A stretch of DNA of 64,000 bases. It comes from a virus. Below, piece by piece: positions 1 to 64,000 of this stretch; the first letter of the stretch is position 1, and each line of letters starts with the position of its first letter. Both the position numbers and the translations under genes were made by a program. The stretch lies in IMG/VR virus record IMGVR_UViG_3300037189_026207, positions 16,742 through 80,741 of that record. The stretch is one strand, 5' to 3'. The notes beneath the pieces are model-generated. The model saw only the letters and a program-made list of their open reading frames with translations, was not told the DNA's origin and did not search any database.

Positions 1-886
1 GTCTTGGATTAATTGGCTTACGGCATTTTGCGCATACAGTGCCGGGATGTTTTTCACTAATGTGGATATTGAACGGCCCAATAATCGCGTCCAGGTCGTG
101 ATCGGACGACGGTATGTTCCATTTCCCGCACGAGTGACACGGGATAAACCATTCCGCCATGCTGCTCCGGCGGTATAGGCCCTCTAACGGGTTATCTATA
201 GATTTTGGCGTCCCGGTGAAATGCGTAATAGCGTAACGAGAATACGACATCGTTTCTTGTACGATCGGAATATGGTCCGGATCCATATCCTGAATTTCGT
301 CAAAGCAAACGCGATCTGCAGACACACCGCGGACACGATCTGCGTCCAGCAGCGCGAACGAGAACAACATAATCGATTTGTTCTTAAAACTACGCTGCAA
401 TACGTTATTTTCAGTATCAGTTCCCGACCACTGCGACTTAACAGGAGATTGATCAATAAACGAACGGACGTAATTGTTGCTAAAGCGACGGATCTGCTCG
501 TACAGCGGCGTAACGTATAGCGTCTTGAAAAACGGGATGCTATTCGACATCACGACGCCATGCGCGGCCAGGCTTGTCGACTTAGACAACTGTCGGCCTG
601 TTTTCCAGACTTGATTCTTCGGCATCAATAATCTGAAAAGTGGGCCGAACGGGTAATGATTTTTTAAAGTGTACGGCTTACCATTTAAATTTAAAACTAG
701 CGGCAGAATGGGTTCCAGAGATGGAAAACATTGTTGCGCAGCTAGCTCTTGCAGCAGACCAGCCCGACTATTAAGTGCTTTAGCGTCTGTCGCATCAATT
801 GACACCAATTCCCGAAGAAGTTTTTGAACGCCCTCGTTAGGCGTTTCAATTCCTCCTTCCGGCGGCAGGGCCGTTTCCTGCAACAT
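1..886 (-). CDS. terL: Phage terminase large subunit (partial, C-terminus beyond left edge)
   Basis: This is the ATPase that drives DNA packaging into the prohead. The reverse strand reads openly from an ATG at 884-886 to the window edge (about 295 codons). It shows a Walker A-like loop KTGRQLSKST, equivalent to the GRQ-GKST/SRQLGKTT loops of large terminases. A Walker B with catalytic acid, RVCFDEIQDM, follows, then a FTGTPKS coupling motif. Next come WFIPCHSCGKWN and CAKC cysteine pairs, resembling the segment of GpA-type terminases before the nuclease domain. The nuclease domain would lie off the left edge. The lysine normally preceded by glycine in Walker A is preceded by serine here. A weak AAAAGGG lies upstream of the start. 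It is the only convincing minus-strand gene and faces away from the 899 gene with a 12-base gap. ATPase motifs are seen directly; the terminase call is family knowledge. Confidence 0.9.
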   Translation of the reverse strand, partial: MLQETALPPEGGIETPNEGVQKLLRELVSIDATDAKALNSRAGLLQELAAQQCFPSLEPILPLVLNLNGKPYTLKNHYPFGPLFRLLMPKNQVWKTGRQLSKSTSLAAHGVVMSNSIPFFKTLYVTPLYEQIRRFSNNYVRSFIDQSPVKSQWSGTDTENNVLQRSFKNKSIMLFSFALLDADRVRGVSADRVCFDEIQDMDPDHIPIVQETMSYSRYAITHFTGTPKSIDNPLEGLYRRSSMAEWFIPCHSCGKWNIPSSDHDLDAIIGPFNIHISEKHPGTVCAKCRKPINPR

Positions 887-898
887 AAAGGTGCCCTT

Positions 899-1081
899 TT
901 GGGTAAATATGAAAATGGGCGTTATTCGCCCGGACAAAATGACGGTGAACTGCAGTGGCTAGAAGACGGTATTGGTTTATTGTTTACCGTAGCGTTTTCT
1001 AGCATTGTGTTGCTTATTACTGGTGTTGTCAGCATTGTAGCGGGTATTTTCTCGCTCATCACCGGAAACGATTACGACTAA
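899..1081 (+). CDS. Small membrane protein of unknown function
   Basis: This encodes 60 residues if translation begins at TTG 899, which has AAAGG seven bases upstream. The frame stays open upstream to an ATG at 824, but that start would lie inside the terminase gene and lacks a good ribosome site. The N-terminus is polar. Residues about 27-55 form a long hydrophobic stretch rich in V, I and L, enough for one or two membrane passes, ending in NDYD. A GC-rich hairpin follows the stop. I do not recognise the family; a holin-like or inner-membrane accessory role is only a guess from size and position beside the terminase. Confidence 0.6.
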   Translation: MGKYENGRYSPGQNDGELQWLEDGIGLLFTVAFSSIVLLITGVVSIVAGIFSLITGNDYD

Positions 1082-1088
1082 CAATCGT

Positions 1089-1125
1089 GCCGGGGCGAGT
1101 ATACTGGGGAGTAGCTTGCCCCGGC
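1089..1125 (+). terminator. GC-rich hairpin, possible weak terminator
   Basis: GCCGGGGCGAG at 1089-1099 pairs with CTTGCCCCGGC at 1115-1125 (one G-U pair) around a 15-base loop. It is followed by CTTATTTTATT, an interrupted T tract. It sits directly between the 899 and 1146 genes, so it may terminate or attenuate the upstream transcript. Confidence 0.6.
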
Positions 1126-1145
1126 CTTATTTTATTGAGGAAAAA

Positions 1146-1370
1146 ATGCCAAACATAAGTAAAAGCGCTAAATTATATCAAGAACGGCGCCAGCCCGATA
1201 TTCGAAAAACATGGCGGGGTCCTGGTCCGTATCTAAACTTAAAAGATAATCTGGCGCTCAATTTAAAACTACAGCCGCCACTTCCAATTCCGGAAACGCA
1301 AATAAATCCGGCCGCTCCTGATAACACAAAGACAGAAGTTTGGCCATTTGGAGATTTGTACGCACCATAA
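1146..1370 (+). CDS. Small hypothetical protein, proline-rich
   Basis: This is a 74-residue protein. The start at 1146 is chosen because GAGG precedes it at 1137-1140; an in-frame ATG-like start further up would lie in the hairpin region. The protein is basic at the N-terminus (KSAKLYQERRQ) and proline-rich in the middle (LQPPLPIPETQ). It has no membrane segment. Its TAA overlaps the next ATG by one base (TAATG), so the two are probably translationally coupled. No family recognised. Confidence 0.6.
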   Translation: MPNISKSAKLYQERRQPDIRKTWRGPGPYLNLKDNLALNLKLQPPLPIPETQINPAAPDNTKTEVWPFGDLYAP

Positions 1371-1540
1371 TGAAAGCTCAACCGACAGAAACTTTTGTTG
1401 GCTTTGGCAGTTTAATTTTCGGCGCGGCGTTGTTGGCTACGCCTGTGCTTGGCGCTCAAGGTTTTATTGGCGCTATCGTGACCATGTATTTTTGCTTGGT
1501 ATTCTTAAACGGAGCCTCTGGCGGAAAACGACGTGGCTAA
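1370..1540 (+). CDS. Small two-pass membrane protein
   Basis: This 56-residue protein starts at the TAATG junction with the previous gene. Two hydrophobic stretches (around residues 9-25 and 29-46) separated by a short GAQG turn suggest a hairpin membrane topology. The tail is basic (GGKRRG). It overlaps the following GTG-started gene by eight bases. Size and topology would fit a holin or membrane accessory protein, but no sequence family is recognised. Confidence 0.6.
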   Translation: MKAQPTETFVGFGSLIFGAALLATPVLGAQGFIGAIVTMYFCLVFLNGASGGKRRG

Positions 1541-1889
1541 CGCACTAGATTTCATCGCGATTGTATTTGCTACCGGCGCTATTATTGATGTGTGGCATAA
1601 CGGCAGTATATTTGCCACAGCGCGCGCTATCGTGCAGGCGAAACAAGATGTCGCCCGTGATGGCTCGTTTATGCTTTTGTGGACAGAACTTCTAACCTGC
1701 CCATTCTGCAAGAGTTATCATATCCCAATTTATCTGTACGTTGCGCTCTTGTCAGCAGACTGGCTCGGGGGTATCGTAGCCGTGGGCGTCAGGGTTGTAA
1801 TCTACGGCCTCGCGGCGACCAGGGTTAGCAATATTGTTGACGGCCTTTTACCAAAAGAAATGAGATATGACAGAGAACGAATTATCTGA
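1533..1889 (+). CDS. DUF1360-like membrane protein
   Basis: This encodes 118 residues from GTG 1533, overlapping the previous gene by eight bases. The core LLTCPFCKSYH followed by hydrophobic segments resembles DUF1360, small integral membrane proteins with a conserved TCPxC motif found in phages and bacteria. At least two membrane segments are visible (residues about 5-22 and 65-95). DUF1360 proteins have no established biochemical role. It overlaps the next gene by 23 bases, placing it in a run of coupled small membrane genes beside the terminase. Confidence 0.65.
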   Translation: MANALDFIAIVFATGAIIDVWHNGSIFATARAIVQAKQDVARDGSFMLLWTELLTCPFCKSYHIPIYLYVALLSADWLGGIVAVGVRVVIYGLAATRVSNIVDGLLPKEMRYDRERII

Positions 1890-2292
1890 CGAATCCAACA
1901 AGGCTCAGCCGGCCCCGGTTATTGAATCTAATGATCCGGCTTGCGATTTGCGGTTTTTCGGCGCTGCTAATAAATTTGCCGAAGAGATGATCAAAAAAAT
2001 TCCGGAACTGCACGGCGTGGCGGTAATTCCGATGTGGACGCCGCAGCTTAAGGACGTGCCTAACGGATTACTGCGGTTACGCAACGAAACGCCGCCGTAT
2101 ATCGCGGCACTACTGCAAATGTCCGGAAATGTCGTGGCATTTAATATTGATGTGCAGCGCGACATGCTGCACCAAATGCGCGCGTTTGATCAGATGGCTA
2201 AAGATATTGCCACAGAAGTAAAAAATAAAGTCGACGAGTTAACGGCGCTGAACGAAAAAATTGCAAATAGCAAGGAGCAAAAAGCGCAATAA
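1867..2292 (+). CDS. Hypothetical protein with C-terminal coiled coil
   Basis: This encodes 141 residues starting at ATG 1867 inside the previous gene. The middle (about 40-100) looks globular, with HGVAVIPMW. The last 35 residues are a charged helix (KNKVDELTALNEKIANS) likely to form a coiled coil. Its stop overlaps the next start (TAATG at 2292). No family is recognised. Confidence 0.6.
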   Translation: MTENELSDESNKAQPAPVIESNDPACDLRFFGAANKFAEEMIKKIPELHGVAVIPMWTPQLKDVPNGLLRLRNETPPYIAALLQMSGNVVAFNIDVQRDMLHQMRAFDQMAKDIATEVKNKVDELTALNEKIANSKEQKAQ

Positions 2293-2558
2293 TGCCGACG
2301 CTAACAGAAGATCAAATTCTTGTAGATAAACTGCGTAAAAGATACGAAGGTTTGTCCGAAAAAGACGCTAGAGCCGATCTTCACGCAAAGTACGCTGAAA
2401 CTTGGAACGAACAAGAACTAGCCGCCGAGTTTGATGTGCTGGCGATAGACGGACCAACTGTCCAAGTAGTCCGAAAAGTCGATAGGCAAGCGGGAACTGT
2501 CGGATATATTGAGAAGCCGCGGGTGTACTTTGCCTTCGTGGGGTGTGATGATGAATGA
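2292..2558 (+). CDS. Conserved small hypothetical protein
   Basis: This encodes 88 residues from the TAATG junction. It opens with an acidic/basic helix (TEDQILVDKLRKRYEGLSEKDA), followed by TWNEQELAAEFDV and a short beta-rich tail. The pattern is one I have seen in uncharacterised phage and bacterial small proteins, but I cannot name the family. It ends inside the start of the nucleotide-pyrophosphohydrolase-like gene. Confidence 0.6.
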   Translation: MPTLTEDQILVDKLRKRYEGLSEKDARADLHAKYAETWNEQELAAEFDVLAIDGPTVQVVRKVDRQAGTVGYIEKPRVYFAFVGCDDE

Positions 2559-2991
2559 ATACAAAAAATTTGGTACCGGAGCAGTGCGCAGTAACGATCG
2601 CGAAACTGTCCGATACGACTTGATTTCGCCCATTGGATTGCGCGCCCTGGCCGAAACATACGCAGAGGGAGCCGAGAAGTTTGGCGCAAATAACTGGGAA
2701 AACGGCATGCCGGTTACGGACATCATAAACCACGTATTAGCGCACATCTACGATTTTTTAGGGGGGTGCCGGAAAGAGCCGCACCTCGCTCACGCCGCCT
2801 GGGGATTATTAGCGGCAATACACTCGCTTGAGCAGTGGCCGGAACTGAATACAGCCACGCTCCGCGGCCCAAACTGCACGTGCCCGCCCGCTGCGCAGAA
2901 ACCCGCAGCCGCAGCCGCGGCGGCCGCAGCAGACGGGCAACTCGATACTCTACGGCAAAAATATGCCGCGCCGACGAATGGAAATTCGTAA
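2551..2991 (+). CDS. dATP/dGTP diphosphohydrolase-like (MazG-type) protein
   Basis: Residues 20-100 match the dGTP/dATP pyrophosphohydrolase N-terminal family (PF18909, all-alpha MazG-like). RYDLISPIGLRALAETYAEG is followed by AEKFG, NNWENGMP and then HLAHAAWGLLA. The family is proposed to hydrolyse deoxynucleoside triphosphates to monophosphates; some phage relatives shape the dNTP pool for base-modified genomes. The usual acidic segment before the HLAHA helix (DxxSG) is replaced by GGCRKEPH. A Pro/Ala linker with a run of nine alanines follows the domain, then a short tail. ATG triplets at 2548 and 2551 are both possible starts; GGGGTG upstream slightly favours 2551. Function is inferred from sequence pattern. 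Confidence 0.7.
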   Translation: MNEYKKFGTGAVRSNDRETVRYDLISPIGLRALAETYAEGAEKFGANNWENGMPVTDIINHVLAHIYDFLGGCRKEPHLAHAAWGLLAAIHSLEQWPELNTATLRGPNCTCPPAAQKPAAAAAAAAADGQLDTLRQKYAAPTNGNS

Positions 2992-3006
2992 ACGGCTGTT
3001 CAGCTA

Positions 3007-3035
3007 TTGAAACTTTTATTGCGGTGACCTATCTT
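3007..3035 (+). promoter_or_regulatory. Sigma70-type promoter for the 3078 gene
   Basis: TTGAAA at 3007-3012 and TATCTT at 3030-3035 are separated by exactly 17 bases, a good match to a housekeeping promoter. It lies in the 86-base gap before the acidic protein gene, whose AAGGAG ribosome site is at 3066-3071. Confidence 0.55.
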
Positions 3036-3077
3036 TCAATGACCGCCACGAACCGGCGGCCACCCAAGGAGCTAGAC

Positions 3078-3857
3078 ATGTCCGTCTCGACAGGTACGTC
3101 TGCAGAGAATTTTTGGGACGACGGCCTTGAAGAAGAAGCAGAGTGCGAAAAGTTTCTGCAAGAGCAGAAAACAAAAGTTATTGAATACGAAGAAGAAGAG
3201 ACCAGCGCAGAACTCGCTGGTGACGACGAAGACGAAGACGAAGAGTACGAAGAAGACGAAGAAGAAGAAGATGTCGATGATGATATTGAGGACGCTGCGG
3301 ACGTAGAAGAAGAAGAAGACGACGACGTTGAGTTGCCGGAAACGGACCACGCCGCAGAAGAAGAGGATAGTGAAACGGAAAATGATCCGGTTGCTGACGC
3401 CGAAGATGCAGATGCAACCAAATCTGTGAAAGGAAAGAAGATGGCTAAGCCGAAGACACGGACTGGCGGTAAGACGAAGGCCGAAGCGATTCGCGAAGTA
3501 ATTGACCGGCGCAAGCGAGCCGGCGAGTCGCTGCGTCCGCGAGATATTATTGAAGAGCTGACCGATAACGGGTTTGCTGTTAATGCGTCGCAGGTTAGCG
3601 TCACGTTGCGCAGCATGGGCGTGCCTCCGGCGCCGAAGGGTCGGATCAAAGGCACCAAGATTAAGCCCGCGACTCCTGGCGCTGAGCCCAAGAGTCGTAT
3701 GGCGCTGAAGACGGGCGTTGGCGAAAAGCCAGCGCACAACGGCAAGCCGGCCGACGCGGCTAACATGGTAGACATGGCCGTTGAGTTTCTAAAGGCCGCA
3801 GGCGGTCACGACAAGGCCGTCGAACTGCTCGACTCGATTGCGCGCTTTGCTCGCTGA
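3078..3857 (+). CDS. Highly acidic protein with C-terminal basic winged-helix-like domain
   Basis: This encodes 259 residues. Residues about 35-110 are almost entirely D and E. Residues 125-185 are basic and contain GKTKAEAIREVIDRRK, then RPRDIIEELTDNGFAVN and ASQVSVTLRSMG, which looks like a small helix-turn-helix or winged-helix fold. I recall a similar KxEAIRE module in Planctomycetes proteins. The tail is again basic, ending in an amphipathic helix. AAGGAG seven bases upstream fixes the start. The gene has its own promoter (3007-3035) and a strong terminator (3886-3930). This acidic-plus-DNA-binding layout suggests a nucleic-acid or nucleoid-associated protein or DNA mimic; that is inference. 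Confidence 0.75.
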   Translation: MSVSTGTSAENFWDDGLEEEAECEKFLQEQKTKVIEYEEEETSAELAGDDEDEDEEYEEDEEEEDVDDDIEDAADVEEEEDDDVELPETDHAAEEEDSETENDPVADAEDADATKSVKGKKMAKPKTRTGGKTKAEAIREVIDRRKRAGESLRPRDIIEELTDNGFAVNASQVSVTLRSMGVPPAPKGRIKGTKIKPATPGAEPKSRMALKTGVGEKPAHNGKPADAANMVDMAVEFLKAAGGHDKAVELLDSIARFAR

Positions 3858-3885
3858 TCGATAGTCGAGTTTCGTGGATTGCGCT

Positions 3886-3930
3886 ACCCGGCGCGGGCTT
3901 GGTCGAAAGGCTGGCCCGCGCCGGGTTTTT
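3886..3930 (+). terminator. Strong intrinsic terminator
   Basis: A perfect 13-bp stem (3886-3898 with 3914-3926), ACCCGGCGCGGGC and its complement, carries a 15-base loop and runs into TTTTT. It ends the single-gene unit of the acidic protein. Confidence 0.85.
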
Positions 3931-4103
3931 GCGTTTGTAGCCGAAAAATCGCGGTGGCTTGACGCGGCGACAGAAATTCGGCATCACAGAAGAAACGGGC
4001 CAAGCTGACTGGTGGCCTAACCAATCAATGTCCGCGCGATGAGCGCGCCACAAATTTAATACAAATCATCGGTTTAAACTTTTTCTACAAACAGAAAGCT
4101 GTT
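3931..4103. other. Intergenic region upstream of the MoxR/VWA operon
   Basis: The 173 bases after the terminator contain no convincing gene. They must carry the promoter of the 4104-9170 operon because a strong terminator precedes them. TTGACG at about 3959 has no good -10 partner. The AT-rich stretch around 4050-4085 is the other candidate promoter region. No clear operator is visible. Confidence 0.4.
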
Positions 4104-5651
4104 ATGTACCTTTACTTGTTGAAGCACTCGGCCGGCGATGGTTATACGGTTGTTGGTCTGGCGCCCTCTAGCCGCGGCCGGGCCCCAAAGAATCATCACG
4201 CGCATGAATTTACTACTAAGTCCGGCGTGGAATTTAGTGGTTATTTTGCCGGAGTATCGAAGGATACGATTGATGCGGCAAGCAGCTGCGCTGAAATGAA
4301 GCAAGCGGTTGTCGACGGGGCCGGCACGCCAATCGCTCCTGACCCGGAGCAAATGACGATTGCCTGGGCGGCTGGAATGCACAGTGTTTTTAAGGCCATT
4401 ATTCCGACTGCGCCGCCGACAATGCAGCGCCAAATGGAGAGTGTGGTCGCGGCGCTAGACAAGATCTTCGACCCGAGTCGGTCTGGCGACACGGTTACCG
4501 AAGAAGAGCGTAATGAAATTGAAGAAATTATCGCGAATAATAAGAAGTTGTGCAACGTCGCGCTGGGCACGCTAGGCGCCAGCTGGACGAGCAAGAACGG
4601 GCTGACGTTCGATGCCGTCGAGCGGGTGGCTAAGAAGCGCGGAGCGACCAGTAAGGACGAAGGCAGCAGCCCAGCGCCCGCAAATGAGCCCAAGGCTAGC
4701 GCCTTCGGGTTTGAGCGGCTGAGCGGCGAAAAGCCTGAATTGAAGATTGTTGATCCGGCCGCGGAGCCGCAAACGACTGAGGCCAGCGGCGTGTTTATGC
4801 CAAAACCGGATTCGACTTATATCATCAATGAAAATACCGAAAATCTGTTTAAGATCTTAAATGTATCGCGACGGCACGGGCCACAAAATGTTAATTTGGT
4901 CGGGCCGCACGGTTGCGGCAAGACCGAATTGGCTATTCAATTTTCGGCCGCGGCAGAATCGCCGATGCTGATTATGGACTGCGCAAATTTGCGTGAGGCG
5001 CGTGACTGGTTCGGCTACAAGACGGCTCGTGAGGGCACAGTTTACTGGCACGAATCGCAATTTGTTCGTGCGGTCGAGGCTGGCGGTCACGTAATTCTGC
5101 TTGACGAGCTAAATCGCGCAAATCCTCATATTCTCAATACGCTAATGCCGCTGCTGGACGGCCGCCGGTTTACGTATCTCGAGGAGAAGGGCGATAAAAT
5201 TTGTGTCGGGCCGGGTACGGTATTCTTCGCCACGATGAACGAGGGCGCCGGATACACAGGCACGACCACTATTGACCGAGCTCTCCGCGACCGCTTCCCC
5301 CGGCGCTTGGAGCTCACGTATCTCTCCGAAAAGGACGAGATCAAGCTGCTGGTCAATCGAATTGGAATTGAAAAGGATATTGCGACGCTGCTGGTGCAGA
5401 TGGCCAACAAGATTCGCCAGGATTCCAGCGGATTGTCTGCGTCGCTAACTGAAAGTGTCTCTACTCGACAGCTGCTGGCTGCCGCGTACGACTTTGTGAT
5501 CGGTGGCGTGGAGACGCTACAGTTTACGATCAGCAATCACTTCTCACCCGACGGCGACGACGATTCGGAGCGCGTCAAGGTGCAGAATATTATTCAGGGC
5601 AAGTTTGGTCATTTACTGGCCGCGAAGGCGGACAAGAAGAAGGGAGCATAA
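4104..5651 (+). CDS. MoxR/CobS-like AAA+ ATPase
   Basis: This encodes 515 residues. The AAA+ core lies at about 245-510: Walker A GPHGCGKTEL (about 268), Walker B ILLDELNRAN (about 331), sensor-1 FFATMN (about 374) and arginine-finger region RALRDRFPRR (about 392). The N-terminal 240 residues are not a recognised domain; they include an acidic EEERNEIEEIIANNKK helix. MoxR/CobS ATPases remodel or insert cofactors into partners together with VWA-domain proteins. The next gene, three bases downstream, encodes exactly such a VWA protein. AGAAAG weakly precedes the ATG. Related CobS/CobT-like pairs occur in other large phages with no proven role. Confidence 0.88.
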   Translation: MYLYLLKHSAGDGYTVVGLAPSSRGRAPKNHHAHEFTTKSGVEFSGYFAGVSKDTIDAASSCAEMKQAVVDGAGTPIAPDPEQMTIAWAAGMHSVFKAIIPTAPPTMQRQMESVVAALDKIFDPSRSGDTVTEEERNEIEEIIANNKKLCNVALGTLGASWTSKNGLTFDAVERVAKKRGATSKDEGSSPAPANEPKASAFGFERLSGEKPELKIVDPAAEPQTTEASGVFMPKPDSTYIINENTENLFKILNVSRRHGPQNVNLVGPHGCGKTELAIQFSAAAESPMLIMDCANLREARDWFGYKTAREGTVYWHESQFVRAVEAGGHVILLDELNRANPHILNTLMPLLDGRRFTYLEEKGDKICVGPGTVFFATMNEGAGYTGTTTIDRALRDRFPRRLELTYLSEKDEIKLLVNRIGIEKDIATLLVQMANKIRQDSSGLSASLTESVSTRQLLAAAYDFVIGGVETLQFTISNHFSPDGDDDSERVKVQNIIQGKFGHLLAAKADKKKGA

Positions 5652-5654
5652 CTT

Positions 5655-8600
5655 ATGGGTTGGGCTTGGAGATCATCTGAGTCGTACGGCGACAAGGACG
5701 AGCCTGCTGAAAAGCCCGAAACTGATAGCCCCGGCGCTAAGGAGCCCGAGGCATCGGGGTCGGAAAAGAAAAAGAGTTGGTGGGATCAATTCCACGATAA
5801 TTCGACAGAAGACGATTATTCTTCTGACTGGCGCGGATATCAGGGACCGGCATCAGACGCCGAACGCTATTCATACGGCGGCGCAATCGATGATTCTGAT
5901 TCTCAGTGGTACCGTAAAAGCAGCTTTAAATACAGTAAGTACAAAGACTACTCTCCGAGCAGTCTGTTTCGCAGCGCATTCTATTCGCCGCGGCTGTCTT
6001 ACGGCGGTCTTTCGTCGGGTGAGAATGAAGCTAAAAATAAAGCAATTCGGGCACTGCGTACGCTTAGTCGTAATGCCAACACGATTTGCGATAAAAACGC
6101 AAAAATTTCTTATGCCGTGCAATACAGCACCGGCGTTGACGCAAACACCTTTTCTGAAAATTTAATTGACGGAAAGGCTGTTAAGACAATTTATGTGTCT
6201 CCGGACAGCGTAGTTAACGCAGAAACTACGGAAGACGAAGACGCAGCGGTTGACGCGTTGACCGGTTTCGTTTTGCTCCGCGTTCAAATTGCGCAAGATT
6301 TTAATGCTCGCGTGATTAACGAGGTAAACGCGACTGCGCTGCGGTCATTGCCGACTAAATTGCTTAACGTAATTAAAGATGAAAATGCGACTGCCGGGCC
6401 ACTGGCGGCAACCTATGTAGACGAGTGCCTTTCCGGCATGTTGTCGAAGGGCCTGCTGACGCGACTTGCCCGGCGGCATGTCGTGAAGGACTGGGGCGGC
6501 TTTGCGCCGTACTTTGTCCGACACGCTAAGAAATTTACGGGAGTACGAGAAAAGCTGGAAGCGACAGAACTGTCCGTCGAAGGCTTGGTCGGCAAACTCA
6601 CCTACAATTTGGTCGACGACGAGAATCCGTTTGATCTTGGCGAAGAAGTCGAGCGTATTGTTGCGGAGCACCTCGGTGAAGAGGTTGCGCCGGAGAATAT
6701 TCTCATGACGTGTTTTACGCTCGTACTCAAATTGCGCGATTATGTCCGGCGCAAGCTGGCAGAAACCGCGGAGAGCCGGACGGAGGCCGGACCAATTGAA
6801 AATGAACTGCGCGATATGCTGGAAGAGTTTATCGAGCAGCACGGCAAAAGCGCAGCGGCGAAAAAGGCCGAAAGCGACGCCGCAAAAAATATGTTAACTG
6901 CGTTAGCCGAGCTTATGGGCGAACAGTTTCTGCACCAACAGCAGCAACGCGAAAGTACCGCCCCAGTCGACGTCCATTCTAGTTATCCTCAAATTCAAAA
7001 TGAGCTGGTCGCTCTGTCGCATATGGAGCAGCTGTTAAATGCGTTAAAGGATATGGATAAAACGCTTAAAAGTCACGCAGAGCTGCTGCATAACGCGAAA
7101 GACAATCCGAGTGATTTAGCGTTTCACGCGGCAAGGGCGTCATATGAGCAAACAAATATTGTAGCTAAGTTTACGCACTTTAATATTGCGCGTAATGAAT
7201 TCAAGCGGCGTGGGGCTGAAAATAATTTTGACCCACAAAAATACTGCACGGCAGATACGGCTAAAGTTACAGAAAAAATTGCGGAAGAAACCGCCGCGCT
7301 TGAAAAGCTAATCGAAGAGTACCAGCAGACGCTGAAAGACTCGATGGGGGCGCTCAAAGAGCAAATTGCCGGCCTGGCAAAAACTCAGGCCGAAAAAATG
7401 GCGGCGGCAAAAAGCGCGGCAGAAGAATTTGTAAAAACAGCAACTGAAGCCGGACATGAAATTCAAAAAATGCATGAAGAGTCCGGCAAAATTTCGTCGC
7501 TTGGCCAGATTGTACGCGAAACAAACAATCTAGTAGCTCGCATTAAAAATAGATACGAAGACACCGCGGAGCATATCAATCGCGGCATCGAGTTGATCGA
7601 GAATTGTCGTACCATCAAAACATTGAAAACCCAGCATGACAAATTATTAAGCAATGCGGATCTTAGCTTTACAGCTGATTTGCGCTCGGATTGGCAGTAC
7701 AATTGCTCGACTACGGCGATGTCGCATTTTGCGCAAACAGGCGTAGCAGCGCTGGATAATTTGAATTACGAAGCCCGCGAGAAGGGCAATCTAGACGACT
7801 TGCCAAAACAAGTGCGAGAAAGTCGGTGGCACGAGAGCGCTATCAGAAAATTCTTGTCGCAACTCAATAGTCCCGACGCCGGTTTTGAGGCGCAGGCGCT
7901 GGCACAAACTTATGCCGAAGCGTTTGAGCAACTTGAAAAGATCTGTGAAAATAATGGCGGAAAATCTGTGCCCAGAAATTTTGACGACATTGAAAATGAA
8001 GACCTGAAGAAAAAATTAGAAACACTGGCCAATAGTTTGGGCTTTAGTGATGAGCAGTCAATGCTCGATGTATTTAACGACGCTGAAGAGCTCCCAGAGT
8101 CTACGATGGCCGAAGCCGGCAAAGAAATTGGGCAAAAGATTTGCAAAATTTTACCGCTCTTTGACGAGCTAAACTCGACTGACAACGAGTTGTTTGGCGA
8201 AGTGGTCGGCGTGAAGACTAATGTGCTTGCTGACTCGACGAAGCAGGTAAATGATGAGGCCCGTAATGATCCGGAAGAGGATTACGTGGCGTACCTCAGT
8301 CATTCCGAAGCTAAGCCGGTTGTACACATTTCGCGGCCAAAAATTAATGTGTATGCAAAAAGAGAAGCGGACGCGTCGAAAAAGCGGATGCGCAATGTGA
8401 TTACCCGAATCCACGAAGCTTTGCAGTTTCACAACACAAAGCGGACGGGCGATATCTACGGCGCAAGCTCCGGCGATCTCGATGAGGGCGGCCTACACAA
8501 ATTGAGCTACGACTGCGAACATATTTGGACACAAAAGACGATCGCGCAGATTCCGGACGTGGCAGTCGGAATTCTCGTGGACCAGTCTGGCAGTATGAGC

Positions 8601-9170
8601 GGTGGCAAAAAGATATTTGAAGCGCGCGAAATGTGCATTGCGTTGGCTGAGGCAATCAAAAAGATTCCCGGCATTCATTTGCATATTTACGGCCACACTG
8701 CAAATACTAAAAATATGTCCGACCTGACATTGTTCGAGCACTATAGTTCTATGTCAGATACGGGAGTCGCAGCTGCAAATCTGGGAAGCCTGGGCGGCAT
8801 CGATGCGATTTCGAATAATTACGATGGTTATGCGATCAAGGAAACGGCCAAGCTGCTTTCACGAGATCCGGCCAAGCGAAAATATCTATTTGTAATTGCT
8901 GACGGGCTTCCGCACGGCGAAGGCTATTGCGGGCCAGAAGCAGAAAAGCACGTAACCAGCGTTTGTAAGTTTGTACGAGAGCGCTTAAAAATCGCGACGT
9001 ATGCGTTTGCAGTGGGTGTGACTGGATCACACCAAGCCAAGTTTGTGTCACAGTACGGTAGGGATAACGTAATGTTCCTCACCAATGTGACCGCTTGTCT
9101 TCCGCAAATTACTCGATTTTTGCGGAACACTATTCAAAAAGAAAAGACGCTCGTCGAGATTGGATCTTAA
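5655..9170 (+). CDS. Giant coiled-coil protein with C-terminal VWA (CobT-like) domain
   Basis: This encodes 1171 residues, the longest protein here. The N-terminal 100 residues are low-complexity (S/D/Y/K-rich). Residues about 430-690 are long charged helices consistent with coiled coils, with AEKMAAAKSAAEEF-type heptads. Residues about 960-1160 form a von Willebrand A domain with the metal-site motif ILVDQSGSMSG (about 972-982) and later acidic position IADGLPHGE (about 1082), as in CobT. It is three bases behind the MoxR ATPase, so the two should form a chelatase-like or remodelling complex. CobT proteins are about half this length; the long coiled-coil insert is unusual. A GC hairpin follows the stop. 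Confidence 0.85.
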   Translation: MGWAWRSSESYGDKDEPAEKPETDSPGAKEPEASGSEKKKSWWDQFHDNSTEDDYSSDWRGYQGPASDAERYSYGGAIDDSDSQWYRKSSFKYSKYKDYSPSSLFRSAFYSPRLSYGGLSSGENEAKNKAIRALRTLSRNANTICDKNAKISYAVQYSTGVDANTFSENLIDGKAVKTIYVSPDSVVNAETTEDEDAAVDALTGFVLLRVQIAQDFNARVINEVNATALRSLPTKLLNVIKDENATAGPLAATYVDECLSGMLSKGLLTRLARRHVVKDWGGFAPYFVRHAKKFTGVREKLEATELSVEGLVGKLTYNLVDDENPFDLGEEVERIVAEHLGEEVAPENILMTCFTLVLKLRDYVRRKLAETAESRTEAGPIENELRDMLEEFIEQHGKSAAAKKAESDAAKNMLTALAELMGEQFLHQQQQRESTAPVDVHSSYPQIQNELVALSHMEQLLNALKDMDKTLKSHAELLHNAKDNPSDLAFHAARASYEQTNIVAKFTHFNIARNEFKRRGAENNFDPQKYCTADTAKVTEKIAEETAALEKLIEEYQQTLKDSMGALKEQIAGLAKTQAEKMAAAKSAAEEFVKTATEAGHEIQKMHEESGKISSLGQIVRETNNLVARIKNRYEDTAEHINRGIELIENCRTIKTLKTQHDKLLSNADLSFTADLRSDWQYNCSTTAMSHFAQTGVAALDNLNYEAREKGNLDDLPKQVRESRWHESAIRKFLSQLNSPDAGFEAQALAQTYAEAFEQLEKICENNGGKSVPRNFDDIENEDLKKKLETLANSLGFSDEQSMLDVFNDAEELPESTMAEAGKEIGQKICKILPLFDELNSTDNELFGEVVGVKTNVLADSTKQVNDEARNDPEEDYVAYLSHSEAKPVVHISRPKINVYAKREADASKKRMRNVITRIHEALQFHNTKRTGDIYGASSGDLDEGGLHKLSYDCEHIWTQKTIAQIPDVAVGILVDQSGSMSGGKKIFEAREMCIALAEAIKKIPGIHLHIYGHTANTKNMSDLTLFEHYSSMSDTGVAAANLGSLGGIDAISNNYDGYAIKETAKLLSRDPAKRKYLFVIADGLPHGEGYCGPEAEKHVTSVCKFVRERLKIATYAFAVGVTGSHQAKFVSQYGRDNVMFLTNVTACLPQITRFLRNTIQKEKTLVEIGS

Positions 9171-9175
9171 TTGTG

Positions 9176-9209
9176 GCGGGGCGGGCCGGGTAAAACCAGC
9201 CCGCTCCGC
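9176..9209 (+). terminator. GC hairpin after the VWA gene
   Basis: GCGGGGCGGGC (9176-9186) pairs with GCCCGCTCCGC (9199-9209), with one G-U pair, around a 12-base loop. No T tract follows, so it is a weak or factor-dependent terminator or an mRNA-stabilising end. Confidence 0.5.
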
Positions 9210-9245
9210 ACCAGTTTACAAGCACTCTAGTTCAAGGAGAACGCG

Positions 9246-9653
9246 ATGGGTTGGTGGCGAATTTCAGGGCCAAGTGGGCATATTAATTGGTCTGCCGGGT
9301 ACAACGGCGAAAATGCTACGTTGTTCAACTGCATCCCGGGGCGCGACGACCCAATGCAGATGTATAGCGGAGATGAACCCGCAGACATTCTAGATGCGGC
9401 AGTTAAGCAAATTGAGGCAGAGCTGCATGACGATGCGTATCGCGCTGCCGTACGAGCGGTATTTCTTAGGCAGCCGGGAGCGCACAAAGAGCATGAAGAA
9501 ATTCCGGCCGCTACAAAAGAAATGCTAAAGAATGCAAAAAAACAAATTGAAGATGTTTATCAACGCGAATGGAATCGCGCACCTACGCCGGCAGAATTAT
9601 CGGCAGTGTTTGAGTTTTGTACGAGTTTTCTCAAGTTTGACCGGTCTCAATAA
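9246..9653 (+). CDS. Hypothetical protein
   Basis: This encodes 135 residues starting eight bases after AAGGAG. The N-terminus is aromatic and Gly-rich (GWWRISGPSGHINW). The rest is helical, with a C-terminal VYQREWNRAPTPAELSAVFEF segment. No membrane span or known motif is seen. It lies just after the MoxR/VWA operon and may be an accessory of it. Confidence 0.6.
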   Translation: MGWWRISGPSGHINWSAGYNGENATLFNCIPGRDDPMQMYSGDEPADILDAAVKQIEAELHDDAYRAAVRAVFLRQPGAHKEHEEIPAATKEMLKNAKKQIEDVYQREWNRAPTPAELSAVFEFCTSFLKFDRSQ

Positions 9654-9668
9654 CTTCAAGGAGTTACC

Positions 9669-9962
9669 ATGAAGAAGTTTGTTTTTGCTTCCATTTTCGC
9701 CCTGTCGGCTTTTACCTGCTCGGCGGCAGAGACGAGTGTTGTAAATCACGGCGAGAACGCGCCTGCTGCTGTCACAGCTGTAGCAGACGCTGCTCCGGCG
9801 CCTGTAGCGGTTGAGGGAACTTGCTGCGAGACTAAGCATCATCGTCGCCACGGGGTCGTGCGGCGGGCTGCGCGTCGAACGGTTGGTGCCTGCCGCGCTG
9901 TCGGCCGGGCGGTCGTGAGGCCGTTCGGGCGGGTGTTCGGTAGCCGCAGCTGCTGCCGGTGA
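9669..9962 (+). CDS. Small secreted cationic cysteine-containing protein
   Basis: This encodes 97 residues. Residues 1-19 are a classic signal peptide (MKKFVFASIFALSAFTCSA, cleavage near A-A/E). After an Ala/Val/Pro-rich linker come a CC pair, KHHRRH and a strongly basic Arg/Ala/Val region, then a final SCCR. Export would carry it to the periplasm or outside. Similar signal peptide plus Arg/Gly-rich tails occur in small proteins of Planctomycetes, which hints at the host or gene source. Phage-encoded exported peptides can act in lysis, exclusion or envelope changes; nothing here distinguishes these. CAAGGAG precedes the ATG. Confidence 0.7.
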   Translation: MKKFVFASIFALSAFTCSAAETSVVNHGENAPAAVTAVADAAPAPVAVEGTCCETKHHRRHGVVRRAARRTVGACRAVGRAVVRPFGRVFGSRSCCR

Positions 9963-9967
9963 ACTAA

Positions 9968-10222
9968 ATGGCGTATTTTAACATTAGAACGACAACAGCG
10001 GTCTATCGTGATTACGCCGTAGAGTGCCCCAACGAAGAGGAAGCAAAAAAGCTGGCCAACGAGCTAGCCTACGCCGAATCTCCGAAAAGTGTACTCGAGA
10101 TGTGCAAAGGAAATGCGTACACAGTTCGGAACGACGTGGACGTCACCGCCTGCGTTTCTCCGATGCCTGAGAATACCTGGACTGGTATTAACCTAGCTGA
10201 CACTGTAGCGCATCCTGAGTAA
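9968..10222 (+). CDS. Hypothetical protein
   Basis: This encodes 84 residues beginning six bases after the secreted peptide gene. It alternates short beta-like segments (YFNIRTTTAVYRDYAVE) with an acidic helix (EEEAKKLANELAYAE). No known motif is seen. An intrinsic terminator follows at 10236. Confidence 0.6.
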   Translation: MAYFNIRTTTAVYRDYAVECPNEEEAKKLANELAYAESPKSVLEMCKGNAYTVRNDVDVTACVSPMPENTWTGINLADTVAHPE

Positions 10223-10235
10223 ATGACGGAAACAA

Positions 10236-10269
10236 ATGCCGCGGTATGGACCCGGCATTTTTACTTTTT
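10236..10269 (+). terminator. Intrinsic terminator
   Basis: ATGCCG (10236-10241) pairs with CGGCAT (10253-10258) around an 11-base loop, followed by TTTTTACTTTTT. It ends the 9246-10222 group. The AAAGGG ribosome site of the next gene begins just past it. Confidence 0.7.
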
Positions 10270-10284
10270 AGAAAGGGCAACTCA

Positions 10285-10839
10285 GTGGGAATAGACATCT
10301 ATCTGTCTTGGCCAAAAATGACCAAGAAACAAAAAGAAGCGCAGCGCGTAGGATTTAGCGTGTACGACGGCAACACTGGATATTTACGCGAGGCTTACCA
10401 TGGCGCGCCGTACCCAAGCAAGATTTTAGTGCGTGAAGCATTTGAATCTAAAACTAACAAGGCAAAAATTCCCGCTAGCTTGATGCGCGAACGGCTTACT
10501 CACGTGACAGAACCAGCCCGCGGCGTCGGCATCAACGCCGCGGTTATGAATGAGGTTATTAAGAAGATCGCGGAAATGGTGGATAAAGAAAAGCCTGAAG
10601 GAGCGCTTGGCCGTTTTGGAGTTTTACACGTAGACCCCGGCACTTTTCCCCCAGAAAAACTAGATAACGACGCCATGACAGTTGAGGAAGCTGTCATAAA
10701 GCGTTGTCAAATAAATTATCCAGAAATGCAGCCAGAAGAAGTCGCGAGAATGTTGCAATCATACCGCGACTTCGTGGACCTGGCGGAACAGATGGAGAAA
10801 AAGACTGGAAAGCCCTGTACTGTTTACACGTCTTACTGA
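10285..10839 (+). CDS. Hypothetical protein
   Basis: This encodes 184 residues from GTG 10285, chosen because AAAGGG lies about eight bases upstream; an upstream in-frame ATG would fall in the terminator. It begins GIDIYLSWPKM and contains a HGAPYPSKILVREAF segment and a C-terminal EEVARMLQSYRDFVDLA helix. The GIDIYL-W start resembles uncharacterised phage proteins; no function can be assigned. Confidence 0.6.
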   Translation: MGIDIYLSWPKMTKKQKEAQRVGFSVYDGNTGYLREAYHGAPYPSKILVREAFESKTNKAKIPASLMRERLTHVTEPARGVGINAAVMNEVIKKIAEMVDKEKPEGALGRFGVLHVDPGTFPPEKLDNDAMTVEEAVIKRCQINYPEMQPEEVARMLQSYRDFVDLAEQMEKKTGKPCTVYTSY

Positions 10840-10849
10840 GGACAAGAGC

Positions 10850-11290
10850 ATGCCAAGAGCAAAGAAGACAAAAGCCCAAGAAGAGTGGGAAATCATGATG
10901 GATAAGTTTGAAAAAGAAAAGCAAGAAAAGCGCCAAAAAGTTTTAAGTGAATTGAAGATTATTAGCGCAGAATTGTACGCTAAGGGTGTCACTAAATTTT
11001 CAGTCGAGTACAGCGGAGAAGGCGACTCGGGCGACTTTGACTGTGACTTTTACGAGAAAAATGACGCGTTTGGCCCCAAAAACAAAAAAGACATTCCAGA
11101 AAATGTCAAGCAAAAATTGTTAGACATTGTCTGGGAATTTGTGCCAAGCGGTTTTGAAAATAATGACGGCGGTTTCGGCGCAGTGCATATCGACTTTAAA
11201 AGCGACGCTATCGAACTGAGCCACAACGAGCGTGTTATTGAAGTACAAACCACCGAACAAAAGTTTGACTTTGACGGCAAAGAAATTTAG
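10850..11290 (+). CDS. DUF6878-like protein
   Basis: This encodes 146 residues. A charged N-terminal helix (residues 1-45) leads into VEYSGEGDSGDFD, then SGFENNDGGFGAVHIDF and finally ELSHNERVIEV. This series of beta strands with a GSG-DSG motif, an E/N-x-GxFG motif and an HNER motif is what I know as DUF6878. The family is widespread in phages and bacteria and has no known function. It opens a run of small genes that ends at the DUF6745 pair. Confidence 0.6.
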   Translation: MPRAKKTKAQEEWEIMMDKFEKEKQEKRQKVLSELKIISAELYAKGVTKFSVEYSGEGDSGDFDCDFYEKNDAFGPKNKKDIPENVKQKLLDIVWEFVPSGFENNDGGFGAVHIDFKSDAIELSHNERVIEVQTTEQKFDFDGKEI

Positions 11291-11319
11291 TAACCGAGCA
11301 GAAAGCAAAGGATGCTACC

Positions 11320-11664
11320 GTGAAGTTCAAGAAGGCAAAAAAGTTTGAGCAGGCTTTAGTGGCCGTGCTCGAGTTTGTCCGGGTTACGGCGCACACAAAT
11401 CCAAAGGTAGTAGCCGAAGTGCTGCAAACAATGGGGCTAAAAGAAGAAAGTTTTGTACCACATGTAAATAGGCTTGTCAGGCTCGCGCTTAAAACGACCG
11501 ACGCGGTAGGCGACAGAATTGACGACGTACTGCGCGAACTTCGGCGGGAGTCGGAGCGGAGAGATGAGTTAATTGAAACGGCAAAAGAATTGTATAACGC
11601 AGCACACCCGGAGAGTGAAGATGGCGACGATATTCCTGACTGCTGCTCAGACGACGAAAACTGA
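11320..11664 (+). CDS. Hypothetical helical protein
   Basis: This encodes 114 residues from GTG 11320, with AAAGGA seven bases upstream. It is mostly helical and charged, with an acidic C-terminus ending in CCSDDEN. No family is recognised. Confidence 0.55.
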   Translation: MKFKKAKKFEQALVAVLEFVRVTAHTNPKVVAEVLQTMGLKEESFVPHVNRLVRLALKTTDAVGDRIDDVLRELRRESERRDELIETAKELYNAAHPESEDGDDIPDCCSDDEN

Positions 11665-11669
11665 ATAAA

Positions 11670-12050
11670 ATGGCGCATCCATATCATCACGCCTTGTCCA
11701 GCGTCAAAAAATGGGGCGGCGACGTAGCCGACTACCTGCCGATTCACGACTGGTTCGACGAGAGCAAGTCGTACATGGCAGACTTTCGTCACCGCGCGCT
11801 CCGCCATCACGCTGAAGGTATTTTTATGGCGGAGCACTTTTTTGGGAAGACTATTACAAATTCCGCCGGGAGAGTAATTCCTGTGCGCTGGGTCGGTGAA
11901 CAGCACGTGCAAGAAGATCTTGGGCGTATTCCAACCGTAGCTGATTGGATGACAAAAATACGCCCTGAAGATTGGATGATGGGTAGGGTTAAGAATCTAG
12001 AAAAAGAAATAGCGGCAGAAAAACCCGCCGAACTCCAGGAGGCAGTATGA
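11670..12050 (+). CDS. DUF6915 family protein
   Basis: This encodes 126 residues. The sequence HPYHHALSSVKKWGG, PIHDWFDESK, DFRHRALRHHAEGIF, ITNSAGRVIPVRWVGEQH and EDLGRIPTVADW follows the DUF6915 pattern closely from end to end. These histidine-rich proteins occur in phages, Planctomycetes and proteobacteria; the conserved H and D residues suggest a metal site, but no activity is established. Its stop overlaps the next ATG (ATGA). Confidence 0.75.
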   Translation: MAHPYHHALSSVKKWGGDVADYLPIHDWFDESKSYMADFRHRALRHHAEGIFMAEHFFGKTITNSAGRVIPVRWVGEQHVQEDLGRIPTVADWMTKIRPEDWMMGRVKNLEKEIAAEKPAELQEAV

Positions 12051-12379
12051 GCTCTTTCAAAGTTTTCGATAAAGCTGCGCTACAGCTTGCTAATAAGATT
12101 GCAATTAAACGCGGATACAACAGGGCAATTGTTGAAGATTACATTGCCGGCAGACCGGACAACTCGCATTGGGTCGTGACGTTCCATATGCTGCACGAGC
12201 ACGCCGCCGGCAAACCAGTTGATCCGCACGTACGCTGCATGATACAGCAGTTATTTGTAGAAAATCCGCCGACACTGTTCGTGGATACGGATATGAGTCT
12301 GTTTGAACTGCTGCCCGAAATTAGCACCGAGAATGAGGAAGGTAAACCAGCAGAAAAGGAATCCGCAGTTAATGGATGA
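12047..12379 (+). CDS. Hypothetical protein
   Basis: This encodes 110 residues at an ATGA overlap after the DUF6915 gene; AGGAGG upstream gives a strong ribosome site. It contains HWVVTFHMLHEHAAGKP and ends in an acidic/lysine tail. No known family. Confidence 0.6.
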   Translation: MSSFKVFDKAALQLANKIAIKRGYNRAIVEDYIAGRPDNSHWVVTFHMLHEHAAGKPVDPHVRCMIQQLFVENPPTLFVDTDMSLFELLPEISTENEEGKPAEKESAVNG

Positions 12380-12740
12380 CACGCAAAACCAGACCGAGCA
12401 GGAAAATCAGCAAGAAAAAGAGCTAATTGAAAAAATTGATTACGTCAGAAACTGGATAGATTTAGCGCCCGACTTTCCGATCATGGTGCAAGCGTTTATG
12501 GTCAAAGTAATGCTTGACCGCGGAGGCGTCCTTCTGGAGCCCGACGAAGCACAGCGCGTCGAGGGTTGGGTCGAGAATTTTTACAAGGATCTAAGCACGT
12601 TAATGGGTGTGCTGGAAGGCCACATCACCGTGGATTTTCCAGCCGGCCAAATGACGCCACACGTGACGCTTACCGAGCAGGGTAACGAGTGGGTTAAGGC
12701 ACAAATGCCTATGCCCCGCTCACAACCAGAAAGTGAATAA
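12372..12740 (+). CDS. Hypothetical acidic protein
   Basis: This encodes 122 residues. The start at 12372 overlaps the previous gene by eight bases (ATGGATGA). The N-terminus is Gln/Glu-rich; the body has KIDYVRNWIDLAPDFPIMVQ and ends in a Pro/Ser tail. No known family. The stop is directly followed by the epimerase ATG. Confidence 0.6.
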   Translation: MDDTQNQTEQENQQEKELIEKIDYVRNWIDLAPDFPIMVQAFMVKVMLDRGGVLLEPDEAQRVEGWVENFYKDLSTLMGVLEGHITVDFPAGQMTPHVTLTEQGNEWVKAQMPMPRSQPESE

Positions 12741-13688
12741 ATGCTACTACTCACTGGCGCGGCAGGATTTATCGGATCAAACATCCTGCGCGGATTAAAC
12801 GCGCGTGGGTATACCGACATTATTTGCGTCGACGATCTGACCGACGGCACTAAATGCGTAAATCTTAGCGGCACAAAATTCTACGACTACTACGACTGCG
12901 AAGAATTATTCTTTCAGCGTCTTTCCGTTAAATTGCAAGGCATTATTCACATGGGCGCCACGTCGAGCACGGGCGCCGCGGATGGCCGTGAAATTATTGC
13001 TAACAACTTTAGCTACACAAAAAAAATCTTCAGATTAGCGGAAAGCAATAACTGCCCAGTCGTGTACGCCAGCTCGGCCAGCGTGTACGGCAACGGCGCA
13101 AGAGGATTCCGCGAAGAGGAGGAGTGCGAGCAGCCTAACTCGCCCTACTCCTGCTCCAAGTGGATGATTGACCAGTACGTGCATCGGCACAGTATTCCCG
13201 CCGTGGGCTTACGGTACTTCAATGTGTACGGTCCTGGCGAAGAGCATAAGCGAGAAAATGCTAGTTTTGCGCACAAACTATTTAAAGCAGCGCTACAACA
13301 AAGTGCTGTTGAGATATTTGAGCATCCAACACAAACTATCAAGCGCGATTTTATTTATGTAAAAGACGCGGTTGATATTACGTTGTTTTGCTTATTTAGC
13401 AAATTTGTGCCCGGTGTTTACAACGTTGGTACGGGTATTCCGCAAAGCTTCGATGACATGCTTGACGCCGGCACAGCTGCGTTCTGGGCTAGTCGTGTTG
13501 GCGGAACAGTTCCTAGCGGAGTAAACCGACGCCCGCTGCCGGAAGAGTGGCTGAGCCGGTATCAAGTCTATACGTGCGCAGACATCACAAATTTAAGAAA
13601 ATTAGGATGGACTAACCCCATGACTACGCTGCAAGACGGCATGAAGCAGCACTGGGAGGCAATGACAGATGGAACCAGGGCGACATAA
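12741..13688 (+). CDS. hldD: ADP-L-glycero-D-manno-heptose 6-epimerase-like (HldD)
   Basis: This encodes 315 residues, the normal length for HldD, a short-chain dehydrogenase fold that epimerises ADP-heptose at C6 for LPS core synthesis. Seen directly: the nucleotide-binding GAAGFIGS (6-13); the family-typical DDLTDGTKCVNL; SSASVYG; the catalytic pair in YSCSK (about 135-139); RYFNVYGPGEEHK; and KRDFIYVKDAVD. The order and wording match HldD far better than generic epimerases. HldE, the enzyme two steps earlier, is encoded at 24433. The start immediately follows the previous stop. It may alter host LPS or feed phage glycosylation; the target is inferred. Confidence 0.9.
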   Translation: MLLLTGAAGFIGSNILRGLNARGYTDIICVDDLTDGTKCVNLSGTKFYDYYDCEELFFQRLSVKLQGIIHMGATSSTGAADGREIIANNFSYTKKIFRLAESNNCPVVYASSASVYGNGARGFREEEECEQPNSPYSCSKWMIDQYVHRHSIPAVGLRYFNVYGPGEEHKRENASFAHKLFKAALQQSAVEIFEHPTQTIKRDFIYVKDAVDITLFCLFSKFVPGVYNVGTGIPQSFDDMLDAGTAAFWASRVGGTVPSGVNRRPLPEEWLSRYQVYTCADITNLRKLGWTNPMTTLQDGMKQHWEAMTDGTRAT

Positions 13689-13908
13689 CGCTCAATTCCC
13701 TGTAGACGAAAGCGAATACTTATTTGCCCAAGCGGAACCAGAAATTGAATTTAATGAGCCGCTTGAGGCTAAAGTTATCTCAGACGAATTAGGCGCAACA
13801 TTCAGCTGCCGAGACTGCGGAGAAATTCAAGAAATTGACTATTGCCTGGGCTGCGATTGCTTTGTGTGCGAGCGTTGCGCTATGAGTTATTTAGCGGACC
13901 GCGCCTAA
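13669..13908 (+). CDS. Small zinc-finger-like protein
   Basis: This encodes 79 residues, overlapping the end of the epimerase gene by 20 bases. The C-terminal half has cysteine pairs CRDCGE, CLGCDCF and CERC, consistent with a two-zinc ribbon. The N-terminal half is acidic. Its TAA overlaps the next ATG (TAATG). Likely a nucleic-acid or protein adaptor; no family named. Confidence 0.6.
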   Translation: MEPGRHNAQFPVDESEYLFAQAEPEIEFNEPLEAKVISDELGATFSCRDCGEIQEIDYCLGCDCFVCERCAMSYLADRA

Positions 13909-14360
13909 TGCAAACGTTTCTGCCTTATCCAGACTATGAAGAATCAGCAAAATGCCTCGACTATCGACGGCTCGGCAAACAACGCGTGGAGTGCAAGCAA
14001 CTGCTGCTCGCGCTTGGCGTGACTGTTGGCGCGCACGTGCCTAAAAAGTCTGGCTGGAAAAATCACCCAGCCACAAAAATGTGGCGCGGGTACGAAATTG
14101 AGTTATGTCGATACGCCATTGTAATCTGCTGGGAATGGCGGAACAGAGGCTACAAAGACGAATTAGCGCGTCAATTTATATTTGCCGCAACCGTAAACGC
14201 AATGTCCACAGAATCGTGGATCGGTAAAAAACCGCCGTGGCTCGGAGACGATTTTCTACACAGCAGCCACCGCAGCAATTTATTACGCAAAGATCCAGAT
14301 CATTACGGGCAATTTGGCTGGGAAGAACCCGACAACCTGCCTTACGTTTGGCCGGTATAG
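13908..14360 (+). CDS. Pyrimidine-dimer DNA glycosylase-like protein (Pyr_excise/MSMEG_6728 family)
   Basis: This encodes 150 residues. The N-terminus MQTFLPYPDYEESAKCLD, then RRLGKQRVE, NHPATKMWRGYE (52-63) and CWEWRNRGYKDE match the MSMEG_6728-type branch of PF03013, distantly related to T4 endonuclease V. That enzyme cuts UV-induced pyrimidine dimers. Phage copies protect packaged or replicating DNA in sunlit water. The start is fixed by the TAATG junction at 13908. Activity is inferred from family membership. Confidence 0.8.
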   Translation: MQTFLPYPDYEESAKCLDYRRLGKQRVECKQLLLALGVTVGAHVPKKSGWKNHPATKMWRGYEIELCRYAIVICWEWRNRGYKDELARQFIFAATVNAMSTESWIGKKPPWLGDDFLHSSHRSNLLRKDPDHYGQFGWEEPDNLPYVWPV

Positions 14361-14373
14361 CAAAGGAATGATA

Positions 14374-14655
14374 GTGACAAGCATATGCGAGCGCGGCGGA
14401 ACCCTGCTTGTTTCCGACGACGGAGACATTCAAGCATGGCTGCCGCTAGGCGGCGACTGTAATTGGAGAGAAATTTCGTGGCGGAGTAATAATTACCCAG
14501 CGTTACGCGTTAGCGATGTAACAGCCACTAAAGCTGAAATTGCGTCATTTATTAAAAGAAATTACGTTGGTTGGCTTATAAGAAAAGTCAACTTAGCTGG
14601 CATTACAACTGACGCAGATGGGCGTATTACAGATCATGCAGGAATTACACCGTGA
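14374..14655 (+). CDS. Hypothetical protein
   Basis: This encodes 93 residues from GTG 14374, preceded by AAAGGA at ideal distance; ATG 14368 in the same frame is too close to that site. The sequence is beta-rich with a WLPLGGDCNWREISW segment. It ends in GTGA overlapping the next GTG start. No family recognised. Confidence 0.55.
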   Translation: MTSICERGGTLLVSDDGDIQAWLPLGGDCNWREISWRSNNYPALRVSDVTATKAEIASFIKRNYVGWLIRKVNLAGITTDADGRITDHAGITP

Positions 14656-15044
14656 TTGATACTACTCAACTACGCGGGTTTACTGGCACAGAAAATTGGT
14701 ACAGATGGTCGCCGCTGTTTCCTAGAGTGTTACTAACCGACGGCACAAAATATGTAGCCGAGACAGCTGGCGAGCAAGGCGCATATTGGCTAATGGACGC
14801 AATTGCGTCGTACCAGCCTGAATTGCAGAAGAAGCGAAAAATGCAAGACTTTCAGCTGTGGACGCTGGCTGTTAATGAAAAAGATAAGACTGCTGTTTTA
14901 ATGTGCCAAGAAGACAGCCATAAAGCGCCAGTTATAACACAAGATATTGATCACACAGATTTTGATGTGCCGGAATTACGGCTGTACTGTATGCCGGCCG
15001 GCGATGGTAAATCTAAGGTCATTCTTCTCCCTAGTGAGTACTAA
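14652..15044 (+). CDS. Hypothetical protein
   Basis: This encodes 130 residues from GTG 14652 (overlapping TGA). It contains ENWYRWSPLFPRVLLTDGTKYVAE and LWTLAVNEKDKTAVLMCQ, a mixed alpha/beta pattern reminiscent of uncharacterised DUF6876-type proteins, though I am not certain. It is the last gene before the DUF6745 pair. Confidence 0.5.
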   Translation: MIDTTQLRGFTGTENWYRWSPLFPRVLLTDGTKYVAETAGEQGAYWLMDAIASYQPELQKKRKMQDFQLWTLAVNEKDKTAVLMCQEDSHKAPVITQDIDHTDFDVPELRLYCMPAGDGKSKVILLPSEY

Positions 15045-15052
15045 CTATAACC

Positions 15053-16456
15053 ATGTCTAAAGCTCATAAGAAATTAATTGCAGACACGATCGCCCGCTGG
15101 CGCGAAACTATTTTGTACACAGGTCGCGGAGATGTTGACGCCGCAAAAAAGTTGATACATTCCGTACACAAAAATGCAAACGTTTTTGTTGTTGATACGC
15201 CAGCGCAGTTTTACATCGCGCAAGCAATTTTACGGCGACGTATTTCAAAGAAATTTGCTGTTGAGACGGTGTGCCCAAGTTTTGGAATTGCGGCAGATTT
15301 TGTGAATGATTTACGCGCAATTGGCGGTCCAGTAAATATGATTAACGGGCAGTCTTGGAGCCGGCGCTCAACCAAAAATTTGTTTGATCGTGCGTGGGTG
15401 CTTTACTTGAATAATCTGTTTGCAGACAAGCTTCCCGACGCGAGTATTACACCAGCAACCACGCAACGGCTAATCAACGGGCGCTCGCGCTGGTGGGTGC
15501 AAAACGACAACGCAATCGATCGGCGTGTCGTAATGGCGCATCAGATGTGTGATCTACACGCGCTATATCACAGCTTCGGAAATAATGTTGCCACAAAAAT
15601 TAAAGAAGAAGTAGACACAACCGGAAAAACGGACAAATTAGGTTTTAATGCAATTGCAGCGCATCTAGCGTTTCACACAAACAGTCGAATGGTTGAGAAC
15701 TCGTGTCTCACGCTGGCGGGGGCTGTGTCTAACGCCGGCGTAGACATTGTTAACGGCAACTACGACTGCTCGGCGCACTCGTTTGACGCGACGCAAGCAG
15801 AAATGCTGTGTCGTATTACAAATTGCAAGAAGCCAGAAGTAAACATTTGCCATGAAATTTTCCATTACGTGCCAGCTATTATGCATTTTCGCAGCGGATT
15901 TTTGTTGCTAGCAGAGCGACCTAAGATTGCGCTAAATGGCGACGGCATACTGCATTCTGAAACCGGGCAAGCGATTATGTATCGCGACGGCACGGGGTTC
16001 TGGTATCTCGAGGGGCATATGCTACGTCAGGCCGGGCGGCAGATCGTGATGAGCCCGGAAACGCTGGACGGCAAAACTGTCGAGAATATCGAGAACGAGG
16101 AGGAACGCAGAATCGCTATCGATCGACTGGGCTGGGAAAAGTACCTTAGCGATATCGACGCCAAGGTGCTGGACTCCAGAGAGAATTGGATCGACAATAC
16201 GATTGAGGTGTTGTTTGCAACTCCGCCACGCCAAGCTGGTCGGGAAGAGCAGCTGCGCACATTGCTATCATGTCGGTCAACTGGCCGGCGGTATTTTATG
16301 GCTGTACCTAGTGAGACAGAAAATTCATGGTTTCGGCGGCATAAGTCGATCCCAATTAAAACTTGTGAAGATGTTCAAAAGTGGATGGCAAACGGAGCAA
16401 AGTGCGATTATTTGCCTTATGCCAGCCATGATGTTCGAGTGATCGGTGCTTCTTAA
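15053..16456 (+). CDS. DUF6745-domain protein
   Basis: This encodes 467 residues. The C-terminal 170 residues carry the DUF6745 pattern: LNGDGILHSETGQAIMYRDG, then a pair of W/Y-rich strands, a helix with EEERRIAIDRLGWEKYL, and a closing CRSTGRRYFMAVPSE plus TCEDVQKW segment. The N-terminal 280 residues are helical and not assigned. DUF6745 proteins occur in Actinobacteria, Cyanobacteria, Planctomycetes and phages; their function is unknown. The next gene, 11 bases away, looks like their usual partner. Together they close the operon before the triple terminator. Confidence 0.65.
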   Translation: MSKAHKKLIADTIARWRETILYTGRGDVDAAKKLIHSVHKNANVFVVDTPAQFYIAQAILRRRISKKFAVETVCPSFGIAADFVNDLRAIGGPVNMINGQSWSRRSTKNLFDRAWVLYLNNLFADKLPDASITPATTQRLINGRSRWWVQNDNAIDRRVVMAHQMCDLHALYHSFGNNVATKIKEEVDTTGKTDKLGFNAIAAHLAFHTNSRMVENSCLTLAGAVSNAGVDIVNGNYDCSAHSFDATQAEMLCRITNCKKPEVNICHEIFHYVPAIMHFRSGFLLLAERPKIALNGDGILHSETGQAIMYRDGTGFWYLEGHMLRQAGRQIVMSPETLDGKTVENIENEEERRIAIDRLGWEKYLSDIDAKVLDSRENWIDNTIEVLFATPPRQAGREEQLRTLLSCRSTGRRYFMAVPSETENSWFRRHKSIPIKTCEDVQKWMANGAKCDYLPYASHDVRVIGAS

Positions 16457-16467
16457 AGGAGAAAAGC

Positions 16468-17049
16468 ATGTCAGCTGTTCTTGACGCGATTCGCCAGGTA
16501 ACTGAAGTTGCAGAGAAAATTAAGAATGATAGTCCGCAAGATTTTCCAATTGCGGCTAATGTTGGAGACGCAGTACGGCAAGGCGATATTTATATTCAAT
16601 TGCTCGAGCCGTTAACTAAGGCGCCAGCTTTTTATACAAAGATTGCTGAGCCGGTGTTTCCATATCAGTTAGCGCCTGGAAATACCAAGGGGTCGAGGCA
16701 TTGTTTGGAAGCCAGTGACGGCGTAGAAATTTACGTACCACAAACTGACGTGCTTTTAGATGAGAATCTTGACGGCAATGATCGGTTTGAACTTGGTCGT
16801 GGATTTCGAGAGGATGTACACAAGTATGCTGAAAATCTTTCTTCAGTAGCCGGCGTACCTGTACATGAAATCGCCGCCGGAATTATCGAGGCTATGGATC
16901 TTGCTGGTCCGATTTTCGTGTTGAAGAATCCGACTACAGTATCGCATCCAGAGCATGGTAATTGGAATTTGCCGGCCGGAACGTATCGGTGTGTGTTTCA
17001 GCGCACTGTGTCGCTTAGTAGCAACTCTATTCGTAGAGTTTTAGACTGA
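16468..17049 (+). CDS. Conserved partner of DUF6745 protein
   Basis: This encodes 193 residues with AAAGGAG upstream. Conserved-looking blocks are VRQGDIYIQLLE, LAPGNTKGSRHCLE, a DLAGPIFVLKNPTTVSHPEH segment and NWNLPAGTYRCVFQR. I have seen this block order beside DUF6745 genes in bacteria, so the two may act together; the activity is unknown. It is the last gene before the 17060-17176 terminators. Confidence 0.55.
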   Translation: MSAVLDAIRQVTEVAEKIKNDSPQDFPIAANVGDAVRQGDIYIQLLEPLTKAPAFYTKIAEPVFPYQLAPGNTKGSRHCLEASDGVEIYVPQTDVLLDENLDGNDRFELGRGFREDVHKYAENLSSVAGVPVHEIAAGIIEAMDLAGPIFVLKNPTTVSHPEHGNWNLPAGTYRCVFQRTVSLSSNSIRRVLD

Positions 17050-17059
17050 TTGTGTCGAG

Positions 17060-17100
17060 TGTTGAGATTTGGATTAATGCCAATCTCAACAATATTTTTT
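17060..17100 (+). terminator. Tandem terminator 1
   Basis: TGTTGAGATT (17060-17069) and AATCTCAACA (17082-17091) form a perfect 10-bp stem with loop TGGATTAATGCC, followed by TTTTTT. It starts 11 bases after the stop of the 16468 gene. Confidence 0.85.
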
Positions 17101-17104
17101 ACGC

Positions 17105-17148
17105 AACAAAGGGCTGGATTAACGCCGCCCTTTGTTGTTTTTGTTTTT
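17105..17148 (+). terminator. Tandem terminator 2
   Basis: AACAAAGGGC (17105-17114) and GCCCTTTGTT (17127-17136) form a perfect 10-bp stem, followed by GTTTTTGTTTTT. The loop TGGATTAACGCC differs from that of terminator 1 by a single base although the stems differ entirely. Confidence 0.85.
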
Positions 17149-17176
17149 GGAGGGCGCTTTTAAACGCCCTCCAAAA
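17145..17176. terminator. Third hairpin, possibly bidirectional
   Basis: TTTTGGAGGGCG (17145-17156) pairs with CGCCCTCCAAAA (17165-17176) around CTTTTAAA. Its left arm shares the T tract of terminator 2. The A/T-flanked stem could act on either strand, insulating the promoter just downstream. Confidence 0.65.
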
Positions 17177-17185
17177 CATTTAAAT

Positions 17186-17213
17186 TTGTTCATGTTGCTC
17201 TTATTTCTATACT
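17186..17213 (+). promoter_or_regulatory. Candidate sigma70 promoter of the 17420-21157 unit
   Basis: TTGTTC (17186-17191) and TATACT (17208-17213) are 16 bases apart. It follows the triple terminator directly, where a new promoter is needed, and its -10 abuts a palindrome. Confidence 0.5.
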
Positions 17214-17229
17214 AGGGAAGTATTCCCTA
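17213..17229. promoter_or_regulatory. Palindromic operator-like site
   Basis: TAGGGAA (17213-17219) and TTCCCTA (17223-17229) form a perfect inverted repeat with a three-base spacer. It overlaps the promoter -10 end and the expected +1, the usual place for a repressor site. Confidence 0.45.
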
Positions 17230-17419
17230 ATCGAACTAAGTTCTGTACAAAGTGGAAAGCTGGCGACGCAAAACGCCTGAAATTCTAGCCTTTTTTGGCG
17301 AATTGAGAAAATCTTAACCTCTGCGAGTTTTGTGGCCGCCCGCATTTTTCTGGGCAAAACACAGGCTTGCGTCGTTTCGTATTCGCGATACACTACACGC
17401 CCTGACTGTTGGAGGCTCT
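17230..17419. other. Leader region with no gene
   Basis: The 190 bases between the operator-like palindrome and GTG 17420 show no convincing gene. They would be a long untranslated leader if the promoter at 17186 is used. A second weak promoter-like stretch (TTGAGA near 17303) is present. The frame of the 17420 gene is open upstream to a GTG near 17330, but without a ribosome site. Confidence 0.35.
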
Positions 17420-17725
17420 GTGGATTACCAAACTGACGAAGAGTTGTTTATTGACGGCTACCGGCTTGTTTTAACGTCTCTAGCCTGTCCCGAGCAATAC
17501 GATGTGTTCAACGCAAATGAAGTCAAAGTTGGGTACCTGCGTTTGCGTAGCGGCTATTTCCGCGCCGACTGCCCAACCTGCGGTGGCGATACAGTATACG
17601 AAGCGCACACACGCGGCGACGGCATGTTCGACAACGACGAGCGCCTGCCGCAATTAAGCGCAGCTATCGCGGCAATTTCTGCTTATTGGAAAAAGGCTAT
17701 GGAGGAAAAGAATGACGACGCCTGA
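17420..17725 (+). CDS. Hypothetical protein with CxxC motif
   Basis: This encodes 101 residues from GTG 17420 with GGAGG four bases upstream. CPTCGG near the middle is a zinc-ribbon half-site. A C-terminal helix reads AIAAISAYWKKAMEEK. It overlaps the next ATG by 14 bases. Unknown family. Confidence 0.6.
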   Translation: MDYQTDEELFIDGYRLVLTSLACPEQYDVFNANEVKVGYLRLRSGYFRADCPTCGGDTVYEAHTRGDGMFDNDERLPQLSAAIAAISAYWKKAMEEKNDDA

Positions 17726-18008
17726 CGTAGTAAGCGTGCCGAAGCCAGGCTGTGTGCATCCCGTTGCCTATTCCGGCGACGTGCTCAATCAATTGCAGCA
17801 TTGGCGGCACCGGCATATTGCGCACTCCGGCGAGCTTTACGACGCCGCGGCTGAAGAGATTATCCGCCTGAAAAAGTTGTTGTTAAAATATGCAGGTAAG
17901 CTTAGCCGGGCAGAAGCAGAGATTCGCGCACTTAAGGGCGAAAATTTAACTCCAATCGACCCAACACGAATCGACCCAACACGCGCCGACTCATGGACGA
18001 CAAGTTAA
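17712..18008 (+). CDS. Hypothetical coiled-coil protein
   Basis: This encodes 98 residues overlapping both neighbours. Residues 45-80 are a charged helix (AAEEIIRLKKLLLKYAGKLS) with heptad spacing; the C-terminus repeats the pentapeptide P-T-R-I/A-D (DPTRIDPTRAD). Similar short coiled-coil proteins are common in phages. No function assigned. Confidence 0.55.
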   Translation: MTTPDVVSVPKPGCVHPVAYSGDVLNQLQHWRHRHIAHSGELYDAAAEEIIRLKKLLLKYAGKLSRAEAEIRALKGENLTPIDPTRIDPTRADSWTTS

Positions 18009-18307
18009 TTATAACGCAGATTTTAGACGATATGCGCCGGCACTCATCTGCTGAAAGTGTCATGCGCTCGCAGCTTTCGGCTAAAGTTGCAGAGCTAGAA
18101 AAAGAAGTGAATTCGTGGGAACATGAGTCGCTTAAAGATGACCAACGCATTCGTACAATGAAGTACACTATCGCATTGTTTGCTAGCGTGTTAAAACAAA
18201 TCGCTAATCCGCCCAACGCCGCGGGAGAATACGCACTCACCCGTGCAGATTGCGAAAACTTAGCGCGCGCAGTATTAGAGCAGGAGGCCAGTCATGAAGA
18301 AAAGTAG
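17993..18307 (+). CDS. Hypothetical coiled-coil protein
   Basis: This encodes 104 residues starting 16 bases inside the previous gene. It is helical throughout with a central VAELEKEVNSWEHE heptad region. GGAGG near its 3' end is the ribosome site for the overlapping SEC-C gene. No known family. Confidence 0.55.
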   Translation: MDDKLIITQILDDMRRHSSAESVMRSQLSAKVAELEKEVNSWEHESLKDDQRIRTMKYTIALFASVLKQIANPPNAAGEYALTRADCENLARAVLEQEASHEEK

Positions 18308-18755
18308 ATTGCACAAGTACATCGGTCGAAATGAAAAATGTCCGTGCGGCAGCAGCATTAAATTTAAAAGGTGCCACGGCCGCAATTCTTCGGACCGTCG
18401 TGTCGTGACGCGCAAAGAATATATCGACGCGGGCGAAATCCCGATTCGCTGGGTAATCGCGAACGAGAAAGCTACGGCGTTCTTTTCCGACATCAAAAAC
18501 CGCATTCTTGTATTCGCCGATCGGCAGGTCGCGGTTGACGTTACCCGCCTTGATATTTTTGCGTCTGCCGGCGAGGGAGAAATTAACTTAGCTGGCGTGG
18601 GGCCGAAAAAGTGGCAACATTTGCAAGAGACGTTGCCTTTTATCGAAGTCGGGTCGCTTGAGATGGCCAAGGCGCTTTTACAGGAGCGCATTGAGCAAAA
18701 AACTGAGGAACTAGGCAGTGCAGAAGAAGAAAAAGACAGTAACCCCGAGCAGTAA
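18294..18755 (+). CDS. SEC-C motif zinc-binding protein
   Basis: This encodes 153 residues. Residues 10-30 are a clear SEC-C motif: GRNEKCPCGSSIKFKRCHG, the zinc-binding tail first seen on SecA and shared by many small proteins. Here it is N-terminal. The rest is alpha/beta with an acidic Glu-rich end. The motif usually mediates protein or ribosome contacts; the phage role is unknown. The start is set by GGAGG upstream and overlap with the preceding gene. Confidence 0.75.
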   Translation: MKKSRLHKYIGRNEKCPCGSSIKFKRCHGRNSSDRRVVTRKEYIDAGEIPIRWVIANEKATAFFSDIKNRILVFADRQVAVDVTRLDIFASAGEGEINLAGVGPKKWQHLQETLPFIEVGSLEMAKALLQERIEQKTEELGSAEEEKDSNPEQ

Positions 18756-18972
18756 AGCTGCCAGCAAATCTACTCGCGCTGAAAAACCAGCGTATCTAAT
18801 TGTTGAAAAAATTGACGGCGAAGTACACGTCTATATGGAATCCGCCAATCATTACGAGAACGCTAAGCAGTGGCGCTACGACTCGATCGAGCTATCGCCA
18901 GAAGTGCTTGGGCACGAATGTAATTTAGCGGCATACGGCGACAATGTTCATTTTGTTTTCAAACTTGCTTAA
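18718..18972 (+). CDS. Hypothetical protein
   Basis: This encodes 84 residues from GTG 18718, overlapping the SEC-C gene by 38 bases. A lysine-rich N-terminus leads into a small beta-rich body (YLIVEKIDGEVHVYME). No known family; the long overlap makes the start uncertain. Confidence 0.5.
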   Translation: MQKKKKTVTPSSKAASKSTRAEKPAYLIVEKIDGEVHVYMESANHYENAKQWRYDSIELSPEVLGHECNLAAYGDNVHFVFKLA

Positions 18973-18984
18973 CGAAAGGCAGTT

Positions 18985-19365
18985 ATGCTCAATAGTGGCG
19001 GCAATACGCCCACGATGCAGGAGATGCTTCGGTATTGGTACACAAAGTTATCTATTGAAGAGATTGCCAAGCGGCTCGAGATTAGCGTAAATAAGGTTCA
19101 CAGACTTCGCCGCCGATACAGGCTGCCCACTCGATCCGCTATTGAAAAAACTGGCCGAGCAAACCACGAGCCGACGCCAGAAGAAATTGTGGAAAGTGCC
19201 GCGTTTATTCGGTCAAATTGGACGCCTGCGCAAGAGGCGTCTCGGCGTGTAAATCGCGGCGCAATCGAGCCGTGGACTCCGCCAAGTTATTCGTATAACA
19301 GTCGATCAGGTATTTTTTCTAGCACCTCTTTGTCTAACACCGGTAAAGATAAGGACAACGTATGA
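18985..19365 (+). CDS. Helix-turn-helix DNA-binding protein
   Basis: This encodes 126 residues with AAAGG upstream. Residues 10-45 (MQEMLRYWYTKLSIEEIAKR plus LEISVNKVHRLRRRYRLPTR) are a helix-turn-helix of the resolvase/sigma-region-4 type. The C-terminal half is low complexity, rich in S, T and P. It could regulate the 17186 promoter, being in the same unit; that is inference. Confidence 0.7.
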   Translation: MLNSGGNTPTMQEMLRYWYTKLSIEEIAKRLEISVNKVHRLRRRYRLPTRSAIEKTGRANHEPTPEEIVESAAFIRSNWTPAQEASRRVNRGAIEPWTPPSYSYNSRSGIFSSTSLSNTGKDKDNV

Positions 19366-19613
19366 CTAATTCAGGTGGCGGTTCGTCTGGGTGGGTGTTG
19401 GTTTTTATGGTGGTTGGTTTTGCTCTGTTGCTGCAGCTGGTTGTGGGTAACTCTGGCAATACATCAACGCCTGCGCATTCAAATTCAAACACGCCGGAGC
19501 ATCGGTATGTTCGCGAGCGTTTTCGGCAAGAGGGCTTCAGCGGCAGTGACTCTGAAGCCGCCGCTCGTGCAGTTATCAAGTTCCATGAAGCGCAAAAGCA
19601 GCGTGCTCAATAA
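19362..19613 (+). CDS. Small single-pass membrane protein
   Basis: This encodes 83 residues at an ATGA overlap with the HTH gene. A Gly/Ser N-terminus is followed by a membrane segment (residues 11-29, VLVFMVVGFALLLQLVV), then an Asn/Ser/Thr linker and a charged helix. Topology suggests a cytoplasmic or periplasmic helix tethered to the membrane; function unknown. Confidence 0.6.
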   Translation: MTNSGGGSSGWVLVFMVVGFALLLQLVVGNSGNTSTPAHSNSNTPEHRYVRERFRQEGFSGSDSEAAARAVIKFHEAQKQRAQ

Positions 19614-20088
19614 GCTGCGAGGGTTCTGCAAGCGAGTGCGGCGGAGTTGGGACTACGCCGTACTCGGTTGGTCAAATTATGATTTTGATTACGGCTACTT
19701 ATTAGCGGTGCTGCGTTTTAAACTAGAGCGGATGCATAAGTTCCTCTCTGGTCCAGACGCAATCGCCACTCACGATAAGCCGGCCTTGCAAAGTCTACGA
19801 TTGGCTGCTAGGCTCGCGAAGAAGCTCGAGACAGACGAATATATCTTCTTCGTCGATCGGCACAATGAAAAGTGGAAACACGTACCGACACATGAGCACA
19901 TCGAGCCTACGCCCGATGAGCGAAAAGCCGGTATTGGCATGATTAGTCGTCCAATCCGAACGCCAGAGACGGCGGCAGCGCGCACGGAGTATATCCGCGC
20001 AGTTGAAGACGACCAAAAGATTAGAGCACGAGATTTAAGGTGGTTATTCTCCATAATTGAGGAATACCACACGAGATGGTGGGATTGA
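19585..20088 (+). CDS. Conserved phage hypothetical protein
   Basis: This encodes 167 residues from ATG 19585, overlapping the previous gene by 29 bases. The block YDFDYGYLLAVLRFKLERM, followed by a run of Ala/Leu/Arg helix, matches a pattern I know from many phage proteins of unknown role. Upstream codons in this frame are open but would cross the membrane-protein gene. Confidence 0.65.
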   Translation: MKRKSSVLNKLRGFCKRVRRSWDYAVLGWSNYDFDYGYLLAVLRFKLERMHKFLSGPDAIATHDKPALQSLRLAARLAKKLETDEYIFFVDRHNEKWKHVPTHEHIEPTPDERKAGIGMISRPIRTPETAAARTEYIRAVEDDQKIRARDLRWLFSIIEEYHTRWWD

Positions 20089-20146
20089 AGGACTGCAGGT
20101 GTGTTGCCAGCGGGCCAGATTTACCTCTTAAACAAAAGGAGCACTT

Positions 20147-21157
20147 ATGTGCGCTAAACCCAGTTCGGCCGGTTTGCGGAAAAAGATTGCGGCAGCTACT
20201 CATACGCCTAAAAAGGTTGACGTGAAGCCGCTCAAAGTGATTTGGATGACCCCGGCGCAGTGGCATGCTGTTCCGGCAAATCCTTACCAGAAAGCTAATC
20301 GCGCTAAGCGCACAAACATCGAGCACCTTCGACATTTTGTTGAAGAGCACGCTACAGTCCGTATGGGAATTTATCCTGACGGAAAGCGCTGCAAGATCGA
20401 CGCCCACACGCGCGACGATATTTGGACAAATCGTCCGTGGCTTGTAGATTTTATTCCGGCGCGGCTACGCGTTGAGTGCTATGAAGTTGCAGACGACGAG
20501 GAGGCAGCTGCTCGTTTTCGTCGCTGTGACAACAAGAAGACAGCGAAGAACGCTGCGGATGATGTGCACGGATCTTTCCGGCTGCAGGGCATCCCGACGG
20601 AGTCGCGGTTCTTTCAAAGTGCTTCAAATATCAAAAGTCCGCTGCAGTACGCTTACGAGATTGTGGTCGCTAGCACTAATCCGCCTGGCGTTCCACACTC
20701 GCTGAAAGCCGCCACAATCGACGACTATGTAATCATGTTCAAGGACGCTCTTGTCGCCCTTGACGCGATTAACGTGAATCGATCGCGGTTGAGTGCGCCG
20801 TTTATTACGGCGTTTTTGCTTGCCTACACCAAGCACGGTGAAGACGTTCTCCCGTTCTTTATTCGGGTAAACGAGGGTACTCACGGGCGCAGGGATGGCA
20901 AATTAATGTGTCCAATTGCAGCTATTGAGCAAAAGCGTGACAAATGGGATAGCGGCGGGCGTACTGAGCATTTTGACCTGGTCGTTCAGGTTCTCGGCGC
21001 CCTCGACACATTTATGCAGCCCGCGGGCTTCCGCGATCCAAGCTACCAGCCCAAGGTTGATATGCAAAAGATCATGGAAGTTGATTTGGATCACTACTTG
21101 CTTCGCGCCAAGGCCAAGCGAACTGGCCGCACGTTGAGCAAGCGCATGACGCGGTAA
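20147..21157 (+). CDS. ParB-like domain protein
   Basis: This encodes 336 residues with AAAGGAG upstream. Residues 50-135 resemble a ParB/sulfiredoxin-like domain: RTNIEHLRHFVEEHA, then YPDGKRCKIDAHTRDDIW (equivalent to the IDGHTR core), then IPARLRVECYEV and EEAAARFRRCD. The C-terminal two thirds are helical and unassigned. Phage proteins with this core include DNA-binding, nuclease-like and CTPase forms; which applies here is unclear. A strong terminator closes the unit. Confidence 0.6.
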   Translation: MCAKPSSAGLRKKIAAATHTPKKVDVKPLKVIWMTPAQWHAVPANPYQKANRAKRTNIEHLRHFVEEHATVRMGIYPDGKRCKIDAHTRDDIWTNRPWLVDFIPARLRVECYEVADDEEAAARFRRCDNKKTAKNAADDVHGSFRLQGIPTESRFFQSASNIKSPLQYAYEIVVASTNPPGVPHSLKAATIDDYVIMFKDALVALDAINVNRSRLSAPFITAFLLAYTKHGEDVLPFFIRVNEGTHGRRDGKLMCPIAAIEQKRDKWDSGGRTEHFDLVVQVLGALDTFMQPAGFRDPSYQPKVDMQKIMEVDLDHYLLRAKAKRTGRTLSKRMTR

Positions 21158-21172
21158 CTTTGTTGTTTGATC

Positions 21173-21212
21173 GCAGGGGGCGGAGGCTTTCTCCGCCCCC
21201 TGCTTTATTTAT
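21173..21212 (+). terminator. Strong intrinsic terminator
   Basis: A 13-bp perfect stem (21173-21185 with 21191-21203), GCAGGGGGCGGAG and its complement, has a five-base loop GCTTT and is followed by TTTATTTAT. The next gene begins only ten bases later, so its transcription must come from read-through or an unseen promoter. Confidence 0.85.
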
Positions 21213-21221
21213 AGGTGTACT

Positions 21222-22184
21222 TTGTTTGAAAACTTTGGTCCGCAAAAATGGTGGATCGCAAAACTTCCCAAATTTGCTACGCAGAACTTCTCTTACAAAT
21301 ACGTAATTCAACCTGCGGCTAATTACAAAAAACGTAAATTTGCATTTAATACATATCGTGTTGTTCTTGCACATTTAAAGCGCGCTTATCGTTATTGGTT
21401 CTACCGATGCCGTGAGCTTGTGTGCAATGACCTCTGGCTCCCGACAGCGCCCGATAACAACGCGACAGTTATTCGCCGGGCCGTAGCGCATTGCTTGTAT
21501 TGCACTCCTAGCCACGTGGTGCTGCATAAAAACAAAAAACCGATACCTGTAAATCCGTGCAGCCAATATCAAATTTGTCCGTTTTGCGCCGCTCGTGTTG
21601 CGGAAGATCTATATCGAAGACTAATGCGGGCGTTGAAAACGCTAAAAACATCTGGCGCGACGGCGTGGGCCACATACCGTTGCGAGCGATATGAAGTTGC
21701 GGCGAAAGGATTTGCTGATACGGGCCTGAGCGCCGCAGAATTTCAGGCGCACGTCAAAAAGCTACGCGAAGTTCTCGCCGATGAGCGCGTCCGATATCAA
21801 AAAATTTCAAAAGAGGTTGGAACGCAAACACTGGGCGCGCTTTGGGCTGTAGTGCCGTATCCGGCTGACACGGGCTGGGTAGTTGAAATTAGGCAATTTT
21901 ATCTGACTTATCCGCAGTCGCGCCGGCCGGCGAACCGTAAGCGTAATTCCTCTGAGTTAACCTCGCAGTCTATTAATATTCGAAATACAAAGCAGGTGAT
22001 AAACTTACTTGGTAACTTTGTTACTTATCCCGCTAGTCTGCTTACTGCGCATGCGGAGTTGACTGCAGTTGTTTTACACGCCCGGCGAGGACTGAGACTT
22101 TTAAATGGAACCGGACAACTCTACCGAAAAGGCCGAGAAGCCAAAAAAGAAGAAACAATACGAACGGCAGCGCACGTCCCCTGA
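21222..22184 (+). CDS. Cys-motif protein, possibly replication-initiator-like
   Basis: This encodes 320 residues from TTG 21222, four bases after AGGTG. The N-terminal half is very basic and aromatic. The block NPCSQYQICPFCAARVAEDL (about residues 107-126) has the C-x5-CPFC arrangement found near the N-terminus of some plasmid and phage replication initiators. No clear HUH motif or catalytic tyrosine context is visible, so the call is tentative. It overlaps the next gene by 80 bases in another frame. Codon-level coding character fades in the overlap, so the exact C-terminus deserves a check. Confidence 0.5.
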   Translation: MFENFGPQKWWIAKLPKFATQNFSYKYVIQPAANYKKRKFAFNTYRVVLAHLKRAYRYWFYRCRELVCNDLWLPTAPDNNATVIRRAVAHCLYCTPSHVVLHKNKKPIPVNPCSQYQICPFCAARVAEDLYRRLMRALKTLKTSGATAWATYRCERYEVAAKGFADTGLSAAEFQAHVKKLREVLADERVRYQKISKEVGTQTLGALWAVVPYPADTGWVVEIRQFYLTYPQSRRPANRKRNSSELTSQSINIRNTKQVINLLGNFVTYPASLLTAHAELTAVVLHARRGLRLLNGTGQLYRKGREAKKEETIRTAAHVP

Positions 22185-23385
22185 GTTTGAAGCGCTAGTG
22201 GGGCGGCTTCGTTACGTCGGCGAGTTTCTATTTAGCGGTAATTTGAGCGCGTACGCAGCAGCAGTCGGCATGACCGAGGAGTGGCTGACATACGTGTTGG
22301 ATTCTGCCAATCGCGTTCGGCTCACGACTTTTATGCAGTTTGTCACGAGTGGACTGGTGTCTGCGGAGTGGTTATTTTGTGGCACAGGACCAATGTTAAT
22401 GTCTAATGTTACAGTTGATTCAATTAGTGGTAATGCATCTTTGCAAAATATTAATAGTCGTTATGCGGTTTTAAATACGGCTGCCTTAGCTCCGCTTAAG
22501 CTGCCAGAGATCCCCGAACATAAACCTTCAACTGTGGAACACAACAATGACACGACACGACAAATTATTTCTGTTGCTCGTCAAGTATTTATTTCATCAA
22601 AAAACGCTAAACCAATAATTTTGTTCGTCAATGCGGCGCCTTTAATGGCCAACATCGCGCCAATAATTGAAGAGCTGCTACGCAAGAAGTATTTGACTGG
22701 AGTTGCTCTGTCGCTTTCTGCTGCTGAACTGGACTATCAACACTCAGGGCAGACAGATCCTGGCACATTTAATGATATCGTGATTCGCGGCGGCCAATCT
22801 GGTCTTGGCTTGGGTGAGGCGTTGGGCGCTTTTATCGCGAACCGCACTACGAACGACAAGAGTGTGTTAGCGGCTGCGTATTCTGTTGGCGTACCTGTGA
22901 CGGTACACGGCAGCGTAGGTGAGTCTCCCATGCATTTCTGCGCAGCCAAAAACGGCGCAGAGCTTGGGGCGGCCTACGGCGCAACTAGTTATGTTGATTC
23001 GCTCGTGTTTGCTGAGCAGGTCCGCAACATGTCCGGCGACGCCATGAGCCTGTTTTTAAATTTGGGTTCCGTTGCGCCTGGCTTGCCGCTGCTTTCCTCT
23101 GCGATGGCTGCTGCGCAAGAAGGACTTGGTTTGACATTTAATCGATTAAAAATCTCTCGATTTACGACGAGAAAAGTGACTAGCAATTTGGACGCGTGTG
23201 TATGCGCCCCATATGACTATTCGTTAGCAAATCTTCTGAGCGCATGCGACGCAATCTTTGAGGGAGGATTCGATGTCTACGTCAATCAAAATACCGGAGA
23301 GCAGTTTGCCTCCTTCGGAATGCTTAAGCAGTGTGCTGAAAACGTTCGAGAACGCGCAGAAGAGCAACGTAAGCGCAAGAGATAA
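22105..23385 (+). CDS. HTH (XRE/CI-like) fused to a deoxyhypusine-synthase-like (GSU2086-type) domain
   Basis: This encodes 426 residues. Residues 40-95 look like a degenerate phage-repressor HTH: LSAYAAAVGMTEEWLTYVLD, then VSAEWLFCGTGPM, the characteristic end of XRE/CI-type domains. Residues about 150-410 follow the deoxyhypusine-synthase-like family (GSU2086 type): IILFVNAAPLMANIAPIIEE, GQSGLGLGEALGAFI, LAAAYSVGVPVTVHGSVGE, AELGAAYGATSYVDSLVFAEQ, FLNLGSVAPGLPLL, then RFTTRKV. The family has an NAD-binding Rossmann-like fold. The metabolic role outside archaea and eukaryotes is unknown. It overlaps its neighbours by 80 and 113 bases. A ligand-sensing regulator is the natural inference. Confidence 0.7.
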   Translation: MEPDNSTEKAEKPKKKKQYERQRTSPEFEALVGRLRYVGEFLFSGNLSAYAAAVGMTEEWLTYVLDSANRVRLTTFMQFVTSGLVSAEWLFCGTGPMLMSNVTVDSISGNASLQNINSRYAVLNTAALAPLKLPEIPEHKPSTVEHNNDTTRQIISVARQVFISSKNAKPIILFVNAAPLMANIAPIIEELLRKKYLTGVALSLSAAELDYQHSGQTDPGTFNDIVIRGGQSGLGLGEALGAFIANRTTNDKSVLAAAYSVGVPVTVHGSVGESPMHFCAAKNGAELGAAYGATSYVDSLVFAEQVRNMSGDAMSLFLNLGSVAPGLPLLSSAMAAAQEGLGLTFNRLKISRFTTRKVTSNLDACVCAPYDYSLANLLSACDAIFEGGFDVYVNQNTGEQFASFGMLKQCAENVRERAEEQRKRKR

Positions 23386-24430
23386 ATTTTTATTGGCCGC
23401 CGCCGCGGTACATTTGGCGCAGCGCTTATTCTCAGGTACCGGCAGTACGAATACAGCATTTCGCGAAGCGGCCGCAGTTGAGATGGCGGCTACGCTGAGC
23501 AAACTGGCTGAGTTGCCGTGGAACAGGGTAAATTTTCCGGTAGCTAGTGTGCTGACGTCGCAGACCTACGCCGACATTTTTGCAGAGCACAGCGTAAAAG
23601 ATTCTGACCGCCCGCAGGTCTTGCTCGAGAGCCTGTTTACATTTCTAAACGTGCTCGAGATGGACCCAGATTTAGGGTCAGAATCTGTTCTGCGACAAAT
23701 TTTGCAAAGTGATGCTGTAACGAGAACTGTTGCGGCTACGCCCATTGAATTGAATTATCGCGCAAACGTATTAAAGATTTTTTCGCCGGCCAACGTAGCG
23801 GCAATTGATCTTGAGCCGTTACAGATTGTTGTGTACCGCGGCGAGCTTTTAGGCGGCGGATTCGGGCCTGAGCTCTGGGGCCTGGCGTACAACCACGCGG
23901 ACGATATGACGTACGTCCTGCTCGAAACGGGCGAGTTCTTAAAATTGCCGTCGACTAATCTGTGTCTCGCAACGACGAAAGATTATGCGTCAAGCGAGGT
24001 ACCGCCGTATTTGCTGGCGTGCGGTAAATTGTTCTTTCCGCACTTCCTGCCAAAGCTGCGAGTCAATCCGGCGACGATCGCAAAATTAGATAAAAACTTC
24101 GGTTCGTTTACGGAGCCTGTCTCACTAGTTTATGCAGACGTTTCTTCGCTAGAAAATTGTGAATCTGTACTTGACAGAGCTCGCTGGACGAGCGATCATG
24201 CGGACTCGAAGGGTGCGGTTAAAACGTTTGACGTAAATAGTTCTTGGCAGATTGTGGTAAACGCGCAGCAAGCCGCTATTAGGCCATACGTTAGCAGTGT
24301 TCTCGTGAATGCCGGAACTGGGTTGGTGATCATGCGCCTCGACACTCCGCGAGAGTTTTCAGCGTACGGTATTTATTTTTATCCGGCTGGTCCGGCGTCC
24401 GCCGCTTTAATTTCTTGCCCCAATCTGTAA
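23273..24430 (+). CDS. Hypothetical protein, partner of the HTH/DHS-like gene
   Basis: This encodes 385 residues. AGGGAGG upstream selects ATG 23273, 113 bases inside the previous gene. The N-terminal 120 residues are helical and Ala-rich. The rest is mixed alpha/beta with IVVYRGELLGGGFGPELWGLAYN and an immunoglobulin- or SH3-like strand pattern. No family is recognised. The long overlap and two-base gap to HldE imply one translationally linked cassette. Confidence 0.6.
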   Translation: MSTSIKIPESSLPPSECLSSVLKTFENAQKSNVSARDKFLLAAAAVHLAQRLFSGTGSTNTAFREAAAVEMAATLSKLAELPWNRVNFPVASVLTSQTYADIFAEHSVKDSDRPQVLLESLFTFLNVLEMDPDLGSESVLRQILQSDAVTRTVAATPIELNYRANVLKIFSPANVAAIDLEPLQIVVYRGELLGGGFGPELWGLAYNHADDMTYVLLETGEFLKLPSTNLCLATTKDYASSEVPPYLLACGKLFFPHFLPKLRVNPATIAKLDKNFGSFTEPVSLVYADVSSLENCESVLDRARWTSDHADSKGAVKTFDVNSSWQIVVNAQQAAIRPYVSSVLVNAGTGLVIMRLDTPREFSAYGIYFYPAGPASAALISCPNL

Positions 24431-24432
24431 AA

Positions 24433-25908
24433 ATGACTGCCGCCACACGTCGCCCGAGAATAGTTGTTATTGGTGATTTACTCGCCGACGTGTGGTGGCA
24501 GGCCGGGCCATCTAGCCGCAACATAGAGCACGCGGCTATGGCGTTGGTTAGCGCGCCCGGCAGCAAAAAAATTACTGCTGGCGGCGTAGGCATTGTAGCA
24601 GCGGCTTTAGGGCGTGCCGGCTTTCAAGACGTTTCTTTGTTTTCTATTATCGGGCCGCAACCCGAAGCTAGTTTAGCGTTGCGAACATTAACGCGAATCG
24701 GCGTGAATACTGAACACGTAATTCGCGATGCTGATTTCGTGACGCCAATTAAAACAAGATATATCAATGCAAATGGGCATATCCTGCTTCGGCACGATAT
24801 TGAAACAACGCCGGCGGGTCATTCTGACTTTAGTAGCGCTCTAGCCTATTTAATAAAAGATGCTGATTTTGTAGTAGTGTCAGACTATGCAAAAGGTTGT
24901 ATAACACCGCACGACCGGTTGCGTATTGTGCAGCTGTGCCAGCGCTATTCAAAACTGTTACTTGTTGACACAAAACCCAGCGTTATTGACGCGTATCGCT
25001 GCGCAAACATATTTAAATTAAATAGAGCAGAAACAGAGGCAGTAGCCGGCGCACCAACAGGCTCGTTGCTAGATACAGCGTATTTGGCTGCGTGTAAATT
25101 AAATTGTGATGCGCTAATCGCAACAGACGGCGACAACGGCGTGGTTTGGGCGTCGGCAATGCATAAAAGAAGTACGGCGGCGCCAAAAAAGCATGTCGCC
25201 GGAAATTGCGTGGGCGCTGGTGATATATTTTTCGCCGGACTGATTCTTGGATTGGCGCAGCGCGACGCGCTTGGCGGGCCTGTATCTGCTGATGATTTAG
25301 ATAAGGCAGTATTTTATGGGCTTGTTGCGGCCGGCCAGCGAGTGCGAACAAATGGGTTTAAACCGTTCTCGCCCGCGGCGATTCAACAAGAAGTTTTTCG
25401 ACATCAGACGCGATTTAATCCAGCTCGCAAGATTTGCTCGTACCGCGAATTTTGCCGACTTGCAGCGCAGCTCCGTGAATCAGGCAGACGGATCGTGTTT
25501 ACGAATGGCTGTTTTGATTTAATGCACGAGGGCCATGTCAGCACTTTGATGTGGTCGCGCAAGCAGGGTGACGCATTATTTGTTGCGGTGGATTCAGATC
25601 AAAATGTGCGGCGGCTAAAAGGCGCCACACGCCCTGTGCACGACGAAACGACTCGCGCTACAAATGTCGCGGCGCTTGAGTGCGTGGATGCTGTATGCGT
25701 CTTTGACGAAACAGCCGCGGATGAAAACATGTCTTTACGCGACCTAATCCGCGCGGTACAGCCAGCTTTTTTGACTAAGGGGCCAGACTACGCAGATAAA
25801 AAAATTGTTGGACAGGAGTTTGCCGATCAGGTTTTACTTTGCCCGCTTGTTCCGGGTAAAAGCACAACGGCATTTGTTAATAAAATGACTGGATCCTTTA
25901 ACTCGTGA
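24433..25908 (+). CDS. hldE: Bifunctional heptose kinase/adenylyltransferase-like (HldE)
   Basis: This encodes 491 residues, close to bacterial HldE. The N-terminal ribokinase-type domain (about 1-320) has RIVVIGDLLADVWW, a GG-containing substrate loop, VVVSDYAKGCI, KLNRAETEAV and the catalytic-base motif NCVGAGDIFFAG (about 260). The C-terminal cytidylyltransferase-fold domain has FTNGCFDLMHEGHV (about 357-370) and KGPDYADKKIVG (about 449). HldE phosphorylates D-glycero-D-manno-heptose-7-phosphate and later adenylylates the 1-phosphate. HldD at 12741 completes ADP-heptose; GmhA and GmhB are not seen and may come from the host. ATG 24433 lacks a strong ribosome site, so coupling to the previous gene is likely. 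Confidence 0.92.
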   Translation: MTAATRRPRIVVIGDLLADVWWQAGPSSRNIEHAAMALVSAPGSKKITAGGVGIVAAALGRAGFQDVSLFSIIGPQPEASLALRTLTRIGVNTEHVIRDADFVTPIKTRYINANGHILLRHDIETTPAGHSDFSSALAYLIKDADFVVVSDYAKGCITPHDRLRIVQLCQRYSKLLLVDTKPSVIDAYRCANIFKLNRAETEAVAGAPTGSLLDTAYLAACKLNCDALIATDGDNGVVWASAMHKRSTAAPKKHVAGNCVGAGDIFFAGLILGLAQRDALGGPVSADDLDKAVFYGLVAAGQRVRTNGFKPFSPAAIQQEVFRHQTRFNPARKICSYREFCRLAAQLRESGRRIVFTNGCFDLMHEGHVSTLMWSRKQGDALFVAVDSDQNVRRLKGATRPVHDETTRATNVAALECVDAVCVFDETAADENMSLRDLIRAVQPAFLTKGPDYADKKIVGQEFADQVLLCPLVPGKSTTAFVNKMTGSFNS

Positions 25909-26025
25909 GTTTTTGTGTCTGCACCTAGCATATGTGGTTTACTTTTTTTGACTGTTTTTTGGCCTGTTGTTTTACTTTTTTGGTGGCCTAAAGCAGGGTA
26001 GATAATTTGCATCTGGAGGCAGTTT

Positions 26026-26262
26026 ATGGCTGAGGAGACTGAAGTTGCGGCTATTAAAACGGCTAAAACAAAAAGCGGCCGCGCAATATCAATACAAGCA
26101 TGGTTTACCGATAAACTCGGCACTACTGTCGGTGACCGCATGTTTAAAGAATTTGTTCAATTTACGGCAGACGCAGCGGGTAGCGGGCCCGGCAGTCCTG
26201 GCGTATTATTAGACGTTCGTGGTGGTCGTGTTGTCTCTGTACACTCAGCAGCCTTGGAGTAA
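26026..26262 (+). CDS. Hypothetical small protein
   Basis: This encodes 78 residues eight bases after GGAGG. It is Lys/Thr/Ala-rich at the N-terminus and Gly-rich late (GSGPGSPGVLLDVRGG). No known family. The 117 bases before it (after HldE) are T-rich with no clear hairpin; TAGATAAT near 25999 could be part of a promoter. Confidence 0.55.
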   Translation: MAEETEVAAIKTAKTKSGRAISIQAWFTDKLGTTVGDRMFKEFVQFTADAAGSGPGSPGVLLDVRGGRVVSVHSAALE

Positions 26263-26265
26263 AAA

Positions 26266-26562
26266 ATGCCGCTATCTGCAGACAAATTAGCTCGCTGTAA
26301 CGAAGCCCTCACCGCGCTGCATCAGCTTCGCGGCGATTACGGCGATGTGCTTATTGTTCTTGACTACGTATCTCTTGCGGACGTCAACAACTACCAATCA
26401 GATACGGACGACAAACGCGCCGGAGACGTACTTACCGAGGAGGAAATGTCTGGCGTGTTATGGCATGTCGGCAAACAGGTAGGCGGCACAAGCCCAGATC
26501 TTATTGCGGCTCATGTGGAGTACGCGCTAGACGAGCACACTCGACGAAATACGCCGCAGTGA
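26266..26562 (+). CDS. Hypothetical small protein
   Basis: This encodes 98 residues starting three bases after the previous stop. It is alpha-helical and acidic, with YGDVLIVLDYVSLADVNNY. No known family. The tRNA-Lys gene starts 27 bases later. Confidence 0.55.
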   Translation: MPLSADKLARCNEALTALHQLRGDYGDVLIVLDYVSLADVNNYQSDTDDKRAGDVLTEEEMSGVLWHVGKQVGGTSPDLIAAHVEYALDEHTRRNTPQ

Positions 26563-26588
26563 TTTGACGCCAAAGACAAATAACTTTT

Positions 26589-26662
26589 GGGCCTCTAGCT
26601 CAATTGGTTAGAGCATCGGACTTTTAATCCGTTGGTTCTGGGTTCGAGTCCCAGGGGGCCCA
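26589..26662 (+). tRNA. tRNA-Lys (anticodon TTT)
   Basis: Seven acceptor pairs (26589-26595 with 26655-26661, one T-G), D-arm GCTC/GAGC, anticodon loop CTTTTAA and T-arm CTGGG-TTCGAGT-CCCAG are all present. The outermost anticodon-stem pair is a T-T mismatch. No CCA is encoded. Confidence 0.95.
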
Positions 26663-26842
26663 TCACCCCGGGCATGCTGATGTCCAGAGCGCCATGGCTC
26701 AAGCCGCTGCCTTCATTGCCGGCGGCTCAGCACCCTAGTCATGAGTGGGTTTGTAACCATGAAGCCGGCGGTGTTTAAGCTAAGACGGGATTCCTCACGG
26801 ACGCGCGCCGGAAGTCGTAAACGCAAGGAAGAAAGCGCAGGT
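26663..26842. other. Inter-tRNA spacer, structured, no gene
   Basis: These 180 bases between the two tRNA genes contain no coding frame with a ribosome site and no standard T-arm. They can fold: AGCCGC near 26703 pairs with GCGGCT near 26723, and GGTT-TGT-AACC near 26749 is another hairpin. It may be a degenerate tRNA or a structured RNA. Confidence 0.4.
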
Positions 26843-26913
26843 TGCCCGATGGTGTAACGGTAGCACAAGAGATTTTGGTTCTCTTTGTCTAGGTTCAAAT
26901 CCTAGTCGGGCAT
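26843..26913 (+). tRNA. tRNA-Gln (anticodon TTG)
   Basis: TGCCCGA (26843-26849) pairs fully with TCGGGCA (26906-26912). The anticodon arm is AGAGA-TTTTGGT-TCTCT and the T-arm CTAGG-TTCAAAT-CCTAG. The D-arm is short. No CCA is encoded. Confidence 0.95.
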
Positions 26914-26941
26914 TGGTTAGCAATTTTAACAGGAGACACAA

Positions 26942-27205
26942 ATGTCTGATCGTTTTGCGCTAGAAACTGAAATTTTGAATTTCTCTAACGTCGCCGATGA
27001 CATAGACAACATCTGCGAAGCGGTACTAGAGCGCGATATGCACACCGACGACATTGCAAATGCCTTGATTGGTTTGTCTACGTTGCTCCGGCTGCGCGTA
27101 GAAAAGACATTCGACACGTTCAAGGCCGCATTTAAATTAGACGAGTACAGTTCACTACACTCTGCTACAGGTGCCGCCAGTGCATGCTCCGAAGAAGACG
27201 AGTAA
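26942..27205 (+). CDS. Conserved small phage protein
   Basis: This encodes 87 residues with AGGAG ten bases upstream. MSDRFALETEILNFSNVADDIDNI, then LERDMHTDDIANALIGLSTLLRLRVEKTFDTF matches a small helical protein type I know from many phages and prophages, function unknown. It overlaps the next gene. Confidence 0.65.
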   Translation: MSDRFALETEILNFSNVADDIDNICEAVLERDMHTDDIANALIGLSTLLRLRVEKTFDTFKAAFKLDEYSSLHSATGAASACSEEDE

Positions 27206-27410
27206 GAAACAGCGCGTTATTATTGGCTTATTGACGATCCAAGATCACCTAAATGATTTGCTGTTAGAGCTGTGCCCGCCCTGCCCAGATTGCTGCCCCC
27301 CGCGCGGCCCGTGTGAGCCAGGAGAAGTTCACGATTATGGCCGCGGGGAGATATACATGTGCGATACGTGTAACGGGCGCGGATACATGCTCCCATCTGA
27401 CGAAGATTAG
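27180..27410 (+). CDS. Zinc-ribbon-like small protein
   Basis: This encodes 76 residues from GTG 27180 (GTG 27171 is also possible; neither has a strong ribosome site). Cysteine clusters CPPCPDCC and CDTCNGRGY, the second like a DnaJ CxxCxGxG repeat, suggest a zinc ribbon. It ends just before GGAGG of the next gene. Confidence 0.55.
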   Translation: MHAPKKTSKKQRVIIGLLTIQDHLNDLLLELCPPCPDCCPPRGPCEPGEVHDYGRGEIYMCDTCNGRGYMLPSDED

Positions 27411-27425
27411 CCACCGGAGGCGACC

Positions 27426-28082
27426 ATGGGTAAAATAATATTTGGAGGTCAAACCATGGCGCCGGCATTCGACACATCGAGAATGTCACCGGATGAATTC
27501 AAATTTATCCGGCTGTATTGCGCTACAGCTCGTAATGATTATTACGCTGTGATGACAGCTGTCGCGCTCGCAGACCCGGCAGAACTGGGATTGACGTGTC
27601 CCTTTTCCGCCGCAAAAATGGCTTTTGGTTTTCAGGGTATGTACCGCGAGTACGCGCACAAATTCGCCGAGATCGGCGCAAAACACATTTCAGAAAAGAC
27701 CGCAGAAGAGTGCCTGCCGCCCCTGCTGCCGTCCTTAGACGATGTCGGAAAAATATTTACGATGTCGTTTTTCAAGATAGTGGATTCGGCCACGCAAAAA
27801 GCAATAGTTACGCCATCAAACAAAGTACCGCACGACGGGTGGAGCAGTGGGCGACCGGCAGACTGGCAGCATTCGTTAAAGTCGCTGCACGAGATTCAAA
27901 AACAAAAGAATCCGGCTGCAGATTTAAATCTTTTATTCAGCAAACTGTTTTCAATATTTATGGGGTATACATTTTACAATCAGCCGGGGCTACCCGCTCC
28001 CGATGATTACAACGACGATTACGACCCCTACGACGATTATTATGGCGAGGATGACGACGATAGTGATTACTACTTCAAATAG
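27426..28082 (+). CDS. Hypothetical protein with Asp/Tyr-rich tail
   Basis: This encodes 218 residues from ATG 27426. A second in-frame ATG at 27456 (208 residues) has its own GGAGG, so two forms may be made. The body is helical; the last 28 residues are almost only D, Y, N, P and E, ending YYFK. The acidic aromatic tail could bind a partner competitively. No family recognised. Confidence 0.6.
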   Translation: MGKIIFGGQTMAPAFDTSRMSPDEFKFIRLYCATARNDYYAVMTAVALADPAELGLTCPFSAAKMAFGFQGMYREYAHKFAEIGAKHISEKTAEECLPPLLPSLDDVGKIFTMSFFKIVDSATQKAIVTPSNKVPHDGWSSGRPADWQHSLKSLHEIQKQKNPAADLNLLFSKLFSIFMGYTFYNQPGLPAPDDYNDDYDPYDDYYGEDDDDSDYYFK

Positions 28083-28091
28083 GGAGTAATT

Positions 28092-29225
28092 TTGTCTACG
28101 CCTTTTTTTGTGTTTTGCGCAGATCTGCATTTAGCAGACGGCGCGTGGACGAGCCGCCCGGCAATTTACGGCGATTCCTATTACAGTTTTGCCCAGATTG
28201 TTGACCATTGTCTGGAGCACAAGCTCCCGATGGTTATTGGCGGCGACGTCTTAGATGTAAAAAAGAATTTAGCTCGGCCAGTGCAGCAGCTGTATCTGCA
28301 GATGTCGCGTATGGCGGAAGCTAAGCTGCCCGTTTACTACATTCAGGGGCAGCACGAACTTGACCGCAACGTAACGTGGTTGAGCGTACATCCCTGGCCC
28401 GTCAACGTGCATAAGACGACGTTTACAATTGCGGGCTTAAAGATATACGGGATTGATTGGCTTCCGCGCGGAGAGATCCAGGAAGCCTTTGAGCAAGTTC
28501 CGCCAGACACGGACATTCTAGTATGTCATCAGGTCTGGAAAGACTTTATGAAAAACGTAGGACGACCCGAGTGTCATCTAGGCGATGTGCATCACGTTAA
28601 ATTTGTGCTGAGTGGGGACTTCCACGTTACCACAATTGAGACGGCGCCAAATGCGCAAGGAGATCCGGCGCAACTTATCTCAACCGGCTCTACCTGCATG
28701 CAAGACATCAGCGAAAGTTCGGACAAATTCTTTTATGTTGTCGGCAGTGGTGGTTCTTGTTTGGAAGTTTTTTCGCAACAGCTAAAAACTCGCCGCATGA
28801 AGTCATATACGGTAACCAGCGCAGAAATGCTCGATGATTTGTGCGCAGGCGGTTTTCTTAAAGACATTCAAGACATGATCGGAGATTTGCCCGCAGAAAT
28901 AAATAAACCGCTTGTGCGCGTTAAGTTCGATAAAACTATCCCGGACGCCTATATTCGGATTACCACAGCCGTCGGCGACCATGCACATTTATTTTGTGAC
29001 GCGCTTGTTAACAAAAATCGCGGCGAGCAGGAAACCAATCGCGCAGTCACTAAGAATGATTTGCTGACAACCGTAGCGGAGTTGCTGAATAACGACCCCG
29101 CTGCGTTTAATCTGGCCAGCATTCTTCTAGCCGCCGATAGCCCGGCCGGCGAACTAGAAGATCAGTTTGTACAATTCCAAAACCCAGAGGAATCTAAAGA
29201 TGCAGTTATTGCGTCTGGAAGTTAA
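28092..29225 (+). CDS. sbcD: SbcD/Mre11-type nuclease subunit (T4 gp47-like)
   Basis: This encodes 377 residues from TTG 28092 with GGGAG upstream. Metallophosphatase motifs appear in order: ADLHLAD (9-15), GGDVLD (49), GQHE in place of GNHD/E (about 86), CHQVW (about 145) and SGDFHV, the GHxH-like element (about 175). The rest is a C-terminal capping domain. With the SbcC partner it forms an exonuclease/endonuclease processing DNA ends for recombination-dependent replication. It overlaps the SbcC start by 26 bases. Confidence 0.88.
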   Translation: MSTPFFVFCADLHLADGAWTSRPAIYGDSYYSFAQIVDHCLEHKLPMVIGGDVLDVKKNLARPVQQLYLQMSRMAEAKLPVYYIQGQHELDRNVTWLSVHPWPVNVHKTTFTIAGLKIYGIDWLPRGEIQEAFEQVPPDTDILVCHQVWKDFMKNVGRPECHLGDVHHVKFVLSGDFHVTTIETAPNAQGDPAQLISTGSTCMQDISESSDKFFYVVGSGGSCLEVFSQQLKTRRMKSYTVTSAEMLDDLCAGGFLKDIQDMIGDLPAEINKPLVRVKFDKTIPDAYIRITTAVGDHAHLFCDALVNKNRGEQETNRAVTKNDLLTTVAELLNNDPAAFNLASILLAADSPAGELEDQFVQFQNPEESKDAVIASGS

Positions 29226-31329
29226 GAACTGGTGTCAACATAAATACCGTGTCTGCACATTTACACGCGGGCTGGTTGCAATCGTAGGAAAGATTGGCTC
29301 GGGTAAATCTAATTTATTAGGCGCAATTTGTTGGCTGCTTACCGGCGAAAATCCAAACGCCGGCGTAAAAGCTGATAATGTGGCGCAGTTGGCGTCTCCC
29401 GACGAGCCGGCATTTGCCACGCTTGAGTTTGAACACTCCGGGCACGTGGTTGTTGTTACGCGGCACTTGCTTCCCGAAAAAGAACAAGCCACGCTTCTCG
29501 TCGACGGTAATGAGGCTGCTCGCGGAGATAAGGCGGTTACAGCTTACATTGAAAAGCTGCTCGGTATCGACAGCAAATTTATTTCTCGGTTTGTAATCGT
29601 TGCGCAGAACGAGATCTTTGCATTTATCGAGGATGGCGCGGCTGAGGTTGATAGGTTTTTCCAGAAATTGTTTGGCACAGCGGTCGCCGAGAAATGCCAA
29701 GACGTTATCGGCAAACACTTAAACAAATTGACAATCCCAGAGGTAATAGAAACTTCAAATCAGCTAATTACGCGGCTTGACGAATTAAATGTCCAATTGA
29801 ATGCGCTGGACATTGAAATCGCGAAACTACCCTCGCTCGAGTCTTTTTTAGCTATTCAACAAACGCAGCAAAAAGTTATTCAAGACTGGGAGCGGCGAAC
29901 GCGCTTGGTGGCGGAATTAGCTACCGCAGAAAAAAGCACTGAGATTCATGAACAGCAGCTTCAAGACGCTACGCGGGAACTTGCGCAGTACGACAGTGAT
30001 CTTGAGGCACTGCGCAAAGCCCTCGGCGGCGATCAGGCGGCACATTCAACCGCTAAGATTGCACTAGGGCATTGGGCAAACTATAAGCATTTGTCTACCG
30101 CAAAAGAAAAGACGCAAAATCGTATAAATGAAATTGTAACGCTGCGCGCGGCAACACAAGCTCCGGCAGCACCCGCGGCAGACGTTATTGATGTTGCTGT
30201 CAAACAAGAGATGGCGACAATTGCAGAGCTGACGCGTTTAGAAAAATTTGTAAGCACATTTGCGACAGACGGCGTAGCCGAGTGTCCGACTTGCCACACT
30301 TCCGCAAAAGATTTGAAAAAAGCTGTCGAGCAAGCTCAGCGCAGTATTGTTGAATTAAATGCGTTGCGTAAAAAGCAAAATGCGGAGGTTCAAGCGGCGT
30401 ATACCGCAAAGCAGGCATATGATGTATGGGCGCAGCAGGATTTAAACCTAGCGGCAGAAGAGAAACAGCTCCGCGAATCCATGGCGCTGTTCTCCAATGT
30501 GCAAATGCCCGAGCTGAGCGAAGAAGAGTCCGCAAAAATTGTTATGGACTTTGAAAATTTTCAAAAGGCTGAGCTGGGAATTCTTCCGCTGGCGCAAGCC
30601 GCAAAAGAAAAACGCGCGGCGTTGTCTGGCGGTCTGTCGGCGGCTAAACAGCAATATGAAAATCTTCAGGCGCAGATTGCTGACATAAAAGTAACGCAGG
30701 CAGAGGCGCATATGGCTACCACTGTACTGCAAAATTTAAGCCAGCAGTGTGTCAAGCGCCAAGAGTTAGAGCGGCAACACGCAGAGTTGAAATTTTCTTG
30801 CGATAACATTAATCAACAATATTTAACTGCAAAAGAAAATGAGCAAAAAGCTGAGCGGATGCGTGACTGGTCTGCGGTAGCCACTTCGGCAAAAGACGCG
30901 CTCAAGGCTGCGCCGAGGATTGTTGCGGCTAGAAATTTAAAAAGACTAGAGGCTGCAATAAATGAATTATTACAAGTATTTGGTGTTGACTTTTTTGTAC
31001 GCGCCGCCAATGACGAATCGCCAACATTTATTGCTGAATTTTTCGATGGACGTAAACAGCCGGCAAAAAGATTATCGTACGGGCAAAAAACCGTATTAGC
31101 GTTAGCTTTTCGCGTAGCTGTTAATGCGTTGTTTGCCGAAGAAATTGGTTTACTGGCGCTGGATGAACCCACAGCTTATTTAGATCAACAGAGAATTAAG
31201 GCGCTAGCCCCGGTTCTTGAAAAATTGCGCGAGCTTTCTACCGCGCGTGGGTTACAATGTCTATTGGTAACTCACGAAACTAGCCTGGCTCATTTGTTTG
31301 AGTCGGCGGTTGAGCTCGATGTGCAATAA
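29200..31329 (+). CDS. sbcC: SbcC/Rad50-type ATPase subunit (T4 gp46-like)
   Basis: This encodes 709 residues. Walker A GKIGSGKSNL (30-39) is followed by a long coiled coil with a zinc hook CPTC at about 361. A second coiled-coil arm leads to signature LSYGQKTVLALAF (about 625) and Walker B LLALDEPTAYLD (about 652). GAGG upstream of 29200 picks the start; a D-loop-like THETSL follows. It pairs with the upstream SbcD nuclease. At about 700 residues it is nearer T4 gp46 (about 560) than bacterial SbcC (about 1000). Confidence 0.93.
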   Translation: MQLLRLEVKNWCQHKYRVCTFTRGLVAIVGKIGSGKSNLLGAICWLLTGENPNAGVKADNVAQLASPDEPAFATLEFEHSGHVVVVTRHLLPEKEQATLLVDGNEAARGDKAVTAYIEKLLGIDSKFISRFVIVAQNEIFAFIEDGAAEVDRFFQKLFGTAVAEKCQDVIGKHLNKLTIPEVIETSNQLITRLDELNVQLNALDIEIAKLPSLESFLAIQQTQQKVIQDWERRTRLVAELATAEKSTEIHEQQLQDATRELAQYDSDLEALRKALGGDQAAHSTAKIALGHWANYKHLSTAKEKTQNRINEIVTLRAATQAPAAPAADVIDVAVKQEMATIAELTRLEKFVSTFATDGVAECPTCHTSAKDLKKAVEQAQRSIVELNALRKKQNAEVQAAYTAKQAYDVWAQQDLNLAAEEKQLRESMALFSNVQMPELSEEESAKIVMDFENFQKAELGILPLAQAAKEKRAALSGGLSAAKQQYENLQAQIADIKVTQAEAHMATTVLQNLSQQCVKRQELERQHAELKFSCDNINQQYLTAKENEQKAERMRDWSAVATSAKDALKAAPRIVAARNLKRLEAAINELLQVFGVDFFVRAANDESPTFIAEFFDGRKQPAKRLSYGQKTVLALAFRVAVNALFAEEIGLLALDEPTAYLDQQRIKALAPVLEKLRELSTARGLQCLLVTHETSLAHLFESAVELDVQ

Positions 31330-31332
31330 TTC

Positions 31333-32268
31333 ATGATATACTCAAATGATGAAAGCGCAATTAAGCTACACGTAGACGACGCCGGTTTTGTGTGGCACGT
31401 TTCCGGGATCGATAAGCCACAAAATTCCGGCAAGTTGGTAGATACATTTTTGTATTCTTCGCCCGTGCTGCGCGTTAGTTCGAACGTGCGGGTGTTGGGT
31501 TTGTCGCAGAATGCAGAATTAATTACTAATATGTATCTGCGAAAGCGTCAGCGCGAATTAGGCAGCATATTAGTCGCTGGGCCAAACATCTGTGAGTCTG
31601 GGTTGGAGCTCCGCGATCCGTACATTGTTTTGATGCGGATGCGCGAGTCTTTTTTAACGTCAGCTTGCGGCGGTTGGCACACGATGACTGACGCAGACTA
31701 CGCTACTTATGCGTTAGTGGCTAAAGCCCGGCAAACAGCGCATTGGTTTGATACGCCGGCGCGAGCTTTTTATACGGCTCACCCGGCATTTCCGGCGCTG
31801 CAGTTTATTCCTAACATTTCAAATCAGGACGCGGCTACTCTTTTAGCTACGATTGTGGATCCCAGATGGTATGTAGATCGGCGTATTCCTGATCGTGCGT
31901 CTAAGCTTGAGTTGTATCTTGGTTTAACGCCAAAAATTCAGCGCCGCATATCCAATGATAAAAAATTAATTTGCCGGGGGAGAGACTTACGTTGCGCTAT
32001 TGTTTTAAATTGCTGGAAAACTCAACACCCAGGCGCCGTCGACTATAATCTGCCGCAAAACTTTATCTGGCGAGTTTGGAAAGCGGCCGGCGGTGGCGCG
32101 AAGGGTGACCTGCGGGCTTCTCAGGCTTTTGTTCGTTATTTGCGCCTTAACTGGTTAGACGCATTAATTTTAAGAGCAGGCCCCCGAGATCGTATTTTCT
32201 CTAGCAACAATTTTTTCAAAACATCTGAAGAACGAGACGCTTATTCTACTCATATGTCGGCAATGTAA
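31333..32268 (+). CDS. Hypothetical protein of the replication cluster
   Basis: This encodes 311 residues starting three bases after SbcC. No motif is recognised; TPKIQRRISNDKKLICRGRDL and a C-terminal RVWKAAGGGAKGDL region are basic. It sits between SbcC and the UvsW-like helicase, so a DNA-metabolism role is plausible. Confidence 0.6.
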   Translation: MIYSNDESAIKLHVDDAGFVWHVSGIDKPQNSGKLVDTFLYSSPVLRVSSNVRVLGLSQNAELITNMYLRKRQRELGSILVAGPNICESGLELRDPYIVLMRMRESFLTSACGGWHTMTDADYATYALVAKARQTAHWFDTPARAFYTAHPAFPALQFIPNISNQDAATLLATIVDPRWYVDRRIPDRASKLELYLGLTPKIQRRISNDKKLICRGRDLRCAIVLNCWKTQHPGAVDYNLPQNFIWRVWKAAGGGAKGDLRASQAFVRYLRLNWLDALILRAGPRDRIFSSNNFFKTSEERDAYSTHMSAM

Positions 32269-32273
32269 TTTCT

Positions 32274-32768
32274 ATGCAAGAAGTTATTATCAAATTGCGG
32301 TTTAATCGGGAATGCTTAGGCGCCTCAAAGCGTAAACGACACTCGCAGGTCGTGTTTTCTTTTGATCATGATCCCGCCGGGCGCATCATGTTTATGCCGT
32401 CTGCGTGGAGTAGCGTTATGCGCTATGCGGCTAAATTATCAAATCGGCATCATGACGCAGTGCAGAAAATCGACTGGTGCCCGCTTGTAGAGGGTCAGCC
32501 TAGACCTGACTGGCGGCGTACGATAGTATCCAAGGCCGGCGAGGCTACCAGGACGCACTACGCCGTGCACGAGGCTTTCCCGCCCGGCTCAACTATATTA
32601 ATTTCTGCAGTTGTCCCAGATGAAATTTCGCTGAAAGAATTTGAAGATTTATTGACAATCGTCGGAAAATACAAAGGCTTTTCACCATTTAACAACGCAA
32701 CAGAGCATTATGGGACATTTGAAGTCTTATCAATCACCACAATCAGAGACAACGCGAATGTCGGCTAG
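32274..32768 (+). CDS. Hypothetical protein, possible crRNA-effector-fold-like or phage-specific
   Basis: This encodes 164 residues. Blocks FPPGSTILISAVVP, LTIVGKYKGFSPFNN and YGTFEVLSI recall a conserved phage protein whose C-terminus ends in a GxxPY/FxxxYG-type turn. No catalytic motif is seen and the function is unknown. It overlaps the helicase start. Confidence 0.5.
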   Translation: MQEVIIKLRFNRECLGASKRKRHSQVVFSFDHDPAGRIMFMPSAWSSVMRYAAKLSNRHHDAVQKIDWCPLVEGQPRPDWRRTIVSKAGEATRTHYAVHEAFPPGSTILISAVVPDEISLKEFEDLLTIVGKYKGFSPFNNATEHYGTFEVLSITTIRDNANVG

Positions 32769-34293
32769 TCTAGCGTGCGACATAATTATTAATCGCTGTG
32801 GAAACAGATTAACAGTTCATCGCGCCGACAACATGCCTTTTTCGGCGGAATTGCTCGAAGCGTTAACAAAAGATTTACGCTACCAGCATGTCGAGCATGT
32901 TCACGGCGCAGCGCAGCGCAACCCTATTACAGGGCAGCGCCAGTACTTTAAGACGACTGAGTACAAGTTATTTCGGTATGAGAACGGTAAGCTAATCGTG
33001 CTGGGTGGTTACTTAGCCCGAATTGGCTCGCAACTAAAGCGTCTTGGTTGCCGGGTAGCGTTGCAAGATACCTCGCCACCCCGCAAGCGCCCTGACGCAT
33101 TTAAACCAGAGTGGGCCAACATGGAGGGCCGAATTGAATTTAGAGCCCGGCAGGAGGAGTGTTTACGGCTTTTGTCGCGCGTACCTTGTGGAATTATTAA
33201 AGCGGTCACCGGTTTCGGCAAGACCACACTTATTGGCGCTGCTGCCCTGCTATTTCCTGAAGCAAAAATTCATGTTGTTACGAAGTCGGTAGACGTTGCT
33301 GAGCGTATTGTTCGGTCTTTAAAGCGTTTTGTGCCCAAAGTCGGAATGGTCGGCGACGGCTCAAAACACTGGGAGCGTGTAACAGTTATCACGGCTGGCA
33401 GTCTCGCTCACTCCGATGGCGACGCTGATTTTTTGTTTTGCGACGAAGTACATCAGCTAGCCACAGTGAATTTTTCAACATCGCTAGCACAACGATATAA
33501 GCACAGCCGCAATTTCGGGCTAAGCGCAACTCCATATGCGCGCATGGACAACGCGCATGCAGTTCTTGAGCCGTTGTTTGGTCCTATGATATTTGAACTG
33601 ACATATCAAGAAGCGGTAGAGCTCGGACTAGTCGTACCTATTCGTGTTCGTTGGTTGCCGATTCGTATGACGTTTAACCCCGCAGAACGATACTCAAATC
33701 GTGTGGCGCGAAAGCGTTACGGGGTCTGGACAAACGCTGATCGAAACCGTATGATCGCCGACGCGGTGCGAGAGTATCCTGACACGCATCAAATTTTGAT
33801 TCTTGTCGAAACAATCGAGCACGCAGTTCATCTGGGCTCTCTTCTGCCCGAGTTCACGCTGGTGTACTCGAGCATGTTTCCTTCTGACTGCAACAACTAT
33901 AAAAAGCGCGGTCTTTTGCCCAAAGATTACAAGCCGCTAAGTGATTACGACAAGCATCAACTACGTAATAAATTTGAGTCAGGTGAGCTGCGCAAAGTTA
34001 TTGCAACAGACGTTTGGGCTACCGGCGTAGATTTTGAGCAGTTAAATGTGTTGGTCCGGGCCGACGACCGCGACAGTGACATTGTTGACGTTCAGGGTCC
34101 TGGCCGTGTCAGCCGTTTATACACCGCGCCTAATGGTGATAAAAAAGAATTTGGCGAAGTTATCGATTGCATGGATACATTCGACCCTACTTTTTATCGA
34201 AAGAGTACGGGTCGTCGCAATTCTTACAAGCTTTTAGGATGGGAGCAGAATTGGAATGAAGCGCAGCGCAGCTGGAGGAACAATAGCGACTGA
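32758..34293 (+). CDS. SF2 DNA helicase (UvsW-like)
   Basis: This encodes 511 residues from ATG 32758, overlapping the previous stop. Superfamily 2 motifs: motif Ia/I AVTGFGKTT (about 149), motif II CDEVH (about 228), motif III LSATPYAR (about 256), motif V TGVDFEQLN and motif VI QGPGRVSR (about 446). The N-terminal 100 residues form a separate, possibly DNA-binding domain as in UvsW. UvsW-type helicases remodel branched DNA and R-loops, fitting the recombination-dependent replication set here. Confidence 0.88.
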   Translation: MSASLACDIIINRCGNRLTVHRADNMPFSAELLEALTKDLRYQHVEHVHGAAQRNPITGQRQYFKTTEYKLFRYENGKLIVLGGYLARIGSQLKRLGCRVALQDTSPPRKRPDAFKPEWANMEGRIEFRARQEECLRLLSRVPCGIIKAVTGFGKTTLIGAAALLFPEAKIHVVTKSVDVAERIVRSLKRFVPKVGMVGDGSKHWERVTVITAGSLAHSDGDADFLFCDEVHQLATVNFSTSLAQRYKHSRNFGLSATPYARMDNAHAVLEPLFGPMIFELTYQEAVELGLVVPIRVRWLPIRMTFNPAERYSNRVARKRYGVWTNADRNRMIADAVREYPDTHQILILVETIEHAVHLGSLLPEFTLVYSSMFPSDCNNYKKRGLLPKDYKPLSDYDKHQLRNKFESGELRKVIATDVWATGVDFEQLNVLVRADDRDSDIVDVQGPGRVSRLYTAPNGDKKEFGEVIDCMDTFDPTFYRKSTGRRNSYKLLGWEQNWNEAQRSWRNNSD

Positions 34294-35029
34294 TCCGACG
34301 CTGCTCACGCCAGACTGGCATAAAGCACTTTCGGAAAAACAATTAATGGCGTATGTTCGCCATTCGTATATTTGGCGACAGAGCGGCTCAACAGATCTAG
34401 CCAGCCGCGAACAGTTAAAGACAGTACCGAGGTGGGACGGCGGACAAGACGCGTATGGCGTAAAATTTAGCCCCGTCTGGCCAAAAATTGCGAGACTTAT
34501 TCGCGCAGTTGATGCAGATCCAGGTATTTGGGTCGCCGCACACTTCTCGCCGATCGCGACGCGAAAGTATGTAACGGACAGCGGCTCCTTCGAGGTTCCA
34601 GATGTTACGCCGTCAAATTTATGCGGCAAATTATCTGAAACAATTTATCATGAATATTGCAGCGCTTTTCCAAAGATAACTATCGATGGGTATAACGCGG
34701 CTGGCCGGTCCATCGCGCTTAGGCTGCGCAGTCTTCAACGCTTAAATGTGTCTGAAGACGATCGGCATTTTTGTGTAATTTGTGACGAAGGATATGTCGC
34801 TGCCTCGCCTATCGTTAGGCAGGGTTTCGCTAATGCCTTTAATTTACCTGAAGCTATTGCGCGTTATTTGTGGCCCGCCGCGCTGGAGTACGACGCGAAA
34901 CAACGACTGTATGATCGCGTTATTCCAGAATTTATTCCGGCATGGCTTATTTCCGATCAACTACTAGACACGGTAAAAAAGATCAGACAGCATTGGAGGC
35001 AGTATGAACAATCGGTCGGAAAGGGATGA
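34256..35029 (+). CDS. Hypothetical protein of the replication cluster
   Basis: This encodes 257 residues, overlapping the helicase end by 38 bases and the next gene by 26. It has a LTPDWHKALSEKQLMAYV start and YHEYCSAFPKITIDGYNAAG. No known motif. It sits between two helicases, where a loader or accessory would be expected. Confidence 0.55.
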   Translation: MKRSAAGGTIATDPTLLTPDWHKALSEKQLMAYVRHSYIWRQSGSTDLASREQLKTVPRWDGGQDAYGVKFSPVWPKIARLIRAVDADPGIWVAAHFSPIATRKYVTDSGSFEVPDVTPSNLCGKLSETIYHEYCSAFPKITIDGYNAAGRSIALRLRSLQRLNVSEDDRHFCVICDEGYVAASPIVRQGFANAFNLPEAIARYLWPAALEYDAKQRLYDRVIPEFIPAWLISDQLLDTVKKIRQHWRQYEQSVGKG

Positions 35030-36692
35030 GCAGCGCTGTGATATCCCGATTACGTATCCTGACATGTCTGCTATGTTGCGCGGACTGCTTCGATACGATC
35101 GGTTATTTGGCGAGGCAATTCGGGCAGGATTGAAGCCGCATCACTTCGGCACCAATCCAGACGAGACAGCGCATCAGGTTTTGTACGCTTCAATGTGCGT
35201 ATTGCGAGAGCAGTACGGCGCGATCACAAAACCAATGCTGATTCATCACATTGCCAGCTTAATTGTTGGTAATCATGTTGAATTAACTCCTGGAGAGAAT
35301 GAGTGGCTGCTTGGCCGGGATGACAGCAGTATTCAAGGCTTTATTGAAGAAGCATTTGATACTCCGCCGCTATCGTCCGAACAGGAGGCGGCAGAGAAGC
35401 GGCACGTAGAATCAATTCTACGTCGCTTTTTAAATTCTCGACTTATTAAACAATCGCTGCAGAGCGTATTAAATCGTGTAGATGCGAACTCGGCGCCAGA
35501 AGATATTGCCGGCCTGCTCGAAAACTTTTGTCGGCAGTCGCAGCGCGTTAAGCATGTCGGCGAGGCGTTAGACAATGCGGCGGCGTTGCCTGTATTTGGT
35601 TCTCCTATTGATTTACCGCCACCACCAGAACCGACAAATGTTCCGTGGATTGACCAGTACATCGGCGGCACTCGTCCGCGCGATCTTATTGGGCTACTGG
35701 CGCCGTTCGGCGGCGGCAAGACGACGATGGGTATTTCGGCTGCGGTAAGAATCGCAGAAAATTATTATCTTACTGAGCAGAATAAGATTGCCGTCTATGT
35801 CTGCTTTGAAGACGGGGCAGAAAAAATGCGGCACTTGTGTTGGTCCGCCGCGGCACAAATTGAGCGTCGGCTTTTTGATATTAAAGACGTAGGCATCGAT
35901 CCGGAAAAATTTTGGCGCGCGTTCTCTACGGCGGATACGCTTAAAGACTATGAGTTTGCATTGCCTATTAATCAGAACGGCAAAGTTATGCTCGGCGAGC
36001 GCGAGCGGTGGGAGTCTATTTCTGACTGGTACAACAAGCACTTTGTATTTTTAGATTTTGCCCACAGTACTGGCACGTCAGCCCGCGGCAACGGCGGCCC
36101 CGTGGAATTGGCTGAAGTTTTAAAGCGCGTAGTCGAAGAACGTAAGTGTGACATCGGCTTCGTTGTTATCGACTACGCGGGTCGAATGATTGACCGTATG
36201 ATCGGCATTCAACAGCAAGATCAGCTGTGGCGTTACATCAAACTTTTGCCAGACGAGTTGCGGCGGCACATTGCAGATGAGTTTGACGCTACACTACTGA
36301 TTGCGCATCAGCTGGCTGCCGGGGACATCAAGTCTTACCCGCCTAGTCGATATAGCCATCATCATGATTCACAGGGCGGCAAGAGTTTTGCGGAAAATTT
36401 GCACGCGTGCTGTTGCCTCGGTATGCGCGATATTGATACCAAGGCTTGTACGCTGCACTGGTCAAAGATCCGCGCATTTATGCCCGAATCTCCCCTAGGA
36501 ATTGTGAAAATTCATGACCACTATGTAGATGTTAATTTAGTGAATGACAAGTATCGTGTATGCAAACAGTCTAAGAAAATTTTATTAAACAGTGATATAC
36601 ATCCATTTACCGGCGGTCGTGAAACTTCTTCTCGCCGTAACTCATCTGCTTCTGTGTTGGATCCTTTTACAGCAAATTTTGGCGACGCATGA
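35004..36692 (+). CDS. DnaB-like replicative helicase
   Basis: This encodes 562 residues. The RecA-type core has Walker A APFGGGKTTMG (about 232-242), a Walker B FVVIDYAG (about 386) and a motif-4-like LLIAHQLAAG (about 430). The N-terminal 190 residues are helical, as in DnaB. GGCAGT precedes the ATG. It overlaps the primase ATG through ATGA, making a helicase-primase pair as in many phages. Confidence 0.85.
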   Translation: MNNRSERDEQRCDIPITYPDMSAMLRGLLRYDRLFGEAIRAGLKPHHFGTNPDETAHQVLYASMCVLREQYGAITKPMLIHHIASLIVGNHVELTPGENEWLLGRDDSSIQGFIEEAFDTPPLSSEQEAAEKRHVESILRRFLNSRLIKQSLQSVLNRVDANSAPEDIAGLLENFCRQSQRVKHVGEALDNAAALPVFGSPIDLPPPPEPTNVPWIDQYIGGTRPRDLIGLLAPFGGGKTTMGISAAVRIAENYYLTEQNKIAVYVCFEDGAEKMRHLCWSAAAQIERRLFDIKDVGIDPEKFWRAFSTADTLKDYEFALPINQNGKVMLGERERWESISDWYNKHFVFLDFAHSTGTSARGNGGPVELAEVLKRVVEERKCDIGFVVIDYAGRMIDRMIGIQQQDQLWRYIKLLPDELRRHIADEFDATLLIAHQLAAGDIKSYPPSRYSHHHDSQGGKSFAENLHACCCLGMRDIDTKACTLHWSKIRAFMPESPLGIVKIHDHYVDVNLVNDKYRVCKQSKKILLNSDIHPFTGGRETSSRRNSSASVLDPFTANFGDA

Positions 36693-37732
36693 GCACACCA
36701 ATTAACCCGACTCTGTATCGTTTGTTAGCTCAAAAATTTGGCGAGGTTAGATTTTCAAATGAAGGTTGTCATGCTTACGTGCAACGCATGCCTGATCCTC
36801 TTAATCCTCGTCGCACAATTACACGAGCGACGTCATGGGGAGAGTATTACTGCATTAATTGTCCGTTCTGTGGCGACACTCGCTTTCGTCTTTGGATTAA
36901 TCACACTTATGCATCTGAAGTAGTAAATGGTGTTCGGCAGAATACAAATGTCGCCATTTGTTATAACGAGCAGTGTTTAAAAGTTCCGGGGCGCAGCGAA
37001 CAGTTAGAACAAATTATTTTCGGGCATGGGCGCCATTTAAAGCCACAGGCGTTGCCCCTGCAGCCTGTAACGATGCCGCACGAACCAACGCCCGTTCGCC
37101 CGCCAGGCACTGTTATTCCGTTGACAGAGCTGCCGCTAGATCATCCAGCCCGAGAGTACGTAGTCTCTCGCGGGTTCAGCGCGGAAGAGCTAACTGCAAA
37201 TTTTAATGTCGGACTTTGCATCAACGTGGACGAGCCGCGGCTGTATACGGCTCGTGGTCGGTTGTATATTCCAGTTACGTATAGGCAAGAACTCGTGGGG
37301 TGGCAATGCCGCGCTATTGCTCCTAACTCAGAGCCAAAATATTTTAACGCCCCCGGAATGAAAAAATCTGCGCTGCTTTACAACTATGATGTTGCGCAAA
37401 GTCAGCCTTACGTCATTGTGGTCGAGGGCGTGCCGAGTGTGTGGCGATTAGGCCGAGCTGCGGTATGTTTATTTGGTAAGACTATGTCCTACCAGCAGCA
37501 GAAACTTATTGCGCGTACGTGGGCTGGCAAACCAGTATTTTTATTGCTTGACCATGACGCCAAACCGGAACTTGACCGCGCTACGACGACGCTGTCTAAC
37601 ATGTCGGTTAACGTGGTGCCGGTAGAACTTCCGGACGCGAGAGATCCGGCTGATTATTCTTTTGCGGACATTGGTGATTTGCTGGCGGCTCGTGCGTCAG
37701 CCGCTGGGTTAGGTAGTTCAATCAAAATCTAG
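36689..37732 (+). CDS. DnaG-like primase
   Basis: This encodes 347 residues. An N-terminal zinc-binding site is formed by CINCPFCGD (about 54-62) and CYNEQC (about 90). A Toprim core follows, with IVVEGVPSVWRLG (about 243) and LLLDHDAKPEL (about 287). The size fits a compact phage primase. It overlaps the DnaB-like helicase (ATGA) and is eight bases before the polymerase. Confidence 0.85.
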   Translation: MSTPINPTLYRLLAQKFGEVRFSNEGCHAYVQRMPDPLNPRRTITRATSWGEYYCINCPFCGDTRFRLWINHTYASEVVNGVRQNTNVAICYNEQCLKVPGRSEQLEQIIFGHGRHLKPQALPLQPVTMPHEPTPVRPPGTVIPLTELPLDHPAREYVVSRGFSAEELTANFNVGLCINVDEPRLYTARGRLYIPVTYRQELVGWQCRAIAPNSEPKYFNAPGMKKSALLYNYDVAQSQPYVIVVEGVPSVWRLGRAAVCLFGKTMSYQQQKLIARTWAGKPVFLLLDHDAKPELDRATTTLSNMSVNVVPVELPDARDPADYSFADIGDLLAARASAAGLGSSIKI

Positions 37733-37739
37733 GTGTATC

Positions 37740-40700
37740 GTGAAACATAATTTATCGGAAGCGCTGTACGACCAGCGTCGTCAGCCGATTGTTGAAGCGC
37801 AGTGGCCGGCGGTTGATTTTACTGGCCCGGGAATGCCTGCTCCTGGACCAGACTTTGTTAAGCACGCCATGGACCTCGGCGACGAAGTTGATATGGCGGC
37901 TTTTAAGAAAAAGAAGAAACTAGTATTTGGACAAAACTTAGATTACTTGTATCGTCGAGCGATGTATGACGCAGGTTTTTCTTTGCCTGTGCTCGGCAAG
38001 CGCGGGGTGTTTGACGCAAAATTTGTGCCAGGACATTTAATCGGGTCTGATCAGCAACAAATTGTGTACGGACCAAAACCAGCAAAAATTATGCTGGTCG
38101 GAAAAATTCCTGGCCTAGATAACTTGAGCGAAAAGGACGCGTGCGCCGGCACAGCGATGCACGAATTTTTTCGCGCCATCGGCGAGTTAGGCGTAACCGC
38201 AGAAGAGTACAGCAAGTGGTACGTCACGTTTGCTTGTAAGTTTAGCGCCCCAAGCATCGACATTGATGTTATTCAGGCGTCGTGGCTAAAAGATTGCGCG
38301 CTCATCACGGCGCAAGAACTCAGGATTGTACGGCCAGATTATATTTTGTGTCTCGGAGCCGACGCCACTAAGGCGATTATGAATTCGCCTGTAAAACTTA
38401 ATAACCAGGTCGGCGAGATTACTGTTCCTTTACCGGACGGCGGCGAGCATAAAATTCAAGTTATGTCTTCATTACATCCAGCATTTGTAGCTCGCAGGCC
38501 TGATAGTTACGCAGAGTTTCGCGGTCAGATTCAAAGATTTTTAGATCTAACGCAAGATAAGCTTACAACCACAGAAGACGTCGACCACGCTGAGATTTAT
38601 ACGGAAGATGCGTTACGCGCCACAGTAGACGAGATGATTGCAGACCCGGACGTTAACGCCAATATTATTGCCGTCGACTGTGAGTGGCACGGTGACTACC
38701 CGACTGAGCCCAATGCCTATCTGCGAACAATCCAGATATCAAATAAAGATAAGTGGGCACGAACTATTGTGCTCCGGTACGAAGGCGGCGCAGAAGCGTT
38801 TAGGCCTAGCCTAGACACGGCGCGTGAGCAGTTGTGCCGACTGTTAAAGAGTACGCCAGAACGGCAAGTGCGGGTGGGCGGGCACTTCCTGCGGGCGGAC
38901 TTGCCGTGGCTGATTAATTTTGGCGTAGACGCGCGGCCAGAGTATGCGCCAGATCCTGATCCTGAATGTCGCACCCGCGGCGGTTGGGATACAAGTCTGA
39001 TGTATCACGCGGTGAACGAGACGGCGAAGTACGGGCTGGATGCGTGTACGGTGCATTTCACGAATGCACCAACATATTGGGCCCGGCTTGATAAATGGAA
39101 AAAGAGCTTCTGCACACAATATAAGATTAAAGGCGGCAACCTGGGCGGCTACGGCGAATGCCCGAGCCACATTCTGCATCCGTACGCAAATTATGACGCG
39201 GACGTAACTCGTAGAATCATGTTGCGATTTTACGGGACGGACGGGCGTGACGGATTAATTGCCAGCGACACCTACCGCAACGATTGCTGGTTGCCGTACT
39301 GGACTGCGCACGTAGCGTCGTTAGCGTTTCTGGAAATGGAAATGACCGGCTTTGTTGTCGACCGCAATCGGGCCGACGAGCTTACAAATTTATTTATGGA
39401 AACGCAGGACAGACTGCTAGCGGAGATTCGTCAAGATTTAAGCTGGCCTGACTTTAATCCAAAGTCGCAGCCTCAACTTGCGGTGGCGTTGTTTGGTCGT
39501 GGTTTTATAAGCAATTTTACTAATACTATTACTGTGCCTGATTTTGCGCGTACGTTAGACCTAACGCCCATTAAGACAACGGGAAAAAGGCCTAAGTTAT
39601 GGAAAGATTTAAAGCCACAAACGCGTAAGACCTCGTCGCCGAGCACGGACAAAGAAAGCTTAGGTATTTTTGGCCACTTGAACGTCACTGCCGCAAAAAT
39701 TCGTGACTATAAATTTATTGCGCAGGTTTTGCAGTCCGTTCTGCGAAAGCCGAACGCAGACGACGACGGAGAATTTGAGACGGATGACAACGGCAATTAT
39801 TCGTATGAAAAAGGTCTTATCGGTTGCGCGCATGCTGACGGTAAAGTTAGAACGCATCTTTTCCAGACAAAAGAAACTGGACGCGCCAGCAGCTCCCGAC
39901 CTCCGCTTCAAAACCTTAGTTCGCGCAGAGAGGACGACTACAAGCGCATCCTTGGAGCCGCCCACAAACATCCGGTACGTTCAATATTGCGCGTCCCGCC
40001 CGGTTATGTCGGCATCGAAACGGATTTCACTGGTGCGGAATTGGCGGTCTTAGCTTGGCTTAGTCAGGACGCCAATATGATTGAACACGTCCGGCGTAAT
40101 TTATTGCCAGAAGAAGATCCTGATCACTACGATATTCACTCACAACAAGCCGTTAAAGTATTTAATTTAACCAACGTAACGCCAACGAAAAGCGGTATGG
40201 TTAAAGCTGGTTGCAAAGGACTGCGTATTGCGGCAAAAAACGTGAACTTTGGTATCCCGTACGGCCGCGGTCCTGAAGCTATTGCGCGTCAGTGTAAGGA
40301 AGAAGGCGTGAGCGTAACGCCAGAGGACTGTAAGGCGATGATTGCGGCTTACTTCTCAGCTTATCCTAAAACCGAAGATTTTCTTGCGTCTTGCCGGCAG
40401 CGGTCGCAGGATCCTGGTTGGCTTGTTGGCCCGTACGGAAGATTTAGACGATTTAGCAATTCGGCACATAAGGACGGCGCTACTATTGGAGAGCAGGAAC
40501 GACAGGCGCAAAACTTTCCAATTCAAGGCGGCGTAGCTGATGCGGTATCTATTGCTCTAGCTAATTTTGTTAATTATCGCGCGCAGCATCCAGATGTTGA
40601 GTATCGCGTAGCTCTTCAGATTCACGACGCTATTATTTTAGTGGTACCTATCGCGCACGCCGAGCGTGTATACCACGAGGTTATTCCCAAGTGCATGGTC

Positions 40701-40859
40701 GACGACGTGCCGTTCTGGCCGCGTACACTGAGCGGTCAGCCGATCCCGGTCGAAAAGCCGTATCATTTTGGTATTGATTGTGATGTATTTATTCATTGGG
40801 GCGAGAAGCTTAAGTCAAATCAAATCGACGAAATGGGCCTGAATTGGCTGAAAAAGTAG
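37740..40859 (+). CDS. Uracil-DNA glycosylase / 3'-5' exonuclease / family-A DNA polymerase fusion
   Basis: This encodes 1039 residues from GTG 37740. Residues about 110-270 resemble family-4/5 uracil-DNA glycosylases: KIMLVGKIPGLDN, then VTFACKF, DYILCLGADAT and SSLHPAFVARRP, like the UDG-related N-terminus of SPO1 DNA polymerase. Residues about 305-480 hold a 3'-5' exonuclease domain starting IIAVDCEW. The polymerase domain has TETGRASSS-like TKETGRASSS, motif A DFTGAELAVLAWLSQD (about 761), motif B KNVNFGIPYGRG (about 832) and motif C QIHDAIIL (about 960). The acidic residue normally after HD in motif C is Ala. This is the replicative polymerase. A terminator follows. Confidence 0.92.
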   Translation: MKHNLSEALYDQRRQPIVEAQWPAVDFTGPGMPAPGPDFVKHAMDLGDEVDMAAFKKKKKLVFGQNLDYLYRRAMYDAGFSLPVLGKRGVFDAKFVPGHLIGSDQQQIVYGPKPAKIMLVGKIPGLDNLSEKDACAGTAMHEFFRAIGELGVTAEEYSKWYVTFACKFSAPSIDIDVIQASWLKDCALITAQELRIVRPDYILCLGADATKAIMNSPVKLNNQVGEITVPLPDGGEHKIQVMSSLHPAFVARRPDSYAEFRGQIQRFLDLTQDKLTTTEDVDHAEIYTEDALRATVDEMIADPDVNANIIAVDCEWHGDYPTEPNAYLRTIQISNKDKWARTIVLRYEGGAEAFRPSLDTAREQLCRLLKSTPERQVRVGGHFLRADLPWLINFGVDARPEYAPDPDPECRTRGGWDTSLMYHAVNETAKYGLDACTVHFTNAPTYWARLDKWKKSFCTQYKIKGGNLGGYGECPSHILHPYANYDADVTRRIMLRFYGTDGRDGLIASDTYRNDCWLPYWTAHVASLAFLEMEMTGFVVDRNRADELTNLFMETQDRLLAEIRQDLSWPDFNPKSQPQLAVALFGRGFISNFTNTITVPDFARTLDLTPIKTTGKRPKLWKDLKPQTRKTSSPSTDKESLGIFGHLNVTAAKIRDYKFIAQVLQSVLRKPNADDDGEFETDDNGNYSYEKGLIGCAHADGKVRTHLFQTKETGRASSSRPPLQNLSSRREDDYKRILGAAHKHPVRSILRVPPGYVGIETDFTGAELAVLAWLSQDANMIEHVRRNLLPEEDPDHYDIHSQQAVKVFNLTNVTPTKSGMVKAGCKGLRIAAKNVNFGIPYGRGPEAIARQCKEEGVSVTPEDCKAMIAAYFSAYPKTEDFLASCRQRSQDPGWLVGPYGRFRRFSNSAHKDGATIGEQERQAQNFPIQGGVADAVSIALANFVNYRAQHPDVEYRVALQIHDAIILVVPIAHAERVYHEVIPKCMVDDVPFWPRTLSGQPIPVEKPYHFGIDCDVFIHWGEKLKSNQIDEMGLNWLKK

Positions 40860-40896
40860 GCCTAGACTTTCCCCCAAAGTGTGCTAGAGTACCCGT

Positions 40897-40920
40897 AGCT
40901 CAATAGGAGCTTTTCTTTTT
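40897..40920 (+). terminator. Intrinsic terminator after polymerase
   Basis: AGCTC (40897-40901) pairs with GAGCT (40907-40911) around AATAG and is followed by TTTTCTTTTTT. The stem is short, so it may be partial. A weak TAGACT-16-TAGAGT promoter-like pair just upstream (40863-40890) would make it an attenuator for the next gene. Confidence 0.65.
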
Positions 40921-40946
40921 TACTTTTAAGTTTGGAGTATGTTTCA

Positions 40947-42332
40947 ATGCCTCGTTACGCTAGTCAGAATTTAGCATCTTTTGGCACTCAATCTTCCAAT
41001 AATAGTGGTGATGGAAAACGACGTTTATTTTGCTACGGAAAGCAACGCAATGTTATTACTGTCGGTGGGCGTAAAATGTTGGATGACGGCCTTTGCCTTC
41101 GCCTACTGCCGACGTATGAAGTTGATGATCGCGGTAGTCGACTGACCAATGCGCAAGGTCAACCGGTACTTACGCCGTTCAAGCGGGCCGATGGCTCGTT
41201 TGGCGACTGGTGCCGCACGTATGAGTGCGTGTCTTGGTTTGGTCAGCCCGGCTTGCACTTTGTTGTGCACGACGGCAATCCGTCCCTGAATCGATATGAC
41301 AGCCCGGTATGGATTCTGTATCAAGCTGCGTACAAGAATAAGGAAACGCCGGGTATTGGCGCTCTGTTCTGCGATTTGCTAAATCGTCAGGCTGGTTTTC
41401 AGCAGCAGACTCATGTCGGTTCGCTGAAGCGGCCTGAGCAGATTCTGTTTGTTAGCGCGTCGCAGGTTCATACCCGCTCCGACAAGTCGATCGGTCTTGG
41501 CGCATATGATCTGGCGGACCAAAAAGAGGGCAACGCCCGCATTTTTGGTTTTAAGAAGACCGCTGCTGAAAGCCTGCTGAATGCCCTACAGGTTCAGTCC
41601 GACAACGGCGCTCAACTGTGCGGCGATATGCTGGCTGATCCGGCTAAGTTAATTACTGTGATTTCTAAGTCGTACGGCGCAGCACTTCACCCGAAGCCGC
41701 CCCGCCCGCACGGCATCTCGATTGAAGGGCCTGAGTACGTAACGGTTCCGTATTACGCGCTCTCGCCACAAAATCCCAATGAAGTTGTGATTCTTGGAAA
41801 GGTGCAGGCAAAGCCCGACGCCAAGCTCCCGCCGGAGCAGCATTCGGTTATTTTGCACGATACCTACAATGGCCAGCGCGTAACCCTCGAGAACTACAGC
41901 CGGCAGCTTGTGACCGAGAACATGACGTTTGATGAGGCTATGTATATTATGACGTATGAAGAGCAGGCTGAATTAATGGTCGGCTCTTTCCCTCGTGAAG
42001 CTTTAGATTTTGCTTGGCGTGAACATCCGGAGTACCTGCGGTTCCTTCGGGGCCGCGGCGCTACTACGGTTGAAATGCCGCAGACCACGTTCCAGCAACC
42101 TGCTCCGGTGTCGGCTCCTAGGCCGGCTCCTGCCGCTAGTCAGCCCCAGTGGCCGACAAATACGGCACCGCAGTTGACGGACGAAATTGATCCCGATGCT
42201 GCGGCTGCTTACTCGCAGCTGCAGGCGGCTATGGGGCAGGCGCAAGCAACCGCTGCCCCGCAGAATAACGTGGCTGATGTCGTAGCGCAGGCTCGCGCTA
42301 AGGCTCAGAAGCAGGTCGGCGCTAAGAGCTGA
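40947..42332 (+). CDS. Probable ssDNA-binding protein (by position)
   Basis: This encodes 461 residues with GGAG nine bases before ATG 40947. The first 350 residues are beta-rich with many aromatics (FCYGKQRNVITVGGRKM, WCRTYECVSWFGQPG). The last 90 are a flexible P/Q/A-rich tail ending VGAKS. I do not recognise a named domain. Its place between polymerase and RecA, its own ribosome site after a terminator and its aromatic beta-rich body make a single-strand-binding role the best guess; the usual acidic tail is missing. Confidence 0.55.
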   Translation: MPRYASQNLASFGTQSSNNSGDGKRRLFCYGKQRNVITVGGRKMLDDGLCLRLLPTYEVDDRGSRLTNAQGQPVLTPFKRADGSFGDWCRTYECVSWFGQPGLHFVVHDGNPSLNRYDSPVWILYQAAYKNKETPGIGALFCDLLNRQAGFQQQTHVGSLKRPEQILFVSASQVHTRSDKSIGLGAYDLADQKEGNARIFGFKKTAAESLLNALQVQSDNGAQLCGDMLADPAKLITVISKSYGAALHPKPPRPHGISIEGPEYVTVPYYALSPQNPNEVVILGKVQAKPDAKLPPEQHSVILHDTYNGQRVTLENYSRQLVTENMTFDEAMYIMTYEEQAELMVGSFPREALDFAWREHPEYLRFLRGRGATTVEMPQTTFQQPAPVSAPRPAPAASQPQWPTNTAPQLTDEIDPDAAAAYSQLQAAMGQAQATAAPQNNVADVVAQARAKAQKQVGAKS

Positions 42333-42359
42333 TTTGTATTTATTCTAATCTTATCGGCG

Positions 42360-42398
42360 GAAAGGGTGCGCTTTGGAGCCACCCTCTTCGCCCCTTTC
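42360..42398 (+). promoter_or_regulatory. Alternative hairpins in the recA-like leader
   Basis: GAAAGGG (42360-42366) can pair with CCCTTTC (42392-42398), while AGGGTG (42363-42368) can pair with CACCCT (42380-42385). The two stems share bases and exclude each other. They lie just upstream of the GAGG ribosome site at 42402-42405, so could control translation of the recombinase. Confidence 0.35.
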
Positions 42399-42410
42399 TA
42401 CGAGGAAACT

Positions 42411-43787
42411 ATGGGACGACGCAAAAAAGAACTTGATACTGATATTGATTTAACCGCCCGTAACGGCGAGCATCCTGTTATTACTGAAATTTTAAAAGCC
42501 GCAGCAGAAGAGCAAGATCCTCTAATTGGTCTGCCTGTGCCAGCGTTGTCGGCGCGGTATGTTTTGCAAAGTAATATTTTTCCGTTGTCGCGGTTTACGC
42601 AACTCCGCGGCGAGTTTAGTGCCGGTAAGTCTGCTTTATTGATTGAGATCATGCGCTGGTTTGCCGTATATGGCGGCGGCGGTGTAATGATCGATACAGA
42701 AAGCAAAGCCAGCCGGAGCATGATTGACGGCATTTGCGGCCACAACCTTGATTACACCAAGCGTATCGTGGCGGTTCAGGCTAATACCGTAGAAGAGTGG
42801 CAAAAGCGTTACATTAGCCTGTGTCAGTTAATTCACAAGCAATGTGATGAAAATAAGTCAGGCAACGTGTACCCTATGTGCATCGGCGTCGATTCGATTT
42901 CTGCCGTCGAGGTAGAGCGACGCGTCGAAAAGGTTGCAGACGAGGGTCATGCGTCGGCCGGCCATCCGTATCTAGCCCGCAATTTGTCGGACTTTATGCG
43001 GACGGCGCTTATTCCAACGCTACGGCACTATCCAATCGCGTTTATTGCCACGAACCATCTGAAAGAAGAAATTAATCAGATGGGTTTTGGCGCCCCGAAA
43101 AAGTACGCTCCAGGCGGCGCTAGTCTAGATTATTATCCAACGCTGATCTTGGACATGGAGCGAGTCTCTAGCAAGATGGTTGAGAAGAATCAGCAGGAGG
43201 GGCAGCAGGTCCGGATCAAGGCGACCAAGAACAATCTTGGCGCTCCTGGGCGGCGTGTTGTTGTTAACTTGATGTGGTATAGCCGCGCTATACCGCAAAC
43301 AAGCCCGGACGGCGAGATTACGGGATATGTAACACAGCAGCATCATTACTGGGATTGGCACACCGCCACGACCAGGTTGCTTATTGATGTGCAAGACCCG
43401 GACCGAAAGCCACAGCCGGGCCACGACCCTAAGATCGCGGAGATTATGCGACAGGTATGTGACGTAGAGTACAAGCACGGCACCAAGAACGCAGACGTGC
43501 CGCTGGTGTACTCAAACGCGCTTGGAATCAGTAAGCAAGACGCCGTACCCGAAGTCGAGTTGTCGATGATTTTCGAGGAAAACGAGAAGATTAAGGGACT
43601 CGTGCACGGGTTACTGGGAATTAATCAGTACGCGGTATGTGATCCTGCGGTTAAGTATCGTGAGCAGGTTATGGCTGTTATGCGGGAGAAGCAGACGACT
43701 GACATCCCAGAAATGATGGCAGCCGCTTCCGCGATTGAAGATTTTATTCCGAGCGAACTTGATCCTTTGGGCCAGTTTGCAGAATAA
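42411..43787 (+). CDS. RecA/UvsX-like recombinase
   Basis: This encodes 458 residues; GAGGAAACT precedes ATG 42411. The RecA core has Walker A LRGEFSAGKSALL (about 65-77), VMIDTESKAS (about 100), Walker B MCIGVDSIS (about 156) and a L2-like ATNHLKEEINQMGFG stretch before KKYAPGGASL. The C-terminal 180 residues exceed minimal RecA and are mostly helical. It performs strand invasion in repair and recombination-dependent replication. Its stop overlaps the next start (TAATG). Confidence 0.88.
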   Translation: MGRRKKELDTDIDLTARNGEHPVITEILKAAAEEQDPLIGLPVPALSARYVLQSNIFPLSRFTQLRGEFSAGKSALLIEIMRWFAVYGGGGVMIDTESKASRSMIDGICGHNLDYTKRIVAVQANTVEEWQKRYISLCQLIHKQCDENKSGNVYPMCIGVDSISAVEVERRVEKVADEGHASAGHPYLARNLSDFMRTALIPTLRHYPIAFIATNHLKEEINQMGFGAPKKYAPGGASLDYYPTLILDMERVSSKMVEKNQQEGQQVRIKATKNNLGAPGRRVVVNLMWYSRAIPQTSPDGEITGYVTQQHHYWDWHTATTRLLIDVQDPDRKPQPGHDPKIAEIMRQVCDVEYKHGTKNADVPLVYSNALGISKQDAVPEVELSMIFEENEKIKGLVHGLLGINQYAVCDPAVKYREQVMAVMREKQTTDIPEMMAAASAIEDFIPSELDPLGQFAE

Positions 43788-44353
43788 TGGAACGAGATGA
43801 CTTTTTCCGGAATTTGTTTGAGAATAATACGCCGGAGGCTGACGCCATTAGGGCGCAGCGCCAGCTCGCGTACGAGGAGCGCATTATCAAGCGCATCTTG
43901 ACGGAGTGTGGCGCTGCGCCCGCCAGCTGGGGCGCGTTAGTGAATACATGCCGCCGAGAATCACACGAAGATAAATTAAATTTTGGGTGGTTTAATTCTT
44001 TTTATCGCCAATTTCCTGGCCAGCTTTGCGGTAAAAGAATTCCTTTTATGCATCAGATAACATTAGTAGATTTATTCAAACCGGTAGGCAAGAACAGAGT
44101 CGTAAAAGCCGTTAGTAAAGCGCTGGCCGCCCTTTCAGTTGATCCGGTTTTACAGCCTTATGTGTTAGTATTTCCAATTGTAAAAACACAATTCTGCGCG
44201 CACACTGTGGCCCGCGTCGCATACGACCCGGTCACGGGAACCAATCGAATGCAGTTTTCTATTCAATCGCCCGCCGGTGTAAGTTCCCGGCCACTGTTTA
44301 TTGAACCGCTAAAAACATTTTGTGCAGCGCTTGGTAATCAATGGGCTTTGTGA
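43787..44353 (+). CDS. Hypothetical protein
   Basis: This encodes 188 residues from the TAATG junction with the recombinase gene. There is a charged helical N-terminus with a possible metal site (CRRESHEDK) and a beta-rich C-terminus. No family is recognised. Close coupling suggests a recombination accessory. Confidence 0.55.
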   Translation: MERDDFFRNLFENNTPEADAIRAQRQLAYEERIIKRILTECGAAPASWGALVNTCRRESHEDKLNFGWFNSFYRQFPGQLCGKRIPFMHQITLVDLFKPVGKNRVVKAVSKALAALSVDPVLQPYVLVFPIVKTQFCAHTVARVAYDPVTGTNRMQFSIQSPAGVSSRPLFIEPLKTFCAALGNQWAL

Positions 44354-45495
44354 TGTCGCCTAGCCAACCGCCTGTTCAATCTGTATTTGCACAAATTGTC
44401 GCGCTATCATTCTCTTCGCGGCAGGAAAATGAGTGCATTAATTTTCTGCAAAAGCGCAGCGACGCTTCTGCGTTAATTACAATCTCGGACGAAGCCCAAC
44501 TCCGATTAGCCGCTGACGGTCGTTTAATTGAAACAGGCTACCGGTTTAATTTATTGGGTTTCTTTTCGGTTTGCCGCGCGATATCTGGCGGGTTAAGTCG
44601 CGTTTTTGGCGAAGTATCTGGGCTTACGCCATCTAAGCTATACGCGCTAGAGTCATCAAGCGTTCCGGCAGCCGTGAGCATTTATAACACGGCGTTACGG
44701 GTGCGGTTTGAATTATTAAGAGAACGCAACTTGCTAGTCGATAGCTCTAATCGCTCTGTCGACGGTTTTTTGGGTTTAAATCACAAACTACTCGATAACG
44801 CAATTTTTTTGGAAACTATTTTGACGGCTATGCGAGAGCAACAACCGTCTGCAATTTTTCAAAGAGCCGAGCTTGTAGGGCGAGAGTTGCGCGTGTATAT
44901 TCTGGACCAAGACACTCGCCGGTCGGACATATACGCCGATCCCGCGCATACTTATGCCGCTGGTTGGTATTTTTGTAATCGTGAAGATTCGGGGAACGCT
45001 GTTAAAGCTTTGCCTTGTTTGTTTACCAAGTTTGGCGTGGCAATTGACGAGAGCGGTACGCGAAAACGAGTGATTCACGCCGGCGCCGATTTGATTGGCC
45101 GCGCGACCGACTTAATTCGCTCGACATATTTGAAAAAGATAGATCTGAATGTAGTGCGTTCTCGCGTGGCGGCATTAAATAGTCAGTCGCTTGGATTTGA
45201 GGACGGCGGTTCTGCATTTTCTGAAACCGTTAAAAAATGGACTAACTATCTCGTGCGCTTCGGCATACCGAGAGAGATGGCCGCGGTGATCGCTAAGAAC
45301 GCTGGAGTTGTGGGTAAAGACCTTGCGCCGCGAGACCCGCTAGACGTGTTTACGCGAAAGGTTTTAACGGAACGAACAGCTTATGATTTAGTGTGTTCAA
45401 CTCTTCGCTACGCAAAAAATTTACCATCTAATCATCGTGAAAAGGTTCAATCGGTTGGTATGGCGCTGCTGTTGCCTAAAAACAGCGCTAAATGA
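44353..45495 (+). CDS. Hypothetical protein
   Basis: This encodes 380 residues. ATG 44353 overlaps the preceding TGA (TGATG); an in-frame ATG at 44341 would add four residues. The protein is mixed alpha/beta with FSVCRAISGGLSRVFGEVSG and a C-terminal helical domain. Phage proteins with this GGLSR and FLGLNHKLLDN pattern are known to me only as hypothetical. Confidence 0.55.
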   Translation: MSPSQPPVQSVFAQIVALSFSSRQENECINFLQKRSDASALITISDEAQLRLAADGRLIETGYRFNLLGFFSVCRAISGGLSRVFGEVSGLTPSKLYALESSSVPAAVSIYNTALRVRFELLRERNLLVDSSNRSVDGFLGLNHKLLDNAIFLETILTAMREQQPSAIFQRAELVGRELRVYILDQDTRRSDIYADPAHTYAAGWYFCNREDSGNAVKALPCLFTKFGVAIDESGTRKRVIHAGADLIGRATDLIRSTYLKKIDLNVVRSRVAALNSQSLGFEDGGSAFSETVKKWTNYLVRFGIPREMAAVIAKNAGVVGKDLAPRDPLDVFTRKVLTERTAYDLVCSTLRYAKNLPSNHREKVQSVGMALLLPKNSAK

Positions 45496-45506
45496 AAGGA
45501 AGTCAA

Positions 45507-46370
45507 ATGTCTCAAGAAAATGAAATAATTGTAGGTCAGCAGGCTGTAATTTCAGCGGCATTTTCTGATATGCATGAGAACCTCCAAAAAGCGATCAGCA
45601 ACATCGACGAGATGATTACTGACCAGCACGCTGCAAACATCCTAACGCTGTGGCGCGTGGGCGAGATTATTTACGATTTAGAGGTTTGTCCAGATAAGTA
45701 CTTGACAGATTCGCAAAAATCTAAACACGTTAACCCACTGGCTTTGCTGGCCGATTTTTTCCGAAAGACATATAGCGTTGATCAGTTTGATATGGCGCGC
45801 GGGTTATATGAAAATTATCCGTCGCAAGAGGCTATCTCTAATCTTGTTAACGCGCGTTGCCCGGCACGACCCAATTGGCGGTTAACGGCGTCGCACGTGC
45901 AGCTTCTACTTTCTATCCCTGACAAGGATCAGCGAGAAGTGGTAGCGGAGCGCTGCGTGAAAGAGGCGTATACCACGAAGGCTCTTGCGGTTGAGCTGAC
46001 GGAATTACGCGGCGCAGCAAAGCGGGCGGAGAAGAAGCTCACCGCGCCGAAGGGTTTAAAGCAGCGCGTATACGACTTGCTTGAACATCAGCGCAAGTTT
46101 ATCGCTAGGTCGGAGAAGTTGTGGCTGGCAGATGACGGGCTATACGATACCGTCATGAATTCTTCGCCTACGCAGTTAAACGATACTATTCGCGGATATT
46201 TATCCGAAATTGACGAGAATTTTGAAAAATTACAAGAGGCGGTACAGGACCACCGAAATATGATTCGAAGAGTAAGCGAGATGCTGGAAAAGATCGACGC
46301 GGAAGCGGCAGACGCAGATGTTATGCGTGATTCTGCCCTGGCCTCATCCGATTCCATCCTTACCCGATAG
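45507..46370 (+). CDS. Hypothetical helical protein (DUF3102/YhcG-N-like pattern)
   Basis: This encodes 287 residues from ATG 45507, preceded by AAAGGA; ATG 45492 (ATGA overlap) is the alternative. Residues 40-160 have a LWRVGEIIYDL motif and NWRLTASHVQLLLSIPDKDQREVV, like the helical DNA-binding-type repeat of DUF3102 or YhcG N-terminal domains. The last 100 residues are coiled coil. It may bind DNA or act as an adaptor; tentative. Confidence 0.5.
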   Translation: MSQENEIIVGQQAVISAAFSDMHENLQKAISNIDEMITDQHAANILTLWRVGEIIYDLEVCPDKYLTDSQKSKHVNPLALLADFFRKTYSVDQFDMARGLYENYPSQEAISNLVNARCPARPNWRLTASHVQLLLSIPDKDQREVVAERCVKEAYTTKALAVELTELRGAAKRAEKKLTAPKGLKQRVYDLLEHQRKFIARSEKLWLADDGLYDTVMNSSPTQLNDTIRGYLSEIDENFEKLQEAVQDHRNMIRRVSEMLEKIDAEAADADVMRDSALASSDSILTR

Positions 46371-46377
46371 GTGCTAA

Positions 46378-46902
46378 ATGTTGTTCTTTAAAGATGTTCC
46401 GATTGTTGTGGATCCGGGCGTAGCAGCGCTGGAGGTCGGAATCATAAATGTGGCAAAGCGCGGTAAACGATTATTTTATGTCGTATTCGAGCGCGTTATT
46501 TTAAATTCAGAGACGGCGGATGCTCTTCCATTTGTGGTAACGTCGCAAACACCACACGTGTTTTCGATGCTACCTGAGCTGGACAAAAGCCCGTTCTTAC
46601 TGGTCTATGACTTGTTCGGGCGGTTGAGTGTCGTTTATACGCGAGAGGAAGGTACGAATGCTTGGGTGCGAAATGATGCCGCGCCAGAGCAAGTTGGTGA
46701 AACTATTACGCAGTTTTCAGCGCGTTTTTCTTTTAACACAGTCAAAGAGCGAGATAAGTTTTTAGCCGCTATGGGGCGTATTTCAAACAATAAGTATTCT
46801 CGTAATGACGTAGAAACAATTTCCCGGCTTTTAAATGCGACCTCAGTTGGGCCGATAGTATTACCAATTGCCATTGTTCCGCCACAAAAAAGTATTGCTT
46901 AG
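46378..46902 (+). CDS. Hypothetical protein
   Basis: This encodes 174 residues with AGGTG upstream. It is a beta-rich protein (FFKDVPIVVDPGVAALEVG) with a C-terminal helix. No family recognised. Confidence 0.5.
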   Translation: MLFFKDVPIVVDPGVAALEVGIINVAKRGKRLFYVVFERVILNSETADALPFVVTSQTPHVFSMLPELDKSPFLLVYDLFGRLSVVYTREEGTNAWVRNDAAPEQVGETITQFSARFSFNTVKERDKFLAAMGRISNNKYSRNDVETISRLLNATSVGPIVLPIAIVPPQKSIA

Positions 46903-46909
46903 GTAAATA

Positions 46910-47635
46910 ATGACAAAAGTTTGCGTATGCGCGTTGCTTTACGGTAACGACAGCCATTGTGAAAACTTGGCGCTTCGGCTTTTAAACAAAGAGTTTATTG
47001 AGCTGGGGAAATACGCAGACTTGCGCATTGGACTTAACGCAGTTGGAACAGCCACGCGGCAAATCGTAAGCGGGGTAGTCGAAAAACTTCCGGATACTCT
47101 TGTAATAGATTCGCCGGAAAACATACACAAATACCCCATGATGCGGCGCCTATTCGACGCGCGCCCAATAGGGGCCCCGCTTACGATGTGGTTTGACGAT
47201 GACTCTTGTATTGTTCCCGAGACTAATATTGACGAGTGGTTAAACCGTATAAGTAAACAACTTAATACTTATGCTATTGTTGGTTCTGTTTATTTACACG
47301 GTTACACCGGCGGGCAACGAGACTGGATTAAAGCTCAATCTTGGTACCGCAGTAAAGCGCCGACACGGTGCTTGAACTATGTTGCCGGCGGCTGGTGGAC
47401 GGCCCAAACAAACGTCTTACACGAGCTCAACTGGCCTCCCGCCGGGCTTAAGAACAGAGGCGGCGACATCATGCTAGGCGAAGCAATGCGTCAAAATAAC
47501 TTCTTGATTGGCCACTTCCGCGACAATCTATGGATTAGCGCTAACGCTTCTGGCGTGGAATCCAAGTCTCCAAGGCGTGGCGGAACAGAAGTGCCGGCTG
47601 GCGTAGACTATGTGCCTAGGGGGGTAGTACCATAA
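46910..47635 (+). CDS. GT-A-fold glycosyltransferase
   Basis: This encodes 241 residues. The N-terminal half has a Rossmann-like start and a DDD metal-binding motif in TMWFDDDSCIVPE (about 94-106), the equivalent of DXD in family-2-like glycosyltransferases. GGWWTAQTNVLHEL and RGGDIMLGEAMRQN (acceptor/catalytic-base region) follow. The donor is not visible from sequence; the ADP-heptose genes here make ADP-heptose a candidate. Its TAA overlaps the possible ATA start of the next gene. Confidence 0.75.
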   Translation: MTKVCVCALLYGNDSHCENLALRLLNKEFIELGKYADLRIGLNAVGTATRQIVSGVVEKLPDTLVIDSPENIHKYPMMRRLFDARPIGAPLTMWFDDDSCIVPETNIDEWLNRISKQLNTYAIVGSVYLHGYTGGQRDWIKAQSWYRSKAPTRCLNYVAGGWWTAQTNVLHELNWPPAGLKNRGGDIMLGEAMRQNNFLIGHFRDNLWISANASGVESKSPRRGGTEVPAGVDYVPRGVVP

Positions 47636-47889
47636 GCGACGTACCCGAACTAGACGAATTAATTCGCGAATATGATTCTGTTTATTTGTTTAATCGGCGT
47701 TGGGAGCAGCGCGAACGATTATTCATAAGCGCAAGTCGTCTTACTGCTATAACGTTAACAGTATTTTTTGCGTATTCAATTATTGGAATTTTTAGTCTTT
47801 TGATTGCGCCTGCCGCCGCACGAGTTTTCGTTAAATTATTTCCATACCCGCCCCGCCGAGATCCGTTTACCCGGTATCGTTGCAGGTGA
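47632..47889 (+). CDS. Small membrane protein, possibly ATA-started
   Basis: The frame is open from a stop at 47617 to 47889. The coding-like acidic region DVPELDELIREYDSVYLF begins at 47638. No ATG or GTG lies there. ATA 47632 has GGGGGT about seven bases upstream and overlaps the previous TAA (ATAA), mirroring the ATGA overlaps elsewhere; TTG 47686 is the conservative alternative (67 residues). One membrane segment (about residues 38-62) is followed by a basic tail. Confidence 0.5.
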   Translation: MSDVPELDELIREYDSVYLFNRRWEQRERLFISASRLTAITLTVFFAYSIIGIFSLLIAPAAARVFVKLFPYPPRRDPFTRYRCR

Positions 47890-47904
47890 CTATCTAGGTT
47901 AATT

Positions 47905-48303
47905 ATGCAAGTAATAACTACGCGCATAGATTTAGAGCGCACTCGGGCTGCGTGGTCACGTGACGAGTTTCTGCCCGCGCATGTTATTGCCCGTAAAGAC
48001 AATAAGCGATGGCGCGTTTTAGACGCGCCTTATTCGTTTAACTCGCCGCCTAGCTTTGCATCGGCGGATGCGGATAAATATATTCGAATTCCGCTATTTC
48101 CGTATAAACTAAGCCCGGTCGGCGATGTGGCATTAGCTTTTATGTTGCGCATGGGCTTATCTTTTGTAAATTACATATCAAGCGAAATCGACACGTTGCA
48201 TATTGTTACGGGGCAACCAGTTGAGCTAATTTATCAAGATCGCGATCTGATACATATGATTTGTTGGATAGGATTTGCATTTGTTGAAAAGGACAATAAA
48301 TGA
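47905..48303 (+). CDS. Hypothetical protein
   Basis: This encodes 132 residues. There is a beta-rich N-terminus and a FMLRMGLSFVNYISSEIDTLHIV region. No family recognised. Its stop overlaps the next ATG (ATGA). Confidence 0.5.
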   Translation: MQVITTRIDLERTRAAWSRDEFLPAHVIARKDNKRWRVLDAPYSFNSPPSFASADADKYIRIPLFPYKLSPVGDVALAFMLRMGLSFVNYISSEIDTLHIVTGQPVELIYQDRDLIHMICWIGFAFVEKDNK

Positions 48304-48941
48304 GCCGCAGAAAGAATAAAAAGCAACACACGAATATTAAACTCAGCAACGATGTAGCCCCGCAATCATCTGATTCTCAAGAACCGCAATTAACTTGCCC
48401 TGCGCCAGTTTTGTCGGTATCTCGAGCGCCGACGTCTGAGCCTTCTCCCGAGCCTTCCTCTGAGCCCGTAACCGAGCTGGAGCAGGAGCCCCCGATAGAA
48501 ATGCAGTCGTCAGACGCAGCAGACCCGGGCGAAAAAGACGCGTTTGTTGTTGCGCAAGCTGACGTCGCAATTAAACGCGGCGGCGAAAAATTTTATGACT
48601 ACTATTTGCAGTATCGCAATTTAAGAGAGATTGCTCGCGCTATTAACGGATTACAGCAATCTGCTCCTTTTCCTCGGCAACTGTCAATTCAAAAAATAAC
48701 AATAGACTTCACAATCGACGGAGTAGCTAAGACGGCTGAAAGCGCTGAGCCCAAAAAAGTTGGCGATATAGCGCCGCTGATTTCTTTTGCGATTCGAAAT
48801 GTTATTGAAAAAATGCACAATGAACTTCATGTGCTTTCGTATTTAGTAACGGGAATGCGCGACGCTGTACAAACTGCATTTAATTCTTGCGCAATGGCGC
48901 CCCCGGCCGGTGATTATGACAACACAAACACACAGCTATGA
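48300..48941 (+). CDS. Hypothetical protein with Pro/Glu-rich N-terminal region
   Basis: This encodes 213 residues at an ATGA overlap. Residues 35-65 are a P/S/E-rich linker (PEPSSEPVTELEQEPPIE) that looks disordered. The rest is helical with a conserved-looking LQYRNLREIARAINGLQ and a final VIEKMHNELHVLSYLVTGM. No family recognised. Confidence 0.5.
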   Translation: MSRRKNKKQHTNIKLSNDVAPQSSDSQEPQLTCPAPVLSVSRAPTSEPSPEPSSEPVTELEQEPPIEMQSSDAADPGEKDAFVVAQADVAIKRGGEKFYDYYLQYRNLREIARAINGLQQSAPFPRQLSIQKITIDFTIDGVAKTAESAEPKKVGDIAPLISFAIRNVIEKMHNELHVLSYLVTGMRDAVQTAFNSCAMAPPAGDYDNTNTQL

Positions 48942-49774
48942 AAAAACGTTTCAATATAAATAGGGTATTCAAGCAAAGAGATAAGCTTTTTTTAGCGCTT
49001 CGTCCATACATTGGCGCAAATATCTCAGGTCAAGTATTTAAAGATCTGGTTGAAGACATTTATCCAAAACTTCCAGATTCAGTCTCCCACGATGCCGTTT
49101 TTGAATCCGCGCGGAGTTTGGCTGGTTTTGTTTTAGAGCGCAAAACAGCGGCTGAATTTGCTTGGCGCGTTGCTGGTAATATTTCTTTATTGAACGCCGG
49201 CACGCCTGTATTGTCCTGGACCATTCAGGTGCGCGACGAATGGATTCCAATTCAAATATTACGAGTTGATGCTGCAAATAAAAATTATCGCGCCGGTTAT
49301 CTTTTTCATTGCCGGGCGCTTGCTGGCTCGTCATGCCCGATGATTTTTGAGCAGTTTTTGTCGCGGGCTAGTTGTGCCGCAATTTCACGCACTGTTGGTT
49401 TTAATAATACTATGCCGTATACCAACGGGCTGCACTTTACTAATTTGCGTATGTGGGTCGGCGTTGAGGCCGCGCGCAGCTCTGACATGCCGCAGTTTCA
49501 ACAGGTCGATTGCTCTACGGCCATGCAGCAGCACAATAAAAAATTACTAGCAATTCGCACTAGATTGCAGCCTTGTGTGCAAAACTTCGAGCACCTATGC
49601 GAGCATTGTGAGATTGGATATGACCAGTGCCCAGCCGCGATATTCCCAAAGCGACTAGAAAAGAAGCTTTGTGAAAATTGTGGCGAGACACGGTACTTCG
49701 ATCCGAGCCGCGAGAGCAATTTATGCATGGCTTGCCTCCATGCCGCTAATACTAATAAAACAGCCGGAATATGA
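48938..49774 (+). CDS. Zinc-binding hypothetical protein
   Basis: This encodes 278 residues at an ATGA overlap. The last 75 residues carry cysteine clusters CEHCEIGYDQCPA and CENCGE-x-n-CMACL, suggesting zinc fingers. The N-terminal 200 residues are mixed alpha/beta with no match. A terminator lies over its 3' end. Confidence 0.55.
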   Translation: MKKRFNINRVFKQRDKLFLALRPYIGANISGQVFKDLVEDIYPKLPDSVSHDAVFESARSLAGFVLERKTAAEFAWRVAGNISLLNAGTPVLSWTIQVRDEWIPIQILRVDAANKNYRAGYLFHCRALAGSSCPMIFEQFLSRASCAAISRTVGFNNTMPYTNGLHFTNLRMWVGVEAARSSDMPQFQQVDCSTAMQQHNKKLLAIRTRLQPCVQNFEHLCEHCEIGYDQCPAAIFPKRLEKKLCENCGETRYFDPSRESNLCMACLHAANTNKTAGI

Positions 49775-49910
49775 TTGGGCTGTTTTTTTAGCTATCAGAA
49801 GTATTGCATTCTTTCTGGCGGCCGCTATTGTATTAGGGCAGGAGGTGCTTTATGTCTATCGGCTACCGCCCCAAGGGCAGCGACGGGCCCATTTACAACC
49901 CCGATCGTGA
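49740..49910 (+). CDS. Possible small membrane protein (doubtful)
   Basis: This 56-residue frame would start at ATG 49740 inside the previous gene, cross the terminator at 49757-49789 and overlap the next gene by 59 bases. It encodes one membrane segment (FLAIRSIAFFLAAAIVLG). No strong ribosome site is present. It may be chance. Confidence 0.2.
   Translation: MPLILIKQPEYDWAVFLAIRSIAFFLAAAIVLGQEVLYVYRLPPQGQRRAHLQPRS
49757..49789 (+). terminator. Intrinsic terminator
   Basis: AAAACAGCC (49757-49765) pairs with GGCTGTTTT (49778-49786), loop of 12, followed by more Ts to 49789. It overlaps the end of the 48938 gene and would end the unit beginning with the recombinase. Confidence 0.7.
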
Positions 49911-50508
49911 TTACGCATATATTACGCCAACTCTTATGCGCAGCGCGATTGAGCGGCTGGACGCCCAGGACCTACCCGACGAAATAAAACAGTGGAAACA
50001 AAATAATAATATTACAGAAGCAGAAATTGTCGCAGCGGCTGAGGCGTTGGCGCGAGCACAGCGCGATTTTGTAAACGCCGCTGATCCGGTGGAGAGCTTC
50101 GAGCACGCACTGTCACGAAGAGACTTTCATGATCTTCGCCTGCCCGTGCGACAGCTATTATTTTCTATTATTGGTGAAGTTTTTTGCGCGGCCTGGTTTG
50201 TCGCGATTAGGGACGTATCAAAAATTGGTTTGGGATCTGCCGCGGAAACTGAGATGGCGGATTTCACCGCTTCTGTTCATAAATTTGCTACGAACGTTTT
50301 GCCGGGTAAAAACTGTACAGACCTTGCAACACTGCAGATGCGTAACGACTTATTGCAAACTCGCTGCAACATGCTACTCGAGGCGTATAACAAGTTAAAA
50401 AAAGAATCGACTGTTGTTGTGCCTCTGCCTGCCCCTCCGGTTTCTTTTTGGATTAAACTGGTCAAGCCGGTATTACGTGTTCTAAATGTGATCGGCCCCA
50501 TGAAGTAA
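49852..50508 (+). CDS. Hypothetical protein
   Basis: This encodes 218 residues with GGCAGGAGG eight bases upstream. It has a charged helical start, a central IGEVFCAAWFVAIRDV hydrophobic helix and a proline-rich linker before a final FWIKLVKPVLRVLNV amphipathic helix. No family recognised. Confidence 0.55.
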   Translation: MSIGYRPKGSDGPIYNPDRDYAYITPTLMRSAIERLDAQDLPDEIKQWKQNNNITEAEIVAAAEALARAQRDFVNAADPVESFEHALSRRDFHDLRLPVRQLLFSIIGEVFCAAWFVAIRDVSKIGLGSAAETEMADFTASVHKFATNVLPGKNCTDLATLQMRNDLLQTRCNMLLEAYNKLKKESTVVVPLPAPPVSFWIKLVKPVLRVLNVIGPMK

Positions 50509-50518
50509 GGATTATTTT

Positions 50519-51157
50519 GTGCCCAAATATCGAATGCATAAGGATCCGGCGGCTTTTGCTGCTAAGTTGCCGGCGCTGGAAGCTGGGGCGATTCGTTGTC
50601 TTGGATTAGATCTCGGTAGTAACTGCGGCGTAGCCATATACGATTTTTTCCCGTCAAAGAAAGTTTTGCAGGACAAGCTTCATTTATTTCAGTGGGACTT
50701 GTCTTGTAGCGGATTAGATTCTGGCGCCTCCAGATTTGTTCGGCTGCGCGCATTTTTAAACACCGTCAAACCCGACGCTATTGCCTACGAAGATGTTAAG
50801 TACACGCCGCCGCGAGAGTTTTTTGTAAACAAGAAATTCGGTATTCCGGCTATCTTATCTCGCGTGGCCACCGCGTCCGAAGTGTTGGGCGGGATGAAAG
50901 TGACAGTGGCAACCTGGGCGCAAGAAGCCGATATTCCGTCGGTTGGCTTTGGCGTTACCACAATTAAAAAGTTCGCTACCGGGAGTGGGCGCGCAAACAA
51001 AGAAGACATGATCAAGGCTGCTAACAAAACTATGAATACGGCGTTTGATCAATCTAAATATAAATCTGACGGAATAGACAATGTGGTTGATGCCGCGTTT
51101 GTTTTAATGATGCTTTTGCAGCAGGTTAAACTAAGCGCCCCGAACGCCAAAAAATAG
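50519..51157 (+). CDS. RuvC-like Holliday-junction resolvase
   Basis: This encodes 212 residues from GTG 50519 with AAGGA upstream. RNase-H-fold acidic residues are in place: CLGLDLGSNCGVAIYD (about 28-42), IAYEDVKY (about 90), then IKKFATGSGRANKEDMI and a final DNVVDAAFV (about 187). This is the order found in RuvC/phage resolvases. It would resolve branched intermediates made by the recombination genes at 28-44 kb, and trim DNA for packaging. Confidence 0.85.
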   Translation: MPKYRMHKDPAAFAAKLPALEAGAIRCLGLDLGSNCGVAIYDFFPSKKVLQDKLHLFQWDLSCSGLDSGASRFVRLRAFLNTVKPDAIAYEDVKYTPPREFFVNKKFGIPAILSRVATASEVLGGMKVTVATWAQEADIPSVGFGVTTIKKFATGSGRANKEDMIKAANKTMNTAFDQSKYKSDGIDNVVDAAFVLMMLLQQVKLSAPNAKK

Positions 51158-51158
51158 T

Positions 51159-51785
51159 ATGTCCAATTTAGATTTTCAACGCGCCGACAGCGTATCGAAT
51201 CCTACAGCTTTGCGGCAGCTGTCGTGTCTTGAGTCTTTGCGTGAGCGCCGGGGCGATGTTCGTTGTTTTACGCCAGCCCTGCTTGTTACTCACGCGCACC
51301 TGCCGCTCGACCCAGCAGAAGATTTTTCGTCTCGGTTTCCGGCGGCTGCCGCACTACAGCCGTTTTGTGTTGAGCTTCCATCTAACGCCCCCCCATTTTT
51401 TTCGGGGCTTCCGACCACTGTATTACGCAATCGGCTTATTGACTGGAATCGCCGGCTGTACGCCATCGCGGCCGAGCGCGCTAAAGAATGTTTTGATTTT
51501 TTAGCGGGTATTGGCGCCACTGGGCATAATGGGTTTTTTGCTAGTTCGGTAATGTATGCAGCCAGCATCCCGGACCCACTGTCGCGAGCTACGCCTAGGA
51601 GCGCAATTGACGTAACTATGTTTGGCGTATTTTCTGCAAACAAGATTACATATCTAGCGCCCCGCTTCGATCTTCCGCCGATTCTTAACGTAATAGACGC
51701 AGCAGCTCGACTAACAATAAATACACCATTAAAACTTGACGACAACATTGAATCGCAATTTAAACAATTAAAGGAAGAAGAATGA
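51159..51785 (+). CDS. Hypothetical protein
   Basis: This encodes 208 residues starting one base after the resolvase stop. LRERRGDVRCFTPALLVTHAHLP and a FFASSVMYAASIPDP region are notable; no known family. Its stop overlaps the next ATG (ATGA). Confidence 0.5.
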   Translation: MSNLDFQRADSVSNPTALRQLSCLESLRERRGDVRCFTPALLVTHAHLPLDPAEDFSSRFPAAAALQPFCVELPSNAPPFFSGLPTTVLRNRLIDWNRRLYAIAAERAKECFDFLAGIGATGHNGFFASSVMYAASIPDPLSRATPRSAIDVTMFGVFSANKITYLAPRFDLPPILNVIDAAARLTINTPLKLDDNIESQFKQLKEEE

Positions 51786-52141
51786 GCGAATGGAGTAGTT
51801 GGTTTGATAAATCAAAACTAGATGTTATTACCAGACTACGTTGCGCCGTCGCTGGGGTTGAACCTACTTTGGGTGAATTACTTGAAGAGGCAGCTACTTA
51901 TATTGAAAAAATGCGTACAGTTCGCGCAGATGTTGAGGGGCGCTGGGCTGACGCCAATAATGGGCGACATCGCGCTGAAAAAAAGCTAGATAATCTAATA
52001 GCGCTTAACGACTCTCTGCGCCGAGAGATCCGCCTACAGCGGCAGGAAATCGCTGCATTAAGAGAAGAGCGTAAAATTTTTTTAACCGCTGATCTAGGTT
52101 CGATTACACCACAAAATGAGCTGTCTGGAGATATTCCATGA
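51782..52141 (+). CDS. Hypothetical coiled-coil protein
   Basis: This encodes 119 residues at an ATGA overlap, mostly helical with heptads (LLEEAATYIEKMRTVRADVE and KKLDNLIALNDSLRREIRLQ). Probably a short coiled-coil scaffold or adaptor; function unknown. Confidence 0.5.
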   Translation: MSEWSSWFDKSKLDVITRLRCAVAGVEPTLGELLEEAATYIEKMRTVRADVEGRWADANNGRHRAEKKLDNLIALNDSLRREIRLQRQEIAALREERKIFLTADLGSITPQNELSGDIP

Positions 52142-52590
52142 GTCCGCCTCGCGCTAAAGAGCCTAAAGAAAAAGAACCAGAACATACAGAAAAATTTTAC
52201 GCTGTTATTTTGCACCCAGACGGCGACTTCAAAGTTGAATCATACGACGAACTGGCAGGACTTGTAAAAAGGCTTAAAGCGCTTATTGATAAGGATGTTT
52301 CTGTTTTTTCATTTTCCGGCGTGCAACTTAAATTGTCTAAGCCGCCGTTTCGGCATTTGCTTACTCCCTGGGGTCCGCAGCCACTATTTGACGTGGCGGC
52401 TGACAGCCTAGAGCCAGACGACACCGGATATATGGGCGTAGACGCGATTCATTTATCTGGCCCCCCAGCGCTCAAAACACCAGAGCTGTCTAAAAACTTA
52501 AATGGCGACGTAGACGAATTTTTTGACGACGATTCTAATGACACCGGACTCGGTGTTTTCGACAGCGTGTTGCCGGATCCGGACAGCTAA
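52138..52590 (+). CDS. Hypothetical protein
   Basis: This encodes 150 residues at an ATGA overlap. The N-terminus is charged (KEPKEKEPE); the body includes DLHPDGDFKVE-like LHPDGDFKVESYDEL and the C-terminus is acidic. No family recognised. Confidence 0.5.
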   Translation: MSPPRAKEPKEKEPEHTEKFYAVILHPDGDFKVESYDELAGLVKRLKALIDKDVSVFSFSGVQLKLSKPPFRHLLTPWGPQPLFDVAADSLEPDDTGYMGVDAIHLSGPPALKTPELSKNLNGDVDEFFDDDSNDTGLGVFDSVLPDPDS

Positions 52591-52696
52591 ATTTTTTTCA
52601 AAAACGTGGCATATTATTTGTTGTTCCCGCTCTTTGAAATTAGCGGGCAAGTAATTACTGCCACGGAGCAAGCGCTCCATTGGAGGATTTCTTGAG
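52591..52696. other. Spacer with two hairpins before the GC-rich gene
   Basis: CCCGCT near 52627 pairs with AGCGGG near 52643, and GGAGC near 52664 with GCTCC near 52673. GGAGG at 52682 is the ribosome site of the next small gene. No T tract follows either hairpin. A promoter for the 52697-54632 unit may lie here but is not recognisable. Confidence 0.35.
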
Positions 52697-52942
52697 TTGA
52701 GTACCAGTACGGGATACGAGACCTACAGGCTAGTCGTGTACAACGACCGTCCTGTATTGTCTCAACGTAAATTTGACGCAGATCATTTGGAAGTAGTTTT
52801 CTACGACAATACATCTGCGCCGCAAATTGTCCACGAGAGCGATTGGAAATCGTTCTCTAAAAATGTGTTTGTTCCCAAAACTCTCGGCCCTCGTAAACGG
52901 GTCGCAAATAACTGGGACAAATACAGTAAGTACTGTCACTAA
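52697..52942 (+). CDS. Hypothetical small protein
   Basis: This encodes 81 residues from TTG 52697 about ten bases after GGAGG. It is beta-rich with DWKSFSKNVFVPKTLGPRKR; basic C-terminus. No family recognised. Confidence 0.55.
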   Translation: MSTSTGYETYRLVVYNDRPVLSQRKFDADHLEVVFYDNTSAPQIVHESDWKSFSKNVFVPKTLGPRKRVANNWDKYSKYCH

Positions 52943-52954
52943 AGGAGTGTTTCC

Positions 52955-54337
52955 ATGACTCGAGAAGAAGTTCAAGCTCCGTCCCCCTACACCGCACATA
53001 TGGGCAAGAAAGCCCGTAAGTCGAGGCAGGGGGCTGCGCCTTCAGCGGACCGGGCTGCGCGTCAGCACAGCCGGTACGCGTCGTTGAAAGCGCAGTTCAA
53101 CAAAGTGTGTCGGAGTCTCGTCGGCAGGACCGCGATCATGGTTCTGCCGGGCCAGGGCTGCCAGCACTCTGTTGAGCAGTTTCGGCCGGCGCACTGGGAG
53201 CGCCGGTGGCGTACGCGGCCGTTCTTTGTCTTGCTCTCGGTGGGCAAGCAGGAGCAGCAGTATACGTTGAAGCTCGCAGGAGCGACTTCCTACTTCGACG
53301 AGAAGTCGAAGAAATTGAGGTACGTCAACGGGTCCGGCGCTAAGCCGTGCCTGTATGACTTTCTGCGGCCACCGGCTCCCGGCGGTCGCAGCCCCGTGCT
53401 CGACGGGGCCTCAAATCACGTGCTCTTCACAGCAGCCAATAACCTGCTGCAAGAGCTTGTGAATACCGCAAATCAGCCGGTTGCACCGCTGGTGCTTCCC
53501 AAGCTGGTTTGCTTAATTTCCGGCCGCCACGTGCCTATCGACTTTAAGAAGGTCGAGAAGCTGGCAGCCGATGTGCCGGAGCCGCTGCGTGAGCAATACA
53601 AGCAGCGTCTGGTAAAGGAGGCCGAGATTGTCTCGTTGGGTACCCGCTTCGGTAACGCAGCGGTCATGCCCGATGCGGCGATCGCGCAGGCTTTCGCGGA
53701 GAAGCGAGCGTATGAGGATTATTCTGATATGTTGGGCGCCGAAACGGCCAACCCGACCCGGAAGATTCTCATGGCTGCTAACCCGGCTTCGGCCGTGTTG
53801 GCGCAAAATGGTTTGGAGGATGGCTGGGACGCCTCGGCGGACCAGGACCTGTACGAGAAGCTGCTCGCAGAAATGCGCGCCATGCTTCCCCTACCGGAAC
53901 TGGTGTCGGATGCGGATCTGCTTGATGCCCTTGCGGAGCCGAACGCACCCGTTCGGCCGAGCAGGACTCTGACAGATCTGATCGCCGCCGAGCCCGAGTC
54001 GGTGGTGCGCGCTCTGCGTAACACGATGCCTTACGGCGCCGCGTTGCGAGAGCACGTCACAGACCGGGAGCTGCTCGCCGCAGCGGCGAATCCCTACGCG
54101 CCGTTGACGGTGGGCGCGTACTCGAAGATTCAGGTTGTGGAGACGGAGGCGCTCGACGCGCTTCCCGACTTCTCGACCGGAAACTTCTGGTCGGCCGATG
54201 GGTGGACGCCGCCGAGCCAGTGGCAGTTCCCCGTGTGGGACAGCCACAGCGGCCTCGAGTTCGAGGAGGGCGACATCAAGACCGATGGTGTCGTCGAGTG
54301 CCTCCAACTCAAGCGGGAGCGCATCGCGGCGGAGTGA
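52955..54337 (+). CDS. GC-rich hypothetical protein, possibly structural
   Basis: This encodes 460 residues with AAAGGAG upstream. The first 40 residues are basic and disordered-looking. Two copies of a similar helix block occur near residues 320 (DADLLDALAEPNAPV) and 370 (RELLAAAANPYAPLTV). No domain is recognised. The DNA is markedly GC-rich: hand counts give 67% in 54181-54240 and 62% in 53881-53940, against 38% in 51061-51120. A good ribosome site and position before the portal fit an abundant protein, but the composition also fits recent transfer. Confidence 0.65.
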   Translation: MTREEVQAPSPYTAHMGKKARKSRQGAAPSADRAARQHSRYASLKAQFNKVCRSLVGRTAIMVLPGQGCQHSVEQFRPAHWERRWRTRPFFVLLSVGKQEQQYTLKLAGATSYFDEKSKKLRYVNGSGAKPCLYDFLRPPAPGGRSPVLDGASNHVLFTAANNLLQELVNTANQPVAPLVLPKLVCLISGRHVPIDFKKVEKLAADVPEPLREQYKQRLVKEAEIVSLGTRFGNAAVMPDAAIAQAFAEKRAYEDYSDMLGAETANPTRKILMAANPASAVLAQNGLEDGWDASADQDLYEKLLAEMRAMLPLPELVSDADLLDALAEPNAPVRPSRTLTDLIAAEPESVVRALRNTMPYGAALREHVTDRELLAAAANPYAPLTVGAYSKIQVVETEALDALPDFSTGNFWSADGWTPPSQWQFPVWDSHSGLEFEEGDIKTDGVVECLQLKRERIAAE

Positions 54338-54341
54338 TGTA

Positions 54342-54632
54342 ATGCGGCATCTTATTCAACCTCAAAACGAATCTGTGCTGACTTGGCTTCTTGCAAGAGA
54401 TGCCGAGCCAAGCGTCTTGCCGACGTTTCCCACAGATTCGCGGAAGGGGCTGGTAGTGGGTCAATTATTGAACGGGAGTTGTTATGCCGAAGTGATAACT
54501 ACACCCGAACAGTTGAAAGCAGCGTGCGGGCCTGGGCTTCCACTCGGGCGTCTTTTTTTCCACGTGGATAAAGACGAACTGTATGCTGTTTGCGACTCGC
54601 TGGATGCCGCAAAATTTGGCGGGAGACTATAA
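54342..54632 (+). CDS. Hypothetical protein
   Basis: This encodes 96 residues from ATG 54342, four bases after the GC-rich gene. It contains LLARDAEPSVLPTFPTD and LGRLFFHVDKDELYAVCD. Its stop falls in the loop of a terminator. No family recognised. Confidence 0.55.
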   Translation: MRHLIQPQNESVLTWLLARDAEPSVLPTFPTDSRKGLVVGQLLNGSCYAEVITTPEQLKAACGPGLPLGRLFFHVDKDELYAVCDSLDAAKFGGRL

Positions 54633-54651
54633 CGGTCTCCCGCCTTTTTTT
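54618..54651 (+). terminator. Strong intrinsic terminator
   Basis: GGCGGGAGAC (54618-54627) pairs perfectly with GTCTCCCGCC (54635-54644), loop TATAACG, then seven Ts. The stop codon of the previous gene lies in the loop. Confidence 0.88.
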
Positions 54652-54667
54652 AGCTATTGGAGATACA

Positions 54668-55528
54668 ATGAGCGAATATAAAGATCCAAATAAAGAAACA
54701 CTATCAAACGGCGTACCGATCGCCGCCGTCATGCGCGGCGACAAGGGCATGAAAGGCGTGATTGTATCGCCTGCCGGAGTCGACGGCCGTTCAACTGGCT
54801 TTAATCCGCACGACAAATCAACTATAGCTATTAATATTGAACCCGATAGCGGCAATGGTCAGACGTTGTCGTTGTCACAGTTTACTAAAGAATCTGTTCG
54901 CGCGGCTATGAAAGCAGCTGAAGAAAAAATAACAGGGAACGACATTCACGCCATTCGAGAGAGGACTGCCGTGGCTTTTGAAGAACTATCAAAAATTGCT
55001 AATTCTGGCGTAGTTAAAAAAGCGACTAGCACCACTACGCGGGTTCCCGACCCACCACAGCCGGAGCCGGATCTAGACGAAGACGCGGTATTTCCTGAAA
55101 CGGTTGACCGCACTTACAGCCCTATGGCGGCCTTCGGATTAAAGCGGTCAAAGACGCAAGCTGCTGCAGTACCGTCGGCGCCAAAGCCAAATCGCGATGC
55201 CGGCCCGCCAGCAAAGTTGCTGTATTTTGAGAAAGAAGGTATTGGTACGGTCCCCGCCTTTTTTCACGATGTTGTTGTTGATGTTAATTTTGACGATGAA
55301 GAATTAATAGAAACTGGCTTTATTGTCTTGGTTTACGACCTGCGATATGAGCAGGCTACCGCCCGTTGGTTCCCGCCCGCGCATGATCCCTATAACCGCC
55401 CCTGGGCCCTGCAAATAAGTAATGACAGGCGCTTGTACCTTGTTCAACCCAGCGGATTTCAGTATGTTTACGACAATCGCGAGTTTTGTGTGTTATCTGT
55501 AATAAAGGCCGTCACCTCGGATATTTAA
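54668..55528 (+). CDS. Hypothetical protein upstream of portal
   Basis: This encodes 286 residues from ATG 54668 with GGAG upstream. There is a Gly/Asn-rich first third, a P/E/D linker in the middle (PDPPQPEPDLDEDAVFPE) and a beta-rich C-terminal domain (LLYFEKEGIGTVPAFFHDVVVD). No family recognised. Being the first gene of the head-module unit it may be a head or regulatory protein. Confidence 0.5.
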   Translation: MSEYKDPNKETLSNGVPIAAVMRGDKGMKGVIVSPAGVDGRSTGFNPHDKSTIAINIEPDSGNGQTLSLSQFTKESVRAAMKAAEEKITGNDIHAIRERTAVAFEELSKIANSGVVKKATSTTTRVPDPPQPEPDLDEDAVFPETVDRTYSPMAAFGLKRSKTQAAAVPSAPKPNRDAGPPAKLLYFEKEGIGTVPAFFHDVVVDVNFDDEELIETGFIVLVYDLRYEQATARWFPPAHDPYNRPWALQISNDRRLYLVQPSGFQYVYDNREFCVLSVIKAVTSDI

Positions 55529-55529
55529 C

Positions 55530-55715
55530 ATGGAAAAAAGAGCTATTATTCATCCCGATGTCACGCCAGATCTCACAGCCGACGATAAAGTTAAATCGGC
55601 TAAAGATTGCGCTAAGACAAATATTGTGGATAATTGTGGGGCTGCCGTGCGCGAGCTAGATGCAGACTTTAGAAAAGCCGCTGCGGATAAAGTCAAAAAA
55701 GCCCTAGACTCTTAA
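55530..55715 (+). CDS. Small charged protein
   Basis: This encodes 61 residues directly after the previous stop. It is lysine/aspartate-rich with two cysteines (KDCAKTNIVDNCG). No family recognised. Confidence 0.5.
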   Translation: MEKRAIIHPDVTPDLTADDKVKSAKDCAKTNIVDNCGAAVRELDADFRKAAADKVKKALDS

Positions 55716-55727
55716 CGGATTTTTATT

Positions 55728-57695
55728 GTGGCATCTCCGGGAACATTTACACAAGGCATCGCGGCATCTGGCCCGGGCGTAGCCGCAGACGACAGGTTTC
55801 CCGACCCGTTCTGCGATATTGCGTCACTGTCCATGCCGGAATCTATTCAGGCCGCTTTGCGCTGGTCTGAATTTATCGTCAATTGCAACGGCCCATACAG
55901 GCAGGCGATTGACCGTGTCGTGTCATATTTTCTTACAGATATTCAAATTCTGGATTCCGGCGCGAGCGACCTAAGCCGCGAGGAGAAAGACAAATATCTA
56001 GCATTCTTTAATGACACGCTGGGCATCAAAAACGCGCTGCACTCTGTGGGGCTTGACTATCTAACGTACGGCAACAGCTTTACCAGCGTTTTTGTGCCGT
56101 TTCGGCGCTATCTGTCGTGTCCGCGCTGTGGCATGGAAATGCCAATCGAGCGCGTGCATGAAAATCCCAAGTGCAATTTTAAGTGGGAAAATTTTGAGTT
56201 TCATGTCACTTGTCCAAGTTGTAAGACGAGTGACAAGTGGAAGCACATTGATCGACGGACTGGCGATTCCGAGCCGCTAAAGATCAAGCGCTGGAGCCCG
56301 CACGAAATTGAGCTACTGTGGGATCAATACAGCGATGAAGTCAAATATGTCTGGAGAATTCCTGAAGATTACCGCACGCTTATTCGACAGGGGCATATCC
56401 ATCATCTGCAGCGCGCGAGCTGGGAAGTCATTCAGGCGATCAAGAACAATCAAAATTTAATGTTCGATAAAGACGTGATCTTTCATTTAAAGGAAGACGC
56501 TTTATCCGGCATGCGAAATCGCGGCTGGGGTATCTCGCGCGTGCTCGCTAATTTCAGACAGGCTTGGTACGTACAGATTTTGCATCGCTACAACGAGGCT
56601 GTTGCGCTTGACTATGTAATCCCATTCCGTGTGATTACACCCGCGCCTAGAGGCGGTGACGCCGCCTCCGGCGACCCTGTACATACTATTAATTTAAGCA
56701 ACTTTACGGCGCGAGTGCAGGCCATGCTGCGGGCGCGTCGCACAGATCCGGCGCGCTGGAACGTGCTGCCGTTCCCTGTGAATTATCAAGCCCTTGGCGG
56801 CGACGCAAGTCAGCTGGCGCCTAAAGATTTGCTTGACCAGGGCTTAGATACTCTGCTGCGATGTATTGGTATGCCGGTCGAGCTGTATAACGGCACGCTA
56901 AGCATGCAAGCCGCCCCGGCAGCATTACGGGTATTTGAAGCTAACTGGGCGCATTTACCGCACAACTTAAATCTTTTCCTACAGCATGTAGCGCGCAAAG
57001 TCGCCGAGGTTAAGTCGTGGGAGCCGGCTAATGTTTCGCTCACTCGCGTTACGCATGCCGACGATCTCAACCGCCAAATGGCCAAGCTGCAGCTCATGAT
57101 GGGCGGGCAAATCAGTCAGACAACGGGACTCAAGTCTGTCGGGTTGGATTACGAGGAAGAAACGAAGCGCCGGCTCGAGGAAGAACGAATTTACGCGGAA
57201 GAACAAACGAGGCTCCAGACCGAAATGGAGCAGGCGCAGCAGATGGAAACATTGTCACAGCAAGCAGAGATGCTTGGCGGAGTAGGAAATCCAGGGGCGG
57301 GTGCGACAGGGATGCCACCGCAGCAAGCCGGCATGACGCCGCAGCCCGGCACGACGCCGGCCCCCACTGGTGCTCCTCCGGCTGGCGCTCCTCCTGCACC
57401 GCCACCGCCGCCAGTCGATCAATTTATTTTACAACGACAAAATTCGCCCAACGTGCCTAGAACTCCCGAAGAACTGCAGTCTCAAGCCCAGCTTTTAGCG
57501 CAGCAATTACTCGCGCTACCTGAAGGGCAGAAAGACAGTCAACTAATCAAACTGAAGCGTACTGACCCGACGATGCACGCTCTTGTATCTAGTATTATTG
57601 ACGATATTCGGCAGCAGGCCCGCTCACAAGGCGGCGCTATGTTGATGCAACAACAATTTGGCGGCGGGGGTGGGGCGATGCCGCCCGGCCCGTGA
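55728..57695 (+). CDS. Portal-like protein with inserted zinc ribbon
   Basis: This encodes 655 residues from GTG 55728. The layout of a portal is present. An early region (about 40-130) has LRWSEFIVNCNGPYRQAIDR and DYLTYGNSFTSVFVP. A central GWGISRVLANFRQAW and ALDYVIPFRV segment, a long clip/stem helix region and a P/Q/G-rich tail follow. Between about 125 and 165 lie CPRCGMEMPI and CPSCKTSDKW, a zinc ribbon. Portal proteins form the 12-fold ring through which the terminase pumps DNA. The terminase itself is more than 50 kb away in this window. Confidence 0.75.
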   Translation: MASPGTFTQGIAASGPGVAADDRFPDPFCDIASLSMPESIQAALRWSEFIVNCNGPYRQAIDRVVSYFLTDIQILDSGASDLSREEKDKYLAFFNDTLGIKNALHSVGLDYLTYGNSFTSVFVPFRRYLSCPRCGMEMPIERVHENPKCNFKWENFEFHVTCPSCKTSDKWKHIDRRTGDSEPLKIKRWSPHEIELLWDQYSDEVKYVWRIPEDYRTLIRQGHIHHLQRASWEVIQAIKNNQNLMFDKDVIFHLKEDALSGMRNRGWGISRVLANFRQAWYVQILHRYNEAVALDYVIPFRVITPAPRGGDAASGDPVHTINLSNFTARVQAMLRARRTDPARWNVLPFPVNYQALGGDASQLAPKDLLDQGLDTLLRCIGMPVELYNGTLSMQAAPAALRVFEANWAHLPHNLNLFLQHVARKVAEVKSWEPANVSLTRVTHADDLNRQMAKLQLMMGGQISQTTGLKSVGLDYEEETKRRLEEERIYAEEQTRLQTEMEQAQQMETLSQQAEMLGGVGNPGAGATGMPPQQAGMTPQPGTTPAPTGAPPAGAPPAPPPPPVDQFILQRQNSPNVPRTPEELQSQAQLLAQQLLALPEGQKDSQLIKLKRTDPTMHALVSSIIDDIRQQARSQGGAMLMQQQFGGGGGAMPPGP

Positions 57696-57699
57696 AAAA

Positions 57700-58752
57700 A
57701 TGCGTGTTGGCATATACACTCACTACGCCCACTGCGATCAGACTTATTTCGCAGTTAGGCTAGCGCAATTGGCGCATAAAATTGGCCTCGAGTTTGATAT
57801 TTACTCGGATAAAACGCCAGGCAAATTAGGGATACCATACGATCGCGCTGTTGTGTCAAAGAGCGTTATCAAATTCACTGATTGGGCAAAAAAGCAAAAT
57901 GTTATTGTCTGGACTCAAGTTCCGCGCATTGAGCAAATTGCTTACGCAAAGCGTCGCGGTATTCGTACTGTACTTGTCCCTATGTGGCAGGAATTAGTAC
58001 GACCATACCGGAAAGCCATGCAGACTGCCGATATCGTAGTGAGCCAGTGCGCCGAGTGTCAGTCGCTGTTTAGTGAAGTATACAAGATAAAGTCAGCACA
58101 ACTAATTCCTTTTGACACCGGACTGCCAATAACTAAAAAAAATTCGCAGATTGATGAGCGGAATATCAAGCTGTTCTTGCCCTGGTTCGATCGTAACGCG
58201 AGGTGTTCTGGCGGTCAGTTTATTTCCATTTTGAAATTTTTGCTGGAACGTATGCAGGAAGCGCGTTTAACCGTTGCAATCACCACAAGCAGCTTTTCGC
58301 CCTCAATCGCCAAATTTTTTACTAATATGCGAAAAACATGCGGAGACCGCGTCGTACTTAAACGCGGCACGCCATACAACAAACGTCCGCCGCTATACGC
58401 CGATCACGACTTAACAGTATTGCCCGCCGAGTGCGACAACTACGGGTTATGCGCGCTAACATCTTTGACCATGGGCACGCCGGTATTATCTACAGCTATT
58501 TCGCCGCAAATAGATTTTTTGTATCCAGACAACAATGCAGAATTAATTGTCACAAAACTTGATTATGATGAAAACGGAGTAGTGCACGCGTTACCAGATT
58601 ACGAAAAATTTGGGTACGCGCTACAAACATTAATTGCAGAGCCAAGACACATTCAAAAATTAAACGCAAAAACAAACTACAATTTACACTCGCGCCGAAA
58701 AGCTTTTGAGATGAATTGGACAAACATTCTCGACAGCAGCCAAACTTTTTAG
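57700..58752 (+). CDS. GT-B-fold glycosyltransferase
   Basis: This encodes 350 residues from ATG 57700. It has an N-terminal Rossmann half (MRVGIYTHYAHCDQ) and a C-terminal half with LYADHDLTVLPAECDNYGLC, then SLTMGTPVLSTAI, the E/D-x-GxxxxE-like donor-site region of family-4-type glycosyltransferases (PAEC-DNYGLCALT). It starts four bases after the portal stop. Donor and acceptor are unknown; a virion-protein target is plausible because of the head-gene context, as is heptose as donor. Confidence 0.75.
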   Translation: MRVGIYTHYAHCDQTYFAVRLAQLAHKIGLEFDIYSDKTPGKLGIPYDRAVVSKSVIKFTDWAKKQNVIVWTQVPRIEQIAYAKRRGIRTVLVPMWQELVRPYRKAMQTADIVVSQCAECQSLFSEVYKIKSAQLIPFDTGLPITKKNSQIDERNIKLFLPWFDRNARCSGGQFISILKFLLERMQEARLTVAITTSSFSPSIAKFFTNMRKTCGDRVVLKRGTPYNKRPPLYADHDLTVLPAECDNYGLCALTSLTMGTPVLSTAISPQIDFLYPDNNAELIVTKLDYDENGVVHALPDYEKFGYALQTLIAEPRHIQKLNAKTNYNLHSRRKAFEMNWTNILDSSQTF

Positions 58753-58761
58753 GAGCCGGCC

Positions 58762-59535
58762 GTGAGTAAAAAAGACTTGGATTTAAAAACCACAGTAAAC
58801 TACGCGAAAGAAGCATACGGAGAGCTGCGGACAAATACGGATTCCAAAGTATTTACTCACTGTTGGAGTGTCGCTAGACTGGCCGAACAAATTGCGCACA
58901 AGTTTTTTGGCGACATGCGCGCTGACATGTTACCGCAAGACGCGCCTGACATTATTACGGCTATAGTCCACGCCTCTATACTGCACGAAATTATCAACTT
59001 TGGCAGAAAAACATTTGAGAATGTGGCTGAGATTGCCAATGTTCAAGTTGCGGCCATGGTATCCACGCTTAGTCGCGACTATCGGCTGGTAGAGACAAAA
59101 CGAGATCTGGAATACCGCGGCCGGCTAAGTCAAAGCTCTATCTCTACACATATAGTAGCTGTTGCTGAAGTTATTTGTTCTGCAAAAGAAGTAATTGATT
59201 CGCTTAACGCTAATGGACTTGCGCAGCTGGCTAAAACTCGCAAGATTCTAGGACAACTAGACGCGGACTTGCTGGTTGTGCATACCGCTGCCCGATATTA
59301 CGTATTGCGTTTATACGTTCACGCCGCTCGTAATCTTATTTCTGACGCAAACCAATTAATTAAAAAACTAAAGACGGAGGCAAAAGCCGCCAAGGCGATC
59401 GAGCGGCTAACCGCCAGCGTCGAGGCCAAACTAGCAATTAAAACGCCTGTTGAATCCCATACCAGCGATAGTTATCCCGCCACAAAGGAGAAAAAACGTG
59501 GAAAAGTCCGAGCTGCTAAAAAAGGTGTTGACTGA
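58762..59535 (+). CDS. HD-family (RelA/SpoT-hydrolase-like) protein with altered ligands
   Basis: This encodes 257 residues from GTG 58762 with AGGAG upstream. Residues 30-170 follow the helical HD hydrolase pattern of RSH/Mesh1 proteins: FTHCWSVARLAEQIAHKF, IVHASILHEIINFG, then VAAMVSTLSRDYRLVETKRD and a IVAVAEVICSAKEV helix. Where the family has H-D, this protein has H-E, and the last metal aspartate is replaced in VAVAEV. It may hydrolyse (p)ppGpp or a nucleotide weakly, or be a binder. The C-terminus is Lys/Ala-rich. It overlaps the next gene. Confidence 0.6.
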   Translation: MSKKDLDLKTTVNYAKEAYGELRTNTDSKVFTHCWSVARLAEQIAHKFFGDMRADMLPQDAPDIITAIVHASILHEIINFGRKTFENVAEIANVQVAAMVSTLSRDYRLVETKRDLEYRGRLSQSSISTHIVAVAEVICSAKEVIDSLNANGLAQLAKTRKILGQLDADLLVVHTAARYYVLRLYVHAARNLISDANQLIKKLKTEAKAAKAIERLTASVEAKLAIKTPVESHTSDSYPATKEKKRGKVRAAKKGVD

Positions 59536-59812
59536 TTATTGCGCGCAGAATGAAGAGCTGCGATTTCAAGAAGAGCTGCTCGCCGCGTTTTGCGATTATG
59601 CGGCAGATTGGTTTAAACAGCGCGGCGTGGTTGGTGTTGGTCATACGCCCGCCGGCATAGCCATTCGGTTCGCTGATAGCTCTGAATATACTCTGTTTAA
59701 AACAGATGAAGAGACTAGTTTCGCTACCCCGGTATTTGTCACAGGTGTAGCGTCTAAGGTAACAAGACCGGCTGGTGATTCGGCGGCGAGCTTTCCTATT
59801 ACAGGGCGTTAA
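59498..59812 (+). CDS. Hypothetical protein
   Basis: This encodes 104 residues from GTG 59498, with AAAGGAG upstream. It has helical halves and FCDYAADWFKQRGVVGVGHTPAG. No family. It ends one base before the thymidylate kinase ATG. Confidence 0.55.
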   Translation: MEKSELLKKVLTDYCAQNEELRFQEELLAAFCDYAADWFKQRGVVGVGHTPAGIAIRFADSSEYTLFKTDEETSFATPVFVTGVASKVTRPAGDSAASFPITGR

Positions 59813-59813
59813 A

Positions 59814-60455
59814 ATGTTTATCTGCCTAGAAGGCATAGACGGCGCAGGCAAAACAACGCAAGCACGCCTGCTGGCAAATCGTTTAATTACAGACGGCCAT
59901 GCGGCAATCCAAGTCGCCGACCCCGGAACTACAGCACTTGGCAAGGCCATTCGCGAGCTTGTACTAGAGCGCGATGAGCCGATTACACCTCTTGCTCAGA
60001 TGCTTTTATTCTCTTCTGCGCGCGCGGAGTTGTCTGCGTTTATTAAAGATCAGGTAACGCATGGAACGTCGGTAGTTTGTGACCGATGGATTTTGTCTAC
60101 TCTCGTCTATCAAGCGATGGACAATAAGATTGAGCCAGAGTTTATTTTGCAAATCTTCGCGCAAACGTGCATAGCGCCCGATTTGTGCTTTGTTCTTGAC
60201 ATAGATCCTGTGCAGTCTGAAAAGCGTCGCGCTCCGTCGAAAGACAGATTTGAGCGGCGGCCACTAGAGGATAAGAAAAAAATGCGGCAAGCTTATTTAA
60301 GCTATGCTAGCATAGCGCGGCAGTGCGCCAAGAATACTTACGTTCTCAACGCCGATGTTCCAGAAGATGTTATGAATCAAGCGATTTGTGATATTGTTGG
60401 TCAACACCTAAATCTTTTTGAAAGGCTGCCGCATGCTCAAAACTGCGCTCGTTGA
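59814..60455 (+). CDS. tmk: Thymidylate kinase (dTMP kinase)
   Basis: This encodes 213 residues, standard length. P-loop EGIDGAGKTTQ (6-16), the DR motif in VVCDRWILSTLVYQ (about 87-100) and LID-region KDRFERRPLEDKKKM (about 143) are clear. It phosphorylates dTMP to dTDP for phage DNA synthesis. ATG 59814 is chosen because FICLEGIDGAG is the usual N-terminus; upstream codons belong to the previous gene. Combined with the dGTP/dATP pyrophosphohydrolase-like gene it indicates active dNTP-pool control. Confidence 0.93.
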   Translation: MFICLEGIDGAGKTTQARLLANRLITDGHAAIQVADPGTTALGKAIRELVLERDEPITPLAQMLLFSSARAELSAFIKDQVTHGTSVVCDRWILSTLVYQAMDNKIEPEFILQIFAQTCIAPDLCFVLDIDPVQSEKRRAPSKDRFERRPLEDKKKMRQAYLSYASIARQCAKNTYVLNADVPEDVMNQAICDIVGQHLNLFERLPHAQNCAR

Positions 60456-60903
60456 TAATGATTTCGCGCATATCTGCTCTACGCTCTATTCGCTGGCGCA
60501 GCGTCATATTCCCGCTAATGCCGTAGGCGACGTAAACGAACTAGCGCATGTGGCTAAGCTATTGAAAGAATCTGGCATCTCTCCGCAAATAGCCCCTAAA
60601 ATTTCTGCGCATGTTGATGACTACTCGTCAAGCGTAGTCAAGCAGTCTGCCGAATATCGATTAATTCGCGCGCGTTTTGCCGCAGCACTGGGCACAATAG
60701 CAGATATGGGGTCTAAAAAGATCAAGAAAAACAAAAGTGAATTTCACGCAGGTATTAATGAGGGTTTACGTCGCGCAGCTAAAATTGCGATAATGTTTTT
60801 AGAAGATCTCGACGCCGGCATTTATACCTCACATACGTACTGCGAAAATGATGATCCGGAAAAAATTACAGAACCTAAACCCCGAAGCAGTTTTGTTCGC
60901 TGA
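60433..60903 (+). CDS. Hypothetical protein
   Basis: This encodes 156 residues from ATG 60433, AAAGG eight bases upstream, overlapping the kinase gene by 23 bases. It is alpha-helical with a central KKIKKNKSEFHAG lysine cluster. No family recognised. Confidence 0.5.
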   Translation: MLKTALVDNDFAHICSTLYSLAQRHIPANAVGDVNELAHVAKLLKESGISPQIAPKISAHVDDYSSSVVKQSAEYRLIRARFAAALGTIADMGSKKIKKNKSEFHAGINEGLRRAAKIAIMFLEDLDAGIYTSHTYCENDDPEKITEPKPRSSFVR

Positions 60904-61102
60904 TTGGGCAGACGAAGCTTTATTAGGTTTATGTTGTGTTTCAGATTTTTCTCCGGTAGCGCTGTATAGCCGACAAAAAATATATGACGCATTACGTAAT
61001 CGCGGAATGTGTCAAGACGATGTAGAAGAGTATTACGCTAGTTTAAAGAATTTACGGGCTGGAGAGTTCACGCCTGTTATATTTGATGATTTAAAGGAGT
61101 AA
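60848..61102 (+). CDS. Conserved small phage protein
   Basis: This encodes 84 residues, overlapping the previous gene by 56 bases. ADWADEALLGLC, then YSRQKIYDALRNRGMCQDDVEEYYAS and LRAGEFTPVIF match a widespread phage hypothetical family whose C-terminus ends in a G-x-TP-hydrophobic strand. Function unknown. Confidence 0.6.
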   Translation: MMIRKKLQNLNPEAVLFADWADEALLGLCCVSDFSPVALYSRQKIYDALRNRGMCQDDVEEYYASLKNLRAGEFTPVIFDDLKE

Positions 61103-61112
61103 ATAGCCTGCC

Positions 61113-61436
61113 GTGGCCACTACTGTTATCAATACCTCGGATACGATAGAGTTCAGAACTAACAAACCAGGCGCCCCAAAAGATCCAGTGCCATACGTAA
61201 CGATTCAGCTTGGCAACTGGGAGCTTGGATACGGCCACGATTTAGGCATAGTAATAGATTCAGGCGGAGCTGCTGATTATCCGCCAGTTCTTTCTGCCAC
61301 GGATGCGCGAAAATTAGCCAAGTGGCTTAACAAAGCAGCAGACGAGCTTGAAGGTATTGACGGAAAAAAGTCAAACAAGAAGAAGCACTACCACGCCGAA
61401 GAGGACGATGACGAAAATGGTGGATATAAATTTTGA
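61113..61436 (+). CDS. Hypothetical protein
   Basis: This encodes 107 residues from GTG 61113. There is a beta-rich core (YVTIQLGNWELGYGHDLGI), a WLNKAADELEGID helix and a Lys then Asp/Glu-rich tail. Possibly a small head or tail accessory; no family recognised. Confidence 0.55.
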   Translation: MATTVINTSDTIEFRTNKPGAPKDPVPYVTIQLGNWELGYGHDLGIVIDSGGAADYPPVLSATDARKLAKWLNKAADELEGIDGKKSNKKKHYHAEEDDDENGGYKF

Positions 61437-61450
61437 ATTACAGTGGCTAT

Positions 61451-61498
61451 CTTGTTAAATTACACGTAGCCAGTTTATCTACGTGCGCGGGTAACAAG
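61451..61498 (+). promoter_or_regulatory. Nested inverted repeat at the fibre-gene start
   Basis: CTTGTTA (61451-61457) matches TAACAAG (61492-61498), and inside it CACGTAG (61463-61469) matches CTACGTG (61479-61485). Both stems are perfect seven-base pairs. The outer arm ends one base before the ATG at 61500, so folding would occlude the translation start. Confidence 0.55.
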
Positions 61499-61499
61499 T

Positions 61500-62336
61500 A
61501 TGGCGACCAGTAAACGAATTTCTGATTTACCATTAAAGTCAAATCTCGCTGAAACTGATCTTCTAGTTATTGTTGATACGGATGCCGGGCCGCAAAATTT
61601 TGTCTCTAAAAAGACAACCGTACTGACAATCCGCAATCTGGCGCAAATAATTGCTGACGCCCAGATTGCGCTACAGAAAAATCAGCCAAACGGATTAGCG
61701 ACAATTGACGCGGCTACAGGTAAAGTTCCTGTAGCGCTGTTGCCTAGCTACGTAGACGACGTAGAAGAGTACGCGTCTCTAGCTGTTTTTCCTGCAACAG
61801 GCGAATCCGGAAAAATATATGTCGATATAGCCACTAAAAAAGTTTATCGGTGGGGTGGCAGTGTTTACGTTGAAATTAGCGCCGCGCCCGGCAGTACCGA
61901 CGCTGTTCCAGAAGGCACTATTAATAAATATTTCACAGAACAGCGCGCTTCCGGCGCAGCTCCTGTGCAATCTGTTAACGGACAAATTGGCGCTGTAATT
62001 TTAGCTATTCCTGTAGAGTCGGTTAACGGCTACACTGGCGAGGTTGAGTTAGGAAAATCAGATGTAGGATTAGGCAGTGTCGACAACACCGCCGACATCG
62101 ATAAGCCGATTAGTAGCGCTGTTCAAACGGCATTAGATGACAAAGAAGCTGTTGGCACTGCTGCCGCGGCTATTACATCCCACGAGTCAGCCGAAGACCC
62201 GCATCCACAATATACTACTCAAACAGAAGTTGAGGCATTAATTCCAGTGCAATCTGTTAACGGTAAAACTGGCGCGGTAGAATTAGACATTCCAGTAGCG
62301 GAAGATTTAACGCTAGACGGCGGCGTATACGCGTAG
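61500..62336 (+). CDS. Tail-fibre or adaptor-like protein
   Basis: This encodes 278 residues. The N-terminal ISDLPLKSNLAETDLLVIVDT shares a pattern with the next protein and with phage head-tail or fibre attachment domains. The second half has three repeats: VQSVNGQIGAVIL, VESVNGYTGEVEL and VQSVNGKTGAVEL. A SSAVQTALDDKE trimer-like helix and HESAEDPHPQYTT follow, a motif common in phage fibres. It ends in the short TLDGGVYA tail. The structured leader (61451-61498) precedes it. Confidence 0.75.
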   Translation: MATSKRISDLPLKSNLAETDLLVIVDTDAGPQNFVSKKTTVLTIRNLAQIIADAQIALQKNQPNGLATIDAATGKVPVALLPSYVDDVEEYASLAVFPATGESGKIYVDIATKKVYRWGGSVYVEISAAPGSTDAVPEGTINKYFTEQRASGAAPVQSVNGQIGAVILAIPVESVNGYTGEVELGKSDVGLGSVDNTADIDKPISSAVQTALDDKEAVGTAAAAITSHESAEDPHPQYTTQTEVEALIPVQSVNGKTGAVELDIPVAEDLTLDGGVYA

Positions 62337-62351
62337 GAGCCAGCTTAAGCG

Positions 62352-62804
62352 ATGAGCACTAAAAGAATTTCTGAAATGCCGCTGAAGACAGCCTTAGCGG
62401 CAGAAGACTATATCCCGATTGTTGATACAGCCGGCGGATTAAATAATTATCAGTCTAAAAAGACGACTGTAGCCAATTTAGTTCAATTATCAGCATTAAT
62501 TGCTGAAGCTCAATTATTATTACAAAAGGGACAAAATAACGGGCTTGCGCCACTTGGCCCTGACGGTAAAATTCCTGTTAATTTATTGCCCGCCGCGGCA
62601 ATTATTGAAACAACAATTGTGAGCTCGGCGGCAGCCATGACGGCATTGACCGCCCAGCGCGGCGACAAGGCTGTTCGAAGCGATCTAAACAAAACTTTCA
62701 TTTTAGCTAGAGAGCCCGCATCTGATATAAATAACTGGACAGAAGTGTTGGCGACTGGCACCCTACCGCCGCCTGAAGACTATTTAGACGGCGGTAATTT
62801 TTAA
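62352..62804 (+). CDS. Short fibre/adaptor paralogue
   Basis: This encodes 150 residues with GGAG upstream. Its first 75 residues parallel the previous protein: KRISEMPLKTALAAEDYIPIVDTAGG against KRISDLPLKSNL...VDTDAG, then NGLAPLGPDGKIPVNLLP against NGLATIDAATGKVPVALLP. It also ends in LDGG. It lacks the VNGxTG repeats. Probably arose by duplication and forms a distinct fibre or collar adaptor. Confidence 0.7.
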   Translation: MSTKRISEMPLKTALAAEDYIPIVDTAGGLNNYQSKKTTVANLVQLSALIAEAQLLLQKGQNNGLAPLGPDGKIPVNLLPAAAIIETTIVSSAAAMTALTAQRGDKAVRSDLNKTFILAREPASDINNWTEVLATGTLPPPEDYLDGGNF

Positions 62805-62822
62805 CGAAGGAAGTCGTTAATT

Positions 62823-62848
62823 TGTAGCATAATTTCAATATTGCTACA
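62823..62848 (+). promoter_or_regulatory. Hairpin upstream of the repeat-rich fibre
   Basis: TGTAGCA (62823-62829) pairs with TGCTACA (62842-62848) around a 12-base loop. It precedes GAGG and the ATG at 62891. No T tract follows, so it more likely affects mRNA stability or expression than termination. Confidence 0.35.
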
Positions 62849-62890
62849 CTAGGTGTTGAATTTGTTTTTAACAATAGAGGTAAATAAAGT

Positions 62891-64000
62891 ATGGCTAATA
62901 CCATTCGTATTAAGCGTCGCGCAACTGGTAATGCCGGCGCTCCTGGTGCTTTAAAAAACGCTGAGTTAGCTTTTAACGAAGTTGACCAGACACTGTATTA
63001 CGGTAAGGGTGCTGACGGTAACGGCAACGCTACTAGCGTTATCGCCATCGGCGGCGTGGGCTGGGATGCGACCCCCGACCTGTCGGGTTACGGCACGCTG
63101 GCCGGCGCGAATACGTGGTCGAACACGAACACGTTTAGCAGCACGCTGAACGTCAGCGGCGAGGGCAGCGCGCTTCAGTTAAACGGTACGTCGATTACTT
63201 CGACTGCCACGGAACTGAACCTCGTTGACGGTTCTGTTGCCGGCACGATTGTGAATAGCAAGGCTGTGGTCTACGGCGCGGCCGGCGAAGTAAACGCCAC
63301 CACGCTGCAGATCGGTGGTAATTCGATCACTTCGACCGCCGCGGAACTCAACATCCTCGACGGCGTGACGGCTGACTCTACGGAACTGAACCTCCTTGAC
63401 GGTTCTGTTGCCGCCACGATTGTGAATAGCAAGGCTGTTGTCTACGGTGCGGCTGGCGAAGTAAATGCCACCACACTGCAGATTGCGGGCTCGTCGATCA
63501 CTTCGACGGCTGCTGAACTCAACCTCGTTGACGGTTCTGTTGCCGGCACGATTGTAAACAGCCGGGCGGTGGTCTACGGCGCGGCTGGCGAAGTAAACGC
63601 CACCACACTGCAGATCAGTGGCAATTCGATCACTTCGACCGCCTCGGAACTCAACCTCGTTGATGGTTCTGCTGCCGGCACGATTGCGAATAGCAAGGCT
63701 GTGGTGTACGGTGCGGCTGGCGAAGTAAACGCCACCACACTGCAGATCAGTGGCAATTCGATCACTTCGACTGCTGCTGAACTCAACCTCGTTGACGGTT
63801 CTGTTGCTGGTACGGTTGTGAATAGCAAGGCTGTGGTCTATGGTGCGGCTGGTGAAGTAAACGCCACCACACTGCAGATTGCGGGCTCGTCGATCACTTC
63901 GACCGCCTCGGAACTCAACATTCTCGACGGCGTGACAGCGGACTTCGCCGAGCTTAACCTGCTCGACGGCGCCGTTGCTAACACCGTGGTGAACAGCAAG
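62891..64000 (+). CDS. Repeat-rich tail-fibre protein (partial, C-terminus beyond right edge)
   Basis: The frame is open from ATG 62891 (GAGG upstream) to the window end, 370 codons. The N-terminus IRIKRRATGNAGAPGALKNA and AELAFNEVDQTLYYGKG is the typical start of phage fibre proteins that attach to the baseplate. From about residue 95 the protein is made of repeats around ITSTAAELN(L/I)(V/L)DG, GTIVNSKAVVYGAAGEV and NATTLQI. The ELN-LDG repeat is a known fibre stalk element. The distal receptor-binding part lies outside the window. Repeat DNA is nearly identical, so recombination within it is likely. Confidence 0.85.
   Translation, partial: MANTIRIKRRATGNAGAPGALKNAELAFNEVDQTLYYGKGADGNGNATSVIAIGGVGWDATPDLSGYGTLAGANTWSNTNTFSSTLNVSGEGSALQLNGTSITSTATELNLVDGSVAGTIVNSKAVVYGAAGEVNATTLQIGGNSITSTAAELNILDGVTADSTELNLLDGSVAATIVNSKAVVYGAAGEVNATTLQIAGSSITSTAAELNLVDGSVAGTIVNSRAVVYGAAGEVNATTLQISGNSITSTASELNLVDGSAAGTIANSKAVVYGAAGEVNATTLQISGNSITSTAAELNLVDGSVAGTVVNSKAVVYGAAGEVNATTLQIAGSSITSTASELNILDGVTADFAELNLLDGAVANTVVNSK
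63241..64000 (+). repeat. Tandem repeat array within the fibre gene
   Basis: The GTIVNSKAVVYGAAGEV-coding block recurs near 63241, 63413, 63545, 63677, 63809 and 63980. Spacings are about 171, 132, 132, 132 and 171 bases; the longer units carry an extra ELN-LDG element. Copies are almost identical at DNA level. Confidence 0.85.

What the first reader, a model, noticed from the sequence alone, without database searches (positions are those of the whole stretch)
22105..23385. HTH domain fused to a deoxyhypusine-synthase-like domain in a phage
Residues 40-95 end in VSAEWLFCGTGPM, typical of CI/XRE repressors. Residues about 150-410 follow the GSU2086/deoxyhypusine-synthase-like pattern (GQSGLGLGEALGAF, GVPVTVHGSVGE, ELGAAYGATSY, NLGSVAPGLPLL). 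I know neither a phage copy of this family nor this fusion. A DNA-binding domain joined to an NAD-binding fold suggests a metabolite-sensing switch.
Basis: partly seen in the sequence, partly recalled or inferred. Interest (0 to 1): 0.85.

Follow-up and report, generated by a model that had tools for sequence, protein, structure and literature searches.

The report
Phage repressor-like protein with deoxyhypusine-synthase-like domain
A lineage of uncultured phages with genomes of about 200 kb carries, in every record where the right region was sequenced, one protein that joins a repressor-type DNA-binding head to a body resembling an NAD-using enzyme; it is most likely a new kind of phage gene regulator whose signal is unknown.

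Summary
The 426-aa ORF at 22105-23385 has an XRE/CI-type helix-turn-helix (residues about 26-97) and a deoxyhypusine-synthase (DHS)/GSU2086-like Rossmann domain (about 148-388), supported by profile search, AlphaFold2 plus Foldseek, and profile-profile comparison. The fusion is not a one-off: it is full length in 17 of 23 related phage records (the other six end before the locus) and in six more found independently. In all 24 records it is the middle gene of an invariant cassette A-B-C whose outer genes are unknown. No fusion appeared among matches listed for 591 genomes of two bacterial phyla, and no homolog in 50,697 deposited phage records. Stand-alone GSU2086 copies do occur in other phages (L005-L007). 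The phage family has lost most invariant GSU2086 residues but gained its own, so it is a homolog, not a member, and probably not the same enzyme. Best reading: a DNA-binding regulator with a repurposed Rossmann domain for oligomerisation and/or ligand sensing, comparable in layout to Rex. DNA binding, operator and ligand are untested. The neighbouring heptose gene HldE is variable (3 of 18) and does not explain the fusion.

The parts
22105..23385 (+). Gene B: HTH-Rossmann fusion protein, 426 aa
   Evidence: ORF; full-length orthologs in 23 further phage records
22180..22395 (+). XRE/CI-type helix-turn-helix, residues about 26-97
   Evidence: profile hit to 4ich E=3.2e-5 and weak CI/434 hits; five helices in the model; CI/XRE fold matches; invariant R34, Y37, F43, W89, L90, G93, G95
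22546..23268 (+). DHS/GSU2086-like Rossmann domain, residues about 148-388
   Evidence: NF052581 E=1.4e-20; Foldseek to DHS E=1.3e-6; hhalign 99.8% to GSU2086 proteins
21222..22184 (+). Gene A: 320 aa, four invariant cysteines (C94, C113, C119, C122), unknown family; overlaps gene B by 80 bases
   Evidence: conserved directly upstream of gene B in all relatives; alignment A2; confident model without significant PDB match
23273..24430 (+). Gene C: 385 aa, unknown family; overlaps gene B by 113 bases (a TTG start at 23258 is also possible)
   Evidence: conserved directly downstream of gene B in all relatives; alignment A3
21173..21203 (+). Strong GC-rich hairpin followed by a T-rich tail, terminator-like, just before gene A
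   Evidence: -31.6 kcal/mol, z=-5.9; listed as terminator-like; no comparable hairpin seen at this place in relatives

Best explanation
A phage-encoded one-component regulator. The N-terminal XRE/CI-type HTH binds operator DNA. The C-terminal DHS/GSU2086-like Rossmann domain stands in place of the usual repressor C-terminal domain, holds the protein as an oligomer (DHS is a homotetramer) and probably binds a small ligand that changes DNA affinity. It is co-expressed with genes A and C and probably controls that operon and/or other phage genes. Shown here: both domains, their conserved fusion, replacement of most GSU2086 invariant residues, and the invariant cassette. Inferred: DNA binding, oligomerisation, ligand, targets.
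For: HTH by profile and fold. DHS-like fold. Fusion intact in 24 records at 22-37% identity to P0001 in most cases, so it is under selection as one protein. The parental invariants are largely lost while new invariants arose (F174, E238, E273, Y296, D298, C381), which fits a retooled non-parental function. The recognition-helix region varies while the HTH core is conserved. Invariant overlapping cassette implies co-expression. Precedent for the layout: Rex (PMC8376106).
Against: No DNA binding, operator or ligand shown. P0001's own HTH has little net positive charge (4 K/R, 5 D/E), though several orthologs are basic. No conserved palindrome upstream of the cassette was found by the limited look taken. 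Several pocket residues remain strictly conserved, which would also fit an enzyme.
Confidence: 0.5

Rival explanations
1. DNA-tethered enzyme: the Rossmann domain catalyses an NAD-dependent reaction (on a polyamine, amino acid or protein side chain, perhaps of gene A or C), and the HTH localises it to DNA or to its own operon.
For: G233, G235, E238, S253, P264, G272, H277, G292 and D298 are invariant and E273 is nearly so; the closest folds are NAD-dependent enzymes: DHS, ArgZ/AgrE, LOR/SDH.
Against: Most residues invariant in GSU2086 proteins are lost, H112 survives in 4 of 18, and the C-terminal YR...N...R segment is gone; neither GSU2086 nor the phage family shows an evident counterpart of the DHS catalytic lysine (inference from the alignments).
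Confidence: 0.15
2. Structural or replication nucleoprotein factor: A, B and C form a complex on DNA (for example at the replication origin or for genome organisation); the Rossmann domain is only a protein-protein interface.
For: Invariant A-B-C order in all 24 records; gene A has four invariant cysteines and a confident fold; the cassette lies upstream of SbcCD-, helicase- and polymerase-type genes.
Against: No replication family recognised in A or C; conserved glycine-rich and acidic/His residues in the Rossmann domain suggest a pocket.
Confidence: 0.2
3. Heptose-pathway protein: like bacterial GSU2086, it serves or regulates ADP-heptose synthesis together with the neighbouring HldE.
For: GSU2085-2087 is hldE/GSU2086/gmhA with similar mutant scores (PMC5585712); a heptose gene lies near GSU2086 in 27 of 45 bacterial loci of at least 9 kb; HldE and a nucleotide-sugar epimerase are in this window.
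Against: HldE matches clearly in only 2 of 23 related records, so 3 of 18 with the fusion, while the fusion is in all; it is missing from the roughly 200-kb records G005, G008, G019, G021 and G023; GSU2086 motifs are lost.
Confidence: 0.05

Closest known systems
GSU2086 family (NCBIfam NF052581), bacterial; stand-alone phage copies L005-L007
   Same: Homologous Rossmann domain: hhalign 99.8%, NF052581 E=1.4e-20
   Different: No HTH in the stand-alone proteins; the phage family scores 74 of the required 250 bits and has lost most GSU2086 invariants
Deoxyhypusine synthase (and the DHS-like superfamily: SpeY, ArgZ/AgrE and LOR/SDH NAD-binding domains)
   Same: Best fold match in the PDB, E=1.3e-6
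   Different: About 12% identity; sequence evidence weak; no evident catalytic lysine; HTH added
XRE/CI-type phage repressors
   Same: N-terminal HTH with the typical W-L-x-x-G-x-G end
   Different: C-terminal domain is a DHS-like Rossmann domain, not the S24/LexA-like peptidase-type domain
Rex redox-sensing repressors
   Same: Works-like analogy only: N-terminal DNA-binding domain plus C-terminal Rossmann dinucleotide-binding and dimerisation domain (PMC8376106)
   Different: Rex has a winged HTH and another Rossmann family; Rex did not appear among the sequence or listed fold matches; ligand of the phage protein unknown

Membership tests
GSU2086 family (NF052581) | Score over the curated cut-off of 250 bits | tested here: not met
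   74.1 bits; none of 17 orthologous records over the cut-off
GSU2086 family (NF052581) | Invariant motifs GxHxxK, HDxE, TSEDV..GxFGMxxE, GTDxxH, GSAVxxPExFxK, YRPxxN | tested here: not met
   only D, G-x-G, S, P, G, H and D positions retained
GSU2086 family (NF052581) | Homologous fold/domain | tested here: met
   hhalign probability 99.8%, E=2.4e-29
Deoxyhypusine synthase | DHS-like Rossmann fold | tested here: met
   Foldseek E=1.3e-6, probability 1.00 to 7cmc
Deoxyhypusine synthase | Catalytic lysine (human Lys329) and His288 | tested here: inconclusive
   role of the residues from PMC7226451; the DHS C-terminal region could not be aligned with confidence to the phage family
Deoxyhypusine synthase | Enzymatic deoxyhypusine formation from spermidine and NAD | not testable with these tools
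   needs biochemistry
XRE/CI-type HTH proteins | Five-helix HTH with XRE sequence signature | tested here: met
   4ich E=3.2e-5; Phage_CI_repr and HTH_3 weakly in 3 member hits; fold matches
CI/LexA repressors | C-terminal LexA/S24-like domain | tested here: not met
   C-terminal domain is DHS-like
Rex | Winged HTH plus Rex Rossmann domain | tested here: not met
   HTH matches XRE/CI and Rossmann domain matches DHS, not Rex

The most novel reading that the evidence does not exclude
A phage master or operon regulator that reads the host's NAD(H) or polyamine state through a repurposed DHS-type pocket and uses it to set the infection programme, for example in response to NAD+-depleting defences.
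Probability: 0.13. Interest if true: 0.8.

Novelty: new variant of a known kind. Interest (0 to 1): 0.55.

Why it matters
A virosphere survey by BLASTP reported no DHS or SpeY homologs in viruses (PMC9992855). Here profile methods show a DHS-superfamily domain as a conserved gene of a lineage of uncultured phages of about 200 kb, fused to a repressor-type HTH. If it is ligand-gated, it would be a phage regulator tied directly to metabolism. The invariant A-B-C cassette gives two further unknown families to test together with it.

Tried and rejected
Single-sequence searches gave little: no Pfam, PHROG or PDB match, no viral contig, no deposited phage. Heptose-cassette reading: attractive because of HldE next door and the Geobacter operon, rejected after the survey of relatives. 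GSU2086 or DHS activity: disfavoured by lost residues. The hairpin at 21173-21203 as a conserved operator: not supported, no comparable hairpin in relatives. Gene A as a Rep-type initiator: one Pfam Rep_1 hit at E=0.13 and no significant fold match. Long bacterial GSU2086 ORFs (L023, L030, L039, L054) looked like fusions, but their N-terminal parts are arginine-rich, low-complexity stretches that look like over-extended starts (read by eye). G055, an HTH hit in a 527-aa frame: the ORF was read and shows no DHS-like part. A back-translation search with the gene A alignment could not run. A GSU2086-like sequence written from memory was used only as bait; what it fetched was judged on its own sequence.

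Full report
OBSERVATION. The ORF at 22105-23385 (+) encodes 426 aa. The window is bases 16742-80741 of an 80,741-base IMG/VR virus record. A terminase large subunit gene lies in the left flank, and ORFs that read as DNA polymerase I, helicase and SbcCD-type proteins lie in the window, so it is a phage. The only family hit of the single sequence is NCBIfam GSU2086_dom, E=1.4e-20, 74.1 bits against a cut-off of 250.

RELATIVES. Searching viral contigs or deposited phages with P0001 itself found nothing. Searching with the phage's DNA polymerase gave 23 related viral contigs, several of 194-205 kb. Seventeen carry a homolog of P0001, each an intact ORF of 384-473 aa that includes the N-terminal part. 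The six without it end 9-12,060 bases 5' of the polymerase, while in the others the gene starts 14,222-21,414 bases upstream, so they are best explained as truncated. A scan with the family alignment added six more records, all full length and in the same gene order. Some records are near-duplicates (L125/L126; L209/L210/L213). The gene therefore looks like a core gene of this lineage.

DOMAINS. N-terminal: the profile of 18 orthologs matches a solved transcriptional regulator, 4ich, at E=3.2e-5 over positions 45-93 and, weakly, CI repressor 2fjr and 434 repressor. AlphaFold2 gives five helices at residues 26-92. Foldseek against viral models lists CI/XRE proteins at probability 1.00, though with E-values of only 0.06-0.3. 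R34, Y37, F43 and the W89-L90-x-x-G93-x-G95 end are invariant. C-terminal: the best solved fold match is DHS from Pyrococcus horikoshii, E=1.3e-6, followed by ArgZ/AgrE, LOR/SDH and other DHS chains. Profile-profile comparison with GSU2086 proteins gives 99.8%.

IS IT AN ACTIVE GSU2086/DHS ENZYME? A joint alignment with 16 GSU2086 proteins shows which of their invariants are kept. Kept: D113 (17/18), G158, S178, P189, G197, H202, G213, D219. Lost: H81, K84, E115, the TSEDV...GMxxE insert, T198-D199, E246, K250, D271, R277, R285. H112, aligned tentatively to the DHS NAD-site residue Glu137, survives in 4 of 18. New family invariants appear: F174, E238, E273 (17/18), Y296, C381, G387. This looks like replacement rather than decay: the domain is under selection, but probably not for the parental chemistry. 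Residue roles in DHS are from PMC7226451 and PMC10042821; mapping to DHS is tentative at this divergence.

CONTEXT. In all 17 polymerase-linked relatives and the six later ones, the gene lies between the same two genes, with overlapping or abutting ends: gene A (window 21222-22184, four invariant cysteines) and gene C (23273-24430). Neither has a recognisable family. Gene A folds confidently (pLDDT 83, pTM 0.84) without a significant PDB match. HldE lies beside the cassette only here and in G020 and G016. So although the bacterial GSU2086 family is linked to heptose genes (GSU2085-2087, PMC5585712; 27 of 45 bacterial loci), the phage protein is not.

IS THE FUSION KNOWN ELSEWHERE? In 294 and 297 genomes drawn from the phyla of L052 (a Fimbriiglobus MAG) and L047 (a Desulfobacterales MAG), 147 and 177 matched the profile. 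Every listed match to the DHS-like part begins at model position 94 or later; the HTH-only matches are separate, and the one in a long frame has no DHS-like part. Limits: at most six candidates per genome were scored, and the match lists were cut. Stand-alone GSU2086 copies do occur in phages: L005/L006 (contigs of 201 and 183 kb) and L007 (beside portal- and head-type genes, read by eye). A published BLASTP survey found no DHS or SpeY homologs in viruses (PMC9992855). No paper describing this fusion was found in the library.

MECHANISM. The most economical reading is a one-component regulator: DNA-binding head, Rossmann body for oligomerisation and probably for a ligand, co-expressed with A and C. 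Rex shows that an N-terminal HTH plus a C-terminal Rossmann domain can read NAD(H) (PMC8376106), but that is an analogy. Whether it binds DNA, at which sites, and which ligand if any are open. P0001's own HTH carries little net positive charge, which is a caution.

VERDICT. It is novel as a conserved domain architecture, a new variant of the HTH-plus-sensor kind.

Noticed in passing
L008-L087 (bacterial loci): Bacterial GSU2086 genes often lie beside gmhA: 23 of 45 loci of at least 9 kb, and some heptose gene in 27 of 45. The family probably acts at an unassigned step of heptose synthesis.
   Followed up: partly
window 24415-25908 and 12741-13688: HldE-like bifunctional protein (28% identical to E. 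coli HldE) and a nucleotide-sugar epimerase: a partial heptose set in the phage; no GmhA or GmhB match in the window or left flank.
   Followed up: partly
window 21222-22184 and 23273-24430: Genes A and C are two conserved protein families without any recognisable relative, always flanking gene B.
   Followed up: partly
L005 9719-10711 and 10904-12529: A large phage carries a stand-alone GSU2086 gene with intact motifs, followed by a gene that reads like a TROVE/vWA protein (by eye only).
   Followed up: no
L007 452-1366: A stand-alone GSU2086-like gene directly before portal- and head-type genes in a 17-kb phage contig.
   Followed up: no
window 18294-18755: A protein with an N-terminal SEC-C-like cysteine motif (by eye), conserved upstream of the cassette in 15 of 17 relatives and directly overlapping or abutting gene A in several.
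   Followed up: no
L117 (G016): The family member scoring best against GSU2086_dom (E=2.5e-27); possibly closest to the ancestral domain.
   Followed up: no
window 21173-21203: Very stable GC-rich hairpin with T-rich tail just before gene A, not seen in relatives.
   Followed up: partly
window 26588-26664 and 26843-26913: Phage tRNA-Lys(ttt) and tRNA-Gln(ttg) genes.
   Followed up: no
window 13842-14360: Pyrimidine dimer DNA glycosylase (Pyr_excise, E=2e-20).
   Followed up: no
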